Shown here: positions 1 through 64,000 of the stretch, piece by piece
Numbering within the stretch: the stretch's first letter is position 1
Layout of the letters: each line of letters opens with the position of its first letter
Origin: a virus
Strand: one strand, 5' to 3'
IMG/VR virus record: IMGVR_UViG_3300028553_000005
Coordinates: 1-64,000 of that record
Length of the DNA stretch: 64,000 nucleotides
The notes under the pieces: generated by a model
Databases searched by the model: none
Told to the model about the DNA's origin: nothing
What the model saw: the letters and a program-made list of their open reading frames with translations, nothing else
Made by a program: the position numbers and the translations under genes

Positions 1-270
1 GACGGCGGCTTTTGTAAATTCACTAGCGGCTTTACCTCGTGCATCTTCGGAAGGACATTGGGCTCTGTGTCCTTTTTCGGGAGTATCCACACCGAATATT
101 CTAACGGCAAGTTCTGGCTTAAGTGGTGCCGGCAAAAAGGGAGCCGCTATGACCACAGTATCGCCATCGCTTACACGGACAATCTGAGCATCATAGGTTA
201 CACCTTTTGGAGTTTTCTGTGCTATTGCCAACATAGGCAAAGCAAGTAATACAAGTAATAATTTCTTCAT
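1..270 (-). CDS. Secreted thermonuclease (SNase-like), C-terminus cut by window edge
   Basis: This ORF runs off the left edge, so only the first 90 codons are present. The protein begins with a signal peptide (MKKLLLVLLALPMLAIAQ). The staphylococcal-nuclease core signature then follows: VRVSDGDTV, and VRIFGVDTPE with an active-site-type Arg and Asp. Family members cut DNA and RNA in a calcium-dependent reaction. The signal peptide implies export to the periplasm. The start ATG overlaps the stop of the upstream lipoprotein gene as ATGA, so it is cotranslated with the spanin genes. A role in degrading host DNA or debris at lysis, or outside the cell, is inferred from that context. The catalytic Glu and second Arg lie beyond the window. 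Confidence 0.85.
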   Translation of the reverse strand, partial: MKKLLLVLLALPMLAIAQKTPKGVTYDAQIVRVSDGDTVVIAAPFLPAPLKPELAVRIFGVDTPEKGHRAQCPSEDARGKAASEFTKAAV

Positions 271-560
271 TTTACACTTTCAAATATTTGTTTCTGTTGT
301 TTATACCATAATTGCCATGCATTGTATCTATCTTGTAGTTCATAATACAATCCATAATTCTCATTAGCATTTTGTAACAGGTCTGCTAATGTTTTTTTAT
401 TTTCACTTAGAGGCTTTAGAACCGGAGCGGGCTCCATTAGCACTTGAGGGGCCTCGGGAAATTTTTGGCTCAATGGCACGGTTGTAGAGCACCCAAGCAT
501 CATCAGACAACTTACACTCAGCGTTAATAGCTTCCCTTTTTGCTTCAATATCTTTAGCAT
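267..560 (-). CDS. Outer-membrane spanin (Rz1-type lipoprotein)
   Basis: This 97-residue protein has a short basic N-terminus, a hydrophobic segment and a lipobox-like MLGC with the putative lipidated Cys at residue 24. A Pro-rich stretch follows (PEAPQVLMEPAPV), then a polar tail. This is the normal make-up of an Rz1/o-spanin. The gene starts inside the upstream membrane/coiled-coil gene in another frame and extends past its end, which is the classical overlapped Rz/Rz1 arrangement. Spanins join the inner and outer membranes at lysis of Gram-negative hosts. The lipobox has Met at -3, so signal peptidase II processing is likely but not certain. Confidence 0.72.
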   Translation of the reverse strand: MLKILKQKGKLLTLSVSCLMMLGCSTTVPLSQKFPEAPQVLMEPAPVLKPLSENKKTLADLLQNANENYGLYYELQDRYNAWQLWYKQQKQIFESVK

Positions 561-897
561 TCCTATTCACCTTTTCTTTAATCAACTCTTTATTCTTATT
601 AACTTCAGCTGCCAACTTTTCATTGGCTTTGGCAGATTGTATTTCTGCTTCCTTTATCTTTGCTTGCATCTCGGCTATTCTAGCACGATACGACATTTCT
701 GTGGCATATCCTCCTTCAAAGAATACACCAATCACCAATAACACTATACCTAGTTGTCTACCAACCAAAGCGTATGGTTGAATTATAGGTATAAATCTAA
801 CAAGTGATCCTATAAATGTTAATACAAGTCCAAGAATAACCAGACCATGTATTGCCCATTGTAAAATCCAATCAGGTATGAATGACAAAAACCACAT
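403..897 (-). CDS. Inner-membrane coiled-coil protein, probable i-spanin (Rz-like)
   Basis: This 164-residue protein has two N-terminal hydrophobic segments (about residues 10-35 and 48-63). A long charged helix rich in Ala, Glu and Lys follows (about 68-125), which is a probable periplasmic coiled coil. The last third overlaps the lipoprotein gene at 267-560 in another frame. Membrane anchor plus coiled coil plus an embedded lipoprotein gene indicates the inner-membrane partner of a spanin pair. Classical Rz has only one membrane span, so the two hydrophobic segments are unusual. A holin-like or other membrane role is the main alternative. Confidence 0.6.
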   Translation of the reverse strand: MWFLSFIPDWILQWAIHGLVILGLVLTFIGSLVRFIPIIQPYALVGRQLGIVLLVIGVFFEGGYATEMSYRARIAEMQAKIKEAEIQSAKANEKLAAEVNKNKELIKEKVNRNAKDIEAKREAINAECKLSDDAWVLYNRAIEPKISRGPSSANGARSGSKASK

Positions 898-900
898 TGA

Positions 901-1581
901 TTACGCCTTTATCGGTTTTCTCCGAATAGACATAAGAACCGGAGTTTTTTTCTTTTTCAAATTGACACCTGGTTCACCACCAAGGCCACCTGTACCAGCG
1001 ATTGCACCACGACCAACAACATTTGTTGGTGCTGCAGCTACAACACCATCTTCTTCTAAATCGGTACTTTCAGGTACACAATTAGGTACCATTCTATTGC
1101 CTTTTTTCTTCATACCTCTAGCTACATATCCTTGCCAGCAAGCTTCAAAAACACTTTCGGTTCTCACATTAATTGGTGCACCACGGCGTTCTGGATTTGG
1201 ATCTTCTCTACGCTTTCTACGAGCTGCAGAAGCACGACCTTCTTTGCCTAAAGCGTGAGCTTTAGCTTGAGGTAAACATTTTGGTTTACCTTCACCAGGA
1301 TCTCTTGCACAATCACCTTTGATATTGCCTTTGGTGTCCATACGAACCCATTTTTGTTTAAACCACTTTCGTAAATCTTCACTCAATTCAGTTTCTTCAC
1401 CAAGACTTCCTTGGTGTAAAGTATTGAGATGGTGCATTACTTCTTTTGTTTTATCTGATATTTGGTTAAACAGTTGAACACGTTCTTCATCGGCCATAGG
1501 ACCTTTTAGTTTGTGCCTGAGATGGTTCAAATCTGCTTGAACTCTTACAAAATCTTTAAATGTTAATATGTCGTAATTCAT
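901..1581 (-). CDS. Conserved T4-like marine phage protein, DUF5872-like basic domain
   Basis: This 226-residue protein carries a highly basic central domain (about residues 70-145). It has the pattern KWFKQKWVRMDTKGNIKGDC, then KCLPQAKA and AARRKRREDP. I recognise this as a domain of unknown function common in marine T4-like phages, probably DUF5872. A Gly/Ala-rich linker and a basic end (KKKKTPVLMSIRRKP) follow. The start overlaps the upstream stop as ATGA. The basic charge and the neighbourhood of head-interior candidates suggest a DNA-associated virion protein. That role is inferred only. Confidence 0.7.
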   Translation of the reverse strand: MNYDILTFKDFVRVQADLNHLRHKLKGPMADEERVQLFNQISDKTKEVMHHLNTLHQGSLGEETELSEDLRKWFKQKWVRMDTKGNIKGDCARDPGEGKPKCLPQAKAHALGKEGRASAARRKRREDPNPERRGAPINVRTESVFEACWQGYVARGMKKKGNRMVPNCVPESTDLEEDGVVAAAPTNVVGRGAIAGTGGLGGEPGVNLKKKKTPVLMSIRRKPIKA

Positions 1582-1964
1582 ATTTGCCTTAATATCTGTG
1601 CAATATGTAAATCAACCGGAATGTCAGCTGATATAATATTTTTTCCGTTTACACTCCTAATAACATCAGGCATAATACCCAAATATATTAGAAATGTTTT
1701 CAAAATATCATAATCTCTTTTATCAATTTTATAGAACAATATTCTAGAAGTTGGTTCTGGACCAAAAACATTGTTCAATAAAATAATGTGATTAAGTATC
1801 AATCTCTCTTTAAGAGTTTTGGTAATCTTATATCTACGAAATAATCTTTTTAAGTATTTCGTCCTTTTAATATCACTTTCGAATTCAGATATAATACAAT
1901 TAGGTGTCGTGTAACACTTCATTGCATACATCATAAAATTTTCATCATTCAAATCATCAAACAT
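1578..1964 (-). CDS. Conserved hypothetical protein (DUF7207-like)
   Basis: This 128-residue all-helical protein opens with FDDLNDENFMMYAMKCY and contains LKERLILNHIILLNNVFG and SRILFYKI. The pattern matches a small family common in T4-like cyanophages and SAR11 phages (I believe DUF7207). No catalytic motif or membrane segment is visible. It lies between a structural/acidic gene and the basic DUF5872-like gene, overlapping the latter by four bases. The family is recognised but the function is not. Confidence 0.65.
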   Translation of the reverse strand: MFDDLNDENFMMYAMKCYTTPNCIISEFESDIKRTKYLKRLFRRYKITKTLKERLILNHIILLNNVFGPEPTSRILFYKIDKRDYDILKTFLIYLGIMPDVIRSVNGKNIISADIPVDLHIAQILRQI

Positions 1965-1970
1965 ATTGTA

Positions 1971-2453
1971 TTATTCTTGTGGTGGTTGCTTTTCGCCTTC
2001 TGGATCTAAATGTTCAGTTTCATCAGATACTATTTCATCCAAACCTGCATCATCAGTAACCACAGCATAACATTCATAATGGCCATCTTCGGATATACCA
2101 TAACTGAAATAGAAATAATAGTCTACTTCATCATTTGGATTTGTTGTTACGCCATCAGTATCAACACCGTGTTTTTCTCCAAATTGGTTTATTGCAACAA
2201 CTTCTTCACCATCCATAATATCATCAAATATTACTCTAGGTAAACTAACACCATAAAGAGCCATTAATTTTGAAGCTCTAATCCATGCAACATAAGGATT
2301 TAAAAAGTGAGGATCTAAAGCTGCATATAGATTATCATTGATTTCATCACGAGTTTCTTCTTGTGATAAATCTACAGTTTCTTTAGAAATGGAGATGACC
2401 GGCATAGCCAGTCCATCTCCACATTCACTAACATACCTTCTAAATGCTAACAT
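1971..2453 (-). CDS. Acidic conserved protein, possible head-interior protein
   Basis: This 160-residue, strongly acidic protein begins MLAFRRYVSE, a short amphipathic leader ending in Glu. Similar leaders occur on several other proteins in this block (6272-6592, 6579-8384, 8386-9531, 55092-55313). The middle is rich in Asp, Tyr and Phe, and the end is Glu/Pro-rich. Start and upstream stop overlap as TAATG, so it is coupled to the Ig-like structural gene. I see no enzyme motif. Packaging into the prohead is inferred from the leader and the neighbours. Confidence 0.6.
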   Translation of the reverse strand: MLAFRRYVSECGDGLAMPVISISKETVDLSQEETRDEINDNLYAALDPHFLNPYVAWIRASKLMALYGVSLPRVIFDDIMDGEEVVAINQFGEKHGVDTDGVTTNPNDEVDYYFYFSYGISEDGHYECYAVVTDDAGLDEIVSDETEHLDPEGEKQPPQE

Positions 2454-3139
2454 TAGGCAACTACATCAAGCTTAGCAGGTGTAGAAGTTACTGCTGTAGC
2501 TCCTGTGCCTGTTGCATTGATTACTACACGATAGTAGTTATTGTCCGCATCAGTAAATGTAGGTGTGATTACTAATGCAGCAGTTGTTCCACCAGTGTAT
2601 GTTGTATTTGCAGGTGTTCCGTTTGATACGTTTACATAACTTCCACCAAGTGTTGCAGAACGCTGCCATTGGAAGGTCAACGGTGCAGCTGTATTGCCTG
2701 TGGTGATACTTGCTGTTACACGGAATGTAGCAGTATTGCCAACAGTCAAGTTAGCAGTGTTGCTACCTGGTTGTGAACTAATGGTGATAATAGCATCTTC
2801 ATATGTGGTATCTTCATCATCACCACTAAAGCTTGAAATGGCTACCAAAACTTCTTGTTGAACACGGTTAGCACGGCCACCAGAACCAGTAGTCCTTAGA
2901 ACCCAGCCAGAATGGCCAACGTTACTATCAACTGAGGATTCGTTGGCATCGACTGCAAAAAGGCCAATCGTTTCACCAACTGTATAGACATCAGCTGTAG
3001 TGTTTGCATACAGACGGGCTACGTTATCTGCTGTTGGTGCAGAATAGTTAGCCTTTACGTTTGTGGCGTTTACAATCGTTGAATTAACAGCCCAATATGG
3101 TGCATTGGCTGCGTTATCGTTATTTCCCCATGAGGACAT
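2453..3139 (-). CDS. Virion structural protein with C-terminal Ig-like domain
   Basis: This 228-residue Thr/Ser/Asn-rich protein has an N-terminal region opening SSWGNNDNAANAPYWAVNST, a pattern seen in T4-like virion proteins. From about residue 115 to the end there is an immunoglobulin-like beta-sandwich: ITISSQPGS, NTATFRVTA, FQWQRS and a closing YYRVVI strand. Such domains are usually displayed on capsids or tails and may bind host-surface carbohydrate. The gene has a strong ribosome-binding site (AAGGAG). A GATAAATA octamer, one base off the late promoter, lies about 32 bases upstream. A Hoc-like decoration role is possible but not shown. Confidence 0.7.
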   Translation of the reverse strand: MSSWGNNDNAANAPYWAVNSTIVNATNVKANYSAPTADNVARLYANTTADVYTVGETIGLFAVDANESSVDSNVGHSGWVLRTTGSGGRANRVQQEVLVAISSFSGDDEDTTYEDAIITISSQPGSNTANLTVGNTATFRVTASITTGNTAAPLTFQWQRSATLGGSYVNVSNGTPANTTYTGGTTAALVITPTFTDADNNYYRVVINATGTGATAVTSTPAKLDVVA

Positions 3140-3170
3140 CTTCTTCTCCTTATTATTGAAGGTTGTTAGT

Positions 3171-3178
3171 TATTTATC
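3171..3178 (-). promoter_or_regulatory. Possible late promoter variant (GATAAATA)
   Basis: On the minus strand this reads GATAAATA, one mismatch from the T4 late octamer TATAAATA. It sits 32-39 bases upstream of the Ig-like structural gene, after the stop of the preceding gene. A late promoter fits a virion gene, but the mismatch makes it a weak call. Confidence 0.4.
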
Positions 3179-3185
3179 TTATTTT

Positions 3186-5069
3186 CTATCTTGTTTTACT
3201 ACCGTCTTGTGGACCAGCATCTGGTTGATTAGTACGTTTCTTCATAGATGGATCAATCTCGACAGTATCCCTATCTTGACCAGTTAAAGTCTTACCACCA
3301 GTCATTATGGCCACCGCTTCCGGTTTGTTTTCACCCATACTATCTTTTTCATCGGTCATGGCCATCTTAGGTTTTTTACCATAACCCTTTGTTGATTTAT
3401 CGTCTTTTTCCCAATCATACATATCTTCTTTCATATTTTTAGACTTATATAAAGACTTAATTATACGAGCAGATTTAGACATTTCACGTTTCATTGGTGA
3501 TGTGTCATTTGTATTATTGGCACCATCAAAAGGCATTTGAGTTGCTGCCTGAGAATCGTGATATACATCTTCGGATGTTGGCTTACGACCAGTTTGACGG
3601 TCTATTGAACGGTCGATACCTGCAGAAACCTTTTTGATTCTTGCATTACGTGGTTTGGTAGAAGTTTCACCTGATTTTTTCTTTGTATATGAAAAATCTG
3701 TCAATCGTTTACTATGATAAGATTTAACTGTGGACATCTTTAATTCATCAATCTGTTTAACTTCTTCATCAATACCACTTCCATGAAATTTATGAGCAAT
3801 ATGCATTGCCATTTTTTCATGTTTTTCTTTTGGTACATTAGTACTTCTTAAATACGATAAAGCTGATTGGTGAACTTTGTTATCATCTCCAGCATCACTA
3901 TTATAAGGAGCATGTTCAGAATTTACCCATTGATGAAAATGATGGTCGACTTCTGAACTAGAAACTTCATCAATTTGTTCAACTTCTTCCTTCATCTTCA
4001 TTTCATCTTTTCTTTTACCAAAAGTGGAATGTACAAGAGTATCTAACTTTTTATGAAATTTAGTTTCTTTAGCTTTACTGATTCCTACATCCTCTTTATT
4101 CAAATGTTTTTCTAAACGGTCAATAGCACTAGTCATACCAGAACCATCTTTGGATTGTTTCTTTTCAATTTCAGCATGTTTCTTTTCACGCTCAGCCGAT
4201 GCTTTGCGGAATCTTTCTAATGCTGTCGGTTTCTTTTCTTCAGAAAATGACCGTTTAGCCATAATCTTGGCTAATTTACTCATTGCTTTCTTACGAGGTT
4301 CGGCACGCTTTGGATCTTTACTAGTTGTTTTGAGAACATAAGATGCCAATGTTTCTGGAGCCAACTCATCAAGTTGTTTATGTTCTACTTGCTCTCTATT
4401 CAATAAAGCACGATGCTCGTGGTCAATAGGAATAGAATGTTTTTGAATTAAGGCTCTCAACATTTCTCTACTTCTGGTTTTTGTTGAAGTAGTTCCTGCT
4501 GTAGATACTTTTTTAATGGCTCTGTGTACAGCTGATGTTGCTGTTGGCTCATCAGAATGTATAGCCATTAAATTTTTTAAATGTTTTTTTACAGTATCAT
4601 GGTCTAATTGAGTAGGTTCATGAGACCTACTACTACGAATTCCCATACCAGAAACTTCATCAATTTGTTCTTCTTTTTGTAATCTTTCATCAGGTTTATG
4701 GTCACGTAACCATTTTGCAAATTCACCAGACTTAGAAAAGCTAACTTTTTTATCTGTAGTAACAAATTTAGGATCAAGGCCTCTTGATGATAAAAATCTA
4801 TTTAACCATTTATCTTCGTCTAATTGAATTTCCTCAACAACATGATCTTGTTTCCATTTTAAGAAGGCGCTCGACTTAGCATGAGAAATTTTAGTATCTT
4901 TGGAAACAAATTTAGGATTGATTCCTCTAGATGATAAAAATTGATCCAATGTTCCGTCTGCTTCATAGATTCCTGCTTTTGCTGACCATGGGTCTGACGG
5001 ATCTACACCAAACCTAGGTCTTGCTGGTGTAGGATTCTTCTTAACGATATCTCTTAAATTTTTAGCCAT
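3186..5069 (-). CDS. Large head-interior candidate with repeated Q(I/L)DE motifs
   Basis: This 627-residue protein is very hydrophilic and basic (Lys, Arg, His, Ser-rich). It has five Q(I/L)DE sites, ending at about residues 85, 138, 235, 368 and 442, often preceded by acidic EEVE. They divide the chain into domains. The first two are tandem copies of one unit of about 35 residues (FLSSRG(I/L)(N/D)PKFV, then a K-S-S-x-F-x-K-W end). The T4 prohead protease gp21 cuts after (L/I)-x-E, so these sites look like processing points. The related motif-bearing protein lies directly upstream. A role as a packaged polyprotein, like T4 internal proteins, is inferred. No enzyme signature is visible. Confidence 0.65.
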   Translation of the reverse strand: MAKNLRDIVKKNPTPARPRFGVDPSDPWSAKAGIYEADGTLDQFLSSRGINPKFVSKDTKISHAKSSAFLKWKQDHVVEEIQLDEDKWLNRFLSSRGLDPKFVTTDKKVSFSKSGEFAKWLRDHKPDERLQKEEQIDEVSGMGIRSSRSHEPTQLDHDTVKKHLKNLMAIHSDEPTATSAVHRAIKKVSTAGTTSTKTRSREMLRALIQKHSIPIDHEHRALLNREQVEHKQLDELAPETLASYVLKTTSKDPKRAEPRKKAMSKLAKIMAKRSFSEEKKPTALERFRKASAEREKKHAEIEKKQSKDGSGMTSAIDRLEKHLNKEDVGISKAKETKFHKKLDTLVHSTFGKRKDEMKMKEEVEQIDEVSSSEVDHHFHQWVNSEHAPYNSDAGDDNKVHQSALSYLRSTNVPKEKHEKMAMHIAHKFHGSGIDEEVKQIDELKMSTVKSYHSKRLTDFSYTKKKSGETSTKPRNARIKKVSAGIDRSIDRQTGRKPTSEDVYHDSQAATQMPFDGANNTNDTSPMKREMSKSARIIKSLYKSKNMKEDMYDWEKDDKSTKGYGKKPKMAMTDEKDSMGENKPEAVAIMTGGKTLTGQDRDTVEIDPSMKKRTNQPDAGPQDGSKTR

Positions 5070-5071
5070 GA

Positions 5072-6256
5072 TTAGTCCTGTTTACTAATTTTTGTTCTGT
5101 CTTGTACTTTTTTAAATGCTAAACGTGCTAAATCTTTAGCACGACTCATTGGTGTGTGAATCGCACCAGACTTATCTTTAACGTCCTTTGGCATTTTTTT
5201 CCAGCCAGATGTTCCAGCGATTGTTGCTTCATCAATTTCAACTTCTTCGTTTTTCTGTTTTGCATAATAAGCAGCAAGAGCCATTTCTTTACGTTTTGTT
5301 TTTGACTTACCAGCAAATTTAGGATTATCAGAATGTACGAAATCACTAATCCAATCGCCTGCAGTTGCATCTTTACCGAGAACTTCATTAATCATTTCAT
5401 CAAGTTGTTCCTCAGTATATTCTTCTACTTCTTCTTTTGTTGACTTCCAACCACCACCCATTGCTTTGTATTTTTTAGATGCCCAACCATTTGCGTAAGC
5501 AGATGGGTATACAGCAAACTTAGATTTAGCAGCTGCTTTTGCACGAGCCCATTTTTCTGGACTTGTAGGTACATTTTTTTCATCAATCTGCTCAACTTCT
5601 TCATTTGTTTCTTTTTTACCTGTGAGAAAACGACCAAGGTTTTTTAGGTCACTCTTAAAAGAACCTGGTTTATCTTTTAAATGGCTTTTATCAGCAACAT
5701 CTTGGTTCTTTTCTGGAGATTTTTCTAAAGCCTCAGGCATCACAACATCTTTTTTCTCTTTCATTGATTTCCATTTTTCTTCTAAACGAACAGAAAAAGA
5801 TTCTTTCACTTTCTTTTTACCACGGAGAATGGCAAAATCGTGTGCATCAATTTTATTATTTTTGTTTGCATCAATCTTATGTTGATCACCTTTTAATTCT
5901 TCAGCAACTTTTTTGGTGCTGGCCAAAGCTTTCTTCATAGGCTCTGTTTTATTGCCGTCTTTATCGAAATCCAAATAATCTGGCTTGGCAGCTTCATCAT
6001 ATTTGCCTTTCGTTTTCTCATAATCTTCTTTATCTTTTTTCATCAAATCTTTTGTTTTAGGACCCTTGAGGTCATCAACAGAAGATTTACTTTGATCTTG
6101 TTTAGCCTTTGCAGAATTACCATAACTACGGCCATAAACTTTCATGCCGGTTGCCGTAGGTTCTTTAATTGGTGCCACTTCTTCCAATGATTGTTCTTCT
6201 AGAACTTTATTTACTGCGTCAATCATTGACTGGCTTACTTTATTTTTTGTGAACAT
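5072..6256 (-). CDS. Head-interior candidate with EEVEQIDE motifs and EF-hand-like loops
   Basis: This 394-residue protein begins with a possible capsid-targeting helix (MFTKNKVSQSMIDAVNKVLE). It then shows two calcium-binding-type loops, DFDKDGNKTE (about 96-105) and DANKNNKIDAHD (129-140), the latter a good EF-hand pattern. Candidate gp21 cut sites of the form (I/L)-D-E occur near residues 226, 287 and 343. Segments between them include a WARAKAAAKSKF...KYKAMGGGW module common in aquatic T4-like phages. The ribosome-binding site is GGAG. It is followed after two bases by the next motif-bearing gene. Packaging and proteolytic maturation are inferred; the function is unknown. Confidence 0.65.
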   Translation of the reverse strand: MFTKNKVSQSMIDAVNKVLEEQSLEEVAPIKEPTATGMKVYGRSYGNSAKAKQDQSKSSVDDLKGPKTKDLMKKDKEDYEKTKGKYDEAAKPDYLDFDKDGNKTEPMKKALASTKKVAEELKGDQHKIDANKNNKIDAHDFAILRGKKKVKESFSVRLEEKWKSMKEKKDVVMPEALEKSPEKNQDVADKSHLKDKPGSFKSDLKNLGRFLTGKKETNEEVEQIDEKNVPTSPEKWARAKAAAKSKFAVYPSAYANGWASKKYKAMGGGWKSTKEEVEEYTEEQLDEMINEVLGKDATAGDWISDFVHSDNPKFAGKSKTKRKEMALAAYYAKQKNEEVEIDEATIAGTSGWKKMPKDVKDKSGAIHTPMSRAKDLARLAFKKVQDRTKISKQD

Positions 6257-6271
6257 TTTATTCTCCGTTTA

Positions 6272-6592
6272 TTAGCAGTTCCACTTGCGTAATGCTTTGT
6301 TAATTCTTGAATCTGGATCTCTTGCTGTCTTAGCAGATGTCAATCGTTTCTTCATTCCACCCATACGAGCACAAAACGATTTTCTACGATTAGCAGCTTT
6401 AGAACCTGGTTTTAGTTTAGATGGTTTTGTTGTTACAGCCATCGACAATTTAGAACCTGGATTTTCTCTACGATATGATGCAATACCTTTACGATTTAAG
6501 CCACCTTCTGGATCTTTACCTGCAGAACGTTGCCATGCTGGTGATTTCTCATCCAAATATTGCTCAGAAATAAATTGTTTAAATTTTAACAT
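6272..6592 (-). CDS. Small basic protein (DUF6321-like) with cleavable leader
   Basis: This 106-residue protein has the leader MLKFKQFISEQYLDE followed by a compact basic domain. The domain contains PAWQRSAGKDPEGGLNRKG, GSKAANRRKSFCARM and a terminal RINKALRKWNC. I recognise the domain as a widespread phage family of unknown function (DUF6321). The leader ends in Y-L-D-E, an L-x-E site that gp21 could cut. The start overlaps the upstream gene by 14 bases. A packaged, DNA-binding head protein is a reasonable inference from charge, leader and neighbours. The conserved Cys residues could bind metal, but this is not certain. Confidence 0.7.
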   Translation of the reverse strand: MLKFKQFISEQYLDEKSPAWQRSAGKDPEGGLNRKGIASYRRENPGSKLSMAVTTKPSKLKPGSKAANRRKSFCARMGGMKKRLTSAKTARDPDSRINKALRKWNC

Positions 6593-8384
6593 TTTTTTTC
6601 TTCTTTATAGTTACACCAGATAAAGCAAATTTATCTGCTGGAGTTACTAAAGGTTCTTTATTACTTGCGCCAGACATTGATCCGGCTAAACCCATATCAT
6701 TGGCTCCCGGATCATCTATTGCTTCTACATATTGTCTAAACTTCTTAAATTCTTTTTCTTCACGATAAGTTACATCGCCCATTCCTGACATAGGGTATAC
6801 TGTTCCCTGTTGGCGAGTGTCGAATTCTGGTCCTACACCTTGGGATCGAATAGCACCAGAGGCACTATTGACCCATCTTTTCTTTTTGTTTACTTGCTCT
6901 TTGTCTTTTTGGAAGTTTGGCTCTTTGGCTTGGGGCTGGACTTCGACCTTGGGCTGGCTTTCTTCGTAGGTGCGGAAGGTGTAACTTGAGTTACTTTGGA
7001 CGTCTCCGTCTTTAACGCTGTCGATTCGGCCGGCTTTTCGTTGGAGCTGGCAGCTGGGGCAGTTGTTGTCTGCGAGGAATCGGTGTTGTCCACATCCTTT
7101 GGTTTTAGCTTTAATAAATTGACTAGGGCTTTTAACATTTTTTTGTTCCTTATATAATGAATTAATATTTAATTTAGAGTTTCGAATCAACCAATCTTCG
7201 GCAGTTTCGTTAAAAGCCTTAGAATCCAAGAAGTTATTTGTTTTCTCATAAACTTCATGTATATCTTGCTCTTTACTATCTATATCTCCTGTATTATCAA
7301 AAGATACAAATCTATCAAAGGTCTCTATGAAATATTTAGTATTTTTTTGAGATTTCAACCATTTGTCTTGCCTAATCGATTCAACCATCATTCTAGCCAG
7401 TAAAAAGTTTCTTTCCCTACTGGTTTCATTGGTGGTATTGACAAAAACCATTAATGTATCGTAACCTAGTTCTTCCAGTTCTTCTTTGATATACGATATT
7501 CTGGTGGTGTCATCCGCTGGGCCATTGATTATTAATGGACCACGATTTCTAATTGCTTCATGGCGGTAATCACTTGTTTTTTCTGACAATTTTTGTTTAT
7601 CGGCCAAATATTCTTGAGCCTGTATGAAGTTTAATTCAACGATTCGAGATTCGGAGATAGCTTCACGGATAATGATATCTTTACCAGAACCTGGACCGCC
7701 AGTAACAAAAACAGCTTTAAACATACCACGATCAAACGATTCATGTAAACCCATACCCTTACGGGTATCGTGCATCAATTCTTTGGCATGAGAATCGGAT
7801 ACATGAGAAGGAACACCTTTCCTAAACTCACCAAAGTTCTTACTCTTGGCATGTTCTCTCATCTTCGTAGCTGACATACCCTCTGTACCTTCTGCGTCTG
7901 GATCACGGTGTCCTGCAGAATGGACAGTAATCTTTTTGAAATGGTATTTACCATGACCAGCCTCTACACCATTGTATTTGTGTAATAGGTGGTGCATTTC
8001 TTTGACACGGTCAGAACCAACAACAACATGAAGATGTGTAACTCCACTCTTATGTGCTTCGGCTGCATGGTGTAATATTGTTGGTTTCTCTTTTGAAGCT
8101 GCAACAAAATTGGTATTATCTGATTTCTTGGCTTCTGTTATAGGACCAGCAACATATCGCTTTAGATGTTTGATTTTTTGTTGAGCAGTTAGTGGATTCT
8201 TTTTGCTATCTTGTGTATGAGAAACAACAATGGTATGAGTTGCATTATTTTTCTTTGCAACCTCTTTAACTTTGTCAATTAGTTTTAAATGGCCAGCAGT
8301 AGGAGGGCTCATTCTACCAAAGGTAATAACATGGTGTTTTTCACCTTGTTGTTCTTCTTTGATTACGTCTAAAAATGATTTCAT
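6579..8384 (-). CDS. Bifunctional nucleotidylyltransferase and P-loop kinase-like protein
   Basis: This protein of about 601 residues starts at the ATG giving MKSFLDVIKEE. Next comes a cytidylyltransferase/NMN-adenylyltransferase fold with GRMSPPTAGHLKLI (HxGH-type motif) and a late SATKMREH (ISSTxxR-like). Near residue 230 there is a P-loop, VTGGPGSGKD, of a kinase-like domain. The C-terminal third is low in complexity and holds a CxxC pair, and it ends in a conserved phage tail with GPEFDTRQQGT. NadR-type fusions act in NAD salvage, so NAD metabolism is the likely role. The leader resembles a capsid-targeting sequence. A second ORF is nested in another frame at 6890-7138. Confidence 0.75.
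   Translation of the reverse strand: MKSFLDVIKEEQQGEKHHVITFGRMSPPTAGHLKLIDKVKEVAKKNNATHTIVVSHTQDSKKNPLTAQQKIKHLKRYVAGPITEAKKSDNTNFVAASKEKPTILHHAAEAHKSGVTHLHVVVGSDRVKEMHHLLHKYNGVEAGHGKYHFKKITVHSAGHRDPDAEGTEGMSATKMREHAKSKNFGEFRKGVPSHVSDSHAKELMHDTRKGMGLHESFDRGMFKAVFVTGGPGSGKDIIIREAISESRIVELNFIQAQEYLADKQKLSEKTSDYRHEAIRNRGPLIINGPADDTTRISYIKEELEELGYDTLMVFVNTTNETSRERNFLLARMMVESIRQDKWLKSQKNTKYFIETFDRFVSFDNTGDIDSKEQDIHEVYEKTNNFLDSKAFNETAEDWLIRNSKLNINSLYKEQKNVKSPSQFIKAKTKGCGQHRFLADNNCPSCQLQRKAGRIDSVKDGDVQSNSSYTFRTYEESQPKVEVQPQAKEPNFQKDKEQVNKKKRWVNSASGAIRSQGVGPEFDTRQQGTVYPMSGMGDVTYREEKEFKKFRQYVEAIDDPGANDMGLAGSMSGASNKEPLVTPADKFALSGVTIKKKKNVKI
6890..7138 (-). CDS. Possible overprinted gene nested in the adenylyltransferase-kinase gene
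   Basis: This 82-codon ORF lies wholly inside the larger gene, on the same strand in the +1 frame. Its ATG follows a well-placed AAGGA eight bases upstream. The product starts MLKALVNLLKLKPKD and becomes Thr/Ser/Pro/Lys-rich, ending in a basic low-complexity tail. Across the same bases the host gene encodes a variable linker, and the region is visibly richer in G and C than its flanks. A real dual-coding gene is plausible, but so is a chance ORF created by composition. Confidence 0.4.
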   Translation of the reverse strand: MLKALVNLLKLKPKDVDNTDSSQTTTAPAASSNEKPAESTALKTETSKVTQVTPSAPTKKASPRSKSSPKPKSQTSKKTKSK

Positions 8385-8385
8385 C

Positions 8386-9531
8386 TTACTTTGCAAACCT
8401 AGGGTTATTTAAAATTGAATTAGACACTTTAACAGGAACAAGCTTTGTCATAGGTCTCATTTTACCTTCTTTATCTTTTTTCTGTAAAACAATACCTTCA
8501 CCTTGTGACTTTTTGCCATCTATACTTGTTTCCATATCAGGATGAGATACACCTTTTAATAAATGTTCTGTTGCTTGGCCTAAATGATGGCGTATATCTA
8601 AAGACCTTTGAAAGTGTTTAGCATTATCATCAACATGGCTTTTTAACTTATCAAACTCTGCTTGCTTTCTTACTTGACCAACAGGAGTCTTTAATTTGTT
8701 TACTGCTTTTTTTGCTTCACCATCTAAGTGTTTTTTATAACCTTCAATAGAGGCATTTTCACCTCTTCTTGTTGTTCTATTTAAGTATGTAGTAAAGTGT
8801 CCACCCTTCTTAACATTTATGTGTTCTGGTGTAAGATGTTCTGAAGTATGTTTCTTTAACAACTCTTTTGCTGCATCTAAATGTTTTTCTGTAGATTGTC
8901 TATCTTTTTCAGAATATGTTTCTGGATTTGCTTTATATTCATGTTCTGGCACAAAGACATTATTACTGTGTTTCAATGCATTCTTAGTAACACCATGTGC
9001 AACACCTTTTGTTATTTCTGTGTGGACTGCAAGACCTATTGGTGCTTTTGTTTTTGCTTTATATGTAATTCTATTAGGAGTTGTTTTTGTTACATCTCCA
9101 GATTTTTCTCCAGGAGAGTCCGGTGTGTGTAATAAATCTCCTTGAACATGGTGTCCTTTGTTAACAAACTCGTGACCATGTTTCAATAATCTTTTTAGTG
9201 ATGCTGCATATTCTGGTTGATGACCAAAATGTTGGTCTACTTCTTTTGGTGTCCTGGCAATAACACCTCTGGCTATTCTATGCTTATCGGATACACCAAC
9301 ACCGTCTTTATCATGTATAACATGAACAGAGGCACCACCATCAGTTTTTAACGAGGCACCAACAGAACTTTTTTGTCCCATTCTTTTTTTGTGAAATTGG
9401 TCTATTAAATCGATTGCAGTCTGTGCATGTTTTGGATCTTCATGGGGTAGGTCTTTAGTATGAGTAAGATGACCAAGCATCTCATCATCTACGGATGTAG
9501 CTTCCCTCAAGAATGTTAAAAATGACTGCAT
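8386..9531 (-). CDS. ATP-dependent ligase-like nucleotidyltransferase (DUF6267-like)
   Basis: The start at 9531 (MQSFLTFLREA) has AAGGA nine bases upstream, so longer readings are unlikely. The product of 381 residues shows nucleotidyltransferase motif I as SLKTDGGAS (Lys as the nucleotide acceptor), HVQGDLL in the motif III place, QGEGIVLQ as motif IV, and MTKLVPVK as a motif V-like end. This fits the covalent nucleotidyltransferase (DNA/RNA ligase) superfamily. Substrate and partner are unknown. The N-terminal leader matches those of neighbouring head candidates. A late promoter octamer sits 57-64 bases upstream. It overlaps no neighbour; the next gene's start lies two bases beyond its stop. 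Confidence 0.65.
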   Translation of the reverse strand: MQSFLTFLREATSVDDEMLGHLTHTKDLPHEDPKHAQTAIDLIDQFHKKRMGQKSSVGASLKTDGGASVHVIHDKDGVGVSDKHRIARGVIARTPKEVDQHFGHQPEYAASLKRLLKHGHEFVNKGHHVQGDLLHTPDSPGEKSGDVTKTTPNRITYKAKTKAPIGLAVHTEITKGVAHGVTKNALKHSNNVFVPEHEYKANPETYSEKDRQSTEKHLDAAKELLKKHTSEHLTPEHINVKKGGHFTTYLNRTTRRGENASIEGYKKHLDGEAKKAVNKLKTPVGQVRKQAEFDKLKSHVDDNAKHFQRSLDIRHHLGQATEHLLKGVSHPDMETSIDGKKSQGEGIVLQKKDKEGKMRPMTKLVPVKVSNSILNNPRFAK

Positions 9532-9587
9532 TAATTTCCTTCTAGAACGCAACACACTATGGTTGCAAAATACGACTTCGGTTTGAT

Positions 9588-9595
9588 TATTTATA
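9588..9595 (-). promoter_or_regulatory. T4-type late promoter TATAAATA
   Basis: The minus strand carries an exact TATAAATA about 57 bases before the ligase-like start codon, in the gap after the glycan cassette. gp55, which recognises this octamer in T4, is encoded at 46244-46780. It would drive the 9531-to-901 head-interior block late. Confidence 0.75.
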
Positions 9596-9667
9596 CAACA
9601 TTTGACCTCCCATGGCCAAACCATAGAAAGATTGGGTTTGATACATAGTCATCAAAAATGTTGGATT

Positions 9668-10372
9668 TTACTGCCAGGAAGTACCTTCAAAATCACCCCA
9701 ATACGTTTTTAATTCTCCTTTACCCCTCAAGACATTGAATGGTAAGGTGTGTATTAAACCTCGACTGGAATAATAGTATATCAGTTTTTGTGGTGGTTTG
9801 TCAAGCGCCGATGCAAAAACGGCAGAACCCGTTTCGGCACCAATGAATATCTCGGACTCCATAATGTGGTAAATATTAGTCATAAAATCTGTACTATATT
9901 TCCAACCATCATAGGTTTGAGGTAATTCATTTTGAATGCATATCAACTTTTCATATTCAGCATACTCTGGTTTGTTATATTCATTGAGTATGTTTTCAAA
10001 TACTTGTTTTGGCCAATTTCTATATGTGTTATATGGAGCATCAAACAATGGAAAAACAACTATTTTTTTCCTCATTGTTTTGGTATTTTTAATTTCAGCA
10101 ATATCACCAGATATATCTCTAAAGTCCCAAAGATTTACTCTTTTCCATGGTAAAATATGTTGGCCAGGTTCCACAGAAAAATAATCCGTGTTATCACAAA
10201 GAAAACTAAACATATCTTGGCAATACTTAGCTGAGTTGATAGTACCACTCATCATATGAAACTTTGCTTCTGGATTTTCTTTTCGAATATATTCTAGTGC
10301 ATTAAGGAGTGCTATCATGTCACCATTTCTCAAAGGCCCACCAAAAGTATTTGGTGCAATATTAATGACCAT
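9668..10372 (-). CDS. Glycosyltransferase family 9-like protein (GT-B)
   Basis: This 234-residue protein has the C-terminal GT-B signature FIGAETGSAVFASALDKP, typical of the nucleotide-sugar site of family 9 (heptosyltransferase-like) enzymes. A beta-alpha N-terminal half contains KIVVFPLFDAP. It overlaps the next upstream gene, another GT9-like protein, by 11 bases. The two may form a pair or the two halves of one function. Role: transfer of a sugar to host surface glycan or to a phage component. The acceptor cannot be told from the sequence. Confidence 0.6.
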   Translation of the reverse strand: MVINIAPNTFGGPLRNGDMIALLNALEYIRKENPEAKFHMMSGTINSAKYCQDMFSFLCDNTDYFSVEPGQHILPWKRVNLWDFRDISGDIAEIKNTKTMRKKIVVFPLFDAPYNTYRNWPKQVFENILNEYNKPEYAEYEKLICIQNELPQTYDGWKYSTDFMTNIYHIMESEIFIGAETGSAVFASALDKPPQKLIYYYSSRGLIHTLPFNVLRGKGELKTYWGDFEGTSWQ

Positions 10373-11114
10373 TTAATATTTCTTCCAATTTGTTTTGGTG
10401 TACCAGTTTCATTTTTCTATTCAAGTAATAATGCTTTTCGAAAATTGTATTAATATTTTTTCCATTGTCCCAAGAAATGTCATCACCATTTCTAAACTGT
10501 ATGTCCCAATCTTCTGCTTTCCAAACCACGTAACCATCTTTATTCAATAAATCGGTCAATACAGAAACTCCCGACAGACTTGTAATGATTGGTTTGGTAC
10601 TATTTTTGATGATATAAGCATTCGTTAATAGGTCATTATTATAATCAATGAATTCACAATCTTTCAAATGACTTAATGTGTGTGTAGCTCTACGGTCATC
10701 AATGTCACCTACAGACCAACGGTCACCAACATAATAAGTATCTTTTACAGCAATATCACACTCTGGTGTTTTTACTGTGAAATCATCATCGACTTCAAAA
10801 TTTAAATTGTAATTGTCCTTCATGAAATTTTCATATCGACAAGTTTCTATTGGTCGATTAGGATTACCTTTATCTTCACGAATTGGCCAACTACTCATGT
10901 GAGTAATATTACCATACACAAAAACTTCATTTGCAAAGTTAACATCAGAAAATATATCTTGATAAGATAAGAATTGCTTGATGCCTTTAAACTTGGACAT
11001 TTCTGGTCGTATAATTAAATCAATCTTTCCGTATGATTTATTGATACCAGATAATACTGGCATGCCATTTAGAAAGTCACCTAAGTTAGATGTTCCTGAT
11101 AGAAATATTTTCAT
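10362..11114 (-). CDS. Glycosyltransferase-like protein, GT9-type N-terminal domain
   Basis: This 250-residue protein opens MKIFLSGTSNLGDFLNGMPV, the LGD pattern found at the start of GT9 heptosyltransferase folds. It is followed by a short Rossmann-like half. The C-terminal sugar-nucleotide motif is weak here and much clearer in the next gene, so the two products may act together. Starts and stops overlap on both sides within the glycan cassette. Assignment rests on the N-terminal motif and context. Confidence 0.5.
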   Translation of the reverse strand: MKIFLSGTSNLGDFLNGMPVLSGINKSYGKIDLIIRPEMSKFKGIKQFLSYQDIFSDVNFANEVFVYGNITHMSSWPIREDKGNPNRPIETCRYENFMKDNYNLNFEVDDDFTVKTPECDIAVKDTYYVGDRWSVGDIDDRRATHTLSHLKDCEFIDYNNDLLTNAYIIKNSTKPIITSLSGVSVLTDLLNKDGYVVWKAEDWDIQFRNGDDISWDNGKNINTIFEKHYYLNRKMKLVHQNKLEEILNGH

Positions 11115-11899
11115 TCACTAAATTCCTTAAAAACGATGAACCAATCTGTATTAGAAACAGGATGTAATTCAAACAATTCCGGTTTCATCAGATAAGACAT
11201 CAACAATAATGTTTGGTCGTCATCAATTAAATTATTTTTTATAAGTTCATTAATACTATGGTGCACCATGGCTTCCAATTTTGGCCACATTTCTCGGCCT
11301 GCGACGATACAAGGACCAGTAATGTGTACGTCATTATTGGCAATAACGTCTTGGATGTATGTTCCTTCTGTCCATTCTTTAATGTTAAAGAAATGTATTT
11401 TATTCTTATCAAAAGAATATTTCCAGTTTTTAACACCATTCAATGTTGATTCACTTCTACAATAACCAAAATCTAGCCAAGCAATTAAATCGGTTTTGAT
11501 AAGATCCAAAGACCTACTAACAAAAGACGATTTTAAAGCATTAACGAGAACGTAGTCAGCATTCCAATATTCTGGATTTTTTACTTGCATGGGATTTATT
11601 TTACTTTGATATTCAATATTTTTTTGAACACTGGTAATTTCTTCTCTCAATTTTTTAAAGTTTTTTTGAAAATCAAGAGTTAATATTTGTGTTGGTCTAT
11701 CTTGCCTTAGATATTCTATTTCTTTTACCATATCTTTAGATGTGTATACGACCATGGGATTTTCTAATTTTGCTAGATGACTAAATCTTTGCAAATAAGT
11801 TTTGGTTGTTCGTTGTAAATAATGTGGCAATCCTTTGTCTGGCGTCCAATCACCACGACCAATATCAAAGAAAGCAGTTACGATTGTGATATCATTCAT
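11111..11899 (-). CDS. HtrL/YibB-type glycosyltransferase-like protein
   Basis: This 262-residue protein begins NDITIVTAFFDIGRGDW and continues with PMVVYTS and a later AWLDFGYCR. These match the HtrL/YibB (WlaTC) family found in lipopolysaccharide and capsule loci. Members are thought to be glycosyltransferases, though the biochemistry is sparse. It overlaps neighbours by four bases on each side in the cassette at 9668-16406. A role in altering surface sugars fits family and neighbours. Confidence 0.65.
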   Translation of the reverse strand: MNDITIVTAFFDIGRGDWTPDKGLPHYLQRTTKTYLQRFSHLAKLENPMVVYTSKDMVKEIEYLRQDRPTQILTLDFQKNFKKLREEITSVQKNIEYQSKINPMQVKNPEYWNADYVLVNALKSSFVSRSLDLIKTDLIAWLDFGYCRSESTLNGVKNWKYSFDKNKIHFFNIKEWTEGTYIQDVIANNDVHITGPCIVAGREMWPKLEAMVHHSINELIKNNLIDDDQTLLLMSYLMKPELFELHPVSNTDWFIVFKEFSE

Positions 11900-12519
11900 T
11901 TTTTAGCAATAATAGTTAAAATATTTGGAAGATTCGATACAGGTTTACGAATTTCATCTTCATGGTTGCATATATGTATTGGTGTGAATCCTGATTTTTG
12001 CATCAACTTAATCAATCCATGAACATCAAAATGATGGAAATGTTCATTTTCTTTTCTGTGTTTCCATGTTTTAAACCATTCAGGTCCCATTACTTCATGC
12101 ATCCAAGGTAATGATATCATAATATATTTGGTTTGTAAAGAGGCCAGCAACTCATGGACGTTTGGTTGTGGTATATGTTCGATTGAATCGAAAAAGGTAA
12201 TGGCATCAAATTGCTGTTTGGTTACATCTGGTACAAATTCAACACCTTGTGGTAATGGGAAATTGGATATATCATGGCCGTAACACTTCGACACATTCTG
12301 GTGTTTACAATATTCTAAAAACTTACCATCACCATAACCAAAATCACAAATAGAATCAAAGTCTGTATATCGATCCAATAAATCAAATCTTAATTTTGAC
12401 ATAGCAAGATTCATTTTTGTATAATACTCCATGTATCGAGTATCGTACTTCATAATCTCACCAGTTTGTTTCTTTTGAAACCAATGACCAGGTTCAATCA
12501 TTTCATAATTATCAATCAT
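11896..12519 (-). CDS. SAM-dependent methyltransferase, copy 2 of a tandem pair
   Basis: The start is the ATG at 12519 that overlaps the upstream stop. The product (207 residues) has a class I methyltransferase core: ICDFGYGDGKFLEYC (SAM-binding motif I), then AITFFDSIEHI (post-motif with acidic residue), and IMISLPW. It is clearly paralogous to the adjacent gene 12512-13147, sharing the ENEHFHHFD and NLPNILTI blocks. Probable substrates are sugars or sugar intermediates made in this cassette. Neither substrate nor product can be named. Confidence 0.7.
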   Translation of the reverse strand: MIDNYEMIEPGHWFQKKQTGEIMKYDTRYMEYYTKMNLAMSKLRFDLLDRYTDFDSICDFGYGDGKFLEYCKHQNVSKCYGHDISNFPLPQGVEFVPDVTKQQFDAITFFDSIEHIPQPNVHELLASLQTKYIMISLPWMHEVMGPEWFKTWKHRKENEHFHHFDVHGLIKLMQKSGFTPIHICNHEDEIRKPVSNLPNILTIIAKK

Positions 12520-13147
12520 TCTTTTTTGCCACAATCGTTAAAATATTTGGTAAGTCACTAAAAGGAGTTCTAATTTTATCTTCATCGTTACACACATGAA
12601 TTATCTTACAACCAGCATCAACTAATAATTTTGTCAGTCCATTACAATCAAAATGGTGGAAGTGTTCATTCTCTCTACGGTGTTTCCAATTCATAAACCA
12701 TTCTTTTCCACATGATTCGTGATACCAAGGAACAGAAATAACAAAATATTTTGTTTTCTTTGCTTTGAGAATTGGTGTCAAATCTTCCACATCTAAATGT
12801 TCTAGTGAGTCGAAAAAAGTCATTACATCAACTTCAACATTGTCTGGATTATCTACCTTAGTAACGTAAGATGGTAATTGATAGTTAGATATATCGTAAC
12901 CAAAAGTTTTGCGTCCTTCTATGTGGCAATATTTTAAAAAACTTCCGTTACCATAACCAAAGTCACAAATTGAATTGACACGGCCAATATTTGATTCAAT
13001 TATAGAATATCTCAACTGCGACATTTTATCCGTTGTCGGATATAAATCATATCTTGTTTTGGAATATGTTTCACTATAATCGGGGCCAGGACCAGTTCTA
13101 ATTTGAAACAGATGGCCTGGAGATACTACCTTATAATTTTCATACAT
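12512..13147 (-). CDS. SAM-dependent methyltransferase, copy 1 of a tandem pair
   Basis: This 211-residue class I methyltransferase has ICDFGYGNGSFLKYC, MTFFDSLEHL and FVISVPW. It matches the downstream neighbour along its length. The pair most likely arose by tandem duplication and has diverged in the N-terminal third. It sits between a GT-A glycosyltransferase and its paralogue. Overlaps of eight bases on both sides indicate coupled translation. O- or N-methylation of a glycan is the likely job, by context only. Confidence 0.7.
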   Translation of the reverse strand: MYENYKVVSPGHLFQIRTGPGPDYSETYSKTRYDLYPTTDKMSQLRYSIIESNIGRVNSICDFGYGNGSFLKYCHIEGRKTFGYDISNYQLPSYVTKVDNPDNVEVDVMTFFDSLEHLDVEDLTPILKAKKTKYFVISVPWYHESCGKEWFMNWKHRRENEHFHHFDCNGLTKLLVDAGCKIIHVCNDEDKIRTPFSDLPNILTIVAKKND

Positions 13148-13862
13148 AATAATTCTTATAGTTGTGAACTATTTCCATTTCAGATGGCACATTATTAATA
13201 TCATAATTTTTATCTGTTGGCCAAATGTTGAACAAGTGAGGATTGTTCGTATATTTTTTACCACACAACAAATAGTAGTATGTCATATAACAATCCATCC
13301 AACCCATCGTAGGATAGAAGTTATCTTGTATGTAGTCAGCATTTTTATCAATAAATTCTACAATGCCAAAGTAATTGTCTATAAATGTTTTTACTTTGAA
13401 TATCGAACCACCACCAGCACCATAACCTTGAACATCAGGATAAACTCCAGAATATTCGTGTATCATCTTTGTAAATTCTGGATGAAATAGATTTGCATGA
13501 GTTGTTGCATGACCAGATACCTCCCAATCATCCTCAACCGTTACTGGTTTAATCAATACCACATCATCTTCAACCATCATCAAATGTGTTGTGTTGGTTT
13601 TAATACAAGCGATATAGAATCTACTCAACCATTCCAATATTTTTTCTTTTCTGTAACCATATGGTTGAACCGGATAACTTAAACTTTTCTGTGAATGATA
13701 ATATTCGATATTATACTCTTTACATAATGTATAATAATCTGGACCTGCATCACAAGCAATCATAAAGAAACTATCTGGATGAAACTTTCGTATTGATTGT
13801 ATAGAATGTTCTGTAGCTTTTGGTTGTGTTGAAACACAGTTAAAGAAACCTATTGTCGCCAT
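13140..13862 (-). CDS. GT-A fold glycosyltransferase
   Basis: This 240-residue protein has a Rossmann-like start (IGFFNCVSTQPKATEHSI) and a DxD-type metal/nucleotide-sugar motif in MMVEDDVVLI near residue 97. A later GYGAGGGSIF stretch is compatible with the acceptor side. No membrane segment is seen. It overlaps the methyltransferase gene downstream and touches the epimerase gene upstream. It probably adds one residue to a surface glycan. Confidence 0.6.
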   Translation of the reverse strand: MATIGFFNCVSTQPKATEHSIQSIRKFHPDSFFMIACDAGPDYYTLCKEYNIEYYHSQKSLSYPVQPYGYRKEKILEWLSRFYIACIKTNTTHLMMVEDDVVLIKPVTVEDDWEVSGHATTHANLFHPEFTKMIHEYSGVYPDVQGYGAGGGSIFKVKTFIDNYFGIVEFIDKNADYIQDNFYPTMGWMDCYMTYYYLLCGKKYTNNPHLFNIWPTDKNYDINNVPSEMEIVHNYKNYYV

Positions 13863-14863
13863 TACATCAACCTATCTTTCCATGTTGCTGGAGTTTTATC
13901 TGAGATAATTTCCAATGGATAAGAATAATCGAATTGTTTTGTTCCTTTTTGTTTGATATAGTCCACGGTTTTTTTGATTGACGTTTTCAAATCCGTCTTT
14001 GTTTCATAATTCAATAAGCGTCTTGCTTTATCAGCAGAACAAGATGCGTGTTTGACTTCTCTTGGCCGATCTGGCATATGTATTGGTTCTCCTTCAAATC
14101 CACATTCTTCAGCAACCATTTTTGACATTTCTTTTACTGTAATTGTTCCTTCATCGGGACCAATATTGATAATTTGATGTGTCAAGTTAGGATCAAGTGC
14201 CATTTTCTCTAAACAAGAAATGCAATCATCAATATAAGAAAAACATCTTGTTTGTAAACCATCTCCGTAAATAATAGATGGTTTACCTTGTAGATTTCTA
14301 TTAATCATAATACTCATTACATTACGGAAAGGATCATCATATCTCTGCCTTGGTCCCACAATGTTGTGAGGTACAGCAATGTTCCATTGCATGTTATGTG
14401 TTTCACCTAGAGCTTTTAAAACTTCTTCACCAGCAACTTTGGCAATACCATATGGATCAACTGGTCTTGGTTTCATATCTTCAGTAAACGGAGTATTTTG
14501 GTCACCGTATCGTGCCATTGAAGTGCAGTATACGAATCGTTTTACTTTATTTTGAATTGCCGCAGAGATTGTAGCTACAGAAGCTTCAAATATATTTCGA
14601 GTAATAAAACTTGGACTAAAAACTGAAAGACCTTCATGTGCTGTGGCAGCTGTGTGTATTACAATATCACAACCTTTCATAATCTGTGCCATCTCATCAA
14701 CCTTACAACAATCGACCACATATAGCTTTGCTTTGATTGGTACATTGTCAACATAACCACCAATGAGTGTATCATTACCAATAACTTCATGGCCAAGTTC
14801 TATCATTCTGTCGGCCAAATGGCTGCCCAAGAATCCTGCTAATCCTGTTATAAAAATTTTCAT
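13862..14863 (-). CDS. NAD-dependent sugar epimerase/dehydratase (extended SDR)
   Basis: The start at 14863 gives MKIFITGLAGFLGSHLADRM, the GxxGFxG nucleotide-binding motif placed right at the N-terminus. An upstream Met would lie inside the previous gene. The catalytic YxxxK is present in DPYGIAKVAGEE, with a preceding TSMARYG. The length of 333 residues is normal for UDP-glucose 4-epimerase or dTDP-glucose dehydratase relatives. It would supply a modified nucleotide sugar for the surrounding transferases. The exact substrate cannot be read from the sequence. Confidence 0.8.
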   Translation of the reverse strand: MKIFITGLAGFLGSHLADRMIELGHEVIGNDTLIGGYVDNVPIKAKLYVVDCCKVDEMAQIMKGCDIVIHTAATAHEGLSVFSPSFITRNIFEASVATISAAIQNKVKRFVYCTSMARYGDQNTPFTEDMKPRPVDPYGIAKVAGEEVLKALGETHNMQWNIAVPHNIVGPRQRYDDPFRNVMSIMINRNLQGKPSIIYGDGLQTRCFSYIDDCISCLEKMALDPNLTHQIINIGPDEGTITVKEMSKMVAEECGFEGEPIHMPDRPREVKHASCSADKARRLLNYETKTDLKTSIKKTVDYIKQKGTKQFDYSYPLEIISDKTPATWKDRLM

Positions 14864-15711
14864 TTGTATCTCGCCTCGATAATTTTTCTCCATTCAGGAA
14901 CCCGGTCGTATTGGTGAACAATACAAAACTTTTTTCCTGTGGATGTATAAACATAACCATCAATAAAATCTGGTTCTTCTTCTAGTAAATGTGGTCTAAA
15001 AGATTCTATTTTAGATGGATCAACTGTTGTGCCTGCTTGACAAGCCCAACCATCTCGTTGTCTTGCAAAATGAATAACATCTCTAAATGGCAAGGTCTGT
15101 ATCAGTACATTAAATACAGCTTGGTCAACAATTGGTATTGGACGATTAATAGCAGACAAGAATATATTTAAACACAAATCTTTCATATATTCAGATTCAC
15201 CACCTAGTGTTCCTACATTATAGATTTCACAATCTTTAAATTGGTCGTAAAAATATTGGCCATAAGTTTCTAGTAGATTTTGATTACCCCAAGGCTCATG
15301 CATGTATTGAATGGCCTCTGAACCAGCAACCAATTTCTTGTCGTTTAAATTATCTTTTAACCAATCCACTGGATTACTTTGAAAGATAATGTCTTTAACA
15401 TCTGTTGTAATAACATAGTCATAGAATTCCCAATTATCTTTTAAAATGTTATAAATGTGAAAGAATCTTTCTACATGAATTGGTAGATGTGATTGGTGTA
15501 CAAATCTTTTGTTTTCTTTATCTTCTTGGCCAACCACAACAACTTTGAAATCGTGTTGAACAAGTTTTTCAACTGTTTCTAATGTCGAATTAAAAACAAC
15601 CATTATCTTATCACCAACAAAACCAGTTTCATTAATTGATTTTACCCAAGGTGCAACCTTATCGAAATCATAGTTGGTTATAGCACCAATTATTAAGCTT
15701 TTTTCCGCCAT
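14860..15711 (-). CDS. Glycosyltransferase-like protein of T4-like aquatic phages
   Basis: This 283-residue protein has a GT-A-like layout. An N-terminal IIGAITNYDFDKVAPWVKSI is followed by a central YVITTDVKDIIFQ, which carries a D-x-x-D in the place of DxD. A late DQAVFNVL and a terminal QYDRVPEW resemble sugar-binding segments. It lies between a GT2 enzyme and the epimerase, overlapping both. A transferase is likely; donor and acceptor are unknown. Confidence 0.55.
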   Translation of the reverse strand: MAEKSLIIGAITNYDFDKVAPWVKSINETGFVGDKIMVVFNSTLETVEKLVQHDFKVVVVGQEDKENKRFVHQSHLPIHVERFFHIYNILKDNWEFYDYVITTDVKDIIFQSNPVDWLKDNLNDKKLVAGSEAIQYMHEPWGNQNLLETYGQYFYDQFKDCEIYNVGTLGGESEYMKDLCLNIFLSAINRPIPIVDQAVFNVLIQTLPFRDVIHFARQRDGWACQAGTTVDPSKIESFRPHLLEEEPDFIDGYVYTSTGKKFCIVHQYDRVPEWRKIIEARYK

Positions 15712-16406
15712 GGGTATTCTCCATTATATTTTTCATTCATTACTTTATTACCATTTTCAAAGAATTCTGCTGTAACAGAACCTTTACCACCATCTACTCT
15801 ATAACAGGTTGTATATTCACTTGTGCAATAGAATTTGGGAAAGTGTTTTGTGATTGCTTGTAGAAATACTCTATCTTGACCCCAACCACCATGCCAAACA
15901 CTTGCAATTTTATTTGCTACTTCCGTTTTAATGAAGTAACAATTAGTATCTATGTGATGAACTCCGTGGTATGTTGGCCAAATACCTAACGATTCACAGT
16001 CATCAAAACAAACAAACTTACCTTGTTTGTTATACACTTGGCGTAAAGAATAACACCAATCTAAACTTCTTGTGTTAATTGTTTTGATACAGTTTTCTAC
16101 ATGTGACCGATATAACCAATTATCTTGGTCAAGATAAGCAATGTACTCTGTATTGACTAGATGAGTGAAAGCGGCATAGACACGGTGGCCATAAAATCCT
16201 TTGGCACCTACATTGATTGGTAAAGCACAGATATGAACTCGTGTGTCATCAACAGCTGAACCCAACGCCTCCAGTGTTTTGTCCATATATTGGTCACCAT
16301 CAATGACAACATAACAATCAGTAGGATGGCTTTGATTTAAAACAGATTCAACGGCAGTTTTGACCTCTGGTGATCCAGTGGTTGGTATAATCACAGTAGC
16401 AGACAT
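15693..16406 (-). CDS. Family 2 glycosyltransferase
   Basis: This 237-residue protein starts SATVIIPTTGSPEVKTAVES, the standard GT2 N-terminus. It has AYLDQDNW as the DxD-type motif and a C-terminal GWGQDRVFL (ED/QD-type catalytic region). The length is that of a single-domain GT2. It is the first gene of the glycan cassette read on the minus strand and overlaps the next gene by 19 bases. No membrane helices are present, so it should act at the cytoplasmic face. Confidence 0.75.
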   Translation of the reverse strand: MSATVIIPTTGSPEVKTAVESVLNQSHPTDCYVVIDGDQYMDKTLEALGSAVDDTRVHICALPINVGAKGFYGHRVYAAFTHLVNTEYIAYLDQDNWLYRSHVENCIKTINTRSLDWCYSLRQVYNKQGKFVCFDDCESLGIWPTYHGVHHIDTNCYFIKTEVANKIASVWHGGWGQDRVFLQAITKHFPKFYCTSEYTTCYRVDGGKGSVTAEFFENGNKVMNEKYNGEYPWRKKA

Positions 16407-16409
16407 AAT

Positions 16410-16691
16410 TTAATCTCTTGTTAGTTTCAGTATTCTCTCTATTTGTTTCTCTATAATTGGTTTACGATTCGGCCAATATATGTATTCTTTATCTCCGGTT
16501 GAATGTAATTTTTTAAGGAAAGGAATAATCATTTTCTCAACTTCATTCAATCTTAATTTATAGTCATCAGCGGTCTCTGCTGTTTTGTTTATAACTGAAT
16601 TATATTCTTCTTCAGAAACGGCAGAAAAACCAAAATCATCATCATCGTCAGTATATTCTTGTAATACTTTATCGAAATCAACTAAAGCCAT
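16410..16691 (-). CDS. Conserved small acidic T4-like phage protein
   Basis: This 93-residue protein has an acidic N-terminus (EYTDDDDDFGFS) and a helical C-terminus (VEKMIIPFLKKL, then YIYWPNR). The WPNR block recurs in T4-like cyanophages, but I do not know a function. It lies between an unknown gene and the glycan cassette. Confidence 0.6.
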   Translation of the reverse strand: MALVDFDKVLQEYTDDDDDFGFSAVSEEEYNSVINKTAETADDYKLRLNEVEKMIIPFLKKLHSTGDKEYIYWPNRKPIIEKQIERILKLTRD

Positions 16692-16699
16692 ATTATCAC

Positions 16700-17167
16700 C
16701 TAATTGTTAATCACATCTTTTATATCTTGTAGTAAATTATATAGTTCGAACAAGGCAACGATAGAATTGTAATTTTGATGAAAGAACTTTATTACTTCGG
16801 TTTTTTCATATTGTCTATTTCTTTTGGTAGCAGGTTCTTTTGCACTCAATATTCTTTTGTTACTATCTTCAGTTACTATCTCTAAAACTTTTGTTGCTGT
16901 AGCGCTTACACTTTCTATTTTACCAACCGGTGTAACACTTCTAATATAGTTTTTATATCTAATTGTTACTGATATTTTATTTAAGAATTGTGTTGGTATG
17001 GTATTTAATTTTTGTTTGACACCATTAACTCGTTGATTAATAGCAATCAATCTTCCATCATTTAGAAAATGTTTTTTATTTGTTTTGTATCTTTCTATAA
17101 GGTCAAGTGCTTGGTCGAAACCTTTTTGGCCTTGAAAGATTGCGTTTTCTATATCGTCTAGGGTCAT
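16700..17167 (-). CDS. Hypothetical protein
   Basis: This 155-residue, basic, mainly helical protein has no recognised motif. It is packed between two unknown genes with a two-base gap upstream. A central beta-rich stretch contains KISVTIRYKNYIRSV. I cannot name a family. Confidence 0.5.
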   Translation of the reverse strand: MTLDDIENAIFQGQKGFDQALDLIERYKTNKKHFLNDGRLIAINQRVNGVKQKLNTIPTQFLNKISVTIRYKNYIRSVTPVGKIESVSATATKVLEIVTEDSNKRILSAKEPATKRNRQYEKTEVIKFFHQNYNSIVALFELYNLLQDIKDVINN

Positions 17168-17168
17168 T

Positions 17169-18431
17169 TTATTTTGCTATAACATATTTTGATGAATTTG
17201 TAGAACGAGCAGTTGCGTAGGTGTAAACATTACGAATGAAAAGGTCTGCATTTTGTTTGTCCTTATTTAGCCAACTAATCAAAACAGGATTTACTTCGTT
17301 TGTAACTTTTGCACTGGCTTTTTCTCTTTTTTCATCATATTGATCTCTATCTTTTTCTTTTAGTTCTTTATCAAGAATTACTTTATAGTCTTTAAAAATT
17401 CTGTTTGCATCTTGATATACTTTATACCATTTTTTTCCAAAAGATAAATCTATTGTGCACAATAGATCAGCTATAGGTCCAGCAGATAAACTGCCCTCAA
17501 AAGCACCTGCACCTGAAAGTTTTACAACACCTTTGTAACCTTCTGTTGAGGGGTCGTGGCGCATTTGTAATTCCATGCTTTTATCTTTTGACATATAAAC
17601 TAATAGTGTTCTTGTATATTTTTTTATATCAGTATTTTCATCATATTTTTTCCAATTACTAATACCACCATATTCCAACTTATCAATGTCTTTTTGTTCT
17701 TGGGGTCGATTGAAATTAACTTTTAAAATTTTAACTTCATTTGGTTGTTTTTTTAATGATAATGGCAATATATCACCATTTGAAATGTTTTTACTTATAA
17801 ACGCATTTAATTTTGTATAATCTAATTGTTTTTCGGATACTAAATCTGAAATTTGTTTTTTGGCATCATCAGAAGCAAAATAAATATCAGCCGTGGACCA
17901 TTTATTAATGTTATCAAAAGGTCTTGAAATTTTTATAATTTCAGATGCAGGAGCTTTATTTTTATTTTTGTTTTCTATTAATTTTTTTTGATTGTCGTTG
18001 GCTTTTTTATAAAGTTTCGCAATATTTTCCATAACTTCTTTATCACCTTGAGCATAAAAAATATCAGACCAATTTTTCGACTTTATATAATTAAAATTTT
18101 TTGAAATGGTGGAGATGTCTTTCATCAACTGTGCGGCAATGTGTAAAGAAGATCGGTACCACTCTGTTTTTTTACTTTTAGATTTTTCTTGAACTCCATA
18201 CAACAAATCTTCAACTTCTTGTAGTGAAGATTTACCAGATAAAAGTTTCTTTTGAAATGTTTTCTCTATACTAGCGTTTGGGTATTTTTTGTTCCAAAAA
18301 GCCTTAAAATCAAAATAAGATGGATATGCTTTTTCATTAAAGATTTTATCGATGTTGGCCACACCATGAAAATCAGCTAAAGCACAAAATAATGCTTGAG
18401 CAGTTTCTTGAGCATCTTCTTTTTTTGCCAT
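17169..18431 (-). CDS. Hypothetical protein with a GDILPLSLKK motif
   Basis: This 420-residue Lys-rich protein has a helical N-terminal half. In the middle is GDILPLSLKK, followed by basic beta-strand segments and the RHDPSTEGYKGVVKLSGAGA region. Similar P-(L/I)-S-L-K motifs occur in uncharacterised proteins of T4-like and giant viruses. No nuclease or NTPase motif is obvious. It follows the DruA-like gene by three bases, so the two may be used together. Confidence 0.5.
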   Translation of the reverse strand: MAKKEDAQETAQALFCALADFHGVANIDKIFNEKAYPSYFDFKAFWNKKYPNASIEKTFQKKLLSGKSSLQEVEDLLYGVQEKSKSKKTEWYRSSLHIAAQLMKDISTISKNFNYIKSKNWSDIFYAQGDKEVMENIAKLYKKANDNQKKLIENKNKNKAPASEIIKISRPFDNINKWSTADIYFASDDAKKQISDLVSEKQLDYTKLNAFISKNISNGDILPLSLKKQPNEVKILKVNFNRPQEQKDIDKLEYGGISNWKKYDENTDIKKYTRTLLVYMSKDKSMELQMRHDPSTEGYKGVVKLSGAGAFEGSLSAGPIADLLCTIDLSFGKKWYKVYQDANRIFKDYKVILDKELKEKDRDQYDEKREKASAKVTNEVNPVLISWLNKDKQNADLFIRNVYTYATARSTNSSKYVIAK

Positions 18432-18434
18432 TTT

Positions 18435-19544
18435 TTACCTAATAATTTGAATGTCTTTACCTGAAGTCCATACTTCAAGTTCTGTTCGTAATCTACCCTC
18501 AGCTTTAAGGGTTTCATATCTATTTATAGCTTTACTCCGCCACCATTCGATTACATTTGATAGTTCATGTTTCTTGTAATTTTCACCAGGTAAAAGTTTG
18601 TCGGTCTTACAATTCATGTAATCAACAGTATTTTTAAATCCATAATCAGAAATATAATATCGTTTCTTTTCTGTCAACTTTTTGGCATTGTCAATCGTTA
18701 AAGAGAAAGCATCTCCTTCAGGTGTTCCTTTTAAAGCAGCTTTGGTGAGAGCAATAATCTTAGTGAATGTTCTGAGTTTTCTACTCGTTGTTGAAGTATC
18801 TCCACCCAATAAATCACCAGTAATATCCTCCACGTATTTTTTCAAATCAGTATATCTTTGGCCGTGCATCATTGGCACAATATCTGATTCTGTTAAGCCT
18901 TTAAAACGAATGTAAGGTTTCATGCCATCATATTGTGAAACCGATTTGGTACTTCCATATAAACTGGTAGTTTCAAACAAGCAGATATTCATATCGTATT
19001 TTTTATTACAGATTTCTCTTACGGTATGACTGGCACAAATGGCAGATAAAAGTTTACCGCCTAGATAATTAAAACCAAATGGTTGAGATGGTACAATTAC
19101 GAAACCCATAACACAAGCCGTATTGAACCGCTTGGCAGTATCTTCATTTTGAATCCAAACTTGTCCTAGGTAGTCATTACGAGGTTTCATATAGATTACT
19201 GGTGAACCCAAACGAATGAATCCTAGAATCTTTCCTGAGTTTCTTTCTTTGACTGCCAATTGAATATTCTTACCAACTGGTGCTTTATTGATGTGTGAAC
19301 TGGTAATGGCAAGTAAAGGTTCCCAAACATCGTTTGGTATTTCACACACTTCAATATCCATATCTTTTGGGTGCATTGTGAAATCGGAGAATAAATCATC
19401 TTCAATTGGAAATAAAGAAGATGGCATATCAGCCACATTCTTCAGTTTCTCATCACGCATGTATTCTTCGGTACTTCCAATGTTACTAAAGTAATCTTTA
19501 AATACACCAGCACAATGAAGTGCCTGATCCCTATTGATCATCAT
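18435..19544 (-). CDS. DruA-like (DUF4338-like) protein, copy 1
   Basis: This 369-residue protein shares a core with the protein at 40170-41435: QPFGFNYLGGKLLSAIC then FETTSLYG. The same order (beta-strand, Leu/Ala-rich helix, TTSLYG strand) is seen in DUF4338, the DruA family of the Druantia defence system. DruA biochemistry is not settled. Here the gene directly follows gp41 (ATGA overlap), so it is expressed with replication genes. Roles in DNA metabolism or in countering host defence are both possible. The family link is by eye and more convincing in the second copy. Confidence 0.5.
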   Translation of the reverse strand: MMINRDQALHCAGVFKDYFSNIGSTEEYMRDEKLKNVADMPSSLFPIEDDLFSDFTMHPKDMDIEVCEIPNDVWEPLLAITSSHINKAPVGKNIQLAVKERNSGKILGFIRLGSPVIYMKPRNDYLGQVWIQNEDTAKRFNTACVMGFVIVPSQPFGFNYLGGKLLSAICASHTVREICNKKYDMNICLFETTSLYGSTKSVSQYDGMKPYIRFKGLTESDIVPMMHGQRYTDLKKYVEDITGDLLGGDTSTTSRKLRTFTKIIALTKAALKGTPEGDAFSLTIDNAKKLTEKKRYYISDYGFKNTVDYMNCKTDKLLPGENYKKHELSNVIEWWRSKAINRYETLKAEGRLRTELEVWTSGKDIQIIR

Positions 19545-20932
19545 ACTTTAAATCCACTAAATGATTTCTTTGGTCTATCTTCTCTGGTACCAAATGTGTT
19601 CAAAGGCTTATCGTGGCCAGCATCTGCGATACCCATTTGTGCAGCCTGTTCAACATCATATAGTTTCATTTTGGATCTATCAACACCAAGAGTAAATCGT
19701 TTGTGGAATGTTGGATCATTATATCGATTCTTCAATTGTTTAACCATAATCTGACCAAGTTCTTCTAGTTCTTCAGAAGAAATCAAAGCGAACATCAAGT
19801 CTGCGGTGGCGGGAAGTCCGAACGACTCACTCGTATCCTCAAGTCCCGGATCACTGGAAGTAAATCCTGAGCGGGTAGTTTGTGTAGCAGATACAATAGG
19901 AACATTATACTCAACAGCAAGGCCACGTAATTCTTCTGCAATTGCTTTAACGTAGGTGTAGGAATTAATATTTGCGCCAGCCTTAATACGAGCAGAACAA
20001 CAAATATTGAGATAGTCAACAAATATAATGTCAGGTACAAAAGACCTCTTGAGATTAAGTTCATTTAATAGTGTCCTAAAATGAATAGTTGATGCTGAAG
20101 CGGTTGGATATTCTTTGATAATAAGTTTGCCTGTAGTCTTTTCACGGACACGATTAACTTTTTTATCATACATATCTTTTGGTAACTCAATCAAATCATC
20201 AATAGTAACATTCAATAGATTGGCATCAATTCGTTCTGCAATCTTTTCTTCACTCATTTCCAAAGTGATGTAAAGGACATTTTTACCCTGAACCATGCAC
20301 GAAGCAGCCACATGACACATAAAAAGAGATTTACCAACACCAGTCCCCGCCAAAGCAATGTTAAGCGTCTTAGCTGGTAAACCACCTTTTGTGATCTTGT
20401 TAAAGTAATCGAGGTCGAATGGGATTCGTTCCTCTTTTCTGTGATAGAATTCATATCGAGCATCTGAGTCCTGTAAGTAGTCATGGCCAACGGAGTTATC
20501 AAAACTTACTGCTAAAGCGTCCGATAATATCTTGGGAATCTGGCCTTTGTCGTGATTTTTATCTTTGCCATCGAGAATCGAAATAGACCCCAATACTGCG
20601 TTATATATGGCCTTCTCTTGACAGAATTTTTCGGTCTTATCAACAAGCCATTGAACCTCGGTTTCTGTAGACTTAATCTTTTCAATTTCGAGAAGATAGT
20701 CCTCGCATCTCTGAACTTCATCAGCTGTAAGATTTCTCTTTTCTTTGACGGCAATACTAAGTGCTTCAATCGTTGCCGTGTTATTGTAAGTCTCCGTGAA
20801 TGATGTAATTTCATTAAATAATGTTCTCTCTACATTATCACTAAAATATTCTGTCTTTAAAAATGGTAAAACTTTTCGTAAATATTCCTCATTGTAAACG
20901 AGGTTCTTCAATATCGTTTGTTCCAGCTTCAT
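19541..20932 (-). CDS. 41: Replicative DNA helicase gp41 (DnaB family)
   Basis: The start is the ATG at 20932, preceded by AGGA. The protein (about 463 residues) is RecA-fold with Walker A AGTGVGKS near residues 195-202, Walker B IIFVDYL, and a sensor region with SATQTTRSG. T4 gp41 is a hexameric 5'-3' helicase that pairs with primase gp61 at the fork. The conserved DTSESFGLPATADLM region matches gp41. The 5' end overlaps an upstream unknown gene by 44 bases. Primase and gp59 loader are not in this window. Confidence 0.93.
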   Translation of the reverse strand: MKLEQTILKNLVYNEEYLRKVLPFLKTEYFSDNVERTLFNEITSFTETYNNTATIEALSIAVKEKRNLTADEVQRCEDYLLEIEKIKSTETEVQWLVDKTEKFCQEKAIYNAVLGSISILDGKDKNHDKGQIPKILSDALAVSFDNSVGHDYLQDSDARYEFYHRKEERIPFDLDYFNKITKGGLPAKTLNIALAGTGVGKSLFMCHVAASCMVQGKNVLYITLEMSEEKIAERIDANLLNVTIDDLIELPKDMYDKKVNRVREKTTGKLIIKEYPTASASTIHFRTLLNELNLKRSFVPDIIFVDYLNICCSARIKAGANINSYTYVKAIAEELRGLAVEYNVPIVSATQTTRSGFTSSDPGLEDTSESFGLPATADLMFALISSEELEELGQIMVKQLKNRYNDPTFHKRFTLGVDRSKMKLYDVEQAAQMGIADAGHDKPLNTFGTREDRPKKSFSGFKV

Positions 20933-21212
20933 CAATTATTTCCTGTTCAATGTTACTACCCATAATTTCTACCAATAAATTACCAATGTAATTTTTAAAA
21001 TCAGTATCTTTTTCCAACTTTCTTGGCTTGTCTACTGTGGATTCTATCACATCATAAGCAAAAAGTAAATACACCTGTTGATCTTCTTCTTTAAATTTTA
21101 CCTTACCATATTTAAATGTGGTATTTTTATATGGACCATCTAAAAATTTAATGTGTACGGCAGTTTCATCATTTTTTGGGTAAATGAAACAGTAATCTAC
21201 TCCTTCAATCAT
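20889..21212 (-). CDS. Conserved hypothetical protein upstream of gp41
   Basis: This 107-residue protein is beta-rich at the N-terminus (DYCFIYPKNDETAVHIKFLDGPYKNTTF is split over two strands) with an acidic C-terminal tail. It overlaps gp41 by 44 bases and the next upstream gene by 8, so it belongs to the replication operon. Related small proteins occur next to gp41 in cyanophages. No function is known to me. Confidence 0.6.
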   Translation of the reverse strand: MIEGVDYCFIYPKNDETAVHIKFLDGPYKNTTFKYGKVKFKEEDQQVYLLFAYDVIESTVDKPRKLEKDTDFKNYIGNLLVEIMGSNIEQEIIDEAGTNDIEEPRLQ

Positions 21213-21447
21213 CTTTCACCTCGTCAAATCTTTTTTCTTGTATGGTTTTTTCTCTCCACACTTTTCTGGGGTTACCACACATTACACAATCAGGATTACC
21301 ACAGTCCATCGCATGATGTTTGGCGAATTTGTGTGGTTCATCCACCGGCATACCATGTGATTTGGCAATCTTAGTTTGTTTTTTAATTTGATTTTGAGTT
21401 TTTTGAATACGCTTGGAATGTTTTAATTTAGCATCTTCATTACTCAT
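21205..21447 (-). CDS. Small conserved CxxC-containing protein next to uvsX
   Basis: The start at 21447 (MSNEDAK) gives 80 residues. The N-terminal half is a basic helix and the C-terminal half carries CGNPDCVMCGNPRK, a possible zinc-binding C-x4-C-x2-C, then KTIQEKR. The same motif is widespread among T4-like cyanophages beside uvsX. It overlaps the uvsX end by eight bases. The function is unknown; a metal-stabilised nucleic-acid binder is a guess. Confidence 0.65.
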   Translation of the reverse strand: MSNEDAKLKHSKRIQKTQNQIKKQTKIAKSHGMPVDEPHKFAKHHAMDCGNPDCVMCGNPRKVWREKTIQEKRFDEVKDD

Positions 21448-22522
21448 TCTCAGTCCCATTCATGGTAACAATCTCATCAAATAAATTATCAACACCGCCT
21501 TGCATAATTTCACCAGCTGCAATTTGATATTTGTCCGTTACATAATCTTGAAACTTTTTACTGGTGATAATAGGCATCCAAAAATCTTTGGTGTCTGTTT
21601 CTTTTATTCTATATTTCTTTGCTTCTATTTCACCGGTAGAAATATCAACTCTACTGTACCACCCGTTAGAAGGCTTAACGACAAGGCCTGAATCAAGTGC
21701 CAAATCAAGTAAGCCTGACCACCGGCTAACACCCCCATCAAAAGAAACAGTAACAGGAATTTTAGATTTTTCTTTAACATAGCGTGATTTCTCCACGTTA
21801 ATTATGAAGTTGTAACCAACAACCTCTGTGCCTTCTTTTTCTTGCTGGCGACCAATAATAAAAATGTTGTCAGCTGAATAATATGAACCTGTTCCACCAC
21901 CAACGATATCTTTAGGGAACATACCAATCTCTTTATATGTATGATTTACCACAATCATTGGAACATCTTTCATTGTGAGATGCGGTGTCACCATGCGAAA
22001 TAAACTTTTAACTTGTTTGGCACGGGACATATCGGCAACTGATTTACCTTCTAGAGCATCTTCAACTTCTTTCTTTGAAGCCAAATTACCAATTGAATCG
22101 ATAACAATAATCAACCTATCACCTCTTTCGAGATTGGTTAACTGTTGCATGATATCAAATTTTAATTGTTCAATATCAGTAAGAGGTGTATGTAGAACTC
22201 TGTTGGTATCAATACCAAAGCTATCAAAATAAGACTGAGGAGTACCAAACTCAGAATCATAGAATAATAACGCTGCATCATCATATTTGTCCAAATAACT
22301 TTTTGCCATTAGTAAACTAAAAGCAGTTTTAAAATGTTTAGATGGGCCGGCCCACATTGTAAGACCTGGTGTTAGGCCTCCATCTAAACGACCAGAAAGC
22401 GCCACATTAATAATTGGCACAGATGTCGGAATCATATCCTTTTGTGTAAAGAATTTCGATTTAGAAAGAATTGCTGATTCTTTAATACTACTATTTTTTT
22501 TAATTTTATCTAATATACTCAT
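21440..22522 (-). CDS. uvsX: UvsX recombinase (RecA-like)
   Basis: This 360-residue protein has the T4 UvsX form of Walker A, AGPSKHFKT (residues 58-66), then LLFYDSEFG and LIIVIDSIGNL as Walker B. UvsX coats ssDNA and drives strand invasion for recombination-dependent replication and repair, loaded by UvsY (49350-49784) and assisted by UvsW (47228-48715). Both partners are in this window. It is coupled to the small CxxC gene and follows the membrane-protein gene after nine bases. Confidence 0.95.
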   Translation of the reverse strand: MSILDKIKKNSSIKESAILSKSKFFTQKDMIPTSVPIINVALSGRLDGGLTPGLTMWAGPSKHFKTAFSLLMAKSYLDKYDDAALLFYDSEFGTPQSYFDSFGIDTNRVLHTPLTDIEQLKFDIMQQLTNLERGDRLIIVIDSIGNLASKKEVEDALEGKSVADMSRAKQVKSLFRMVTPHLTMKDVPMIVVNHTYKEIGMFPKDIVGGGTGSYYSADNIFIIGRQQEKEGTEVVGYNFIINVEKSRYVKEKSKIPVTVSFDGGVSRWSGLLDLALDSGLVVKPSNGWYSRVDISTGEIEAKKYRIKETDTKDFWMPIITSKKFQDYVTDKYQIAAGEIMQGGVDNLFDEIVTMNGTENE

Positions 22523-22531
22523 AACATTCCT

Positions 22532-23542
22532 TTAAAAGTCACCACCATCCAATTTAACTTGTTTTGCTTTTTTTTCTTTTTCTTTAAAAGCAAATTCTTC
22601 TTCATAATCATACTTAGGTTCTAATTTTTTAACTGGTTGTTCCGCTTCATGAAATTCCGTGTAAACACCTGGTGATTGATGCACCGTTAATGGAGGTATA
22701 GTTTCTCCTGAAGCCGCATCAATTACAATTTCTTTTTGTTCATTTTCGTCAATTGAAGTAATATTGTTTTTAGGTATTTCAACTCTATCATTCTCTATTT
22801 CTTCGTCCGGTTTCTTTTCAGTAAATACCGGAACATCTGGTACAACAGTAATGATTTCTTCTTTTTTATCAGTTATACCATTTCTTTGTTGTAATGACAT
22901 ATTTGCTGCTATCAATAATAACACAGCTAAGGGGTCAAATACAACCATTATTAACAATATTACCAAACGAACTGCTTTGTCAATGGCATTGTTATCTTCA
23001 GTTCCATATACCATATCACCAATATACTTAATAGGACCAACTTCGGCAATTAACTTATTTTCCTCTTTAAGAAGTGGCAATTTTCTTTTGTTAATATCTG
23101 TCAATTCTTTTTGTGTTTGTTGAATTTGTTTATCAACATTGGCTGATGCCGTTTCTGGATTACCAGCACGTTTCAGTAAATAATCTAAACGTTCTTTCGC
23201 AATCTTTTCTTGTTGATTGAGTGTTCGTATTTCAACCGAGTTTGCACCAGCTTCTAGTGTGGAATCTATGTGAGCTTTCGATAAGAATCCAAAAATACCC
23301 ATACTGGTAATTATCATTAATATAACAACAGCGGATGTCAAATAAGATTTTAATAAAAGTGGGCAGGTTTTCCAATTACGATATAACCATGATGCAGTAA
23401 CTAATTTACTCATCTCAAGAACCGAACCCATAAAAACGATTGGCCAAAATGCTCCGGTAAAAATTGCAGCCAATCCAATAATCGAATAGTAAGCTGCAAT
23501 ACCAGATAACAATAATGCTGATAATAATGTTAGAATAATCAT
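22532..23542 (-). CDS. Membrane protein with coiled coil and long cytoplasmic tail
   Basis: The ATG at 23542 overlaps the polymerase stop (ATGA). The protein has about 336 residues. Three hydrophobic helices lie in the first 90 residues and one more near 200-220 (LVILLIMVVFDPLAVLLLIA). A Glu/Lys/Gln-rich coiled coil lies between them and a disordered acidic-then-basic tail of about 110 residues follows. Similar proteins sit beside the polymerase in T4-like cyanophages, with no known function. Membrane tethering of replication is an untested idea suggested by the operon. Confidence 0.65.
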   Translation of the reverse strand: MIILTLLSALLLSGIAAYYSIIGLAAIFTGAFWPIVFMGSVLEMSKLVTASWLYRNWKTCPLLLKSYLTSAVVILMIITSMGIFGFLSKAHIDSTLEAGANSVEIRTLNQQEKIAKERLDYLLKRAGNPETASANVDKQIQQTQKELTDINKRKLPLLKEENKLIAEVGPIKYIGDMVYGTEDNNAIDKAVRLVILLIMVVFDPLAVLLLIAANMSLQQRNGITDKKEEIITVVPDVPVFTEKKPDEEIENDRVEIPKNNITSIDENEQKEIVIDAASGETIPPLTVHQSPGVYTEFHEAEQPVKKLEPKYDYEEEFAFKEKEKKAKQVKLDGGDF

Positions 23543-26073
23543 GAGAAGAAATCCTCTATTGAACTTGTTTTTTCTACTCGCCAACCCATGCAATCAAGAA
23601 TTACTTTGATTGGTTCTAGGAATGCTTTTTCAAACTGCATATCATAATCAATATACTGTTGCAATTCAAACTCTTTTGGTAAACGAGATGGATAAGAAAT
23701 AACAGTATCTTTAAATGGATTTGGCATCTTTAGATAGGTGAATTTAACTTTTTCACCCTCTTGAATGAGTGGATATTTTTTGGTTAGATTTTTTAAATTT
23801 AAATTATGATTATAAAGAATAGCACCTTTAACATGAATTGGTGTTCCTTTTTTATATAAAGACAATGAATCAGAATAAGTATTTAGACCATTGAGTCCAC
23901 GAGGAAATGAAATTTCTTCGACAGGTAGTTTTTTAAATTCTTTTCTAAAATCTTCAATGAATTTGTGGATATCATTCTCTGTGCCACTCACCATTAATTG
24001 AATTGCTTCTTTCATTTTCTCACGAATAGCGGAAGGTGTGGAAGATTTAATCATCTCTAGACCCATGACTTTCATCTGTGGTTCTTTGTATTGTACACCT
24101 TCGTTATTATAGACATTCAAAATATATCGTTTCTTGGCAGTCCAGATACCTTTGTTAGAAAGGCCTTCTCGTTTCATTTCCATTTTTTGGGAAAATGCAC
24201 ACACATATTCTGCAAGTTCCTGATAACTTTTATCAATAAAAGGTTGAATTTTATCTTCACAAACACGATCCATGATGGAGATAACTTTAGTAATTTCTGT
24301 TTTTGTTTTAACAATACTATCAACCAATGGGCCAAGGTTGAGATAAATCGAATCTGTATCCGATGCAATAACATAATCTTTCTCACTCTTTAATAATTTA
24401 TTCATGTAATCGTTAATTTTATTTTCGATCCAACGAATACTTAATTGGCCAGCAGTAGTGACGCCAAGAGCCATCCGCAAATCGTAGAAACGGAAATACT
24501 GACTACCCAAAGCACCATAAGCAGAGTTGAGAGATACTTTTTTTGCCAACTGAATGTTGTTATATTTGGCGATTCGTTTCTCAATTTCATATTTCTTCGA
24601 GCTATCTGTTTCATTTTCATATTCCTGTTTTGCTTGTAACATCAACTTCTTAAACTTACTTCTGTCTGTATACATTTCTTCCATCATCTTAGGCAAGAAA
24701 CCTTGAAAATCAGTGCGAAAGAATTGGCCATTAGGTGTTAGTGTTGCACCTTTTAATTTTGAAGTATCAATTCCTTTTTTCAAAAGTCCATCAACAGAAA
24801 CGCCTTGTGAAAGAATCTCACGCATTTCATCTGTATAATTCTCTGGTTCAATGAGTGTTTCGGGTGAGATATTATACTGCATCATCAAATGTGGATATAG
24901 AGAGTTCAAATCAAATGAAGCAACCCAATTATGGAGACCAACTTGCGGTACTTTAACATAGGCACCTTCAAATGCTGCATCTTTATCTTTGACTACTCGT
25001 GGTGGAACAATAATATCTTTATCACGGAGATAAGAATATGTTAGAGCGTCCCACATACGAGTTTGAGCAAACACATCTTCAAAGTTTGATTTGGTATCGT
25101 ATGCAAGAGTTACTGCCAGTTCAAGCAGTTTTAATTTATCTTCAAGTTTGATAATGAGTTCAACGTCTTTAATGTTGTACTCAATAAACTTTTGAAAGTT
25201 TAATCGATACAAAGAATGAAGGTTATCATATTCATCATATGCAATCTTGCCTTCACCAAGTTCTACTTGTGCGATATTATCCAAACGATATGACTCTTGT
25301 GACTTACCACCCGGTGCGTACCATTTGTATAGTTCAATGTAATCAAGTGAAGATAGTCCAACAAGTGTGTAATCAATCAACTGTCGATTGTTTACATATG
25401 CTTTGCGTTCTGTAATGAAATTCCATGGTGATAGTTTCTTGACTTCATCGTCACCTAGAATCTTGCGAAAACGATTGATGAGATATGGTATATCAAAGAA
25501 CTTGGTGTTCCAGCCAGTTACGATATCTGGATATTTGTCTTTCCAAAACTCAAGAAATTTCTTACAAAGATTGTATTCATCTTTACAACGAATATAGATT
25601 TCACCTTCTTCAACTTGATATTCACCACAGCCAAATACGATTGGTTTGCCATTGAGAAATTTTAAACAGATTGCTGTGATGGGTTCGTTTGCTTCGTATG
25701 GATCAGGAAAGCCATTCTCAGAACCGACTTCAATATCGATTACAGCGATTGATACTTTTTCATAATCATAATCAACCATACCTTGATGTTGGTCGGCAAT
25801 AAAGGCATATTCAAATCGAGTTTGGCCATAAATCTTTGATGCACTAGAAACACCTTCAAATTGTTTGATATAATCTCTGGCTGTTTTGATTGATGGAAAC
25901 TTTTTCTCGTCTAGGTAATCACCCTCAAGACTTGTGAAGTTGGTGATTTTTTTGGATGGCAAAAACAAAGATGGAGCATACTCAACCTTTGTCTTTATTT
26001 TCTTGCCGTTTTGTATTCCACGATAGAGTATGTTGCCACCGATACTCTGCACATTAGTATAAAAATTACTCAA
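23539..26073 (-). CDS. 43: DNA polymerase gp43 (family B)
   Basis: This family B polymerase has a 3'-5' exonuclease with Exo I AVIDIEVG and Exo III YNIKDVELI. Its polymerase motifs are A (DLNSLYP), B (KVSLNSAYG) and C (SDTDS). The likely start is TTG at 26073, which overlaps the upstream stop as TTGA and aligns the N-terminus (SNFYTNVQSIGGNI) with T4 gp43. An ATG at 26106 lacks a ribosome-binding site and would add 11 residues. The length of about 844 residues is close to T4 (898). It works with the gp45 clamp and gp44/62 loader encoded nearby. Confidence 0.95.
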   Translation of the reverse strand: MSNFYTNVQSIGGNILYRGIQNGKKIKTKVEYAPSLFLPSKKITNFTSLEGDYLDEKKFPSIKTARDYIKQFEGVSSASKIYGQTRFEYAFIADQHQGMVDYDYEKVSIAVIDIEVGSENGFPDPYEANEPITAICLKFLNGKPIVFGCGEYQVEEGEIYIRCKDEYNLCKKFLEFWKDKYPDIVTGWNTKFFDIPYLINRFRKILGDDEVKKLSPWNFITERKAYVNNRQLIDYTLVGLSSLDYIELYKWYAPGGKSQESYRLDNIAQVELGEGKIAYDEYDNLHSLYRLNFQKFIEYNIKDVELIIKLEDKLKLLELAVTLAYDTKSNFEDVFAQTRMWDALTYSYLRDKDIIVPPRVVKDKDAAFEGAYVKVPQVGLHNWVASFDLNSLYPHLMMQYNISPETLIEPENYTDEMREILSQGVSVDGLLKKGIDTSKLKGATLTPNGQFFRTDFQGFLPKMMEEMYTDRSKFKKLMLQAKQEYENETDSSKKYEIEKRIAKYNNIQLAKKVSLNSAYGALGSQYFRFYDLRMALGVTTAGQLSIRWIENKINDYMNKLLKSEKDYVIASDTDSIYLNLGPLVDSIVKTKTEITKVISIMDRVCEDKIQPFIDKSYQELAEYVCAFSQKMEMKREGLSNKGIWTAKKRYILNVYNNEGVQYKEPQMKVMGLEMIKSSTPSAIREKMKEAIQLMVSGTENDIHKFIEDFRKEFKKLPVEEISFPRGLNGLNTYSDSLSLYKKGTPIHVKGAILYNHNLNLKNLTKKYPLIQEGEKVKFTYLKMPNPFKDTVISYPSRLPKEFELQQYIDYDMQFEKAFLEPIKVILDCMGWRVEKTSSIEDFFS

Positions 26074-26828
26074 TCTTTTTCTTTCGTCCAATGCACAATT
26101 TGCCATGTGCCGTCATGATGTTCCACTAAAGCGGTGCAAGATTCTACCCAATCACCGTCATTCATATACAATATACCATTCAACTCTTTTATTTCTGCAT
26201 GATGAATATGACCACATATTACACCATCAAATCCTTTTTTCTTACAATATTCTGAAATATTCTTTTCAAATCCTAATAAAAAATCAACAGATGATTTGAC
26301 TTTATATTTTAGATACTTGGAAAGTGACCAATAACCTAGTCCAAACTTACGGCGAAAAGAATTAAAGGCCGAATTCCAGTTTAAGACCATATCATACAAC
26401 TTATCACCAAGAAAGGCAAGCCATGGTGCTATTTTTGAAATACCATCAAACAAATCTCCGTGAGTTACCAGAAATCTTTTGCCATTTGCATCAATATGTT
26501 CTGTCTGATTACATATTTGAATAGAACCAAAACTTAAATCATATGGTATCATTGGTCGTAAAAATTCATCATGATTACCGGCCACATAAACCACACGAGT
26601 ACCTCTTTTTGCGTGGCCAAGAATTCTTCTAACCACATTTGAATGTGATTGTTTCCAACGCCATTTGTTTTGTTGAATTTTCCAAGCATCAATAATATCA
26701 CCAATAAGATAGAGTGTATCACAAGTATTGTGCTTTAAAAAATTATTAAGTTTTTCTGCTTGGCAATCTCTGGTACCGAGGTGAACATCGGAAATAAAGA
26801 TACTACGATAGGTTTTTATTTCGGTCAT
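26070..26828 (-). CDS. LpxH-like metallophosphoesterase
   Basis: This protein of about 252 residues has the calcineurin-type motifs in order: DVHLGT, GDIIDAW, GNHDE, THGD and GHIHHAE. The arrangement resembles UDP-2,3-diacylglucosamine hydrolase (LpxH), an enzyme of lipid A synthesis. The YDLSFGS and WNSAFNSFRR segments fit that subfamily but do not prove the substrate. The stop overlaps the polymerase start. With the desaturase and glycan genes it suggests remodelling of host envelope lipids. A nucleotide or nucleic acid substrate is the alternative. Confidence 0.75.
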   Translation of the reverse strand: MTEIKTYRSIFISDVHLGTRDCQAEKLNNFLKHNTCDTLYLIGDIIDAWKIQQNKWRWKQSHSNVVRRILGHAKRGTRVVYVAGNHDEFLRPMIPYDLSFGSIQICNQTEHIDANGKRFLVTHGDLFDGISKIAPWLAFLGDKLYDMVLNWNSAFNSFRRKFGLGYWSLSKYLKYKVKSSVDFLLGFEKNISEYCKKKGFDGVICGHIHHAEIKELNGILYMNDGDWVESCTALVEHHDGTWQIVHWTKEKD

Positions 26829-26991
26829 ATTCAATGATCCATTGTAGAGCGTCTGATAGCTCTGTGTAAAGAGGTGACTTCGGTGTATTATTTAGGGTGA
26901 ACCATTGATAATTTAATGACTCTTTAATATCCCAAGAACTATTCTCTTTATCCCATTTTGCGGTACGAATGATTGATTTTTCTAGTACCAT
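26803..26991 (-). CDS. Small hypothetical protein
   Basis: This 62-residue protein carries SLNYQWFTLNNTPKSP in the middle. No motif is recognised. It is chained to the Sm-like gene (one-base overlap) and overlaps the LpxH-like gene by 26 bases, which supports a real gene in the replication operon. Confidence 0.5.
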   Translation of the reverse strand: MVLEKSIIRTAKWDKENSSWDIKESLNYQWFTLNNTPKSPLYTELSDALQWIIEYDRNKNLS

Positions 26992-27305
26992 TAACCTGTA
27001 ATTAGTGATTTGGTTGGAGGAACAACGATTCCAGAACCAAAGATTGAATTGTAATTATTAATAAAATCTTCTGCTGGATTGTAGGAGTATACTACATTTT
27101 TCTTACTGATGGCAAGCGTGGCACCAGTTTTTTGTTCGGCATGTAATGGAAATGGTGAAAAACCAATGTTTGGTTGACCAGTTTTTGGATCTCGTACAAT
27201 AGAGATACCGACTGGGTTTTCAATGACAAATTCAGTTTCCGATTCGGATTCAATTTCACCCAAAACTTCTTCTCCGGTAATGAGTTTCATAGCCAGTATC
27301 TTCAT
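26991..27305 (-). CDS. Sm-like (LSM) domain protein, copy 1
   Basis: This 104-residue protein starts with the Sm-like pattern MKLITGEEVLGEI, then FVIENPVGI and a later strand. This is a small beta-barrel of a type common in T4-like aquatic phages. Sm/Hfq barrels usually bind RNA. A second copy is at 46851-47231. It is the first gene after the promoter at 27360-27388, hence first in the operon that contains polymerase, UvsX and gp41. RNA binding is inferred from the fold. Confidence 0.55.
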   Translation of the reverse strand: MKILAMKLITGEEVLGEIESESETEFVIENPVGISIVRDPKTGQPNIGFSPFPLHAEQKTGATLAISKKNVVYSYNPAEDFINNYNSIFGSGIVVPPTKSLITG

Positions 27306-27332
27306 ATTTTTACCTTTTCTTTAATGATTTCT

Positions 27333-27340
27333 TATAAATA
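27333..27340 (+). promoter_or_regulatory. T4-type late promoter TATAAATA (plus strand)
   Basis: An exact TATAAATA on the plus strand lies about 104 bases before the 27444 start codon, in the gap between divergent operons. It would give late expression of the plus-strand membrane-associated genes. Confidence 0.7.
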
Positions 27341-27359
27341 AGTATGTAGTTGAATTGAA

Positions 27360-27388
27360 ATTCTATCTGATTTATCTCTCCATGTCAA
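27360..27388 (-). promoter_or_regulatory. Sigma-70 early promoter TTGACA-N17-TAGAAT with hairpin
   Basis: On the minus strand TTGACA (27388-27383) is followed after 17 bases by TAGAAT (27365-27360). The -35 box forms the 3' arm of a perfect hairpin, ATGTCA-GGT-TGACAT, at 27382-27396. Start of transcription should be near 27353, giving a leader of about 50 bases to the Sm-like gene. It divides the divergent operons. Confidence 0.7.
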
Positions 27389-27443
27389 CCTGACATTCGG
27401 TATTCTTTATTATTCTTCCTATAACACAACTAAAAGAAACCAA

Positions 27444-27884
27444 ATGGCTGACCCTATTGTTGCCGGCGCCCAAAGTGCCGTTAATACCCTCAAAGCTGCT
27501 CAAGGAGCAAGCAAACAATTAAGCGCTGTGGTTACCGACCAACAAGCGGATATGGAAAAGGCTGTTCAACAACAGCATGTCCAAAGATTGAAGGCCAAAG
27601 CGGAACAAGAATATTTGGCCACAATGGCAGAGTTTAAGGCTTACGAAAAATATCAAAAAGAAAAAGCTCACCAACGAAAAGTTGATGAATTAAAACTGGA
27701 AGCTATTAAAAAATATGGTAAAACTGCTTGGGCTGAGATTGAAGCAACCAAAGCAAAAATGGAAAAAGATAGAGCTGATGAATTAAAATACATGGATAAA
27801 GACAGAAATAGACAAGCTCAATTATTTTGGTGGTGTATGACGGCTGCAGCTTTGGTAACATATTTTTTTAAGTTATATAAATGA
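27444..27884 (+). CDS. Coiled-coil protein with C-terminal membrane anchor
   Basis: This 146-residue protein starts MADPIVAGAQSAVNTLKAAQ, has a long charged coiled coil (about residues 30-125), and ends in a single hydrophobic helix after LFWWCMTAAALVTYFF. The same layout, including the WWC membrane end, is common in T4-like cyanophages on the strand opposite to most genes. The function is not known. A late promoter lies upstream. The stop overlaps the next microprotein start as ATGA. Confidence 0.7.
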   Translation: MADPIVAGAQSAVNTLKAAQGASKQLSAVVTDQQADMEKAVQQQHVQRLKAKAEQEYLATMAEFKAYEKYQKEKAHQRKVDELKLEAIKKYGKTAWAEIEATKAKMEKDRADELKYMDKDRNRQAQLFWWCMTAAALVTYFFKLYK

Positions 27885-27964
27885 ATATGCAACCAATCGT
27901 TTTCATACTTATTCTTATATTCTGCTTATGTTTAATGGTAATTGAATCAGGAGTGGTTAAATAA
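27881..27964 (+). CDS. Transmembrane microprotein (27 residues)
   Basis: The ORF overlaps the upstream stop as ATGA and encodes one hydrophobic helix with two Cys (IVFILILIFCLCLMVIE) and a short polar end. Placement, coupling and hydrophobicity suggest a real microprotein. No homologue is recognised and no separate ribosome-binding site is needed. Confidence 0.45.
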   Translation: MNMQPIVFILILIFCLCLMVIESGVVK

Positions 27965-27984
27965 ATAACTGAAATGGAGGTATT

Positions 27985-28074
27985 ATGAATAAATTGCCGC
28001 AAGTAATATTTGCAATTGTATTGATTGGTAGTTTGACTCTTATGGCACTAGAAGCTATATCTAAAATATCCTAA
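27985..28074 (+). CDS. Transmembrane microprotein (29 residues)
   Basis: A strong GGAGG four bases before the ATG precedes a 29-residue product with one hydrophobic helix (VIFAIVLIGSLTLMALEAI). The ideal ribosome-binding site in an otherwise empty gap supports translation. It probably inserts in the inner membrane with the proteins encoded just upstream. The function is unknown. Confidence 0.5.
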   Translation: MNKLPQVIFAIVLIGSLTLMALEAISKIS

Positions 28075-28166
28075 ATAAGTAATGTCAATAATTCATCCAA
28101 TAGATTTTTGGGTATATCTTATACTCAACTGTTGGTTTTTTCCACACACACTTTTGAAACACACCA

Positions 28167-28874
28167 ATGAACGAACTAATTTATGTCCTAGTAACAACTC
28201 ATCTAACAATCATCGCCGTAACTCTATATCTACACCGTAGTCAAACTCACTTATCGGTTACATTTCATCCAGCAGTAAATCATTTCTTTCGTTTTTGGTT
28301 GTGGATGACCACAGGTATGGTCACAAAACAATGGGTGGCTATTCACCGTAAGCATCACAGTATGACTGACCAAAAAGGTGATCCACATTCACCTCAATTA
28401 TTTGGTATATGGAAAGTTTTATTTGGCGGAGCTTTATTATATAACACAGCATCCAAGGATGAATTGATGGTTAATTCGTTTGGCAGAGGAACACCAGATG
28501 ATTGGTTAGAGAAAAACCTTTACAGCAAACATTCCCGTCTAGGAATTACTTTGTTATTGCTAATAAATTTACTTTGTTTTTCGTGGTGGGGATTATTAAC
28601 TTGGGGAATTCAAATGATATGGATTCCGTTTTGGGCTGCTGGTGTAGTCAATGGAATCGGCCACTATTGGGGGTATAGAAATGTCGAAACAAGAGAATCA
28701 TCTAGAAATGTTTTCCCTATTGGTCTTATTATTGGTGGCGAAGAGCTTCATAATAATCACCATGCTGATGCTGGTTCCGCCAAGCTTAGTAGGAAATGGT
28801 TTGAAATAGATGCAGGTTGGTTCTATATTAAACTATTAGAAAAATTCAGATTAGCCAAACTAAGCGTTAAATGA
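28167..28874 (+). CDS. Fatty acid desaturase (delta-9 acyl-CoA/acyl-lipid type)
   Basis: This 235-residue integral membrane di-iron desaturase has all three His boxes: HRSQTH (23-28), HRKHH (60-64) and HNNHH (195-199). At least two hydrophobic spans lie between boxes 2 and 3. Such enzymes insert a double bond in acyl chains, increasing membrane fluidity. It is shorter at the N-terminus than bacterial relatives. The gene stands on the plus strand and its end overlaps the convergent IscA-like gene by 15 bases. Acquisition from a host is likely. No ribosome-binding site is obvious. Confidence 0.9.
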
Positions 28875-29183
28875 AGAACCACATCCACAAGTAGATTTAG
28901 CATTTGGATTAATAATTACAAATTGTGAATTAAACTTTTCCTCTTTATAGTCTAATGTTGCGCCTTGTAGATATTGAGATGATATCATATCAACAATTAC
29001 TTTGATACCTTCATTCTCAATGACAAAATCATCTTCTGCAACTTCCTCATCAAATGTAAATCCGTATTGATAACCAGAACATCCACCACCTTGCACAAAC
29101 ATTCGTAATGCACCATTTGGTAATTTTTCTTCTACCAATAAATCTCTTACTTTGTTTATTGCACTATCAGTGATTTGAATCAT
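28860..29183 (-). CDS. A-type iron-sulfur cluster carrier (IscA/ErpA family)
   Basis: This 107-residue protein has the three conserved Cys of the HesB/IscA family: C35 in [11 protein letters not shown] and C99/C101 in STCGCGSSF. Length and spacing are complete, so it should be active. A-type carriers accept Fe-S clusters and pass them to target enzymes. The phage copy could support host or phage iron enzymes during infection, and the heme oxygenase at 42000 and the desaturase next door also use iron. It is the last gene of a short minus-strand chain. Confidence 0.9.
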
Positions 29184-29334
29184 TTAATTTTCCTATTCGT
29201 TTAAATTCTTCATCTTCAGCTATTGCATCATCAATATCTTTTGGTTCAGGTGGCTGTGCACCAGTGCATGAACCTCCATTATTAAACCATAACTCTAAAG
29301 CTTGTTGACGATACTTCTCTAAATCGGATGTCAT
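29167..29334 (-). CDS. Small conserved protein (55 residues) upstream of the IscA-type gene
   Basis: It starts [16 protein letters not shown] and has an acidic C-terminal half with one Cys ([18 protein letters not shown]). The start overlaps the preceding gene's stop as ATGA and the end overlaps the IscA start by 17 bases. Tight coupling supports a real gene. It may work with the Fe-S carrier, but this is only positional. Confidence 0.55.
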
Positions 29335-29474
29335 CTACCTCTACCTGCCTTTCGCATTACAGTCATCTTAGGAACAAATGTTTGTTTTGGTTTTGGTGTT
29401 GATGGAGTTTTTGGTTTAGGAATAGTGTGAATCTCAATTGGTGAAACTCCACCTTTGGTTTTTGGCTGTGTCAT
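29331..29474 (-). CDS. Pro/Lys-rich small protein (47 residues)
   Basis: A strong AAGGAG six bases before the ATG precedes a short basic product with the repeat IPKPKTPSTPKPKQ and a basic end. It lies between the initiator-like tRNA gene and the 55-residue gene, overlapping the latter by four bases. Likely disordered and nucleic-acid-binding; unknown role. Confidence 0.55.
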   Translation of the reverse strand: MTQPKTKGGVSPIEIHTIPKPKTPSTPKPKQTFVPKMTVMRKAGRGR

Positions 29475-29487
29475 AATATCTCCTTAT

Positions 29488-29562
29488 TGGTTGCGGGGGA
29501 AGGAATCGAACCTACGGCCCCTGGATTATGAGTCCAATGCTCTACCTCTGAGCTACCCCGCT
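29488..29562 (-). tRNA. tRNA with CAT anticodon, initiator-like acceptor end
   Basis: A 75-nt cloverleaf with CTCATAA anticodon loop (CAT) and encoded CCA. The acceptor stem pairs six bases and leaves A1 opposite A72, similar to the C1-A72 mismatch that marks bacterial initiator tRNA. The 3' end CCCCCGCAACCA is identical to that of E. coli initiator tRNA. The anticodon stem has two of the three G-C pairs typical of initiators. The D stem (C11-G24) is of elongator type. It is likely initiator tRNA-fMet, with elongator Met as alternative. Confidence 0.8.
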
Positions 29563-29614
29563 ATAATTATATATATCAAAAACTAAAATTACTTTTTTGA
29601 ATCTTGAGAATGGC

Positions 29615-29638
29615 AAAAAAATTTTCGGAGGCTCCGAA
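29615..29638 (-). terminator. Intrinsic terminator after FkbM gene
   Basis: On the minus strand TTCGGA-GCC-TCCGAA forms a hairpin, followed by AA and seven T residues. It lies just after the stop of the FkbM gene and before the tRNA gene at 29488. Confidence 0.7.
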
Positions 29639-29652
29639 CATCCAACCATTTT

Positions 29653-30366
29653 TCAAAATATTATGGTAAAATCTTCTCTTTCTGGACAATTTGGCATGTC
29701 TAAAGAATTTGGAAAATTAATATGTTTTTTTAATTTTATATTATCTGATGAAGTAAAAGACAATTCAACAACTGAAGGTATATATTGATTTTCATCAATT
29801 TGCATATAAGAATAATTGTTTATATGTACATGAACTAATTTTTGATCCAATTTACTAATAAAATTAGCCATTTCATTCAAGTTAAAATTATCTTGTATAT
29901 CATGAAATTCAATCACAATACCAGAAAACAATTTTGTGTGTGTGAGTATATTGTCTAAAATCTTATATTCAGAACCTTCAATATCACACTTTAAAAAAAT
30001 ATTTTTACCTTTATTTTCTAAAACAGATTCAAAAGTGATTTCATCGGATGTATTATTTTTACCTATGTTTTTCGTTATGTGTTGTTTTGTACCAGTAAAA
30101 AATTCTTTATGAGATTCATACAATCCTTTATCTTTTAACATAACATCATTTACGGAATTATCATAACCAAATAAAGGACAATCTTTAATTTTAAGAAATT
30201 GATCCTCAAAAGACCAGTCATCATTGATGCCAAAGGATAATAAACATTCACTTTTCAATATATCATTTTTATTTAAAAGATAACCACCATCATTATTTTT
30301 ACCAACTCTAACAAGGTCGGAACAGTAATAAGGTTGTAGTAATCTAGGTAGTGTTATTGTTTTCAT
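29653..30366 (-). CDS. FkbM family methyltransferase
   Basis: This protein of about 237 residues has the FkbM signature FLKCDIEGSEYKIL near residue 125 and a LLSFGINDDWSFE start of the SAM-binding domain. The family methylates hydroxyl groups on polysaccharides, lipids and other small molecules. The ATG at 30366 lies two bases after the upstream GT32 stop, so the two are expressed together and may act on one glycan. A terminator follows. Confidence 0.75.
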   Translation of the reverse strand: MKTITLPRLLQPYYCSDLVRVGKNNDGGYLLNKNDILKSECLLSFGINDDWSFEDQFLKIKDCPLFGYDNSVNDVMLKDKGLYESHKEFFTGTKQHITKNIGKNNTSDEITFESVLENKGKNIFLKCDIEGSEYKILDNILTHTKLFSGIVIEFHDIQDNFNLNEMANFISKLDQKLVHVHINNYSYMQIDENQYIPSVVELSFTSSDNIKLKKHINFPNSLDMPNCPEREDFTIIF

Positions 30367-30367
30367 A

Positions 30368-31081
30368 TTACCATTCACCAGACCAATGTTTTATATTGGC
30401 CTCAGCATAAAATTCTTTTTTTAATTTTTCCCAGTCCAGAACACCATCACCTTTATAAATTATTGTATTGTGGGGTGGATGTTCCCTGTATGTTTTAATA
30501 AACGGAATTTGTTCCATATACTTACGCATCTCATCAAACTTCTCAACACCAGGATCCGTGTTAATCATTTCACCAAATAATACTGTTGTTACGGCGTGCA
30601 TGTATGTTTGTGGACCTAAAAAGAAAACATTCTTATGTCCTTCATACCGCCTCTGTAATATCAATTCAATTGTTTTTGCTTGAATTGGATTTTTAGGTTC
30701 AGTCAACATAAAGTCTTGTGAAAAATCCCACTCCAAACAAGTTGGTAATACACACTTTATACCATCTGTTATAATTGCTGACAATGGTATATTACAAAAA
30801 CGGTCAATGTCAATGTAAAGACCACCTTCATTGTATAATTTAAAGAGCCTCCATAAATCAGTTTTTTCAACTATATGTATATCTTTAATTAAATTGTAAT
30901 CTCTTTTATTTAAAACATTTCTTAGATATTCATCCACATCATTATCATCATGTACTGTAACAGTCCAGTCAGGATTCAAATCAATTAGTTTGCGCAAACC
31001 ATTGACAATGAGTGGTGATTTACTGTCGAACACATCTTTAGTCTTCCAAGCAACGTGTGCAATTTTAGGTATGGAACTCAT
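30368..31081 (-). CDS. Family 32 glycosyltransferase (DxD sugar-binding type)
   Basis: The start at 31081 (MSSIPKIAHVAWKTKD) fits the GT32 N-terminus, and the longer reading runs into the divergent J-domain gene. The 237-residue product has KTDLWRLFKLYNEGGLYIDI with the DxD motif (DID) and a C-terminal HWSGEW. Members transfer hexoses in capsule and surface glycan synthesis. It is coupled with the FkbM methyltransferase, apparently a two-gene glycan cassette separate from the one at 9668-16406. Confidence 0.8.
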   Translation of the reverse strand: MSSIPKIAHVAWKTKDVFDSKSPLIVNGLRKLIDLNPDWTVTVHDDNDVDEYLRNVLNKRDYNLIKDIHIVEKTDLWRLFKLYNEGGLYIDIDRFCNIPLSAIITDGIKCVLPTCLEWDFSQDFMLTEPKNPIQAKTIELILQRRYEGHKNVFFLGPQTYMHAVTTVLFGEMINTDPGVEKFDEMRKYMEQIPFIKTYREHPPHNTIIYKGDGVLDWEKLKKEFYAEANIKHWSGEW

Positions 31082-31089
31082 TATAAATA
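31082..31089 (+). promoter_or_regulatory. TATAAATA octamer abutting the J-domain start
   Basis: An exact late-type octamer ends six bases before the ATG at 31095. If used, transcription would begin at or near the start codon and the mRNA would be leaderless. The spacing is odd, so it may be chance. Confidence 0.4.
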
Positions 31090-31094
31090 CATGT

Positions 31095-31700
31095 ATGAAT
31101 AAAAATCTATATGATATCTTAGGCGTTTCTAAAAATGCAACATTTGAAGAAATTAAAGCCAAATATAAATCACTCGCTCAACAACATCATCCAGACAAAG
31201 GCGGCGATCCTGAAATATTCAAGGAAATAAAAAACGCCTATGAAGTTTTAAGTGATCCCGTTAACAGAAAAAAATACGACACCACCGGTCATTACGAATC
31301 TGGTACAAGTCTCCGTGATCAAGCTCTAGAACAACTTAGTCGGTTATTTTTCAATTTACTTCCAAACATTAATCCCGATCTTGATGATCTAATACTGATT
31401 ATGAAAAATGAAAGTAGGCGAGAAAAACTAAACATAAACAATAACATTAATACTTGTAATGGTTACATATTCAGATTAAAAAAAATAATCAAAAAAATTA
31501 AAAAGAAAAATGAGCAAGGTGAAAATATGTTAAAAATGTTTGCCGAAAATCAATTAAAGAACCATGAAAACGAATTACAAAATTTCATAAGACAAATTCA
31601 AATTGTTGATATTGTCATCGAAATGCTTGAAGATTATCAATATGGTGATGTTACAACTTTAATTGAAAATTTTATGAATCCTCCTAATGGTGCCCCTTGA
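31095..31700 (+). CDS. J-domain (DnaJ-like) cochaperone
   Basis: The start at 31095 gives NLYDILGVSKNATFEEIK, the full J-domain N-terminus, with HPD at residues 32-34 and a complete helix IV. The remaining 130 residues are Lys/Asn-rich and helical, with no zinc-finger or DnaJ C-terminal domain. It would stimulate host DnaK ATPase for a phage-specific client. The 3' end overlaps the minus-strand tRNA-Thr by 13 bases. No ribosome-binding site is seen. Confidence 0.85.
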   Translation: MNKNLYDILGVSKNATFEEIKAKYKSLAQQHHPDKGGDPEIFKEIKNAYEVLSDPVNRKKYDTTGHYESGTSLRDQALEQLSRLFFNLLPNINPDLDDLILIMKNESRREKLNINNNINTCNGYIFRLKKIIKKIKKKNEQGENMLKMFAENQLKNHENELQNFIRQIQIVDIVIEMLEDYQYGDVTTLIENFMNPPNGAP

Positions 31701-31761
31701 TAGAATCGAACTAACAATTCAAGATTACAAATCTAGCGTTATACCATTTAACTAAAGGGGC
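31688..31761 (-). tRNA. tRNA-Thr (TGT anticodon)
   Basis: A full 74-nt cloverleaf. The acceptor GCCCCTT pairs perfectly with AAGGGGC. The anticodon loop is TTTGTAA (TGT), the T-loop is TTCGATT, and the CCA is encoded. Its 5' end overlaps the stop of the 57-residue gene at 31752 and its 3' end overlaps the J-domain gene on the other strand. It reads ACA codons. Confidence 0.88.
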
Positions 31762-31925
31762 CGTGCAGCCAATTCGGTGATGCGTTTTTGAATCTTAGCT
31801 TTATCTTTTGGTCTACTAGATTTTTCTAACATATCATTAAGCTGTTTAAGATTTAATGGACCTAATCTTGGCTTGCCATTTTTAGTCAACATTGGATTTT
31901 TCTTTTTTGATTTTGAAACTGCCAT
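31752..31925 (-). CDS. Small basic conserved protein (57 residues)
   Basis: It starts MAVSKSKKKNPMLTKNG and has GKPRLGPLNLKQLNDML, a pattern widely conserved in T4-like cyanophages. AAGGA lies eight bases before the ATG. The stop codon lies in the first bases of the tRNA-Thr gene. Likely nucleic-acid-binding by charge; unknown function. Confidence 0.6.
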   Translation of the reverse strand: MAVSKSKKKNPMLTKNGKPRLGPLNLKQLNDMLEKSSRPKDKAKIQKRITELAARPL

Positions 31926-31945
31926 GATATAGTCCTTAAAGAATT

Positions 31946-32015
31946 TGGAGCGGTGGTCTAGATTCGCACTAGATGAGTAAGTTGGACACCTACTCTGGTT
32001 CTATACCCCGACCGC
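31946..32015 (-). tRNA. Atypical tRNA-Gly candidate (TCC anticodon)
   Basis: A 70-nt element with acceptor GCGGTCG against CCACCGC (one mismatch), U73 discriminator and encoded CCA, as in bacterial tRNA-Gly. The T stem TCTAG/CTAGA is perfect with loop TGCGAAT. The anticodon loop TGTCCAA gives TCC but has G instead of U33. The D arm is reduced to three pairs. It may be degenerate or specially folded. A sigma-70 promoter lies directly upstream (32025-32053). Confidence 0.55.
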
Positions 32016-32024
32016 ATATGTAAT

Positions 32025-32053
32025 ACTATAACATTATATAGTGTGATTGTCAA
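32025..32053 (-). promoter_or_regulatory. Sigma-70 early promoter TTGACA-N17-TATAGT in hairpin
   Basis: On the minus strand TTGACA (32053-32048), 17 bases, then TATAGT (32030-32025). The -35 lies in the loop of AGTGT-TGACAATC-ACACT (32040-32057). Its upstream part overlaps the end of the SprT-like coding sequence. It would transcribe the tRNA-Gly and following genes. Confidence 0.65.
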
Positions 32054-32570
32054 CACTTATTTGTGGTATATTTAACCATGCTATTGGTTCTGGTTTGAGT
32101 GGTGCATCCGGATTACGAACATCACTAAACACTTCCCATAATTTTTCTTTGATAGCAAATTTGGTAAACAATCCTGTGGATAACCCGTGTGCTTCTATTT
32201 CCCATGGCTCATCATAATAATCCATATTTTCGGTAATTCTTTGACCTCTCCATCGTGTACCATATTCATTGGTTTCGCCATACACATATTGTTTAACATG
32301 AACCATTTCGTGTGCTATAGTTTCCAATATATCATGTGAACCACATAAAGGATTTATTTCAATCTGAAACTCTCTAGGTTTATTGCTATCATTATAATCC
32401 AATACTTCTGCATATCCAAGAGCATCAAGTTTTGGATCAAACTTAATACGGACACTAATGTTTTCTATCATTTTAGGTGTCATCAGTTGTCCGGCATAAA
32501 AAATAGCCGCACGCTTAACAAAAGGTCGAAAGCGTTTCTTATCGGGACATCCGATTATACTGAGTTGCAT
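32034..32570 (-). CDS. SprT-like zinc metalloprotease
   Basis: The start at 32570 has AGGAG eight bases upstream; an earlier in-frame start lacks this. The 178-residue product carries HEMVHVKQ, the zinc-binding HExxH of the SprT-like family, and a downstream acidic W-E-I-E-A-H that could supply the third ligand. SprT-like proteins act in DNA-protein crosslink repair in other organisms; the phage role is unknown. The end of the gene contains the -35 box of the next promoter. Confidence 0.75.
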   Translation of the reverse strand: MQLSIIGCPDKKRFRPFVKRAAIFYAGQLMTPKMIENISVRIKFDPKLDALGYAEVLDYNDSNKPREFQIEINPLCGSHDILETIAHEMVHVKQYVYGETNEYGTRWRGQRITENMDYYDEPWEIEAHGLSTGLFTKFAIKEKLWEVFSDVRNPDAPLKPEPIAWLNIPQISVDNHTI

Positions 32571-32623
32571 TGAGGTTTCTCCTGTGAAAACCAACTAATA
32601 CTTCTCAAATATTTAGGTGATAT

Positions 32624-33070
32624 CTAGTTTTCACCAGGTGAAATTTGTTCTACTGATATACCACAATGATTTAAGAAGTCTATGCCGATGGTATCTCGAT
32701 ACGAATTACGGTAATATACCTTTTTAATACCAGCGGTATAGACTTGTTTTGCACAATGAATACATGGAGCATGTGTCAGGAACATGGTGGAACCATCTCC
32801 AGATTCACTACTTTTGGCCAGTTTAGCGATGGCATTAGCCTCGGCGTGGATCACTTCATCCTTTGTTTTGGTGATAGTACCACCATCTTCTAGGTATTCT
32901 ACCACTTCTTCACATTCATTGGTCCAGCCAGCTGGCATACCATTATAACCGATAGATATAATTCGGTCATCTTTTACCACAATGGCACCAACCTTCAATC
33001 GTTTGGCACTGGATAATTTGGCAAATCTCTCTGCCACATCCATGTAAGCGTCAATAAATTTTTGTTTCAT
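32624..33070 (-). CDS. cd: Deoxycytidylate (dCMP) deaminase
   Basis: This 148-residue protein has the zinc motif HAEANA (75-80) with the catalytic Glu, and APCIHCAK with C103 and C106. The extra N-terminal part and length match T4 cd. It turns dCMP to dUMP for dTTP synthesis. It is next to the tRNA and SprT-like genes, with the HNH gene divergent upstream. No thymidylate synthase is in this window. Confidence 0.92.
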   Translation of the reverse strand: MKQKFIDAYMDVAERFAKLSSAKRLKVGAIVVKDDRIISIGYNGMPAGWTNECEEVVEYLEDGGTITKTKDEVIHAEANAIAKLAKSSESGDGSTMFLTHAPCIHCAKQVYTAGIKKVYYRNSYRDTIGIDFLNHCGISVEQISPGEN

Positions 33071-33128
33071 AGTTTTAAAAGGTTTATGAAAAACTTCATA
33101 ATACTATATATTAATAGGAGGACTCAAT

Positions 33129-33494
33129 ATGAATTGTAAAATATGTTCAAATAAACTAACTGGTTTGCAAAAAATGTATTGCTCAGTTTCTTGTAAAATG
33201 AAAAGTAGTAATATAAGAAATCAAGCATATAAATCTCAAAGAGTTCGTGGAGAAAAAAACAAAATTAAATTATTAAACACACTAGGTGGCCAATGTAATA
33301 TTTGTGGATACAAAAAAAATTATTCTGCATTATGTTTTCACCATTTACACGATAAAGAGTTTACATTGGATCTTAGACATTGTTCCAACACAAAATTTGA
33401 TAAACTTTTACAAGAAGCCAAAAAATGTGTTGTGCTTTGTCATAACTGCCACATGGAAACACATTATCCAGAAAACAATATTGGTGGGCCTTGA
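33129..33494 (+). CDS. HNH-like zinc-finger endonuclease
   Basis: This 121-residue protein has an N-terminal Cys pair set (CKICSNKL, then MYCSVSCK) and an HNH-type core: QCNICGYKK, CFHHLHDKE (the catalytic HH), then VVLCHNCHMETH. A strong AGGAGG precedes the ATG. This is a typical small freestanding homing-type endonuclease. It is on the plus strand, inserted beside a tRNA, and its last 13 bases overlap that tRNA on the other strand. Cutting specificity is unknown. Confidence 0.8.
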   Translation: MNCKICSNKLTGLQKMYCSVSCKMKSSNIRNQAYKSQRVRGEKNKIKLLNTLGGQCNICGYKKNYSALCFHHLHDKEFTLDLRHCSNTKFDKLLQEAKKCVVLCHNCHMETHYPENNIGGP

Positions 33495-33556
33495 AAGAGT
33501 TGAACTTTCTTCAACCGGTTATGAGCCGGACGCATCTACCGATATGCTAAAGGCCC
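33482..33556 (-). tRNA. tRNA with CAT anticodon, probably tRNA-Ile2
   Basis: A 75-nt cloverleaf. The acceptor GGGCCTT pairs fully with AAGGCCC, the anticodon loop is CTCATAA, and the CCA is encoded. The sequence GGGCC...TTAGC and CGGCTCATAACCGG resemble bacterial tRNA-Ile2, in which C34 becomes lysidine and reads AUA. Elongator tRNA-Met is the alternative. Reading AUA fits the AT-rich phage. Confidence 0.82.
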
Positions 33557-33563
33557 CTTTGGT

Positions 33564-33737
33564 CTACCAACTACCGTCATCAATCCATATTCGGATCGTG
33601 ATAGGTAATAATTCAATAATATATGATGTTGAAATTTCCCAAGCATCATTCTCACTACCTTTACTGAAATTTAATCTCCAATGAAATGGATTTAATTTTA
33701 ATGTAATATTACAACCAGAATATTTCAACCAATTCAT
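33564..33737 (-). CDS. Small conserved protein (57 residues)
   Basis: It starts MNWLKYSGCNITLKLN, continues with PFHWRLNF and ends in TIRIWIDDGSW. These blocks recur in T4-like aquatic phages; function unknown. The start overlaps the previous gene's stop as ATGA. The next element downstream is the tRNA at 33482. Confidence 0.6.
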   Translation of the reverse strand: MNWLKYSGCNITLKLNPFHWRLNFSKGSENDAWEISTSYIIELLPITIRIWIDDGSW

Positions 33738-33964
33738 CTTAAAATTTCACCAATAGGTTCTGGAATATTAAATTGACTACGAATATATTTGTCTTTTAAC
33801 ATTTCAGGAATTACAGTATGTGGTTCTTCTAAAAGAAAAGGACAAGGTCCATTCCATTTATTTTCCGTTAAAAACATTTTAAATAATTCAATGTCTTTTT
33901 TATTTTTGGGATCAAATTTTCGTTTTTGATTATTTAATAATTGATGTTGAACTAAGAAACTCAT
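33734..33964 (-). CDS. Small conserved hypothetical protein
   Basis: This 76-residue protein contains FDPKNKKDIELFKMFL and a CPFLLEEPHTVIPEM segment, a pattern seen in cyanophage proteins near tRNA regions. No active-site motif is visible. Overlaps with both neighbours support a coupled cluster. Confidence 0.55.
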   Translation of the reverse strand: MSFLVQHQLLNNQKRKFDPKNKKDIELFKMFLTENKWNGPCPFLLEEPHTVIPEMLKDKYIRSQFNIPEPIGEILR

Positions 33965-34161
33965 TTCACATACTCCATACTATCCTTTTTCATATAATGA
34001 ATTACCTGATTCTTTTTTGGATCAGGCATTTGTTTTACAACGGCAATAAATTGTTGGCCATCAATTTCTTCGATTGGCCAATTAGAATATGTATAGAAGA
34101 TATCCGTACCATTTTTGGCACGAACTTTTTTGAGAACTGATTTTGGTTTCACTTTTTTCAT
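33961..34161 (-). CDS. Small conserved hypothetical protein, first gene after an early promoter
   Basis: Starting at 34161 (MKKVKPKSV) the product has about 66 residues, with TYSNWPIEEIDGQQFIAVV in the middle, a pattern shared with cyanophages. Longer readings run into promoter elements. The ATG is about four bases from the predicted transcription start, so the message may be nearly leaderless. Unknown function. Confidence 0.55.
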   Translation of the reverse strand: MKKVKPKSVLKKVRAKNGTDIFYTYSNWPIEEIDGQQFIAVVKQMPDPKKNQVIHYMKKDSMEYVK

Positions 34162-34171
34162 AATATGTACC

Positions 34172-34200
34172 ATTATAACATAGAATAGGGGGTCTGTCAA
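34172..34200 (-). promoter_or_regulatory. Consensus sigma-70 promoter TTGACA-N17-TATAAT in hairpin loop
   Basis: A perfect consensus on the minus strand: TTGACA (34200-34195), 17 bases, TATAAT (34177-34172). The -35 box lies in the loop of TAGGGGG/CCCCCTA (34186-34210). The strongest early promoter of the window; it serves 34161 and the small genes after it. Confidence 0.85.
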
Positions 34201-34210
34201 GAGCCCCCTA
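34186..34210. terminator. GC-rich hairpin enclosing a -35 box
   Basis: A seven-pair stem TAGGGGG/CCCCCTA with an 11-base loop. On the plus strand it is followed by a T-rich run. On the minus strand it ends the Hsp20 transcript region and carries TTGACA in the loop. It could end plus-strand transcripts and insulate the promoter. Confidence 0.55.
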
Positions 34211-34215
34211 TATTT

Positions 34216-34278
34216 TTACCGACTTTTTGGATAATTCAACTGTTCCCATTCCTCATCGGTTACGGGCCACCAGTTCAT
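34216..34278 (-). CDS. Possible 20-residue peptide after Hsp20
   Basis: An ORF with TAATG overlap on the Hsp20 stop encodes MNWWPVTDEEWEQLNYPKSR. The Trp/Glu-rich content and the stop-start overlap make translation plausible. It fills the whole gap up to the hairpin. No independent support. Confidence 0.3.
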   Translation of the reverse strand: MNWWPVTDEEWEQLNYPKSR

Positions 34279-34739
34279 TATACACTCTTTTCTTTAATGG
34301 CAATCTTTTTAATGGTATCTTGAGCCTGCACAAGATTCTCTAACCATACACGCAACATACCATTCATCATTTCAGCTTGACCGATTTCAATCTTGTCAGC
34401 CAATGTAAATGAACGTGTAAAGTTACGGTTAGCGATTCCTTTAAAGAGGAAATTTTCTTCTTCTTTAAGTTCATCTTCTTTTGCAGCACCTTTGATGACC
34501 AATTTATTACCTTCAAGAGTTACTTCAATATCAGACTTGGCAAAACCAGCAACTGCCATTTCAATGACATACTTGTTCTTGCTTACTTGTTTGATATTGT
34601 ATGGGGGATACGATGGTATATTCTTGGTTACATTTTTGGTAACTTCTTCAATGTCTTTGAAGAACTTATCGTAACCAACTGTGAATGGATCCAGCGTTTT
34701 GTGAAAGTCAAATAGACTTGGTAATAGACTTGTAGTCAT
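34278..34739 (-). CDS. Small heat-shock protein Hsp20 (alpha-crystallin domain)
   Basis: This 153-residue protein has the alpha-crystallin domain: PPYNIKQVSKNKYVIEMAV, then AGFAKSDIEVTLEGNKLVI and an end GMLRVWLE in place of GxLxV. Hsp20 proteins hold unfolded proteins; copies are frequent in T4-like aquatic phages and may aid capsid assembly. A strong AAGGAG, a late octamer and an early promoter precede it. Confidence 0.9.
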   Translation of the reverse strand: MTTSLLPSLFDFHKTLDPFTVGYDKFFKDIEEVTKNVTKNIPSYPPYNIKQVSKNKYVIEMAVAGFAKSDIEVTLEGNKLVIKGAAKEDELKEEENFLFKGIANRNFTRSFTLADKIEIGQAEMMNGMLRVWLENLVQAQDTIKKIAIKEKSV

Positions 34740-34804
34740 GTTTATGTGCTCCTTAGTTTAAGCGAGTTAATCAAAATTATAGGCCCCTGAGGCACCTACA
34801 TCCA

Positions 34805-34812
34805 TATTTATA
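34805..34812 (-). promoter_or_regulatory. T4-type late promoter TATAAATA
   Basis: Exact octamer on the minus strand, 66-73 bases before the Hsp20 start. It overlaps the -10 of the early promoter at 34807-34835, so Hsp20 may be made in both phases. Confidence 0.7.
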
Positions 34813-34835
34813 ACACAAAAAGCCTATTTTGTCAA
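34807..34835 (-). promoter_or_regulatory. Sigma-70 promoter TTGACA-N17-TATAAA inside the regA terminator
   Basis: TTGACA (34835-34830) lies in the loop of the terminator hairpin at 34821-34841 and contains the regA TGA stop. TATAAA follows after 17 bases. Terminator, early promoter and late promoter share about 41 bases. Confidence 0.7.
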
Positions 34836-34841
34836 TAGGCT
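34814..34841 (-). terminator. Intrinsic terminator after regA
   Basis: On the minus strand AGCCTA-TTGACAAAA-TAGGCT is followed by TTTTTG. The stem begins in the last regA codons. A good Rho-independent terminator for the clamp-loader-RegA operon. Confidence 0.75.
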
Positions 34842-35239
34842 CCTGGTTTTTTACCAATATTATACTTGGGTACCAAATCCCAATCGTCTTTTTCTTTATG
34901 TGATATGATCTTAATTTGAGATAAGAATATTGGAGGTGGGTTTTCCACTTTACTTTTATCCAATATTTTTACCAGACCCCAATCTTCTAGTAGTTTGGCA
35001 ATTGCGTTTCTACGAGATAGATCGTTTTCGGTAATGTCAGTTGGTTTACCATCCAAAGCAAATAGTTCTTTGAAATGTACTATGTAATACCTGCTTTGTT
35101 TATGTAGAATATGACAAGATTGGTAAAGAATTTTGTCTTTTTTGGAAGCTACACCGATTCGTGTTAACGTTTCACGGACCTTGAGGAAATCATCTTTCTC
35201 ACCTAATGTAACTTCAACTAAATCTATGATTGCAATCAT
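34832..35239 (-). CDS. regA: RegA translational repressor
   Basis: This 135-residue protein matches T4 RegA: FLKVRETLTRIG, LYQSCHILHK, YYIVHFKELF, AKLLEDWGLV and the end DWDLVPKYNIG. RegA binds start regions of many early mRNAs and blocks their translation. It lies just after gp62 as in T4, with a four-base overlap. It has an internal extension of about 10 residues relative to T4. The stop codon is part of a terminator loop and of a -35 box. Confidence 0.94.
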   Translation of the reverse strand: MIAIIDLVEVTLGEKDDFLKVRETLTRIGVASKKDKILYQSCHILHKQSRYYIVHFKELFALDGKPTDITENDLSRRNAIAKLLEDWGLVKILDKSKVENPPPIFLSQIKIISHKEKDDWDLVPKYNIGKKPGAY

Positions 35240-35628
35240 GACTTGTTCACTCCGCCTTTATTTGTTTTAGCTTTTATTTCAGCGATTTGTTCATCATTAA
35301 GAATACGCAAAGCTTCTTTGGCTTTCTCGTTGGAGTAACCAAAATACTGTTTGACACATTCCATATCTTTATCGACCTCTGATTTCTGCCACGGTTGAAA
35401 TTTCCGTTTCATTGGTCTTATGGTATTTAGAAGATATGAATATTGTAAGTCCTTTTCAAGGTTAGGATTCTTGTTTAGTTCATTGACATAGAGTATGCAA
35501 TCCATGTGGTACGACAAGGCTCGATTGATGATATAAGGATTATAGTCTTTATAATCATATTCATCCAAAAACACACTCTTTTTCTTCTCTAGTATAGACG
35601 GAAGAATTTCTTTAAATAAATCTGGCAT
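35236..35628 (-). CDS. 62: Clamp loader small subunit gp62
   Basis: This 130-residue protein has the gp62 blocks YIINRALSYHMDCILYVNEL and LLNTIRPMKRKFQPW. T4 gp62 has 187 residues, so this is a short form, as in cyanophages. With gp44 it opens and loads the gp45 clamp. In T4 it follows gp44 directly; here two nuclease-like genes stand between. Confidence 0.88.
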   Translation of the reverse strand: MPDLFKEILPSILEKKKSVFLDEYDYKDYNPYIINRALSYHMDCILYVNELNKNPNLEKDLQYSYLLNTIRPMKRKFQPWQKSEVDKDMECVKQYFGYSNEKAKEALRILNDEQIAEIKAKTNKGGVNKS

Positions 35629-35629
35629 C

Positions 35630-36082
35630 TTAGTACCCCGATACCGTATATTTTTGCAACTCCTTTATTTCTTCCATGGACATTTTTTTGATTGGTGTCA
35701 ACGAATCTTGTTCACGGTCAACCAATAACATATCACGGCCATCTTTTGTTTTATAGTTTCTAGTTTTAAAACTTTTAGGGTCTGCTTTAAAAATCCAGCC
35801 AGCCCACTTATCGGTATGATGGCTAGCTGGTACAGAAACAAAATACAATTCATCCACAGAACGACATTTACGGAGTTGATTTGGTTTAAAAGTAAAAGCA
35901 TTTTGCATAATAAAAGGTACTTGTGTTTTAACTTCTACTTTTTTATTATCAGCCAATAAATCTTTTTCTGAATCATATTTGTTAATTGAACTTTGAATCT
36001 TACGACCTTCTTCACTCAACAAATTAATGATGATTTTTTCACCGGCTAGACCCAACTCATTCATCATTTCGTCTTTAGTCAT
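35630..36082 (-). CDS. PD-(D/E)xK nuclease-like protein
   Basis: This 150-residue protein starts with a helix (NELGLAGEKIIINLLSEEG), then YDSEKDLLADNKKVEVKTQV. An Asp followed by E-V-K in a beta hairpin is the PD-(D/E)xK nuclease arrangement. It fits a small single-domain endonuclease fold. The cluster between gp44 and gp62 suggests mobile or homing origin. The exact family is unknown and activity is unproven. Confidence 0.5.
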   Translation of the reverse strand: MTKDEMMNELGLAGEKIIINLLSEEGRKIQSSINKYDSEKDLLADNKKVEVKTQVPFIMQNAFTFKPNQLRKCRSVDELYFVSVPASHHTDKWAGWIFKADPKSFKTRNYKTKDGRDMLLVDREQDSLTPIKKMSMEEIKELQKYTVSGY

Positions 36083-36683
36083 TTTTAAAAAACCTTATTA
36101 AACTAGATTGTTCATGTTCTCTAATTTTTTGTTGAGAAATTGAATTATAATTTTTCATCGAATCAGTAACATTATCTTTTTCTGCTAAACATAAAACAGG
36201 AATCTCATGAAAATTCTCACAATATACTTCTTTCAATTCCGATTCAATTAATTCCAATCTATTTCTCAAACCAACTCTAGAAACATTATCTTTAGGAATC
36301 ATAATTGCACAATACAATTCTTTATTTTGTGTCGTTTCTTCATTAAACAATTCATGATATAAATTATATTTTAAAGCTTGTTTTCCAAATTTTGCATTTG
36401 GATTACGAAAAAAACCTATATGTTGTTTCATTCTAAGGTGAAACCTAGTTGTTAGTGCTGGAACTCTGTGTTTTTCCTTTCTATCGGCTATAAAATCATC
36501 TTCCAATCCACCACTCATACCAATATAAAATGTATCTTTTATATCACAAGGCCAAGTTTTTTTGTTAGGTTCTTTATTCAACCAAGCCCAAGCATACACT
36601 GCTGCTGTAATGTTATTCGAATATCTATAAATTTGATTAACATGAACCCAATTTAAAGTTAAATGTTTTTCATAATAAGTCAT
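36075..36683 (-). CDS. GIY-YIG-like endonuclease
   Basis: This 202-residue protein has AAVYAWAW followed by DTFYIGMSGG, equivalent to the GIY and YIG strands. A conserved Arg follows (ALTTRFHLRMKQHIG), and a Glu further along (ELIESELKEV). This is a diverged GIY-YIG nuclease. It overlaps gp44 and the PD-(D/E)xK-like gene by four and eight bases, so it is in the clamp-loader operon. A homing endonuclease that has been kept in the operon is the likely history. Confidence 0.6.
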   Translation of the reverse strand: MTYYEKHLTLNWVHVNQIYRYSNNITAAVYAWAWLNKEPNKKTWPCDIKDTFYIGMSGGLEDDFIADRKEKHRVPALTTRFHLRMKQHIGFFRNPNAKFGKQALKYNLYHELFNEETTQNKELYCAIMIPKDNVSRVGLRNRLELIESELKEVYCENFHEIPVLCLAEKDNVTDSMKNYNSISQQKIREHEQSSLIRFFKND

Positions 36684-37615
36684 TTTTTAAACTCACAATC
36701 TACCATAATTTCGGTTAAACAAGCAGTCATATTGATTTCGTGGTCAGCCACAAAAGCGGATTGATATTGATACTTAGCAAGAATAAGAACAAGTTGTGGA
36801 ACTGAACTGGCATCAAGAGCATCATATAGACCATCATAAAGTTTGCGATAAACTTTAACAGGATCATTATCTAGATTGTTGGTGACCCACTTACGAGCAG
36901 AGGCAAAGTCTTTTTCTTTTAACGACTTAATAAGATTATCAAGTTGTATATCAGCAATATTAGACAGAATCCCACTATCAATCGAACCTGACACAGAATA
37001 ACGCTGAAGTTCGTTAAGAATTCTTCGATTGTCAGGAAAGTGTTTCGTGATGATGGATGCGACAACATCTTTTGAATATTTGATATTCTCTTGTTGTAAG
37101 ATACCTTCAACTCTTTTAAAGAATTGTGCAGCCAGTTTTGGTTTAGAACCGTTGATTTTAAAATCAATAACAGAACACCGAGAGTGTATTGGATCGATAA
37201 TACGGTTTTTGAAATTGCATGTGAAGATGAACGAGCAATTCGATGAGAATTCTTCAATGGCTCCCCGTAAAGCAGGTTGAGTCGAATTAGGGTTAAGATA
37301 ATCAGCCTCATCAATGATGATGACTTTTCGGCCGCCAGTGAGAGAAACTGATGAAGCATAATTCTTAATTTTGTTGCGAAGCACATCAATGCCAGACTCG
37401 TCAGAGCCATTGATGACAATAAAATCACAACCAACCTCATTGCATAAAGCTTTAGCAACAGTTGTTTTTCCGACACCTGCCGTACCAGATAAAAGAAGAT
37501 TTGGTATTTCTTTTCTTTTAACGTACTCCTGAAAAGTTTCCTTGATCGCATCTGGTAAAATACAATCTTCAATTGTTTTTGGACGGTACTTCTCGACCCA
37601 AAGTAAATGTTCCAT
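36680..37615 (-). CDS. 44: Clamp loader ATPase gp44
   Basis: This 311-residue AAA+ ATPase has Walker A SGTAGVGKT (43-51), Walker B IIIDEADY with DEAD at 102-105, and the SRC motif (IHSRCSVIDF) for trans-acting Arg. Four gp44 with one gp62 load the gp45 clamp with ATP. The clamp gene lies upstream (37865-38536), separated by one small gene. Confidence 0.95.
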   Translation of the reverse strand: MEHLLWVEKYRPKTIEDCILPDAIKETFQEYVKRKEIPNLLLSGTAGVGKTTVAKALCNEVGCDFIVINGSDESGIDVLRNKIKNYASSVSLTGGRKVIIIDEADYLNPNSTQPALRGAIEEFSSNCSFIFTCNFKNRIIDPIHSRCSVIDFKINGSKPKLAAQFFKRVEGILQQENIKYSKDVVASIITKHFPDNRRILNELQRYSVSGSIDSGILSNIADIQLDNLIKSLKEKDFASARKWVTNNLDNDPVKVYRKLYDGLYDALDASSVPQLVLILAKYQYQSAFVADHEINMTACLTEIMVDCEFKK

Positions 37616-37671
37616 TTAACACTCCCATAATATAATAACTTCTCAACACTTCTTTACTACTTTCAAAATAA

Positions 37672-37863
37672 TTACCTAGGCATTTCTGCATTGATTCTAC
37701 CAACAGTTTCCAAATAGTTTTCTTTTACAGCAACGTTACCATTAATCATATTGATAACTGTTTTCTCAACGCCTTCTTCTTTAACTGTAAAGACACAAAC
37801 TAGATTGGCTAAGTTGATAGCAATAGATTCATTTGTTGTGGAATCAGTAAAATTAACCAACAT
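37672..37863 (-). CDS. Small conserved protein downstream of the clamp gene
   Basis: The start at 37863 (MLVNFTDSTTNESIAINL) has GGAG eight bases upstream; upstream readings run back into gp45. The product of 63 residues is a small beta protein with VVCVFT-type strand (LVCVFTVKEEG) and INMINGNVAV. Similar genes follow gp45 in cyanophages. Unknown function. Confidence 0.6.
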   Translation of the reverse strand: MLVNFTDSTTNESIAINLANLVCVFTVKEEGVEKTVINMINGNVAVKENYLETVGRINAEMPR

Positions 37864-37864
37864 A

Positions 37865-38536
37865 TTAATCTCCAATCTTTGTTTCTTTTGCTTCAAAAGC
37901 AATCCAATACTCAATGGCATCTTTAGTATTTTTAAAGTGGCCAATACCTTTGAAAGAAATTTCAACAGAATAACTTCCAGGAATTAATTTGATATTTTCA
38001 GTCTTGAAAACAATCTTATACTTTTTACCATCACCTTGGCCAACTTGAATCGAGTTGGTGTGAGCCGAATCGTCTAGAGAATCAAAAGCTGCCAATTGAA
38101 CGAACTCTCCATCAGATTCAACAGCAATGTGTGGCGAACCCAACACACTAGCTACCTTCATGATGTTTGCATAATCTTCTTCTGTTAAAGTGAAAGACAC
38201 ATCAACAGAAGGCAAAGAGATTTCTTTCTCTGGAGGAGTTACAATCATTTCTTTTGCCGTTTTACGATACTTTGTACTAGAACGACCAGATTTAAAAATA
38301 ACATTTGAATCGTCAAAACTCAATTCAGAATCTTTATGTAAAGAATGTACCGACAAAAATTGATTCAAATCATATACACAAAAGTCTTGTGGAAATTCAT
38401 CTTTAAGAGTGGCTTGTGCCAAAACAGTTTTACCAGCGGATACTGTGGTAAGTTTTGTGCCTTTCTTAAACTGAATGCCTTGATTGATTGCCGAAAAATT
38501 CTTTAATACTGCCAATGTTTCATTTGATAACTTCAT
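37865..38536 (-). CDS. 45: Sliding clamp gp45
   Basis: The start at 38536 (MKLSNETLAVLKNFSAIN) aligns with T4 gp45 and has GGAG. The 223-residue product has CVYDLNQFLSVHSL, a conserved gp45 block, and a repeated beta-rich fold. gp45 is the trimeric processivity clamp for gp43. In T4 it also activates late transcription with gp33 and gp55. Confidence 0.92.
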   Translation of the reverse strand: MKLSNETLAVLKNFSAINQGIQFKKGTKLTTVSAGKTVLAQATLKDEFPQDFCVYDLNQFLSVHSLHKDSELSFDDSNVIFKSGRSSTKYRKTAKEMIVTPPEKEISLPSVDVSFTLTEEDYANIMKVASVLGSPHIAVESDGEFVQLAAFDSLDDSAHTNSIQVGQGDGKKYKIVFKTENIKLIPGSYSVEISFKGIGHFKNTKDAIEYWIAFEAKETKIGD

Positions 38537-38556
38537 TGTTTTCTCCATTATAAAAA

Positions 38557-38916
38557 TTACTGCTTCGAATATATTGTATCATGTTCATACAGAAACATCA
38601 AGCAGCACATTGCGTGTGCCAAGTGATGTTTACCAGATTCAGGATCACTAATCTCTCCTTCTTTCCAAGCCCACAGGTGCCGTTGCATGGCATCAAAATA
38701 CCTACGTTTAGAATCTGGTACATACTTCCAATTGTCTGGTTCATACTTTTCTGCACCAAACGTAAGGATTTCAACTGTTGCTTTTAAAGCTGCTGGCGGT
38801 AATAACCCGTATTGTAATTTACCACCATCAAATTTACGGCCCCCGGTGGTTGCATTTTGTGAAGCCTTAACCTCATCTGCAATTTTATAACCAAAAGGAC
38901 CATTCACATCACTCAT
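38557..38916 (-). CDS. dATP/dGTP pyrophosphohydrolase-like protein (DUF5664 type)
   Basis: Start at 38916 (MSDVNGPFGYK) with GGAG upstream and TAATG overlap; 119 residues. It has the all-alpha NTP pyrophosphatase-like block GRKFDGGKLQYGLLPP, then FGAEKYEPDNW and ISDPESGKHHLAHAMC, matching the dATP/dGTP diphosphohydrolase N-terminal family (DUF5664). Related phage enzymes alter dNTP pools, and in some phages favour base substitution. Here normal dNTP control is the cautious call. Confidence 0.75.
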   Translation of the reverse strand: MSDVNGPFGYKIADEVKASQNATTGGRKFDGGKLQYGLLPPAALKATVEILTFGAEKYEPDNWKYVPDSKRRYFDAMQRHLWAWKEGEISDPESGKHHLAHAMCCLMFLYEHDTIYSKQ

Positions 38917-39734
38917 TACATTTCTCCAACAAAATTGGCCACAGCTGGCATATCTCCTTGGAAATGATACGTACCAATATGAGATGTTCTCATCCAAGGA
39001 CACAAATGAATTTTACCACCAATCTTACGCCACATTTGGCAAAACATATAATCTTCACTTAGATATCGCTCAGAACCACCGCCAACAATACTATCTTTTG
39101 TGTCAATAACCGTATCAAAGAAAGCATGAATGTAGCGAGTGCCATCAAAGTGTTGTTGACCAACATGGTCTGGTTTATAACGAATCATTGGATATGCTTC
39201 TTCCATCTTTTTAAAAACATCACGTTTAATCATCATAAATCCTGTACCAATCTCCAATACTTCTAATGGTTCAGTAACATTAAATTGTGCTGTACCTTTG
39301 ACTGGATTGAAAACATAATCACCAGTAACTTTTTCTAAAATAGCAGGATCAATTTCAGGATTTTTTACAATAGCAGTCTTTACAGATTTCCACTTAATTG
39401 CTTTCTTGGGATAAGGACCACCAGAAACTTCATTGTCCATGGCCAATAAAGCAATCACATCTTGTGGATTAAAATGAATATCGGAATCAATAAACAACAT
39501 ATGTGTGCAATCAGAACGATGAATGAATTCGTCCACCAAATAGTTTCTGGCACGAGTGATTAATGATTCGTTGAAAAGAAATGAAAATTTAATATTAATT
39601 CCGTATTGAACACACATTCCTTGTAAGTCTAAACAAGCTTTCATGTATAGTCCATGATTCATGCCACCATACATTGGTGTGGCTACGAATAGACTTTTCT
39701 TTTGTAAGTCCTCTTTTTTTATTGAAATTTCCAT
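38916..39734 (-). CDS. GT-A glycosyltransferase of T4-like phages
   Basis: This 272-residue protein begins with LFVATPMYGGMNHGLYMKAC and has THMLFIDSDIHF with the DxD motif. A later GTGFMMIKRDVF and CQMWRKIGG match the acceptor part. The gene has GGAG. It sits alone among replication genes, coupled with the dNTP enzyme. Substrate may be surface glycan or modified DNA base, and neither is shown. Confidence 0.65.
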   Translation of the reverse strand: MEISIKKEDLQKKSLFVATPMYGGMNHGLYMKACLDLQGMCVQYGINIKFSFLFNESLITRARNYLVDEFIHRSDCTHMLFIDSDIHFNPQDVIALLAMDNEVSGGPYPKKAIKWKSVKTAIVKNPEIDPAILEKVTGDYVFNPVKGTAQFNVTEPLEVLEIGTGFMMIKRDVFKKMEEAYPMIRYKPDHVGQQHFDGTRYIHAFFDTVIDTKDSIVGGGSERYLSEDYMFCQMWRKIGGKIHLCPWMRTSHIGTYHFQGDMPAVANFVGEM

Positions 39735-39749
39735 TTGTTCTCCGAGAAT

Positions 39750-39782
39750 AAAAAAAGGGGATGCCGATGAACGACTTCCCCT
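39750..39782 (-). terminator. Intrinsic terminator after the winged-helix gene
   Basis: On the minus strand AGGGGA...TCCCCT with a 15-base loop is followed by seven T residues. Ends the short transcript that begins at the promoter 40119-40148. Confidence 0.8.
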
Positions 39783-39793
39783 ATAACCTTAAA

Positions 39794-40063
39794 TTAGGCT
39801 GCGAAAGAATACCCAGCACGTAAGGCAGCTTGAACCATCGCTTTAGTTGGTGTACCTAAACGATAGAAACTAACTTTACGACCATCACCGGTTGTGCGGG
39901 TGTTAGTATAGATGCAATGACCTTCTTGACGCAGCTCATCGATACGAGCAGAAACATTGCTGATGCCGAAACGGCGTTGTGCTTGAGCAGTTGTAAAAGT
40001 GTTATAACCGTCTTGCTTCTTTAGTGTGTTGAGCATGCGCTCTTTAGCTGATAACTTAGCCAT
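39794..40063 (-). CDS. Winged-helix DNA-binding protein
   Basis: Start at 40063 (MAKLSAKERMLN) with GGAG upstream; 89 residues. The helix-turn-helix TTAQAQRRFGISNVSARIDELR is split by a turn, followed by a wing with GDGRKVSFYRLG. The family is abundant in T4-like cyanophages and SAR11 phages. It has its own promoter and terminator, so it is a one-gene unit, and it may be a regulator. Targets are unknown. Confidence 0.75.
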   Translation of the reverse strand: MAKLSAKERMLNTLKKQDGYNTFTTAQAQRRFGISNVSARIDELRQEGHCIYTNTRTTGDGRKVSFYRLGTPTKAMVQAALRAGYSFAA

Positions 40064-40118
40064 TATATAAACTCCAATCATAGTTAAAAATAAATCCTTG
40101 CGTATTGCAAGTTCTCAC

Positions 40119-40148
40119 ATCATAACATTATATATGTGTGTGTGTCAA
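40119..40148 (-). promoter_or_regulatory. Sigma-70 early promoter TTGACA-N18-TATGAT with adjacent hairpin
   Basis: TTGACA (40148-40143) and TATGAT (40124-40119) with 18 bases between. The hairpin TCAAGTAT-loop-ATACTTGA at 40145-40169 ends in the -35 box and starts right after the stop of the upstream DruA-like gene. Confidence 0.7.
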
Positions 40149-40169
40149 GTATATTTGTGGCATACTTGA

Positions 40170-41435
40170 TTATCTGCCAACTTGTGGCAAATACTTTGCC
40201 TTGGTTTCTTCCCAAGTTAAATAAATCAAATCATCATAGAAAAGTGTTTCATATGAAACATTGTTTTTCTTTTGTAGTTGCCGAATACGACCTTTGGCAT
40301 ACTTTGTTTTCCAGATGTTTGTTAACGCTTCTTCACTGGTATCAAACGACTTTACCAGTTTATCTTCTGTAATTTCTTTTCGTAAAAATTCACAAGTGTT
40401 ATTATAGAGATAACTAAAATATATACCACGTTGGTGTTCTGTTCTAGTTTTGTCTTTTGATATACCAAGTTTTGGATAAGCAAAATGTAATGAACGATTT
40501 TTGTGATCTCGTTTGAGTGGCAATCCTTGTGGATTCTTTGCTTCCCACCATTCAAAATATTTGCGAGTATGGTTTTCTTTTATCCAATCAAAAATCAACT
40601 GTTTGGTTTGTTTTGTTGGTTCAAAGGCAACAGAGCCAGAGGAGAATCCCATAGAATTCCAATGCTCGAGGCCGTCATATTGAGAAAGACCACCCGCTTT
40701 AGTTTTTCCATATAATGAAGTGGTTGTAACTCCTACCAAAACATCACCATATCTTTCTTTCCAATCATTTTGAACTTTGTCAGATAAACATAATAATGCG
40801 AGTAATTTACCACCCATGTAATTATATCCAAGAGGTTGTAGTGGTACAATTGTTGAACCTATTGCTGTGTGGTTAATCATACTCTGTGATGTTTTCACAT
40901 CTCTGGACCAGCCAATTGCTTTATCTCTAGGAGTTAAATCTAAAAAGTCTGATGAGATACAGATAACACCAAGATACTTATTCGTTTTTTTATCTTTAAC
41001 AATGTAATATAAATTTCTTCCAATATTAGAATTGTTTTTCATTGTAGAAGAAAATGTTCTTATAGCATTCCATTCATCAACACGATTAGTATTAGCCAGA
41101 TACATTTGAGGTTCTAGGTTTTGAAAATCATCCACATCTTTAGGAACCCAAATATTGTTTTTTACTTTGTTTATAATAGCTGCTTGTGCATCATCTTCCC
41201 AAGAAATATCTGGATCACCAAACATATTCACACTAGCTTTGCCTGGATATCTTTCTTTTACTTCACACCATTTTTGATATAAAGTATATTCACGAACATC
41301 CATTTGAGAGGCATATTCTAAATCTTGAGTAACAGTTTTTGTTAACTGTTCTTTATCAATATGCCGAATCTGGTCCGATGGATTTTTTTCTGTCCACCTT
41401 TTCCATTGTGTTTCTACGGGTTCTACTCTTGCCAT
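40170..41435 (-). CDS. DruA-like (DUF4338-like) protein, copy 2
   Basis: This 421-residue protein contains RDKAIGWSRDVK, then LQPLGYNYMGGKLLALLC, W..RYGDVLVGVTTTSLYG. The order R-D-x-x-IGWS, helix, then DW-x-x-x-YG and TT-x strand is that of DUF4338 (DruA of Druantia). The N-terminal 130 residues are specific to the phage. It is a paralogue of the protein at 18435-19544. Position: right before PDF and heme oxygenase, at one-base overlap. A DNA-acting or anti-defence role is conjecture. Confidence 0.55.
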   Translation of the reverse strand: MARVEPVETQWKRWTEKNPSDQIRHIDKEQLTKTVTQDLEYASQMDVREYTLYQKWCEVKERYPGKASVNMFGDPDISWEDDAQAAIINKVKNNIWVPKDVDDFQNLEPQMYLANTNRVDEWNAIRTFSSTMKNNSNIGRNLYYIVKDKKTNKYLGVICISSDFLDLTPRDKAIGWSRDVKTSQSMINHTAIGSTIVPLQPLGYNYMGGKLLALLCLSDKVQNDWKERYGDVLVGVTTTSLYGKTKAGGLSQYDGLEHWNSMGFSSGSVAFEPTKQTKQLIFDWIKENHTRKYFEWWEAKNPQGLPLKRDHKNRSLHFAYPKLGISKDKTRTEHQRGIYFSYLYNNTCEFLRKEITEDKLVKSFDTSEEALTNIWKTKYAKGRIRQLQKKNNVSYETLFYDDLIYLTWEETKAKYLPQVGR

Positions 41436-42007
41436 TATTTGAGTTTCAACTTTCTCATGATTTTATTTCTTTTATTCATACCTGACTGTAAAGCCATTGG
41501 CTTTGTATGACTAGTATACACGATACCATTCATGTGGTCAAGCTCATGTTGAAAACAACGAGCAGATATGCCATCAAATTTTGCCTGTTTTATTTCTCCA
41601 TGATAATTCTGGTATTCAACCATAATTTCTTTTGGTCTGGTAATCCTTAAACCTAAAAAAGGAAAAGATAAACAACCTTCTATCATGTGAACTTCTTCTT
41701 CGGTTTTTGCCGTTATCTTAGGATTAAAATATGCCACATATTCATCTCCGGCACCCATTACAAATACACGATATGAAAATCCACATTGATTTGCTGACAG
41801 TCCAATACCACGATGAAGTTTACAGGTTTCGGCTAAAGACTCCACAAATTCTTCTGGATTAACGGGAGGATTTTTAAAATCAAATTGTGGTAATACCTGT
41901 TTTAAAATTGGATCGTTTTCATTTACCAATTTAAAATATTTCGATTGTTGTTTTTTTACTTCAACTTTGGAAGCTACTTCTGTATCATACTTAAAAATTT
42001 CACTCAT
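41435..42007 (-). CDS. def: Peptide deformylase
   Basis: This 190-residue protein has all three PDF motifs: GIGLSANQ (motif 1, with Ser for Ala), EGCLS (motif 2, Cys metal ligand) and QHELDH (motif 3, HExxH). It removes formyl from nascent chains. Cyanophage PDFs are known to be active. Unlike minimal cyanophage PDFs this copy has an N-terminal extension of about 35 residues and a basic C-terminal end. It overlaps heme oxygenase by eight bases. It might pair with the initiator-like tRNA at 29488. Confidence 0.93.
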   Translation of the reverse strand: MSEIFKYDTEVASKVEVKKQQSKYFKLVNENDPILKQVLPQFDFKNPPVNPEEFVESLAETCKLHRGIGLSANQCGFSYRVFVMGAGDEYVAYFNPKITAKTEEEVHMIEGCLSFPFLGLRITRPKEIMVEYQNYHGEIKQAKFDGISARCFQHELDHMNGIVYTSHTKPMALQSGMNKRNKIMRKLKLK

Positions 42008-42545
42008 TTATTTTCTCCTGCAATTCATCAAATACACCCATAGAAAGGTCAAAACCTATTAAAGCCTCATCGACCAAATCTAAGCTCAATTTTGAATCAA
42101 TTGCTTTGATTAATCCTGGTCGATCTTCAAATTGATATGCTTTACCAGAACCAGGAACTCGTTTAGCAATTGCTTTACCCCCATATAAATCACCCATATG
42201 ACGAACATACACATGAGCAAAGATATCTTTTTTCTTATCCAAATAATATAAATCAATTATCCTTTGTCTATATTTTTCTGTTGCTGATAACGTAGGTTCG
42301 AATGTTGTATGGCCAAGTTCATACAAATCTTCGTAAATATAATCTTTTCTTTTTATGTCCTTTAAATCAAGTAATAATAAAGACATTTCTGCAAAATATT
42401 CTATTGCACCATATATAACCGACATCTGTTTTAAATACAAAGCATAATGTTCTGGTGTAATATTACCATGTAATAGGTACTGAACAAATGGTTTTGCTTC
42501 TGCTTCTCTATGTTTAGCGTTTGTATAATCTCTTAATATACTCAT
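42000..42545 (-). CDS. ho1: Heme oxygenase
   Basis: This 181-residue protein has the proximal heme ligand region NAKHREAEAKPF (His12) and the distal helix block MGDLYGGKAIAKRV, matching the GDLSGG motif. It opens heme to biliverdin, CO and Fe2+ using reduced ferredoxin. Cyanophages carry ho1 with bilin reductases, but no bilin reductase is seen in this window. The gene is coupled to gp46 (four-base overlap) and to PDF. Iron release or bilin supply are both possible roles. Confidence 0.85.
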   Translation of the reverse strand: MSILRDYTNAKHREAEAKPFVQYLLHGNITPEHYALYLKQMSVIYGAIEYFAEMSLLLLDLKDIKRKDYIYEDLYELGHTTFEPTLSATEKYRQRIIDLYYLDKKKDIFAHVYVRHMGDLYGGKAIAKRVPGSGKAYQFEDRPGLIKAIDSKLSLDLVDEALIGFDLSMGVFDELQEKINE

Positions 42546-44257
42546 TTTGCCACCTGACTGAAATTGTTTTTCTTTTCAAATTTAATGATTGACCTAAACT
42601 TATCAAATAGTTGGTCACCTTTATGTGATATAACAAATATGTTTGTATCGTTGCCCATCTCATGAATTAGTTTTAAAAATTCTTCTGTGCCAACACCATC
42701 TAAAGAAGAATCGAATACCTCATCGAGAATCAATAGATTGGTGTTTGTGCTATTCTTTAATTTGGCAATCTGTCGCCATGTAAACAATAGTGCCAAATCG
42801 ATTCGCATTTTTTCACCTTCTGAAAAGTTGGCATAACTAAATTCATCACGGTGCCTTGATTTAATTGTTTCTTCAAACGATTCATTGATATTGAAGTTCA
42901 CAAAGAAGTCCATGGCTGTCAAATACTTATTAATTAGTTTATTCATAATAGGTAAGTATTGGCGAATAATCTTTGTTTTAATACCAGTATCTTTTAACAA
43001 GTTGCCAGCAAATTCATAATATTGTTTTTCTGTAGATAGTTCTTCTCGTTTGGTAATCAATTCAGCCAAATGTGTTCTGAGTTCTCTTAGTTTGGCATTT
43101 TCTTCTTCTAGGTTATCTTTACGATTAGATAAATCATTAATTTCATTTTGTAATTTACCAATAAAACTATTTACTGCTGTAATAGTAGAATTGTGTTTGA
43201 CTATTTCATTATTATGTGCCTGTATGTGTTGAATTATTTTCTGTATGGCATCAATTCTATCACTTGTTTCAGCAATCTGTTTTGCTATACCTGTTAGTGC
43301 ATCATTAACTTCAACCTTGGTGTTGTTTAGTGTGGTAATTTGTTGTTCCCTAAATTCTTGTTCTATGCCTTGTTTGCAAGTGGGACAATCACTATTATCA
43401 TGGTAGAATCCAACTTCTTTTTCAATCTTCTTTAAACGAGATTCTAGTTTAGATTCTAATTGAACCAGTTTGCCACTCTTTTTTTGCATGGCCATTTGAT
43501 CCGATATCTTACTATTCAACACATCAATGTGTTTCTGAATCAATCCAATATCTTTGTTCAACTTCTTGACCTGTTTTTCTGAATCTGTAATATCTTTTTG
43601 TTTTTTTTCAATCTCGGCATCATTATGTTTTCGGTGTTCTTCAATACTTTGTTTTTGAAAATTAATCTTCTCAGATGTCAAATCCATTTCATATTTGTTT
43701 TTGGTGGAGGTATCTTTTATGGTGGCCATTTTCTCTTTAACCACACCATTCATAGACGAAAAGATTTGAATGTCTAGTAAGTCCTCAATAATGGCTCTAC
43801 GGTCTGCTGGTGATAATTGCATGAACGGAACAAACGAAGCTGAACCAAGAATTACCACTTGAGTAAATGATTTATAGTTTAATTTGAGAATAAACTTCTC
43901 TAAGTGTTCTTGATAGTCTTTAGCTTTGGCATCTTGGTCAACCATTATGCCATTACAATACACTTCAAATGTATTTGGTTTGATACCTCGAATTACTTTG
44001 TATTGTTTTTTACCAATAGAAAACTCAATCTCAACAATGCAGTCCGCTTGGTTGATAGAATTTGGTAATTGTGGTTTATTGATTTTACGAAATGGTTTAC
44101 CAAAGAGACCAAAACACAAGGCATCCAGTATCGTAGATTTACCTGCACCATTATTACCAATGATAAGTGTATTTGGTGATTTGGTTAGATTGATTTCAGT
44201 AAAGTTTAATCCTGTTGAAAGAAAATTCTTCCAACGGACTTTTTCAAATTTAATCAT
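42542..44257 (-). CDS. 46: Recombination nuclease subunit gp46 (Rad50/SbcC-like)
   Basis: This 571-residue ATPase has Walker A IGNNGAGKST, a long coiled coil with the zinc hook CPTC near residue 290, and the signature and Walker B (SEGEKMRIDLA, LLILDEVFDSSLD). With gp47 it resects DNA ends and degrades host DNA. It overlaps gp47 by four bases. Size and order match T4. Confidence 0.95.
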   Translation of the reverse strand: MIKFEKVRWKNFLSTGLNFTEINLTKSPNTLIIGNNGAGKSTILDALCFGLFGKPFRKINKPQLPNSINQADCIVEIEFSIGKKQYKVIRGIKPNTFEVYCNGIMVDQDAKAKDYQEHLEKFILKLNYKSFTQVVILGSASFVPFMQLSPADRRAIIEDLLDIQIFSSMNGVVKEKMATIKDTSTKNKYEMDLTSEKINFQKQSIEEHRKHNDAEIEKKQKDITDSEKQVKKLNKDIGLIQKHIDVLNSKISDQMAMQKKSGKLVQLESKLESRLKKIEKEVGFYHDNSDCPTCKQGIEQEFREQQITTLNNTKVEVNDALTGIAKQIAETSDRIDAIQKIIQHIQAHNNEIVKHNSTITAVNSFIGKLQNEINDLSNRKDNLEEENAKLRELRTHLAELITKREELSTEKQYYEFAGNLLKDTGIKTKIIRQYLPIMNKLINKYLTAMDFFVNFNINESFEETIKSRHRDEFSYANFSEGEKMRIDLALLFTWRQIAKLKNSTNTNLLILDEVFDSSLDGVGTEEFLKLIHEMGNDTNIFVISHKGDQLFDKFRSIIKFEKKNNFSQVAK

Positions 44258-45324
44258 GCCTGTTCTTGGTTCAATGCCTCAACATATAATTCACGCATTA
44301 CTGTTTTTAGCTTTTCATTATCAATGTGTTCTTCTTGAATACCATCTACAAACTTATTAATAATTGTAATAGTATCTTCCGCTTGATCCACCATATCATC
44401 TTCTACACCTTCTGTCAAGTCTGTAAAATCTTCTGCAATGGTAATATCAACAGGATTTACATTATACAGATTGTTCATGAACTTGTCAAACAAATAGGGG
44501 TTTGTTTTATTAATTACCACAACTTTAACATAGGTATTGGTATACTTGCTCAAGTCTTTATTATTGATTTCGGTAATTGATTCCACTTTATCATCATAAA
44601 CAATTCTATGAAACATTACATTTGGGTTTTTTATAAAATCAAGACTCCGAGTGCTAAGGTCAAAAAGATGAAAACCTCTAGTGTCATTATAATCTTGCCA
44701 AGTAAGTTCATAGGGGTTTCCAAGATAATGTATACCGTCAGATGAACTCCGATGATGATAGTGACCGCTAAAAGTAAAATCAAACTTTCTGAATAACTCA
44801 CGACTTAATCCTTCTTGACTTGGCATACCACGATGCATAGCGAAGCCTTGAATTTCAAAGTGTCCCATACAGATATCAGCATTGGTATCAGATATAACTG
44901 ACATACAGTCATTATAATTCTCAGGACAAACCCAAGGTACCATACAGATATTTGTATTCTTCACATTAATAATGGTTGGTTTTGAAATTACATTAATGTT
45001 GCTGTATTCTTGCAACAGCAAATCAACCGAGTTCACATCATTGGTATTTTTAAAATAGGTATCGTGGTTGCCAGCCAACATATGTACCTGTATGCCTTTT
45101 GCATACAACTTATCAAAGAACATTTCTCTTGAACGCTTGAGTGTAAAAAAGTTTATATACTTTCTGCGATCAAATGTATCACCTAAAATAAGAACAGTAT
45201 CAATACCGTTCTCATCAATTGTGGTAAAAAAAGTGTCCCGATAAAATTTTTCATAATAATCTAAAAAATGTATTGAATCATTACGAGCACCAAAATGTTG
45301 GTCAGTTATAATAGCTATTTTCAT
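44254..45324 (-). CDS. 47: Recombination nuclease subunit gp47 (Mre11/SbcD-like)
   Basis: This 356-residue metallophosphoesterase has DQHFGARND, GDTFDRRKYI, AGNHDTYF and GHYHHRS. With gp46 it forms the nuclease needed for recombination-dependent replication. Overlaps of four bases on both sides indicate coupled translation with gp46 and the fusion enzyme upstream. Confidence 0.95.
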   Translation of the reverse strand: MKIAIITDQHFGARNDSIHFLDYYEKFYRDTFFTTIDENGIDTVLILGDTFDRRKYINFFTLKRSREMFFDKLYAKGIQVHMLAGNHDTYFKNTNDVNSVDLLLQEYSNINVISKPTIINVKNTNICMVPWVCPENYNDCMSVISDTNADICMGHFEIQGFAMHRGMPSQEGLSRELFRKFDFTFSGHYHHRSSSDGIHYLGNPYELTWQDYNDTRGFHLFDLSTRSLDFIKNPNVMFHRIVYDDKVESITEINNKDLSKYTNTYVKVVVINKTNPYLFDKFMNNLYNVNPVDITIAEDFTDLTEGVEDDMVDQAEDTITIINKFVDGIQEEHIDNEKLKTVMRELYVEALNQEQA

Positions 45325-46109
45325 TTTCTCTCAATATCTTCTTCTTCACATTTTTCACCATACTGAATCTCTATAATTTTTAAAGGCTCACTTGAATTGT
45401 TTTGTAATTGATGCCAGACATTAATTGGTACGTGTACAGTATTATGTTTGTAATAGATGTTTTTTGAATTTGAACTTGCTCTTTCTTCAATGACTGTTGC
45501 TTCTCCTTCAACAACATGCCAATGTTCATTTCTATATTGGTGCCTTTGCATTGTTAGAGATTGGCCAGGATCCACAACCAATTCCTTAACTTTGGTATTT
45601 GGTGTTTCATATAATACACGATAGAATCCCCAAGGTCTTTTTGTTTTAGGAGATTTCCATTCGTTCAATAAATTTGAAGAAGAATTTAACTTGATTTGAC
45701 CACCAACACCAAAAACAAATTCAACACCATCAACAGACATTTCTGGTATGTTGTCTTTAGTTCTGTCACCACCATTTGCAAATATGAATATAGTATTGTT
45801 ATCACGCCATGTTTTCTTTACTGTATCTAATAGTCTAATTGCACTATCATCTGTGTCATCAAAATTAACAACATAGTCAACAGATTTAAGTGCTTTTATT
45901 ATTTTAGACCGGTCGTGCCAATTCATAAAGGCTTTGCCTTTTTTACGAATCAACCACTCATCACTATTAATACCAACAACAAGAATGTCGCCAAGGCTTT
46001 TGGCTTCATTCAAATAAGCAATATGGCCAGAATGTAGTGGATCAAATCCACCAGATACAACAATAATCTTTTTAGTTTCGGTTTGGTTTTCTATGTTCAT
46101 TGTCATCAT
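45321..46109 (-). CDS. Cytidylyltransferase-cupin fusion (HldE-C-like with PMI type II-like)
   Basis: This 262-residue protein joins two domains. Residues about 15-150 are a nucleotidylyltransferase with SGGFDPLHSGHIAYL (HxGH) and FANGGDR. Residues about 150-262 are a cupin of mannose-6-phosphate isomerase type II style, with RPWGFYRV, LVVDPGQSLTMQRH, NEHWHVVEGEA and IEIQYG. Separate genes in many bacteria, they act in nucleotide-sugar supply. The fusion could make an activated sugar for the phage glycosyltransferases. The metal-binding His residues of the cupin are present. Confidence 0.75.
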   Translation of the reverse strand: MMTMNIENQTETKKIIVVSGGFDPLHSGHIAYLNEAKSLGDILVVGINSDEWLIRKKGKAFMNWHDRSKIIKALKSVDYVVNFDDTDDSAIRLLDTVKKTWRDNNTIFIFANGGDRTKDNIPEMSVDGVEFVFGVGGQIKLNSSSNLLNEWKSPKTKRPWGFYRVLYETPNTKVKELVVDPGQSLTMQRHQYRNEHWHVVEGEATVIEERASSNSKNIYYKHNTVHVPINVWHQLQNNSSEPLKIIEIQYGEKCEEEDIERK

Positions 46110-46239
46110 AATATTTTATCTCAAGTACGGATTCATTAGGTTTGTTGCCAGCAAAAAAGGCAGCATCTTGTAATGTTTTAAACCATTTAAAAAACACAAC
46201 TGTTTCTGATTGTGTTGGGTAATAACAAACTTTGTACAT
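46072..46239 (-). CDS. Small protein (55 residues) overlapping the fusion gene
   Basis: It starts MYKVCYYPTQSETVVFFKWF and ends in a charged tail. GGAG lies nine bases before the ATG. The last 38 bases overlap the fusion gene start in another frame. It lies in the gp55 operon. No family is recognised, but spacing and ribosome-binding site support a real gene. Confidence 0.5.
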   Translation of the reverse strand: MYKVCYYPTQSETVVFFKWFKTLQDAAFFAGNKPNESVLEIKYYDDNEHRKPNRN

Positions 46240-46243
46240 TATA

Positions 46244-46780
46244 TCACTCTCCTATAAACTTTTCAATACCTTTTGGCTTATTCACCGTTTTTTTATTTGC
46301 CTTGGCTGATTCATAAGTTTCTATAAACTCGGCAATATTATCATACAGTTCAAACTGCCTTGAAGTGCCATCTTCAAATTCCATCATTTCAAATTCATCC
46401 AAAATACCCATTTGTTCTGTGGCTTTATATTTAACATATAGTTGTTTCTTTTCTTTACCAATTCTACGTAAAAAAGCATAATAGATAATCTGTGTAAAGT
46501 AGGCAAATGGATTTTTAGATTTGTTTGGATCAAAATTATCAAAGTACATTAAACAATTTTCAATACCATCTGACATCATTTCATCACGGTAAGTGTAATT
46601 AATGAAGTTGGGTTTGTGTGATAAACCTTCTGCTATCTTCATAAAGCACTCACCAATGTAATTAGGAATGGGTGGAGGAGGCAATTTGTTCTTCTTAGCT
46701 TCCTTCTGTGCCAATTTATAGTCAATTAAAGCCTGTAAAAAATCAGCATTGTTTATATAATGTTTTTGTTTAGTTGCCAT
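46244..46780 (-). CDS. 55: Late sigma factor gp55
   Basis: The ATG at 46780 (MATKQKHYIN) gives 178 residues, near T4 gp55 (185). The signature NPFAYFTQIIYYAFLRRIG, a reduced sigma region 2, is present. In T4 gp55 binds RNA polymerase core and the TATAAATA octamer, with gp33 and the gp45 clamp as activators. The octamer occurs at several virion-gene starts here. gp33 was not identified. Confidence 0.92.
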   Translation of the reverse strand: MATKQKHYINNADFLQALIDYKLAQKEAKKNKLPPPPIPNYIGECFMKIAEGLSHKPNFINYTYRDEMMSDGIENCLMYFDNFDPNKSKNPFAYFTQIIYYAFLRRIGKEKKQLYVKYKATEQMGILDEFEMMEFEDGTSRQFELYDNIAEFIETYESAKANKKTVNKPKGIEKFIGE

Positions 46781-46850
46781 GTTTACCACATAAAGTTATT
46801 GACATTTGCTTGACAAGAGTGTAAAGTCGAGTATGTCCTGGTTTAAAGTA

Positions 46851-47231
46851 TTAATGTAATGTATCATTACCTTGGTTCATCGTATTAAATTCATCAACAA
46901 TTTCTTGTATTTCATCATCGGTCATATCCTTTACTGAAGCTTTTGCCTCTAACAATCGATTAACTTTTTCCACAGTACTAAGGTAATATTCGGAGAATTC
47001 ATCGTCTGGTTCTAAAACACAAAGAACATCATGAGCGTTTAATTGAATTTGATTTTTCTTAAGCAGTTGAACTGGCAGCCAATGCCTCATAACTAAACCA
47101 GAATGATTACCACGGTAATCAACCTCAAATGCCATTGGTTCGTCAATGTCATAATATTGAATACCATTGGCGGTTACATTACCAATAATATCTTCACCAC
47201 TCTTTAATCGAACTATTTTTATTGTGTTCAT
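46851..47231 (-). CDS. Sm-like (LSM) domain protein, copy 2
   Basis: This 126-residue protein begins IKIVRLKSGEDIIGNV and continues YYDIDEPMAFEV, the same small barrel pattern as at 26991-27305. A C-terminal helix follows with DMTDDEIQEIVDEF. It overlaps uvsW by four bases. RNA binding is inferred from fold only. Confidence 0.55.
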   Translation of the reverse strand: MNTIKIVRLKSGEDIIGNVTANGIQYYDIDEPMAFEVDYRGNHSGLVMRHWLPVQLLKKNQIQLNAHDVLCVLEPDDEFSEYYLSTVEKVNRLLEAKASVKDMTDDEIQEIVDEFNTMNQGNDTLH

Positions 47232-48715
47232 TTTTTTAGTCCTATTTTATATATTTTGAATGGGAACTTTTCTTCCGTGTAAATTTTAATTCGTTCAACA
47301 AAATGTTTTAATGTAAAATTTATGTGTTTCTTGTATCGTAAATCATCGGCAATATCATAGAGTGTTGCTCTTTCTTTTCCTTCAGCTTGTCGTAATCCTC
47401 TACCGATAGATTGCAGATTACGAATCCTTGACTTAGAAGGACTTGCAAAGATGATATTGTGTAGATTGCGAATGTTGATACCAGTGCTAAAAGTACCAAA
47501 AGATGCCACAACAATCGCATCATTTTCTATCTCCATTATTCTTCTTATTTCTTCTCTATCTGTTGTATCGGTGCCACCATGAACAAAGAAAACTTTTCGA
47601 TCACCAATCTTTTCGGTGTTCTTAATCATATCATATAGTATTTGACCATGTTTGTCAACCATTTGATACAATATCAATGTATTATTACCTAAGCTAACTG
47701 CAAGATTCTTAATAAATTTATTTCTATTTTCGTTTGCAATTAGATACTGTATTTCTTCTTGGTATGTTTTATCTTTTAATTGTAAACATATCTCATCATC
47801 GTGTTTTAAAACTAAACACTTAATTTCAAAATCTGAAACTTGCTGTTTATCAATTAACTCTCTTGTGGTAATTACTTTTTTGACTGAACCAAACAAACCT
47901 TCTAACACCAGTTTATGTGTTTTGGTACCATCTAATGTACCTGTAAGACCTATCCTATATTTAGCATTAACACAGGAGGTCAATATTGTGGTGAGTGATT
48001 GTGCTTTGAATAGATGTGCCTCATCACCAACGATATAATCAAATTGGTGAAAGTATTCTTTTGGAAGTTTATACAGAGATTGCCATGTAGAAATGGTAAG
48101 TGGCTTGTCGGTGTCTTTTTCTTTACCTTGGTAAATACGATGCACCTTGGTCATTTCACCATTGTTATAATCACCAAAGTCGGAGTATAATTGTTCAACC
48201 AAAGATGTGGTAGGAACAATGATAAGACCTTTGAGATTTTGATATTGATGTAATTGACGGAAGATTAGATAGATGATAAGAGATTTGCCAGATGCCGTTG
48301 GAGAAACCAACAACGCTCGGCGTTTTTGCATGGCATGAATGTATGCATCTAATTGATGTTCTCGTATTTCAATTGGTTCACCTCGAGCGTGAATATTCAA
48401 CTCTCCTATGAATTTCTTCGCATGATATACCGAGTATTCATCTTCAACGTCCGGCCTTGGATCACCATATTCAAACTCATATTCTCTTTCTCTACAAAAC
48501 TCCTCAATGTATGGTAATAAACCAAGATAGATTTGATTCGTTTGTAAATTAAACATACGAATTTTTCCATCCCAAACTCGATTGCGATACGCAGGAACAA
48601 ATTGATAACCAGGAACAAAAAAAGTAAAGAACTCTGATAATTCTTTTGTGATGTGTTTTTCACAAGTTATCTTGGCATAGACCTCATCTTTTTTTGATAT
48701 AATTAAATCACTCAT
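47228..48715 (-). CDS. uvsW: UvsW RNA-DNA and branched-DNA helicase
   Basis: This 495-residue superfamily 2 helicase has LLVSPTASGKSLI (Walker A), DEAH in VGDEAHLF, GLTGTLDG (motif III) and SIGRGLRQ (motif VI). In T4 UvsW unwinds R-loops to switch from origin to recombination-dependent replication, and moves Holliday junctions. The N-terminal part matches UvsW. It overlaps neighbours by four bases. Confidence 0.95.
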   Translation of the reverse strand: MSDLIISKKDEVYAKITCEKHITKELSEFFTFFVPGYQFVPAYRNRVWDGKIRMFNLQTNQIYLGLLPYIEEFCREREYEFEYGDPRPDVEDEYSVYHAKKFIGELNIHARGEPIEIREHQLDAYIHAMQKRRALLVSPTASGKSLIIYLIFRQLHQYQNLKGLIIVPTTSLVEQLYSDFGDYNNGEMTKVHRIYQGKEKDTDKPLTISTWQSLYKLPKEYFHQFDYIVGDEAHLFKAQSLTTILTSCVNAKYRIGLTGTLDGTKTHKLVLEGLFGSVKKVITTRELIDKQQVSDFEIKCLVLKHDDEICLQLKDKTYQEEIQYLIANENRNKFIKNLAVSLGNNTLILYQMVDKHGQILYDMIKNTEKIGDRKVFFVHGGTDTTDREEIRRIMEIENDAIVVASFGTFSTGINIRNLHNIIFASPSKSRIRNLQSIGRGLRQAEGKERATLYDIADDLRYKKHINFTLKHFVERIKIYTEEKFPFKIYKIGLKK

Positions 48716-49350
48716 TCTTTTTCATCAAACTTATAGAACCATGAATCAGGTGTACCAACACTCCACTTAGAAATGTTTTCTACTGAGTACACTTCTGTTG
48801 GTATTTTGAAATCAGGAGTTTTAACTACAGGTGGTACCAGTGATACGTCATACCACAGGCAACGATTGTTTGGTTGACAGGCAAATTGGCCGTTGTCTAA
48901 TTGAATAAAGTTGTATGATTTATGTTCTTGTACACCTTCCGAGAAACTGGTGTCAATACGATTAAAATCTGGTGCCGCAAAATCAATTGTAAAAAGGTAT
49001 TTACCAAAATGAAATGCTCGGTCTTTGCCAAAGTATTTTACTTTGAGGCCTCGTAGATTTGATTTTTCAATTACTGCCATGTCATATGATAGACAATCCC
49101 ATATCTGTAGATTATCTAATGGTAGATACTCATCTACAGGTTTCCAAACATATGCGGAGATAGGTAGTTTATCAAACAACGCACCGTAATCGGTTAGCAT
49201 ACACTCAATACGGAAGGCCTGACCTTTAATGGCCTTGGCAGTTATCCACACACAAGGTTCTAATTCACCATGACCTTTTTCGTGGTTGTAAAGAAACTCT
49301 TTACGCACAAAACATTTAACAGGTGGTATATTTGCAACTAGAAAAGACAT
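48712..49350 (-). CDS. Conserved hypothetical protein between uvsY and uvsW
   Basis: Start at 49350 (MSFLVANIPPVKCFVRKEFL) with TAATG overlap on uvsY; 212 residues. Conserved in cyanophages at the same place between uvsY and uvsW. It has WDCLSYDMAVI and LDNGQFACQPNNRCLWYD. No motif known to me. The position suggests a role in recombination. Confidence 0.65.
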   Translation of the reverse strand: MSFLVANIPPVKCFVRKEFLYNHEKGHGELEPCVWITAKAIKGQAFRIECMLTDYGALFDKLPISAYVWKPVDEYLPLDNLQIWDCLSYDMAVIEKSNLRGLKVKYFGKDRAFHFGKYLFTIDFAAPDFNRIDTSFSEGVQEHKSYNFIQLDNGQFACQPNNRCLWYDVSLVPPVVKTPDFKIPTEVYSVENISKWSVGTPDSWFYKFDEKE

Positions 49351-49784
49351 TACTGGCCTCCTATAAATTTTTCCCAAGAGATAAAATCTCTCAATTGCCA
49401 AGTTCTTTGTTTCAATTCATTCATAATAGATTCGATGACCGATACACATTCTTCGTGGTATACCTTCTTTTCTAACAACTTTATTAGGTCGGTATCTGCT
49501 TCGAGATAGGTACTGATGTCAGATTTAAGAGTGAATTGGAATGGTTCCCAACCGTATTCCTGAAGTTCCTCTTGGGACATCTTGCCTGTGTAGTATTCCC
49601 ACTTGATTTTTCTCATACGGAGATAATCAAAGTGTGCCTTTTTAGAGGCAATCTTGTGTTTTGTTAGTATGGAGAGGTACTTGTTGTGTAAGATTGGTAT
49701 TCGTAAAAGTTCTTTACCGGGTTCCGTTTGATCCATCTCAACGTCTTTTTCCCAAAACTTCAATACTTGTTCTAAATTTTCCAT
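49350..49784 (-). CDS. uvsY: UvsY recombination mediator
   Basis: This 144-residue protein fits T4 UvsY (137): EQVLKFWEKDVEMDQT, then IPILHNKYLSILTKHK and LKQRTWQLRDFISWEKFI. UvsY displaces gp32 and loads UvsX on ssDNA. It is the first gene after the promoter at 49816-49845 and is coupled to the next gene. Confidence 0.92.
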   Translation of the reverse strand: MENLEQVLKFWEKDVEMDQTEPGKELLRIPILHNKYLSILTKHKIASKKAHFDYLRMRKIKWEYYTGKMSQEELQEYGWEPFQFTLKSDISTYLEADTDLIKLLEKKVYHEECVSVIESIMNELKQRTWQLRDFISWEKFIGGQ

Positions 49785-49815
49785 AATAAAATCAAATAGT
49801 TAACTATAAAGTTAC

Positions 49816-49845
49816 ATTTTAACACAGCTTATGTTATTGTGTCAA
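49816..49845 (-). promoter_or_regulatory. Sigma-70 promoter TTGACA-N18-TAAAAT with spacer hairpin
   Basis: TTGACA (49845-49840) and TAAAAT (49821-49816), 18 bases apart. The hairpin ACACA/TGTGT (49822-49842) fills the spacer and overlaps the -35. Serves uvsY and the uvsW operon, dividing it from the structural gene upstream. Confidence 0.6.
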
Positions 49846-49852
49846 GCCGTTG

Positions 49853-50383
49853 TTATAGACTTACAAAATTAAAATAATCATATACAAACGTGGCATCACA
49901 TGTAATAATATCTTCAGCCGTCATTCTGGTATCAAACTGGATGTCTGATAGTGATACTGGAAATGCATTTATAAATTGAATTCGTACAATAGGATTGTTT
50001 AAAGCAGACAATACCGTTAGTATGGCATCAGAATAATATTTGGGTTTTTTACTACCAAACTTGGTCTGTTGATCTGATAACCTATTCCTTTCAGGAAAAC
50101 CCTCTGGAGATGCGATGGAACGGAACCACTCATGGATTTCTTTCCATGATACCACTGCAGCATCAACAGGAAAATTAACATTTAATTGGTTATATGTCAG
50201 TTTGTTTCCAGGTGCAAAAACATCCAACATAGGAGAAGTCATTTGTGCTTGCCCTAAACTCATTCCTGGTATGTTTACTGATTGACAGAAATACTGGCAG
50301 TTTGGTATACGGTCAAAAGTTAAGAGAAACTTTGACGGTTGTAGATAACCTGTATTTTCTGGAGTTCTGGTAATGGCACTCAT
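49853..50383 (-). CDS. gp19-like tail tube family protein
   Basis: This 176-residue protein is like T4 gp19 in length and pattern (FLLTFDRIPNCQYFCQSV, INIPGMSL, SWKEIHEWFRSI, DATFVYDYFNFV). The true gp19 is at 57264-57806, so this is a second tail-tube-fold protein. It may be a tube initiator, a terminator, or a virion protein of unknown place. It lies between gp23 and uvsY as in some cyanophages. Confidence 0.65.
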   Translation of the reverse strand: MSAITRTPENTGYLQPSKFLLTFDRIPNCQYFCQSVNIPGMSLGQAQMTSPMLDVFAPGNKLTYNQLNVNFPVDAAVVSWKEIHEWFRSIASPEGFPERNRLSDQQTKFGSKKPKYYSDAILTVLSALNNPIVRIQFINAFPVSLSDIQFDTRMTAEDIITCDATFVYDYFNFVSL

Positions 50384-50415
50384 TTATTGAAATAATCCTT
50401 TGAACATACAACTAT

Positions 50416-50835
50416 TTAGGTGTTTATTTTAACGCACTTCCAACCTTTGTTTTGTTTAATTATGCCTTGAGAAACTTTAACCATGTTTCCTTGGTCTAAT
50501 CCGTTTTCTCTGCAAAATTTTTGTAAATTTTTTATAATCTGTGATTCTCCTTTAGGATTAATTACTATCCATTCAGATGACAATTTTTCTGCCACAGATA
50601 TCTTTTGACTGTCTGGTTGTTTAAACCCTATACGACTAAGCCGTAATTTTTCTGGATCGTATTTGCCTTGTTTCCATCTTTCTTTTTGAATTTCACTAAG
50701 GTCTTTTTTTGTTTCTTCCATATGTGGAAATCCTATTCCGTACCTTCTTAATGAAGGATTGTGGTCATTAATATCAAACGGCATTGTTTTTAAAGTTTTA
50801 AACATTGGTAAAGAATTCCATGTAATTGATTGCAA
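50416..50835 (-). pseudogene. Remnant of a homing endonuclease (NUMOD-type DNA-binding part)
   Basis: The 139-codon ORF ends in WIVINPKGESQIIKNLQKFC, then GNMVKVSQGIIKQNKGW, the NUMOD DNA-binding end of Seg-type GIY-YIG homing endonucleases. A NUMOD3-like bit with LSRIGFKQPDSQKIS precedes it. No GIY-YIG catalytic domain is present. The start is unclear (50835 or 50805; no strong ribosome-binding site). It stands directly after the gp23 terminator, a common homing endonuclease place. A shortened remnant is likely, though a repressor-like use cannot be excluded. Confidence 0.6.
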
Positions 50836-50860
50836 AAAGAAAGGGACCGAAGTCCCTTTC
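50834..50860 (-). terminator. Strong intrinsic terminator after gp23
   Basis: On the minus strand GAAAGGGAC-TTCG-GTCCCTTTC, a nine-pair stem with UUCG tetraloop, is followed by TTTTTGC. Ends the major capsid transcript. Confidence 0.9.
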
Positions 50861-50891
50861 CAAATGTCCTTCTTAACGAGGACTCAATGCA

Positions 50892-52220
50892 TCACATTAG
50901 GTTTTTGACGCCAAACAAACGATAGTAAACGTTTGAACGCTCTGTCAAAGCACCATTGCCTACCAAAGAACCCTTGGCGAATGGGTTGGCTACCATTCCG
51001 TAACGAGTTTTGAAACCAATCTTTGGTTGGAATGTGAACTGGTCTACAGCACGAACCATCTGTAATGGAACGTATGGGCAATAGAACAATCCAGCATCGT
51101 ATGGGCTAGAACCTTTGTAACCGATGGTTACTAGTTCTTGGTTGCTTGTGTATCCACCAAAGTATGGGTCGATGTAAACCTTGATACGACCATGGAGGAG
51201 ACCAGCAAATGTATTGCCTGTGTCATCTACTTGCAAATCAGCAGACAAAGCAGGAGTATATTGCAATACACCAGCCATTGCCATAGCGGAAGCAACGTCA
51301 GAAGAAACGATCAATACGTTACCTTTTCCACGGCGAGTCTGCTTAGCAATTACGTTAGCATCACGCTCAATTTGGAAAATGAGGCCCTTGAAACGCTCAA
51401 CAGACCAACGGCCGTTGGAATCTGTATCGAGGTCAAAGAAACCAGCAGTTGTTGTACCATACTGAGCACCGGCAACGGCAGTCGTGTAAATGGTACGAAT
51501 AACTTCACGGTTGATCTCAGCAAGGATTTCTGTAGACAGAATGTTAGACAATTCTGTTTCAGCATCAAGACCATGAATCGCTTTTAAGTCTTGTGCAAGT
51601 TCTAAAGAATACTCAGCTTTCAAGGCACGGCTTTGAGCTGTTACAGTTACTTTCTCGATAGAGAATGCCATTTGCTGGAAAGCATTAGCAGGACTATCAG
51701 AACCCAAAATTTCAGCGTTAGCTGTTGGCATTGCAATACCAGAGGTAGTTGTCAATGATGCTGGATTTTGGAATGTGTTAGCTGTATCTTGTGCTGTTGT
51801 ACCTTGGAAACCGTATGGGTTTGTTGCAGATACAGAACCAGAGAACTGTGTATTTGGCTCATTGAAGAAAGCCTCAGTACCGTCTTGTGTACTGTAACGA
51901 GCACGCATTGCAAAAATCAAACCGGTAGGACCTGTCATTGGTTGAACACCAGCAACGTCATAAGCGATTAGATTTGGCAGAGCACGGCGTACCAAGCTGA
52001 TCAAAATTGGATCAAAGTTCTGAATTGCATTGCCAGTAGCATTCTCTGGACCTGTTACAGTAACTTCGTTTAGGGCCATACGGTCTTGCGACATAGCTTG
52101 TTGTTGGTTCTCTAATACGAGAGCTGTAACAGCACGCTTGTATGGGTCTTTAATGGCTTCAAGTTCTGGATGCTCCAAAACTGGTGTCCATTTTTTTTGT
52201 AGTTCTTCAGTCATATACAT
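50892..52220 (-). CDS. 23: Major capsid protein gp23
   Basis: This 442-residue HK97-fold capsid protein has the conserved gp23 blocks (FDPILISLVRRALPNLIAYDV, then GPTGLIFAMR, and YYRLFGVKNLM at the end). The N-terminal about 52 residues look like the delta domain, ending in RMALNE. The gp21 protease should cut after E52 (L-N-E), so the mature form starts at Val53. T4 cuts after residue 65. AAGGA lies upstream. A strong terminator follows. Confidence 0.97.
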   Translation of the reverse strand: MYMTEELQKKWTPVLEHPELEAIKDPYKRAVTALVLENQQQAMSQDRMALNEVTVTGPENATGNAIQNFDPILISLVRRALPNLIAYDVAGVQPMTGPTGLIFAMRARYSTQDGTEAFFNEPNTQFSGSVSATNPYGFQGTTAQDTANTFQNPASLTTTSGIAMPTANAEILGSDSPANAFQQMAFSIEKVTVTAQSRALKAEYSLELAQDLKAIHGLDAETELSNILSTEILAEINREVIRTIYTTAVAGAQYGTTTAGFFDLDTDSNGRWSVERFKGLIFQIERDANVIAKQTRRGKGNVLIVSSDVASAMAMAGVLQYTPALSADLQVDDTGNTFAGLLHGRIKVYIDPYFGGYTSNQELVTIGYKGSSPYDAGLFYCPYVPLQMVRAVDQFTFQPKIGFKTRYGMVANPFAKGSLVGNGALTERSNVYYRLFGVKNLM

Positions 52221-52251
52221 TTTTTGTTTTCCTTTTGTTGTATATTTGTTA

Positions 52252-53442
52252 TTATTTGTTTACAGTTTGTGAAATTGCTTTTGAGTAAACTTCCATCAAA
52301 GGATCGGAAGATTTTACAACCTTCTTTTCTTCTTCAATATCGACTTCATCATCTAGAGCGGAATTGTCTGCTACTTTAACTTCCGTTTTAAAATATGATT
52401 CTTTTAAAGTGGATAGTTTTTCGACAAACTCTCCCTCAGTAGTAAATTCCACACCCTCTGCGAGTGATTTTAATTTTTCTACTTGGGTCTGCGTCAGGCC
52501 TTCACACGCTGTGTAGATAGCCTCAATTTTTTTCTGTTCGTTTAATTCTTTTTTAAGTTCGATACCATGAGTAATCTGCTCATTTAAAGAAGCCTCAAGT
52601 TCTTCAACTCGTGTTGTGAGTTCTTCAACAACGTCTACCTTGTCGGCAGGAATGTCGATGTAATGCTCAATGAATAGATTGCGTAAACCGCCAATGAAAT
52701 CTTCAACAATCTCAGCACGTAGGCCTTTCTCGATTGCAATTTCATTTTCTTTCATCCATTGCTCAACAACATAGTTTAGGTAATCGTCAACTTTAGTTGC
52801 CAAATCTTCTTTAACTTCTTCAATGGCACTTTCAAATTGCTCAAGTAACTCGGCTTCAGCTTCAGCAATAACTTCTTCTGCACGTGCAACAACGGCAGCT
52901 TCAAATATTGTGGCAGCTTTTTGTACGAATTCTTCAGAAAGATTTTCGCCAGACATTAAAGCGTCAATATCTTCCTTCATTTTTTCTTTGTTAATCATTT
53001 TTTTGATCATGGCTTTATCTTGTTTTTCATCATCATGGCCTTCTTCTTTTTCAGCTTCAGCAATAACTTCTTCTTCAGCTTCAGTTTCTTCGCCATAAGA
53101 CTGGAATGTGGCACCAGGATTTTTAGCAAACTTCTGTGAAGCAGCTTTGCCTTCTGGTTGCTCATTAGAACCTTGCTCTTGTGGTTGCTTTGCCAACTTC
53201 TTCATTGGCTCAGAACCTACAGGAGGTGTGGCACCAGGAGCGGTTGCTGTTGGAGCACCCTTAGTTGCATCTGGACCAGCATCGGTTGTTTTAGTAACTT
53301 CTGTACCAATGTCGCCAGCTTCTTTTGTGCCGTAAGCAACATCGCCAGTTAATTTTTGTGGTTTATCTTGGCCAGACTTTTTGCTTGTTACAGATGCAGA
53401 AAGTATTTCTTTAGCGGCTTCAGACAGATTAAATTTTGCCAT
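52252..53442 (-). CDS. 22: Prohead scaffold gp22
   Basis: This 396-residue, Glu/Lys/Ala-rich protein is mostly helical. Sites of gp21 type (VIAE, SLNE, ELNE, SLAE) are spread over the chain. It is the core on which the prohead forms and is cut to small peptides by gp21 in T4. The C-terminal end (MEVYSKAISQTVNK) probably binds the capsid. It is longer than T4 gp22 (269) by an N-terminal Pro/Thr/Gly-rich part. A late octamer and AAGGAG precede it. Confidence 0.9.
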   Translation of the reverse strand: MAKFNLSEAAKEILSASVTSKKSGQDKPQKLTGDVAYGTKEAGDIGTEVTKTTDAGPDATKGAPTATAPGATPPVGSEPMKKLAKQPQEQGSNEQPEGKAASQKFAKNPGATFQSYGEETEAEEEVIAEAEKEEGHDDEKQDKAMIKKMINKEKMKEDIDALMSGENLSEEFVQKAATIFEAAVVARAEEVIAEAEAELLEQFESAIEEVKEDLATKVDDYLNYVVEQWMKENEIAIEKGLRAEIVEDFIGGLRNLFIEHYIDIPADKVDVVEELTTRVEELEASLNEQITHGIELKKELNEQKKIEAIYTACEGLTQTQVEKLKSLAEGVEFTTEGEFVEKLSTLKESYFKTEVKVADNSALDDEVDIEEEKKVVKSSDPLMEVYSKAISQTVNK

Positions 53443-53470
53443 TTTGAAAATCTCCTTGATTTATATTGGA

Positions 53471-53478
53471 TATTTATA
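53471..53478 (-). promoter_or_regulatory. T4-type late promoter TATAAATA for gp22-gp23
   Basis: Exact octamer 29-36 bases before the gp22 start, after the gp21 stop. Gives a strong late message for scaffold and capsid. Confidence 0.8.
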
Positions 53479-53479
53479 T

Positions 53480-54124
53480 TTAAAGTTTTTTCATGAAGTT
53501 CTCAAAAATGCGTAGACTTACTTCTTCGATTTCCTTACTCGTTGCCTTCCTAATTTCATTGACGGCTTGAGTGTATTCGACTTCGGTCCAAACACCGTTG
53601 ACTAACATCCATTCTTTACCTTCCATAATGCCTTGAACAAATGCTCCAGGCGCAGAAGGATCTGCTACTATATCTGCCGCTGTGGCTAGATAAAAATCGG
53701 GCTGAACGACATTAACTCCATTGACATTCTTTAGTGAGCCCATGCCCCGTGAAGATACACCTAATTGAGCACCGCCTTCAATAAGACTTTTGGCGATATT
53801 ACCCATAGGAGTATCTAAAATTTTTGCTTTACCAATCCATTGGTTACCATCTTCTTTTAAAGATGTAATCATGTGTGAAACTCGGTCTAAGTTAATAGAT
53901 GGAGATTCTGGATGACCTAGTTCACCAAAAGCACGGTGTTTGTTAATATATTCTTCCGTGTATCTGGAAACTTCTTTTTTCATGGTGTTATACTCATACA
54001 GACGACCATTACGATTTTTCTTCTCAGCAACCAGGAACGGTCCTTCTATATGTAAAGACTTTTTACCATTAGAATCTTCTACAAGATAACTAACAGTTTC
54101 GGTTATTTCTTTGATTAATTTCAT
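53480..54124 (-). CDS. 21: Prohead core protein and protease gp21
   Basis: This 214-residue serine protease of the phage prohead family (S78/U9-like) has the catalytic His in AFGELGHP (H71) and Ser in LGVSSRG (S124 or S125). In T4 gp21 cuts after (L/I)-x-E in gp23, gp22, gp24, gp67, gp68 and the internal proteins, then itself. Substrate-like sites are numerous in this window, see findings. It overlaps the core protein gene by four bases. Confidence 0.95.
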   Translation of the reverse strand: MKLIKEITETVSYLVEDSNGKKSLHIEGPFLVAEKKNRNGRLYEYNTMKKEVSRYTEEYINKHRAFGELGHPESPSINLDRVSHMITSLKEDGNQWIGKAKILDTPMGNIAKSLIEGGAQLGVSSRGMGSLKNVNGVNVVQPDFYLATAADIVADPSAPGAFVQGIMEGKEWMLVNGVWTEVEYTQAVNEIRKATSKEIEEVSLRIFENFMKKL

Positions 54125-54558
54125 AATCCGTATGTTCCTCTTCTTCTGAGTGATATCCTTCTTTTTCTTAAAGACTGGCTCATTTTAGCCCGTCTTTTAA
54201 ACTTAGCTCTTCTGGCTGCCATTTTACGATGTCTGCGTTCCATGGGTGACATTCGAATCATTTTCCCACCACGAATCGTAAAACCAGGTACAGCAGATAA
54301 CTTTTTACGTCTTTGTACTTTACCAGCACGAATACGGATCCGAACCATTTTGGTTCTACCCATTTTCATTATATTGCCTTCAGCAATATTTTCTATTTCA
54401 AAATCTACTTCAACACCACAATCTTCAAACATTTCTGCCGCCATGCGGAGTTTTATTTGGTTGATTTTGTTTTCAATCAACTTTTTTAATTTTTCATCTA
54501 AAACGTTTTTTGCTTCTAAAACATTATTAGAAAGAAGTTTTGAAACAAACTCACTCAT
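54121..54558 (-). CDS. Basic prohead core protein (gp68-like)
   Basis: This 145-residue protein has an N-terminal helical half (SEFVSKLLSNNVLEAKNVLD) and an extremely basic C-terminal half (RIRIRAGKVQRRKK, RRHRKMAARRAK, RRISLRRRGT). It carries an I-A-E site near residue 59 that gp21 could cut to release the basic tail. T4 gp68 (141) has the same place between gp20 and gp21. DNA packing in the head is a likely role; homology to gp68 is not shown. Confidence 0.6.
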   Translation of the reverse strand: MSEFVSKLLSNNVLEAKNVLDEKLKKLIENKINQIKLRMAAEMFEDCGVEVDFEIENIAEGNIMKMGRTKMVRIRIRAGKVQRRKKLSAVPGFTIRGGKMIRMSPMERRHRKMAARRAKFKRRAKMSQSLRKRRISLRRRGTYGL

Positions 54559-55088
54559 TATGGAGCAGGTCTTAAAGAATAACTACCAAAGTTAAATGCA
54601 GCCGGATCATTAAACTGACCACGCTGATAGTATTCATTATGTTTACGAATATCTAATATAATTGTATATGCACCATTTGCTGCCATACCTTTTGTAGATA
54701 TGCCAATGTTTCCATTACATCCTGCAGCACCTTCGGCATTATTTGGAATAGTAGGCCAGTTTGATGCACCATCATACTCAGCACTACCAATAACATTACA
54801 AATAGGTAAAGATGTTGAGGCGGTCCATTGTAACTGAACTAGTGCTCCTGCAGAAACAGTATACCACATACGGTTTACCGATAATCCATAAAATGATTTT
54901 GCTGTATTACTTTGACTTAAAGCCGAACGCAAAGGAACATTGTTTGCATCAAGTGCACCATATAAAGTGTTTGCTTGAATTCGAGCAGTATTATCTTCTT
55001 GGCCCGAACCATCAAAATTACCAGTAAGTTTAATCACTGCACTTTCTGTAGTATCTTTTATTACTTGATATGTAAATGAATTTGGCAT
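54558..55088 (-). CDS. Virion structural protein (cyanophage-like)
   Basis: This 176-residue Asn/Ala/Thr-rich beta protein contains LYGALDANNVPLR, SVNRMWYTVS and a terminal IRKHNEYYQRGQFNDPAAFN. The end is conserved in T4-like cyanophage structural proteins. It is in the portal-protease block and overlaps the gp68-like start by one base. Role unknown; capsid surface or internal. Confidence 0.65.
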   Translation of the reverse strand: MPNSFTYQVIKDTTESAVIKLTGNFDGSGQEDNTARIQANTLYGALDANNVPLRSALSQSNTAKSFYGLSVNRMWYTVSAGALVQLQWTASTSLPICNVIGSAEYDGASNWPTIPNNAEGAAGCNGNIGISTKGMAANGAYTIILDIRKHNEYYQRGQFNDPAAFNFGSYSLRPAP

Positions 55089-55091
55089 TTT

Positions 55092-55313
55092 TTATTCCTG
55101 TTTAAATTCTTCTGGTATTGTTAATGACCATTGTGATGCGTTATATGGTATGGTAATGTATTTATTAATTTTATCCACATAATAAAGAGCCACTCTTTGT
55201 CCATCACCAAACTGTCGAATTGACTGTCTTTTCATAAGCATAACCGCTGGCGGATCTGCCGGCAGTTTTGCCTCGTCAATTTGATGGTTACGAAACTCTT
55301 TAAGTGTTTTCAC
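55092..55313 (-). CDS. Small head protein with QIDE leader
   Basis: The GTG at 55313 gives MKTLKEFRNHQIDE as leader, a capsid-targeting-like start with an I-D-E site. After it comes LPADPPAVMLMKRQ and a small beta end. Upstream readings only shadow the previous gene. The 73-residue product overlaps the gp67-like gene by 14 bases. It is probably packaged in the head after processing. Start is inferred. Confidence 0.5.
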   Translation of the reverse strand: MKTLKEFRNHQIDEAKLPADPPAVMLMKRQSIRQFGDGQRVALYYVDKINKYITIPYNASQWSLTIPEEFKQE

Positions 55314-55527
55314 TTGCCGTTTCCTGTGTTTCTGGTACACCGATAGCAACATCTTGTGCTGTTGCTTCAGATGGTTCATTATTCTGTGCTATTAAATTCT
55401 GTGCAATTTCTTGCTTTTTGGCTTCTATATGAGCCGTTACCTTATCATGTATTGATGCATACAAGGCATCTTTAAATGCAACACCATTATCTTGGTAAGC
55501 ATAATCAATAATTTGTTTCGTATCCAT
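55300..55527 (-). CDS. Prohead core protein (gp67-like)
   Basis: ATG at 55527 (MDTKQIIDYAYQDNG) with GGAG upstream; 75 residues, near T4 gp67 (80). A helical N-terminal half (ALYASIHDKVTAHIEAKK) and an acidic Thr/Ala end. Place between portal and protease fits gp67, a core protein cut by gp21. Similarity is by size, charge and place. Confidence 0.6.
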   Translation of the reverse strand: MDTKQIIDYAYQDNGVAFKDALYASIHDKVTAHIEAKKQEIAQNLIAQNNEPSEATAQDVAIGVPETQETASENT

Positions 55528-55548
55528 TTGTTTTTTCTCCAAAAATAT

Positions 55549-57195
55549 TTATAATATTCGCTTCAATTTAGTTATGATATTGACTTCTTCTTGTTGTTTT
55601 TTGGTATCTGCCTGTGCTTCTAAATCATCAGGATGAGTTGGTTGTTGTGGTACATTAGACATCATCTGTGCTTGTGCCACATCATTCGTAACACCAACAG
55701 GCAGTCCAAGACCAGCTTCTTTTTCTTCGTCCATCTCAACCTGCATTTCTTTAATCTCATCATCTGTTAAACGCAACACATTTCTTTGAATCCAAGATTG
55801 TGAAAAATAACGACCCGTGTAGGGATCAACTGATCCTAACAATGAAAGTCGCTCTTTCATTAATTCAGCATCTTTAAGTTCTGTAAAGTTGTTGTCTTTA
55901 ATAAAGTCATAATGAATGTGTTCTTTAAATGATTCCCATTCCTCTGCTGTACAAATGCCTTTTAATACACATTGTACTCGCATTGCTTGGTCAAACAAAT
56001 CAGAAAACTTATTACGTAACCGATCAACAAACTTAGAAAATTTAAGTTCGTCACGAGTAACTTCGGCTACTCGGCCAAGAGAAAACCCTTGATTTGGTTC
56101 TAATCGAGAGATTGGAACGTTTAAAGCCTTGTAAAGTTTCTTTTCAAAATACTTTACATCTTCTAATTCACCTAGATTTTGACCTCCAGGTAATGTTGTA
56201 ATCTCTGTGCCTTTACCACCTTCACGGCGTGGTAACCAAAAATCTTCCATCATTGATAAGAACTTACGGTCATCACGAATCTCGCCTGTGTTGGCATCAT
56301 AGACCAGTTTGTTTTTATATTTGACCATAATATCACGGAGGTATTGTTCCGCTTTTAACTTAGGCAGATTACCTACATCAATATAAAATATTCTACGCTC
56401 AGGTGCACGTGAGATACGATAGATAACTGTGGCATCTTCAATCATACGTAACTGATTTAATGGTTTAATTGCTTTGTGTAGATAAGATAACACAACAGCC
56501 CGGCGAGAATCCATCAATCCAGACACAACAGAAACAATAGAATCGGTTGTAATACGAACACCAACTGGTCCAAAGTTTGAAGAAGCACCTGTAGTAACTT
56601 TGTCATTGAATATATAATATTCGTTGATTACTTTCATCACTTCAACACCGGTTCTTGGATCTTTTTCTTTCTTCATCTCACGAATTTTTCTTAACTTTCG
56701 TGGATCAATATATCGTAATTCTTTAATACCTTCCATTGGTTTGGCTTTATCAACAATAAGATGATAAAATAGACGACCATCTACATAGTATCTGCGGAAG
56801 ATATCTTGTGCCATGTTCTTATAATTTAACAGGCGCATGATTGTTTCAAATTCAGCTTTAATGGCAGATTTGATTTTTTCTGGTTGTTTTAAATCATCTA
56901 AAACCAATTTAATAATTTGGCCATCATCATCTTGACAAATGGCTTCTCCTACGATATCATCAAGTGCAGACTCAATTTCTGGCTGCATTGACATTTCACG
57001 ATAACGAGAAATTAATTCAACATCATTTTTTGCTGTGCCGTCTAGATCAACATATGTACCATAATATGCGGCAGAAGTAATAGTAAGAGCACCGTCCTCG
57101 TTTGCTGGAGGCGTGAAAGATTGTTGCACTTCTTGGAATTGTTCTTCCTTATTTCGTGCTATTGTAAAGCCAAAAAGTGAGAATTTATTTGCCAT
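55549..57195 (-). CDS. 20: Portal vertex protein gp20
   Basis: This 548-residue protein has the gp20 core: EIESALDDIVGEAICQDD, ILRL-type helix, YRISRAPERRIFYIDVGNLPK, and LPGGQNLGELEDVKYFEKKL. It is the 12-fold ring for DNA packaging and neck attachment. Marine myovirus gp20 genes are widely used as markers; this one is complete. SD is GGAAT. Confidence 0.97.
   Translation of the reverse strand: MANKFSLFGFTIARNKEEQFQEVQQSFTPPANEDGALTITSAAYYGTYVDLDGTAKNDVELISRYREMSMQPEIESALDDIVGEAICQDDDGQIIKLVLDDLKQPEKIKSAIKAEFETIMRLLNYKNMAQDIFRRYYVDGRLFYHLIVDKAKPMEGIKELRYIDPRKLRKIREMKKEKDPRTGVEVMKVINEYYIFNDKVTTGASSNFGPVGVRITTDSIVSVVSGLMDSRRAVVLSYLHKAIKPLNQLRMIEDATVIYRISRAPERRIFYIDVGNLPKLKAEQYLRDIMVKYKNKLVYDANTGEIRDDRKFLSMMEDFWLPRREGGKGTEITTLPGGQNLGELEDVKYFEKKLYKALNVPISRLEPNQGFSLGRVAEVTRDELKFSKFVDRLRNKFSDLFDQAMRVQCVLKGICTAEEWESFKEHIHYDFIKDNNFTELKDAELMKERLSLLGSVDPYTGRYFSQSWIQRNVLRLTDDEIKEMQVEMDEEKEAGLGLPVGVTNDVAQAQMMSNVPQQPTHPDDLEAQADTKKQQEEVNIITKLKRIL
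55556..55563 (-). promoter_or_regulatory. T4-type late promoter TATAAATA
   Basis: Exact octamer just after the gp20 stop region, 29-36 bases before the gp67-like ATG. Short leader with GGAG. Drives the core-protein operon into gp21. Confidence 0.7.
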
Positions 57196-57213
57196 AGTAT
57201 TTTATTCCAATTC

Positions 57214-57248
57214 AAAAAAACATGATGGAGAGAACCAAAATTCTCTCC
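57214..57248 (-). terminator. Hairpin with T run between gp19 and gp20
   Basis: GGAGAGAA-TTTTGG-TTCTCTCC on the minus strand, then six bases and seven T residues. The gap from stem to T run is longer than usual, so termination may be weak. Confidence 0.5.
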
Positions 57249-57263
57249 GTATAATAATGTATA

Positions 57264-57806
57264 TTAACTTGTCTGCTCAGCTTCCCACCATTGATAGGCA
57301 AATGTTACCGCATATTCTTCGATAACATCATTCGAGCCCCAATCCAAATCGATTGGAGCAATATCAACAGGAAACATTCCAACAAATTTATAATACTTCA
57401 GTTCATCGCCAGTTTTACCGTATTGTGTAACCAGTGCATCGACTGAGTAACCAGAAGGCGCAGCTGCTTGACTATTACGTAAATTTCCAGCGTGACTATT
57501 AATTGAATTCATCCAAGATTCCATTGCATTGCGGATAGTAAAATCTTCATCGTTAATAATCTGAAGTGTCCAGTCAGTAAATGTTCTATTACCAGCAAAC
57601 TTTAGTTCACGACCAAAGTAGTATAAAGGAACAGTACCAATTGTTGCACCAGGTAATTGTGCTGACTTAGCCTGAAAAGTGGCTTTTTGACCTGCTGCTG
57701 TACCGCCTGCGGCGATTGTTGGAAATACCAGAGAGACCTGGAATAGATTGGGACGGGCCCCGTCACCAATCATATTTGATCTAAATTCTGCTACATTAAA
57801 TGCCAT
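57264..57806 (-). CDS. 19: Tail tube protein gp19
   Basis: This 180-residue protein has FNVAEFRSNMIGDGARPNLF and YYFGRELKFAGNR, TDWTLQIINDEDFTIRNAME. It forms the inner tube inside the gp18 sheath. Length is close to T4 (163). AGGAG precedes it; an AATAAATA lies upstream but is a poor late box. Confidence 0.95.
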   Translation of the reverse strand: MAFNVAEFRSNMIGDGARPNLFQVSLVFPTIAAGGTAAGQKATFQAKSAQLPGATIGTVPLYYFGRELKFAGNRTFTDWTLQIINDEDFTIRNAMESWMNSINSHAGNLRNSQAAAPSGYSVDALVTQYGKTGDELKYYKFVGMFPVDIAPIDLDWGSNDVIEEYAVTFAYQWWEAEQTS

Positions 57807-57834
57807 TTTTTTCTCCTATTCGTTGAATTATTTA

Positions 57835-59547
57835 TTAAGTTCTACCAACGATTTCAGTAAAGTCTACACCAGTTCTTACTGCTACGAAGCTCAACTGAAT
57901 GAAGTTGATTGCACGAGCAGGTTTGATATAGATATCGCCAACGAATTGATTGGAATCAATAACTTGTGATGTATTATTTGTAGTATCACAAACAACACGA
58001 TAGTCATAGATGCCACGGCGACCTTGAATATCACGGAGGAAAGGTGTAACTAATGCAACAAATTGGTTGCGAGTAAATTCGTCATTGAACTCAAACAATG
58101 AGAACTTGGCAGCTGTAGATATTGCTTTCTCCATTACAATAAACAATCTGCGGACGTTAATTCTGTCAAATGCAGATGGTTTTGTTTGTAGTGTTTTGTC
58201 GCCAAACAACACAGTACCTTGGCCAGGGAAAGTTCCAACTGGATTAATACCAATGGCATACAAAGAATCTCTTTCTGTTTTATTAGGATTCCAAGACAGT
58301 TTAGTAACATTCTTTAAATTGCCACGGTTAAATCCTGCTGGTGAAAACCATGGATCACGTACCGAGTCTGTATATACACAGGTACCAGCAATGTCACCAT
58401 TTAATGGAACATAGCGATATGTGTTGTTATACTTGTCAAACATATATTTCCAACCACAATCAGCAACAGCATAAGAGGTCGAACGAGCCAACGCTGTATG
58501 CCATGTTTTAATATCATCAACTTCTGAACCAGAATTGTTAACGACAGTAGAGGATGGAGGAGATATAAAAGCCATACAATCTTTACGAGCATTAGCAATA
58601 TTGTCAATAATATATTGTTGTGTTGCACTTCCAGCATCACCTGCCAATACTAAAGAAACATCCACAGCATCTGGATTAGTAAACAATGCATACGCTGTTT
58701 GTAATTCTGCATCAGAGGGGGTATCTTCAACACCACCACCTAAAGAAATTGTGGTTGATGTAGCTACTGTTGCATAATTTGTATTAGCCAAAGCATCACC
58801 CCAAGTGGCGTTGGTTGTGGCATAACTTACTGGATCTATAGCATAGATATATTTTGATTTATTGAAAATTACATTTTTGTAATAATTTGAATTGCCTAAA
58901 GCATCAGTAGCATCTACGCCTTTAGAAAGATACGGATAAACTTCTAAAATAGTATTTTTAATACCGGTAAATAAACCACCAGAATCAACAACTACAATAT
59001 GAACTTCATCGTTAGCTGCACCGGCAGCAGAAGCTTGTGCTGATGTACCTGGAGCGGCATTAAAATATGAAGAAACTCCAACAGAGTTGACGTTCCATGT
59101 GTTAAAATTTCCACCAGCATCAAGAACTGAAACTGTAATAGAATTTCCAAAAGCACCAGGATAACGTGCTAAAAAAGCACCATAAGCGTTGGCGTTACTA
59201 TTGTTTAAATAAGAAGCTTCAAAAGTATCTTCATTATCAACCGCAGTTTGAGTAGCACTAGAATTTGCACTAGCATTTTTAGCATCAGTGCCAATAGCAC
59301 GAGCTACTTTAAGATTGTTACCATACGCTAAAAAGCTGGCGGCTGTAAAAAACGAGGCAAACGTATTTGCATCTGGCTTACCAAATGTCTTTACAAGATT
59401 GACTTCATTTTCAACAGTAATTATTTTATTTCCTGGACCCCATACGAATTTTCCAGCAAATGCACCGGCCGTAGTTAGAACTGAAGGTACAACTGTCGTT
59501 AAATCGACTTCAGATACATTTACGCCTGGAGAGATTTGAAATGCCAT
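57835..59547 (-). CDS. 18: Tail sheath protein gp18
   Basis: This 570-residue protein has the sheath N-terminus FQISPGVNVSEVDLTT and the conserved C-terminal domain with INVRRLFIVMEKAI and FIQLSFVAVRTGVDFTE. It makes the contractile tail sheath. A variable middle domain rich in Asn, Ala and Thr faces outwards. AAGGAG and a late octamer variant precede it. T4 gp18 has 659 residues, so the middle is shorter. Confidence 0.97.
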   Translation of the reverse strand: MAFQISPGVNVSEVDLTTVVPSVLTTAGAFAGKFVWGPGNKIITVENEVNLVKTFGKPDANTFASFFTAASFLAYGNNLKVARAIGTDAKNASANSSATQTAVDNEDTFEASYLNNSNANAYGAFLARYPGAFGNSITVSVLDAGGNFNTWNVNSVGVSSYFNAAPGTSAQASAAGAANDEVHIVVVDSGGLFTGIKNTILEVYPYLSKGVDATDALGNSNYYKNVIFNKSKYIYAIDPVSYATTNATWGDALANTNYATVATSTTISLGGGVEDTPSDAELQTAYALFTNPDAVDVSLVLAGDAGSATQQYIIDNIANARKDCMAFISPPSSTVVNNSGSEVDDIKTWHTALARSTSYAVADCGWKYMFDKYNNTYRYVPLNGDIAGTCVYTDSVRDPWFSPAGFNRGNLKNVTKLSWNPNKTERDSLYAIGINPVGTFPGQGTVLFGDKTLQTKPSAFDRINVRRLFIVMEKAISTAAKFSLFEFNDEFTRNQFVALVTPFLRDIQGRRGIYDYRVVCDTTNNTSQVIDSNQFVGDIYIKPARAINFIQLSFVAVRTGVDFTEIVGRT

Positions 59548-59598
59548 TTGTTATCTCCTTGATATTGTTTTGTTTTGGTTACTAAGATACCATGTTAA

Positions 59599-59606
59599 TA
59601 TTTATG
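59599..59606 (-). promoter_or_regulatory. Late promoter variant CATAAATA for gp18
   Basis: On the minus strand CATAAATA, one base off consensus, 52-59 bases before gp18, in the gap after gp17. Variants at position one still work in T4. Confidence 0.6.
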
Positions 59607-59617
59607 AATAGTCACTT

Positions 59618-61297
59618 TTATAGATTTTTTAAAGAGTCCCTAATGAATCCTGAATAAACCTCATTGCCATCTGCGACTTCCCAAAGATCACCGTCCATCA
59701 CTTCAAAATTATGTTGTCTACCATCTTCAATGATAGGTGCCGGTAAAATTTCTTCATCCAGCTGGTTCAAGTTTTCCAACTGGATTTGTTTTCTTATATC
59801 ATGACTTACGATTTCCTTAAAGTATTTTTGTGTGGCCACCCAAGCAAAAACAACTAAAGTCATCACCAAGTCATCATTTTCTCCATCCTCAGCAGCAAAA
59901 GATGTTTTGCTTGCTGTAAAAGTGGTTAACTCAGATAGTGTGTCAAAATCGGGTATTAATAGTTTATCGCTTTCGACCAGAGTTTTCAGATTTGAACAAC
60001 CAATTCTTTTAACGGCAACCGACATTTTAAGTCCCATCTGAACACCACGACCAAAGCCTGAAGATAATTGTTGTGGTTTTTTGTTACCTGTGAATATCTT
60101 CCAAAGATTCTCATATTCAAAATCTTGGTGTATAATATCCGCTACCTGTGGATTATTATTTATCTCCACAAGGATATAGGCATCATTGTACATCTTGGCT
60201 GCATTGACAATCATGGTCGGAAACAATATTGGAGATATTGAAGAACTCTTGTAGGTTGCCACCTGTTTATATGGAGTGGATGATATGTCAAAAATTGAAA
60301 ATGCTGAGGAATCTAAGTTTCTACCTTCTGAAACATCCACACATATACAATATAAATGGTCTTTGGTGGTTTCATCATCTCCTTTAATAGGATACTCATA
60401 GATATTCATTTTGTCATGGTGTGCCAAAGGTTCTTTGTACGCCATGGTTTGTAATTTAGTACCAGAAATAAGAGTATTGGTTGAACCTAGAAACTCGGTT
60501 TCAAACTCTTGGCGGAACTGGTGTTCAGAAGTGTTACGAATTGTTTCTTCTTTCCAAGCATCATCACGACCAGGTACCATAGACCAATGAACTTCAAAAG
60601 GTACATAATTGTTTTTCTTATTGATTGCATCTGTCCATATTTTGTAAAACAGATTCATACCATTAGGTGTAGAAACAATAATAATCTTTGTTTTGGTACC
60701 AGCAGTAATAACTGGATATACGGAAGTAAAGAACTCTGTGGCAATATTGGATGGTACGAAAGCAAACTCGTCTAAGAACACAATGTTAAACGAACCAGAA
60801 CGAGCCGCTGAGGATGACGTGGAGGAGGCGATAATAACTGAACCATTCTCTAACTCTACTCGACCTTTATTCCATTCAACCACGCCTTGCTGTAACCACA
60901 TAGGAAGGTTCTCATACGCTAGTTGTAATTTACCAAGGATTCCACGAGCAGTTTCACCTCGGTTTGCCAGAACGGCAATAGACTGTGCATCTTGAAATAG
61001 TATTGTCCAAAGAAGGTATGCCACCGTGGTGGTAGTTTTTCCAACCTGTCGAGGACATTTCATAATCGTAAAACGATTTTTATGAAAAGTTCGTATCATG
61101 TCCTCTTGAAAATTATACATTTTAAAATCAGTTACACCATCGTCCAGTGTAATAATTTTAATGTATTTGGCGAAATAGATAGGATCCCTAGAACATTTGA
61201 TATACTCATCAACTTGTTCTTTGGTAAAATTAACTTGTATACCAACCCTTTTTAATAAAGGATTATCACGATACGATTCTTTAGTTTTTGCTGGCAT
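59618..61297 (-). CDS. 17: Terminase large subunit gp17
   Basis: This 559-residue protein has the ATPase with CPRQVGKTT (82-89; Walker A) and NIVFLDEF (Walker B, about 171-178). The nuclease domain has ICVDVSEGR with the first metal-binding Asp. It packages DNA through gp20 with gp16. It overlaps gp16 by 17 bases. Confidence 0.97.
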   Translation of the reverse strand: MPAKTKESYRDNPLLKRVGIQVNFTKEQVDEYIKCSRDPIYFAKYIKIITLDDGVTDFKMYNFQEDMIRTFHKNRFTIMKCPRQVGKTTTTVAYLLWTILFQDAQSIAVLANRGETARGILGKLQLAYENLPMWLQQGVVEWNKGRVELENGSVIIASSTSSSAARSGSFNIVFLDEFAFVPSNIATEFFTSVYPVITAGTKTKIIIVSTPNGMNLFYKIWTDAINKKNNYVPFEVHWSMVPGRDDAWKEETIRNTSEHQFRQEFETEFLGSTNTLISGTKLQTMAYKEPLAHHDKMNIYEYPIKGDDETTKDHLYCICVDVSEGRNLDSSAFSIFDISSTPYKQVATYKSSSISPILFPTMIVNAAKMYNDAYILVEINNNPQVADIIHQDFEYENLWKIFTGNKKPQQLSSGFGRGVQMGLKMSVAVKRIGCSNLKTLVESDKLLIPDFDTLSELTTFTASKTSFAAEDGENDDLVMTLVVFAWVATQKYFKEIVSHDIRKQIQLENLNQLDEEILPAPIIEDGRQHNFEVMDGDLWEVADGNEVYSGFIRDSLKNL

Positions 61298-61706
61298 TAT
61301 TCTTTAATAACTTACTTAATTCGGATGTTGAACCAACAAAGATTGCTTTATCAATATTGGTGCCAGAATTTTTTTTCTTTTCTTCATCCATTTCACGCAT
61401 TTGTTTTTGTATATTCAGAAGTTCTTTATTAGCATCCACCATATTTTTTAGTATACCGCCATAAACTTCAAATGCACGAGGATGTTGGCCTGCTTTGGCA
61501 ATGTTGAGTATTTCTTCCATAGCTTCTTGGCCTTGGTCAATAATGCCTTGTAGGTTTTCTTTTGATTGTTGATAGGCGTCTGTAAGGTCCTGTTTTAAAT
61601 CAGGTTCATTATATTTGACCGATAATACAGGAAGTTTTTCTTTTTTTTCTTCTGGTATAGGTGCAATGTCAAAAACATCGGCCAAAGTTTTATTCAAGTC
61701 ATTCAT
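61281..61706 (-). CDS. 16: Terminase small subunit gp16
   Basis: This 141-residue protein is a helical coiled coil in the central part (KENLQGIIDQGQEAMEEIL) with an Asp/Lys-rich end. T4 gp16 has 164. It regulates gp17 cutting and ATPase. Identification by place, size and the DLTDAYQQSK-type block. Confidence 0.85.
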   Translation of the reverse strand: MNDLNKTLADVFDIAPIPEEKKEKLPVLSVKYNEPDLKQDLTDAYQQSKENLQGIIDQGQEAMEEILNIAKAGQHPRAFEVYGGILKNMVDANKELLNIQKQMREMDEEKKKNSGTNIDKAIFVGSTSELSKLLKNNASKN

Positions 61707-61722
61707 AGTATTTTGCTTTTAA

Positions 61723-62229
61723 TTAGCCCCAAGTGCCGCCAGTAAAATTTACAAAACGCCAAATGTTATTAGCGCCATTGGTATAATTTTCCACACAACG
61801 ATATAATTTATCATTATCAATTGCAATAAATCCGGCTTTATCACCTGGATCACCTTTAGATGTTAAAGGTATTGGTGTATGCCATTGCAATACAACACCA
61901 TCAACAGTAAAAACACCAGTAACAATTAAATTGTTTGAAGTGATTGTGTTACTTGAAACAATGTTTGAAGATGTTATTGTATTTGTTACGGCTAAATTAC
62001 CAGTAACAGTACCACCACTTAACGACAATTTACTGTTGGCAGTATTACGAGCATATTGATCAATGTCTATTTCAATTGCTTCATTCAATAGTGTAAATCC
62101 ACCGGGAGTTATACCATCATGAACAGTTAAAGTTTTATTGGTACTATTAATAATTAATTCACCATTGGCACCAGTTGTATTGGCCAATGTTGCTGAACCG
62201 TATCGTTTAAATTGTAGTGTGCGTGCCAT
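61723..62229 (-). CDS. Virion protein with tail-fibre-like N-terminus
   Basis: This 168-residue protein starts RTLQFKRYGSATLANTTGAN, then LIINSTNKTLTVHDGIT, a pattern at the N-terminus of phage fibre and tropism proteins. The middle has Thr/Ser/Asn beta-repeat VTNTITSSNIVSSNTITS. The end has a YRCVENYTNG domain. It is in the neck-terminase block. A short whisker or fibre piece is possible. Confidence 0.55.
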   Translation of the reverse strand: MARTLQFKRYGSATLANTTGANGELIINSTNKTLTVHDGITPGGFTLLNEAIEIDIDQYARNTANSKLSLSGGTVTGNLAVTNTITSSNIVSSNTITSNNLIVTGVFTVDGVVLQWHTPIPLTSKGDPGDKAGFIAIDNDKLYRCVENYTNGANNIWRFVNFTGGTWG

Positions 62230-62240
62230 TTTAATTACCT

Positions 62241-63332
62241 TTAATGTAAATCGGTTGTTTTTTCTTGTTCTATATGTAGGTCATCACGACCAACTTGTGT
62301 AGTTAAATCACCAGCAAAATTATCTGGTAATATATTTGTTTCTATAATATTTGGTGTTTCGGATATTTGAACTGTTGCAACATAAGGTGTGCTGACATTG
62401 GCATCTGTTGGCATTGGTGTCACATCTATCTGAACACGCTTCTGTGATTGAGGAACAAATGATGTGAACGCATAGTTTGCACCAGAGGTAGTGGATTTTA
62501 TTGGCAAATCAGAAGTAAAATTACCATTAATATTTTGCAACTGTAATGTATTGTTATTAAAGAACACTACTTTGCCTGTAGCTACAGCCATTGGCGCAGA
62601 GTAGCCTTGATAAACAGTTTCACCTACTTGATATGTTCCAATTCCTGAATTAGGATTGATTGTAAATTCTATAATCTCATTTTCAGTTAATTTAGTAAAG
62701 ATTGAAGTAATTGAATGTGTAATTACTCCACCAGTATCAGATACTTTACCAAAGATAAATCCTTTAACTGTAAAATTTAATGTCCATATAATTAAGCGAG
62801 TTTCATTTTCTTTATTGCCTTCATATTGTATTTCATGTGTGGTTGAATTTAATACAACAGGCACTTCTTTAATTATACCCATTTCAGGTATCAAATTTAA
62901 TTTGATTGTATAATCTGGTGCAAAAAATGGAAGTATGTGTTCTATAATTTGTGTACCATCTTCTATGTTACGAACATAGATATAAAGATTAAAATCAAAA
63001 TCATATGGTACGGGATTATATTGAGAAACTATTCCTGCTGGTGTCTTTGCAAATGTTTTTGTATTTGTATTTAATTTTCTGGCTACATCATAATTTAAAC
63101 CAGACATTTCAAAAGACATTCTAGGTAAAGTTACTTGAACCTTTTTATCAAGGTTAGGATCTCCTTCTAACCTTCGAACATAAAATTCTTTAGTTGCATA
63201 AGCTATTGGTACAAGAAATCTTTGTGCCTCTGTTAAATCTGGATTGTAACGAACCAAGGTAATATCTTTAAAAAGATTACCAAAGCCAACAACCAGTTTA
63301 CGAATTACTCTATTGTATGAAATAGCGGACAT
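62241..63332 (-). CDS. 15: Tail sheath stabilizer and completion protein gp15
   Basis: This 363-residue protein has YNRVIRKLVVGFGNLFKDIT and PRMSFEMSGLNYD, then FDFNLYIYVRNIEDG, characteristic of gp15, the hexamer at the head-proximal tail end. The C-terminal about 100 residues are an extra beta domain not in T4 gp15 (272). One-base overlap with gp14. Confidence 0.9.
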   Translation of the reverse strand: MSAISYNRVIRKLVVGFGNLFKDITLVRYNPDLTEAQRFLVPIAYATKEFYVRRLEGDPNLDKKVQVTLPRMSFEMSGLNYDVARKLNTNTKTFAKTPAGIVSQYNPVPYDFDFNLYIYVRNIEDGTQIIEHILPFFAPDYTIKLNLIPEMGIIKEVPVVLNSTTHEIQYEGNKENETRLIIWTLNFTVKGFIFGKVSDTGGVITHSITSIFTKLTENEIIEFTINPNSGIGTYQVGETVYQGYSAPMAVATGKVVFFNNNTLQLQNINGNFTSDLPIKSTTSGANYAFTSFVPQSQKRVQIDVTPMPTDANVSTPYVATVQISETPNIIETNILPDNFAGDLTTQVGRDDLHIEQEKTTDLH

Positions 63333-64000
63333 TATATGTTACCAAAAGGATTAGTTTCTGAAAAATCAATAATTGAATTTGCATTTGTTGCAATCAAATT
63401 ATTATCATATTCTTCACTATAAGTATTATCTTCTAAAGGATTAAATGTTGCAAGTGTATAACGAGCATTACTGCTTGCACCAATAATTGATCTACCAACA
63501 ACAAACTCTCCAGCAATATTAGTTACTGTTAATGTATTAGAAGTTGGAATCCAACTCTGTACTATAGCAACCGCAGTGGCAGTATTTCGTGTACTATTAA
63601 TAGATTGGTATACAGTTTCTTTTATTGTATATCGTCCTGTACCGACACCAGTATGTAGAGATTGTGTGTAAGCATTATTTGTAACCACCAAATCAATATC
63701 AGCAACACCAGTATCAATAATTTCTTGTGAGTATTTAAATTTCTCTAAGTACAGTTCATAGAAATAAGGTTGTTTTCTGCCTAGTGTATAAAAGTCTTTT
63801 GATTGTTCTGTGAATTTAATTTCAAACAATTCACCAGTACCATTTAAAAAAGGCACATAAACCAAATCACCTTCTCGTGGCCGTGTAAATGTATTCTGTG
63901 GAACTCGTTGTGAAAATGACCTACGAGATACCAATACATTCACATCGTCTTTAATTTCTAAACCAAATTTAGAAAAGATATCTTTCTGTCCAATGTAATC
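63332..64000 (-). CDS. 14: Neck protein gp14, N-terminus outside the window
   Basis: The frame is open to the right edge, so the gene is partial; 222 residues are inside. The block DIFSKFGLEIKDDVNVLVSR and then RPREGDLVYVPF match T4 gp14, which with gp13 closes the filled head. A middle stretch of about 90 residues is extra to T4 (256). The call GTG at 63943 by simple ORF finding is only an internal codon. Confidence 0.88.
   Translation of the reverse strand, partial: DYIGQKDIFSKFGLEIKDDVNVLVSRRSFSQRVPQNTFTRPREGDLVYVPFLNGTGELFEIKFTEQSKDFYTLGRKQPYFYELYLEKFKYSQEIIDTGVADIDLVVTNNAYTQSLHTGVGTGRYTIKETVYQSINSTRNTATAVAIVQSWIPTSNTLTVTNIAGEFVVGRSIIGASSNARYTLATFNPLEDNTYSEEYDNNLIATNANSIIDFSETNPFGNI

Follow-up and report, generated by a model that had tools for sequence, protein, structure and literature searches.

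Proteins A and B, encoded by two adjacent open reading frames within the opening 64,000 nucleotides (the window) of a virus record of 136,428 bases, are probably cassette polyproteins of the prohead core that would be packaged and then cut by the head protease gp21. The window encodes T4-like gp17, gp18, gp19, gp20, gp21, gp22 and gp23. The modules of A and B are small, mostly helical and about 35-100 aa long. Their borders carry an (L/I)-x-E site, often within an acidic EEVEQIDE linker, and gp21 would cut after the glutamate during head maturation, so that several small proteins would arise from each chain. For B, the predicted pieces are about 36, 49, 53, 97, 133, 74 and 185 aa long. The linkers double as seams for the gain, loss and swapping of modules between phages, and the content of small head proteins could thereby vary under unchanged packaging and processing. 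The two strongest facts were absent from the initial annotation of this DNA: phages recombine a shared pool of modules at these very sites, and modules of this pool also stand behind T4-type capsid-targeting sequences.

The start codon of B lies 2 bases past the stop codon of A. The two genes and their sites are as follows.

5072..6256, minus strand: protein A, a linker/module protein of 394 aa (ORF, three [QE][IL]DE sites)
5579..5602, minus strand: A linker EEVEQIDE-KNVPT, predicted cut after E226 (P1 E and P3 I/L conserved across relatives)
5396..5404, minus strand: A site LDE (E287), from the motif count
5384..5392, minus strand: A site INE-VLGKDA (E291), by motif; the relative L099 has a targeting sequence there
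5228..5236, minus strand: A site IDE (E343), from the motif count
3186..5069, minus strand: protein B, a linker/module protein of 627 aa (ORF, five [QE][IL]DE sites)
4962..4970, minus strand: B site IYE (E36), preceding the RGIN module; E36 is invariant in 24 homologues
4815..4823, minus strand: B site QLDE (E85), from the motif count
4656..4664, minus strand: B site QIDE (E138), from the motif count
4365..4373, minus strand: B site QLDE-LAPETL (E235); the LAPETL module is missing from the close relative L001
3966..3989, minus strand: B linker EEVEQIDE-VSSSEV (E368); DNA homology to L001 ends 5 bases past the linker
3744..3752, minus strand: B site QIDE-LKMST (E442), by motif and junction comparison

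The initial annotation had counted at least eight Q(I/L)DE or EIDE sites in these two proteins. Exactly eight [QE][IL]DE sites were found, ending at E226, E287 and E343 of A and at E85, E138, E235, E368 and E442 of B, whereas shuffling of the residues predicts 0.07, and none of 5000 shuffles reached eight. All [IL].E sites together numbered 15 against 7.6 expected, a count reached by 26 of 5000 shuffles. That the sites mostly follow EEVE was correct in so far as acidic linker variants recur (EEIQLDE, KEEQIDE, VEHKQLDE, EEVKQIDE, TEEQLDE and EEVEIDE), but the exact EEVEQIDE occurs only twice, at codons 3966-3989 and 5579-5602. All seven [IL].E sites of B fall between modules. The AlphaFold2 model of B was modest (pLDDT 62.8) and consisted of helical blocks, with six of the seven sites in stretches of pLDDT below 50 (p about 0.007). 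The claimed division into small domains is therefore backed for B, whereas the low quality of the AlphaFold2 model of A precluded such a judgement. A PDB fold search with B returned a best E-value of 0.05 and no usable match. The KNVPT module of A matched phrog_27331 (E 6e-6).

T4 gp21 cuts after L/I-x-E (PMC9026906). The protease and other head genes were located in the same window.

53480..54124, minus strand: gp21 prohead protease, Peptidase_S77 (PF03420, E 2e-32; phrog_207)
52252..53442, minus strand: gp22 scaffold (phrog_237), with 14 [IL].E sites
50892..52220, minus strand: gp23 major capsid protein (phrog_138); ALNE ends at residue 52
54121-54558: 145-aa protein adjoining gp21, containing NVLDE

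Sites of the same form had been noted for gp23, gp22 and a gp68-like protein. The gp23 site indeed ends at residue 52 and gp22 carries its 14 copies. The protein called gp68-like has its NVLDE, but it matched no family and owes the name to its position. We searched 33 records for the S77 protease, all of them motif-bearing. It was present in 8/8 records above 115 kb and in 12/14 above 100 kb; the two exceptions also lacked gp23 and are presumably fragments.

Conservation of the sites was examined at junctions anchored on a module and not on the motif. For the KNVPT module 56 junctions were listed and one inside an intein was left out. In the remaining 55, which span about 36 different upstream contexts, P1 was Glu in 55/55 and P3 was Ile or Leu in 54/55, with a variable P2 (D, E, N, S, M, I, Q or R). 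Junctions without EQ[ILV]DE kept the same residues (P1 Glu 34/34, P3 I/L 33/34). The GKDA module gave a similar picture, with I/L in 41/46, Glu in 42/46 and a variable middle residue. TALERF junctions had a site in 10/22 and none in 12/22. At the level of sequence, this junction conservation is the gp21 rule, L/I-x-E, and the comparison thus came out as the initial annotation had anticipated, P1 and P3 being held while P2 and the neighbouring residues vary. Within modules, [IL].E was only weakly depleted, at an observed/expected ratio of 1.08 compared with 1.35 in control ORFs, and this was dropped as a line of support. As a separate observation, one polyprotein has an intein-like insertion within its KNVPT module (L145:1939-6231, minus strand, residues about 870-1030 and on), with a weak match to Pfam Intein_splicing (E 6e-4).

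T4 IPIII is directed to the head by its first ten residues, of which positions 4 and 7 are important in targeting and positions 8 and 10 in processing (PMC9026906); in T4, the cut is lost on a change from Glu to Asp at position 10. We encoded these four positions in a regular expression of the form M-x-x-[FY]-x-x-F-[IL]-x-E. Among 2500 ORFs of the loci retrieved, 162 matched, compared with 0.4 expected from shuffles, a count that is not independent as the loci are related. Of the 331 ORFs of the 136-kb record itself five matched, and four of them flank A and B at 1971-9531. The N-termini of A and B did not match the classical targeting sequence. The flanking genes are listed here.

6272..6592, minus strand: DUF6321 module protein (PF19846, E 5e-19), targeting sequence MLKFKQFISE (strict regular expression), second site YLDE
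6579..8384, minus strand: cytidylyltransferase-like protein (phrog_3041, E 1e-61), targeting sequence MKSFLDVIKE
8386..9531, minus strand: DUF6267 protein (PF19782, E 3e-24), targeting sequence MQSFLTFLRE
1971..2453, minus strand: 160-aa protein, targeting sequence MLAFRRYVSE

Modules that follow a linker in one protein stand directly behind a T4-type targeting sequence (MKTFKQFIxE-) in another. This was seen in 3 cases for KNVPT, 22 for DUF6321 and 8 for ACWQGY. Thus MKTFSQFITE-VKKPTGKLKD pairs with TKQVDE-VKKPTGELKD, and MKSFKQFVEEIQNLEE-KNVPT pairs with EEVEQIDE-KNVPT. Similarly, the N-terminus MKSYKDMINE-VLTKS of L099 stands where A has QLDEMINE-VLGKD. Altogether 28 linker proteins of other phages bear a targeting sequence of their own, and L163 is a cytidylyltransferase with a targeting sequence and two linkers. 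A C-terminal tail, PTNVVG.GAIAGTGG.GGEPGV.LKKKK, was also noted in 36 ORFs (window 901-1030, L148, L003, L005 and others); some proteins of 59-64 aa consist of a targeting sequence and the PTNVVG...LKKKK tail only.

Homologues of the module proteins have been detected in virions. Purified virions of S-SM1 contained the cytidylyltransferase T4-GC190 (PMC3037559). For CsCl-purified S-CREM2, Table 3 of the mass spectrometry report lists gp154, gp155, gp156, gp160, gp136 and gp137 (PMC10665884). S-CREM2 gp154 is a cytidylyltransferase with the N-terminus MKNFSSFLTE, so that the window protein at 6579..8384 has homologues in published virion lists of both phages, and gp136 begins with MQTFSMFFSE. 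The C-terminus of gp137 is a DUF6321 module, homologous to that of 6272..6592. The homologue of gp160 in the window is the following protein.

901..1581, minus strand: module protein (DLRKWF, ACWQGY and GEPGV-KKKK tail)

At its C-terminus gp160 has a KNVPT-like module behind EETEISE, with the junction EETEISE-GKKDACYHKVKARYDVWPSAYASGA. The peptide GGF[ST]G[SA]A..GPVAG[FY]DP, which in the major capsid protein lies just past the predicted cut, was seen again in small proteins that are not capsid proteins. Carriers of this GGF[ST]G...DP peptide are L235 gp160 (residues about 28-50), L164, L189, L195, L218 and L228; it could be a capsid docking mimic.

From these comparisons we infer that A and B themselves are packaged and that gp21 would cut them at their linker sites. 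Prohead entry, as initially proposed, is supported by the targeting sequences on flanking genes and linker homologues and by the virion detections as far as these are published in the sources cited. Cleavage at the repeats, as a prediction from sequence, gained strong comparative support from the P1 and P3 residues, the equivalence of targeting sequences and junctions, the module swaps described below and the co-occurrence with gp21. Counting against this reading are the site-less joins (TALERF, 12/22), the only mild depletion of [IL].E within modules, the missing classical targeting sequence on A and B, the DNA-level part of linker conservation described below, and the uninformative model of A. 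Because that sequence is missing, we do not claim membership of the IP family for A and B.

What would happen to the pieces bears on a rather unlikely alternative, namely that A and B are cut as a scaffold like gp22: they would shape the core and be destroyed to make room for DNA, with few or no pieces staying or being injected. As only the fate after cutting differs, it overlaps with the polyprotein reading. gp22, gp67 and gp68 of T4 are processed at multiple L/I-x-E sites and for the most part exit the head (PMC9026906), and the 14 sites in gp22 here fit such a course. In the S-CREM2 list the scaffold was detected with 7 peptides, the protease with 4 and gp160 with 7 (PMC10665884); since scaffold and gp160 have similar counts, detection does not prove retention in mature heads, and the listed proteins may be leftover core material. 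In that report, as far as it was consulted, no peptide termini are given for the virion proteins. In contrast to a scaffold, however, the modules form compact, conserved units, among them cargo-like domains (HicA-like, cytidylyltransferase, DUF6321), the sites lie between modules rather than throughout, and modules alone behind targeting sequences follow the plan of those T4 internal proteins that the head retains and later ejects.

The cargo-like domains were identified by scanning 62 polyproteins, which gave HicA-like matches in 4, DUF5824 in 2, DUF5661 in 2 and DUF6321 in 1; 4/62 matched cytidyltransferases. By pattern, the HicA-like unit was found in four ORFs (L131, L145, L149 and L168). 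It opens with MPGANM right after the first of two bounding sites, the pair being LDE and I[KN]E in three ORFs and LTE and LEE in the fourth. By its bounds, the unit looks as if a whole small protein could be excised. Injection of the pieces, also part of the initial annotation, is only suggested, mainly by these HicA-like toxin modules, and the same holds for ejection into the host and for effector roles. Two further features of the neighbourhood were recorded. An Ig-like/S-layer-like protein follows B (window 2453-3139; phrog_613 head protein, E 7e-15), and an S-layer domain protein likewise follows the equivalent genes in S-SSM5, S-SM1 and HTVC008M. The T4-like late promoter core ATAAATA occurs on the minus strand at 9588-9594, upstream of the block starting at 9531, and at 3171-3177, upstream of the gene starting at 3139; it was discarded as late-promoter evidence because the window holds 14 copies against 33 expected, rarer than chance.

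Relatives of A and B are mosaics of shared modules. A given module may be part of A in one phage and of B in another; it may also stand by itself, or be fused into a cyanophage T4-GC119 protein, for example in S-BM3. Across a non-redundant set of 220 proteins, local homology most often stopped on its right side at the Glu of [IL].E (6.7-fold above background), and the left ends started about seven residues ahead of this Glu. Part of the peak is expected as the linker itself is shared, and the direct comparison with the relative L001 therefore weighs more. L001 has 82-87% DNA identity to the window across the locus. In L001 the DLRKWF and ACWQGY modules of 901-1581 are missing, the gap being bounded by LSE and LEE seams, and its B counterpart lacks the LAPETL module. 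Furthermore, ISKSTLASY replaces VSSSEV and LKMST, the DNA break lying five bases past EEVEQIDE. Modules are thus gained, lost and swapped exactly at the sites, even in this 82-87% identical relative.

Seams of this kind could also exist without any cleavage. It is improbable, but conceivable, that the linkers are only acidic spacers and recombination seams, the modules shuffling via shared DNA and the proteins staying uncut. The homology breaks located at linkers would fit this, and so would the position of the B sites in low-confidence, probably flexible stretches. Linker codons are also more uniform than the rest of the genes: within linkers Gln was encoded by CAG in 67-74% compared with 27-32% elsewhere in the same genes (about 100 independent contexts, p about 3e-13), the share being 67% in the roughly 100 linkers with unrelated modules on either side. 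The linker must therefore spread, or be homogenised, at the DNA level, in line with a recombination seam, and identical linkers alone are no evidence for a protease; diverged junctions are. There, P1 Glu (34/34) and P3 Ile/Leu (33/34) are kept where the linker DNA has changed, and modules also follow targeting sequences ending in (I/L)-x-E, the form that gp21 processes in T4. Both observations favour the cut polyprotein over an uncut spacer.

The linker was followed in larger collections. A scan of viral contigs gave 27 relatives of B and 80 kept relatives of A, and the back-translated EEVEQIDE pattern occurred in at least 120 stretches there. Bacterial and archaeal genomes totalling 257 Gb contained it as 21 single matches; 20 of these lay in unrelated proteins, and the remaining one was on a phage-like MAG contig. 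The linker is a phage signature, and EEVEQIDE as a general protein feature was rejected on these 21 matches. Among named phages, B had zero direct matches and A matched S-BM3 only, across one module. The gene order beside the cytidylyltransferase is conserved in S-B43, S-SSM5, HTVC008M and Melnitz. That A and B are cytoplasmic, drawing on a shuffled domain pool shared with head proteins and never entering the prohead, is very improbable: it would explain their missing targeting sequence, but not the homologous module proteins in the published virion lists, the targeting sequences on 28 linker proteins or this kept gene order.

If A and B are cut polyproteins, many hypothetical proteins of T4-like aquatic phages would become readable, since the sequence would allow prediction of their module borders, packaging and mature peptides, and phages would have a route to alter the proteins carried into the host cell. 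The exact peptide ends are predicted, and existing virion mass spectrometry data, for example those of S-CREM2, can be searched for them. More tentatively, and with less than even likelihood, marine and freshwater T4-like phages may share a cassette pool in which the linker is both swap seam and in-head protease site, the set of small effectors carried and ejected would change, and HicA-like RNases among them would be harmless in the uncut polyprotein. A literature search for the motif string found no paper, and the proposed cassette-polyprotein design with its dual-use seams is undescribed in the literature as far as searched.

Several known systems resemble A and B in part. The inner-body and ejection proteins of phiKZ and SPN3US are head proteins cut by a gp21-like protease, as proposed here, and SPN3US propeptides are cut at several places (PMC10052503). 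However, the phiKZ cleavage motif is S/A-x-E, which the junctions with I/L at P3 do not match, and long propeptides are removed there, whereas here modules would be released. The cyanophage T4-GC119/DUF6321 proteins (S-BM3, P-SSM2 gp114, the 'structural protein' of S-B43) contain the same modules LRKWF, KNVPT, CWxGY and DUF6321 and share [IL].E-type junctions, with fewer EEVEQIDE linkers; they are annotated as hypothetical or structural only, and a description of their processing was not found in the literature consulted. T4 gp22, gp67 and gp68 have several L/I-x-E sites per chain and no classical targeting sequence, like A and B, which differ in being mosaic: their modules are compact and exchangeable, and in relatives some of them show recognisable domains. 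T4 IPI-IPIII and Alt, whose capsid-targeting sequences are cut by gp21, share the M-K-x-[FY]-x-x-F-[IL]-x-E sequence with the neighbours of A and B and with some linker proteins, and are also alike in the L/I-x-E sites and in the S77 protease present in the record. In contrast to these, A and B have no classical N-terminal targeting sequence, and where a T4 IP gene has one targeting sequence and one mature protein, here many modules share a chain with a site at most borders. On the best reading, A and B work like T4 internal and core proteins.
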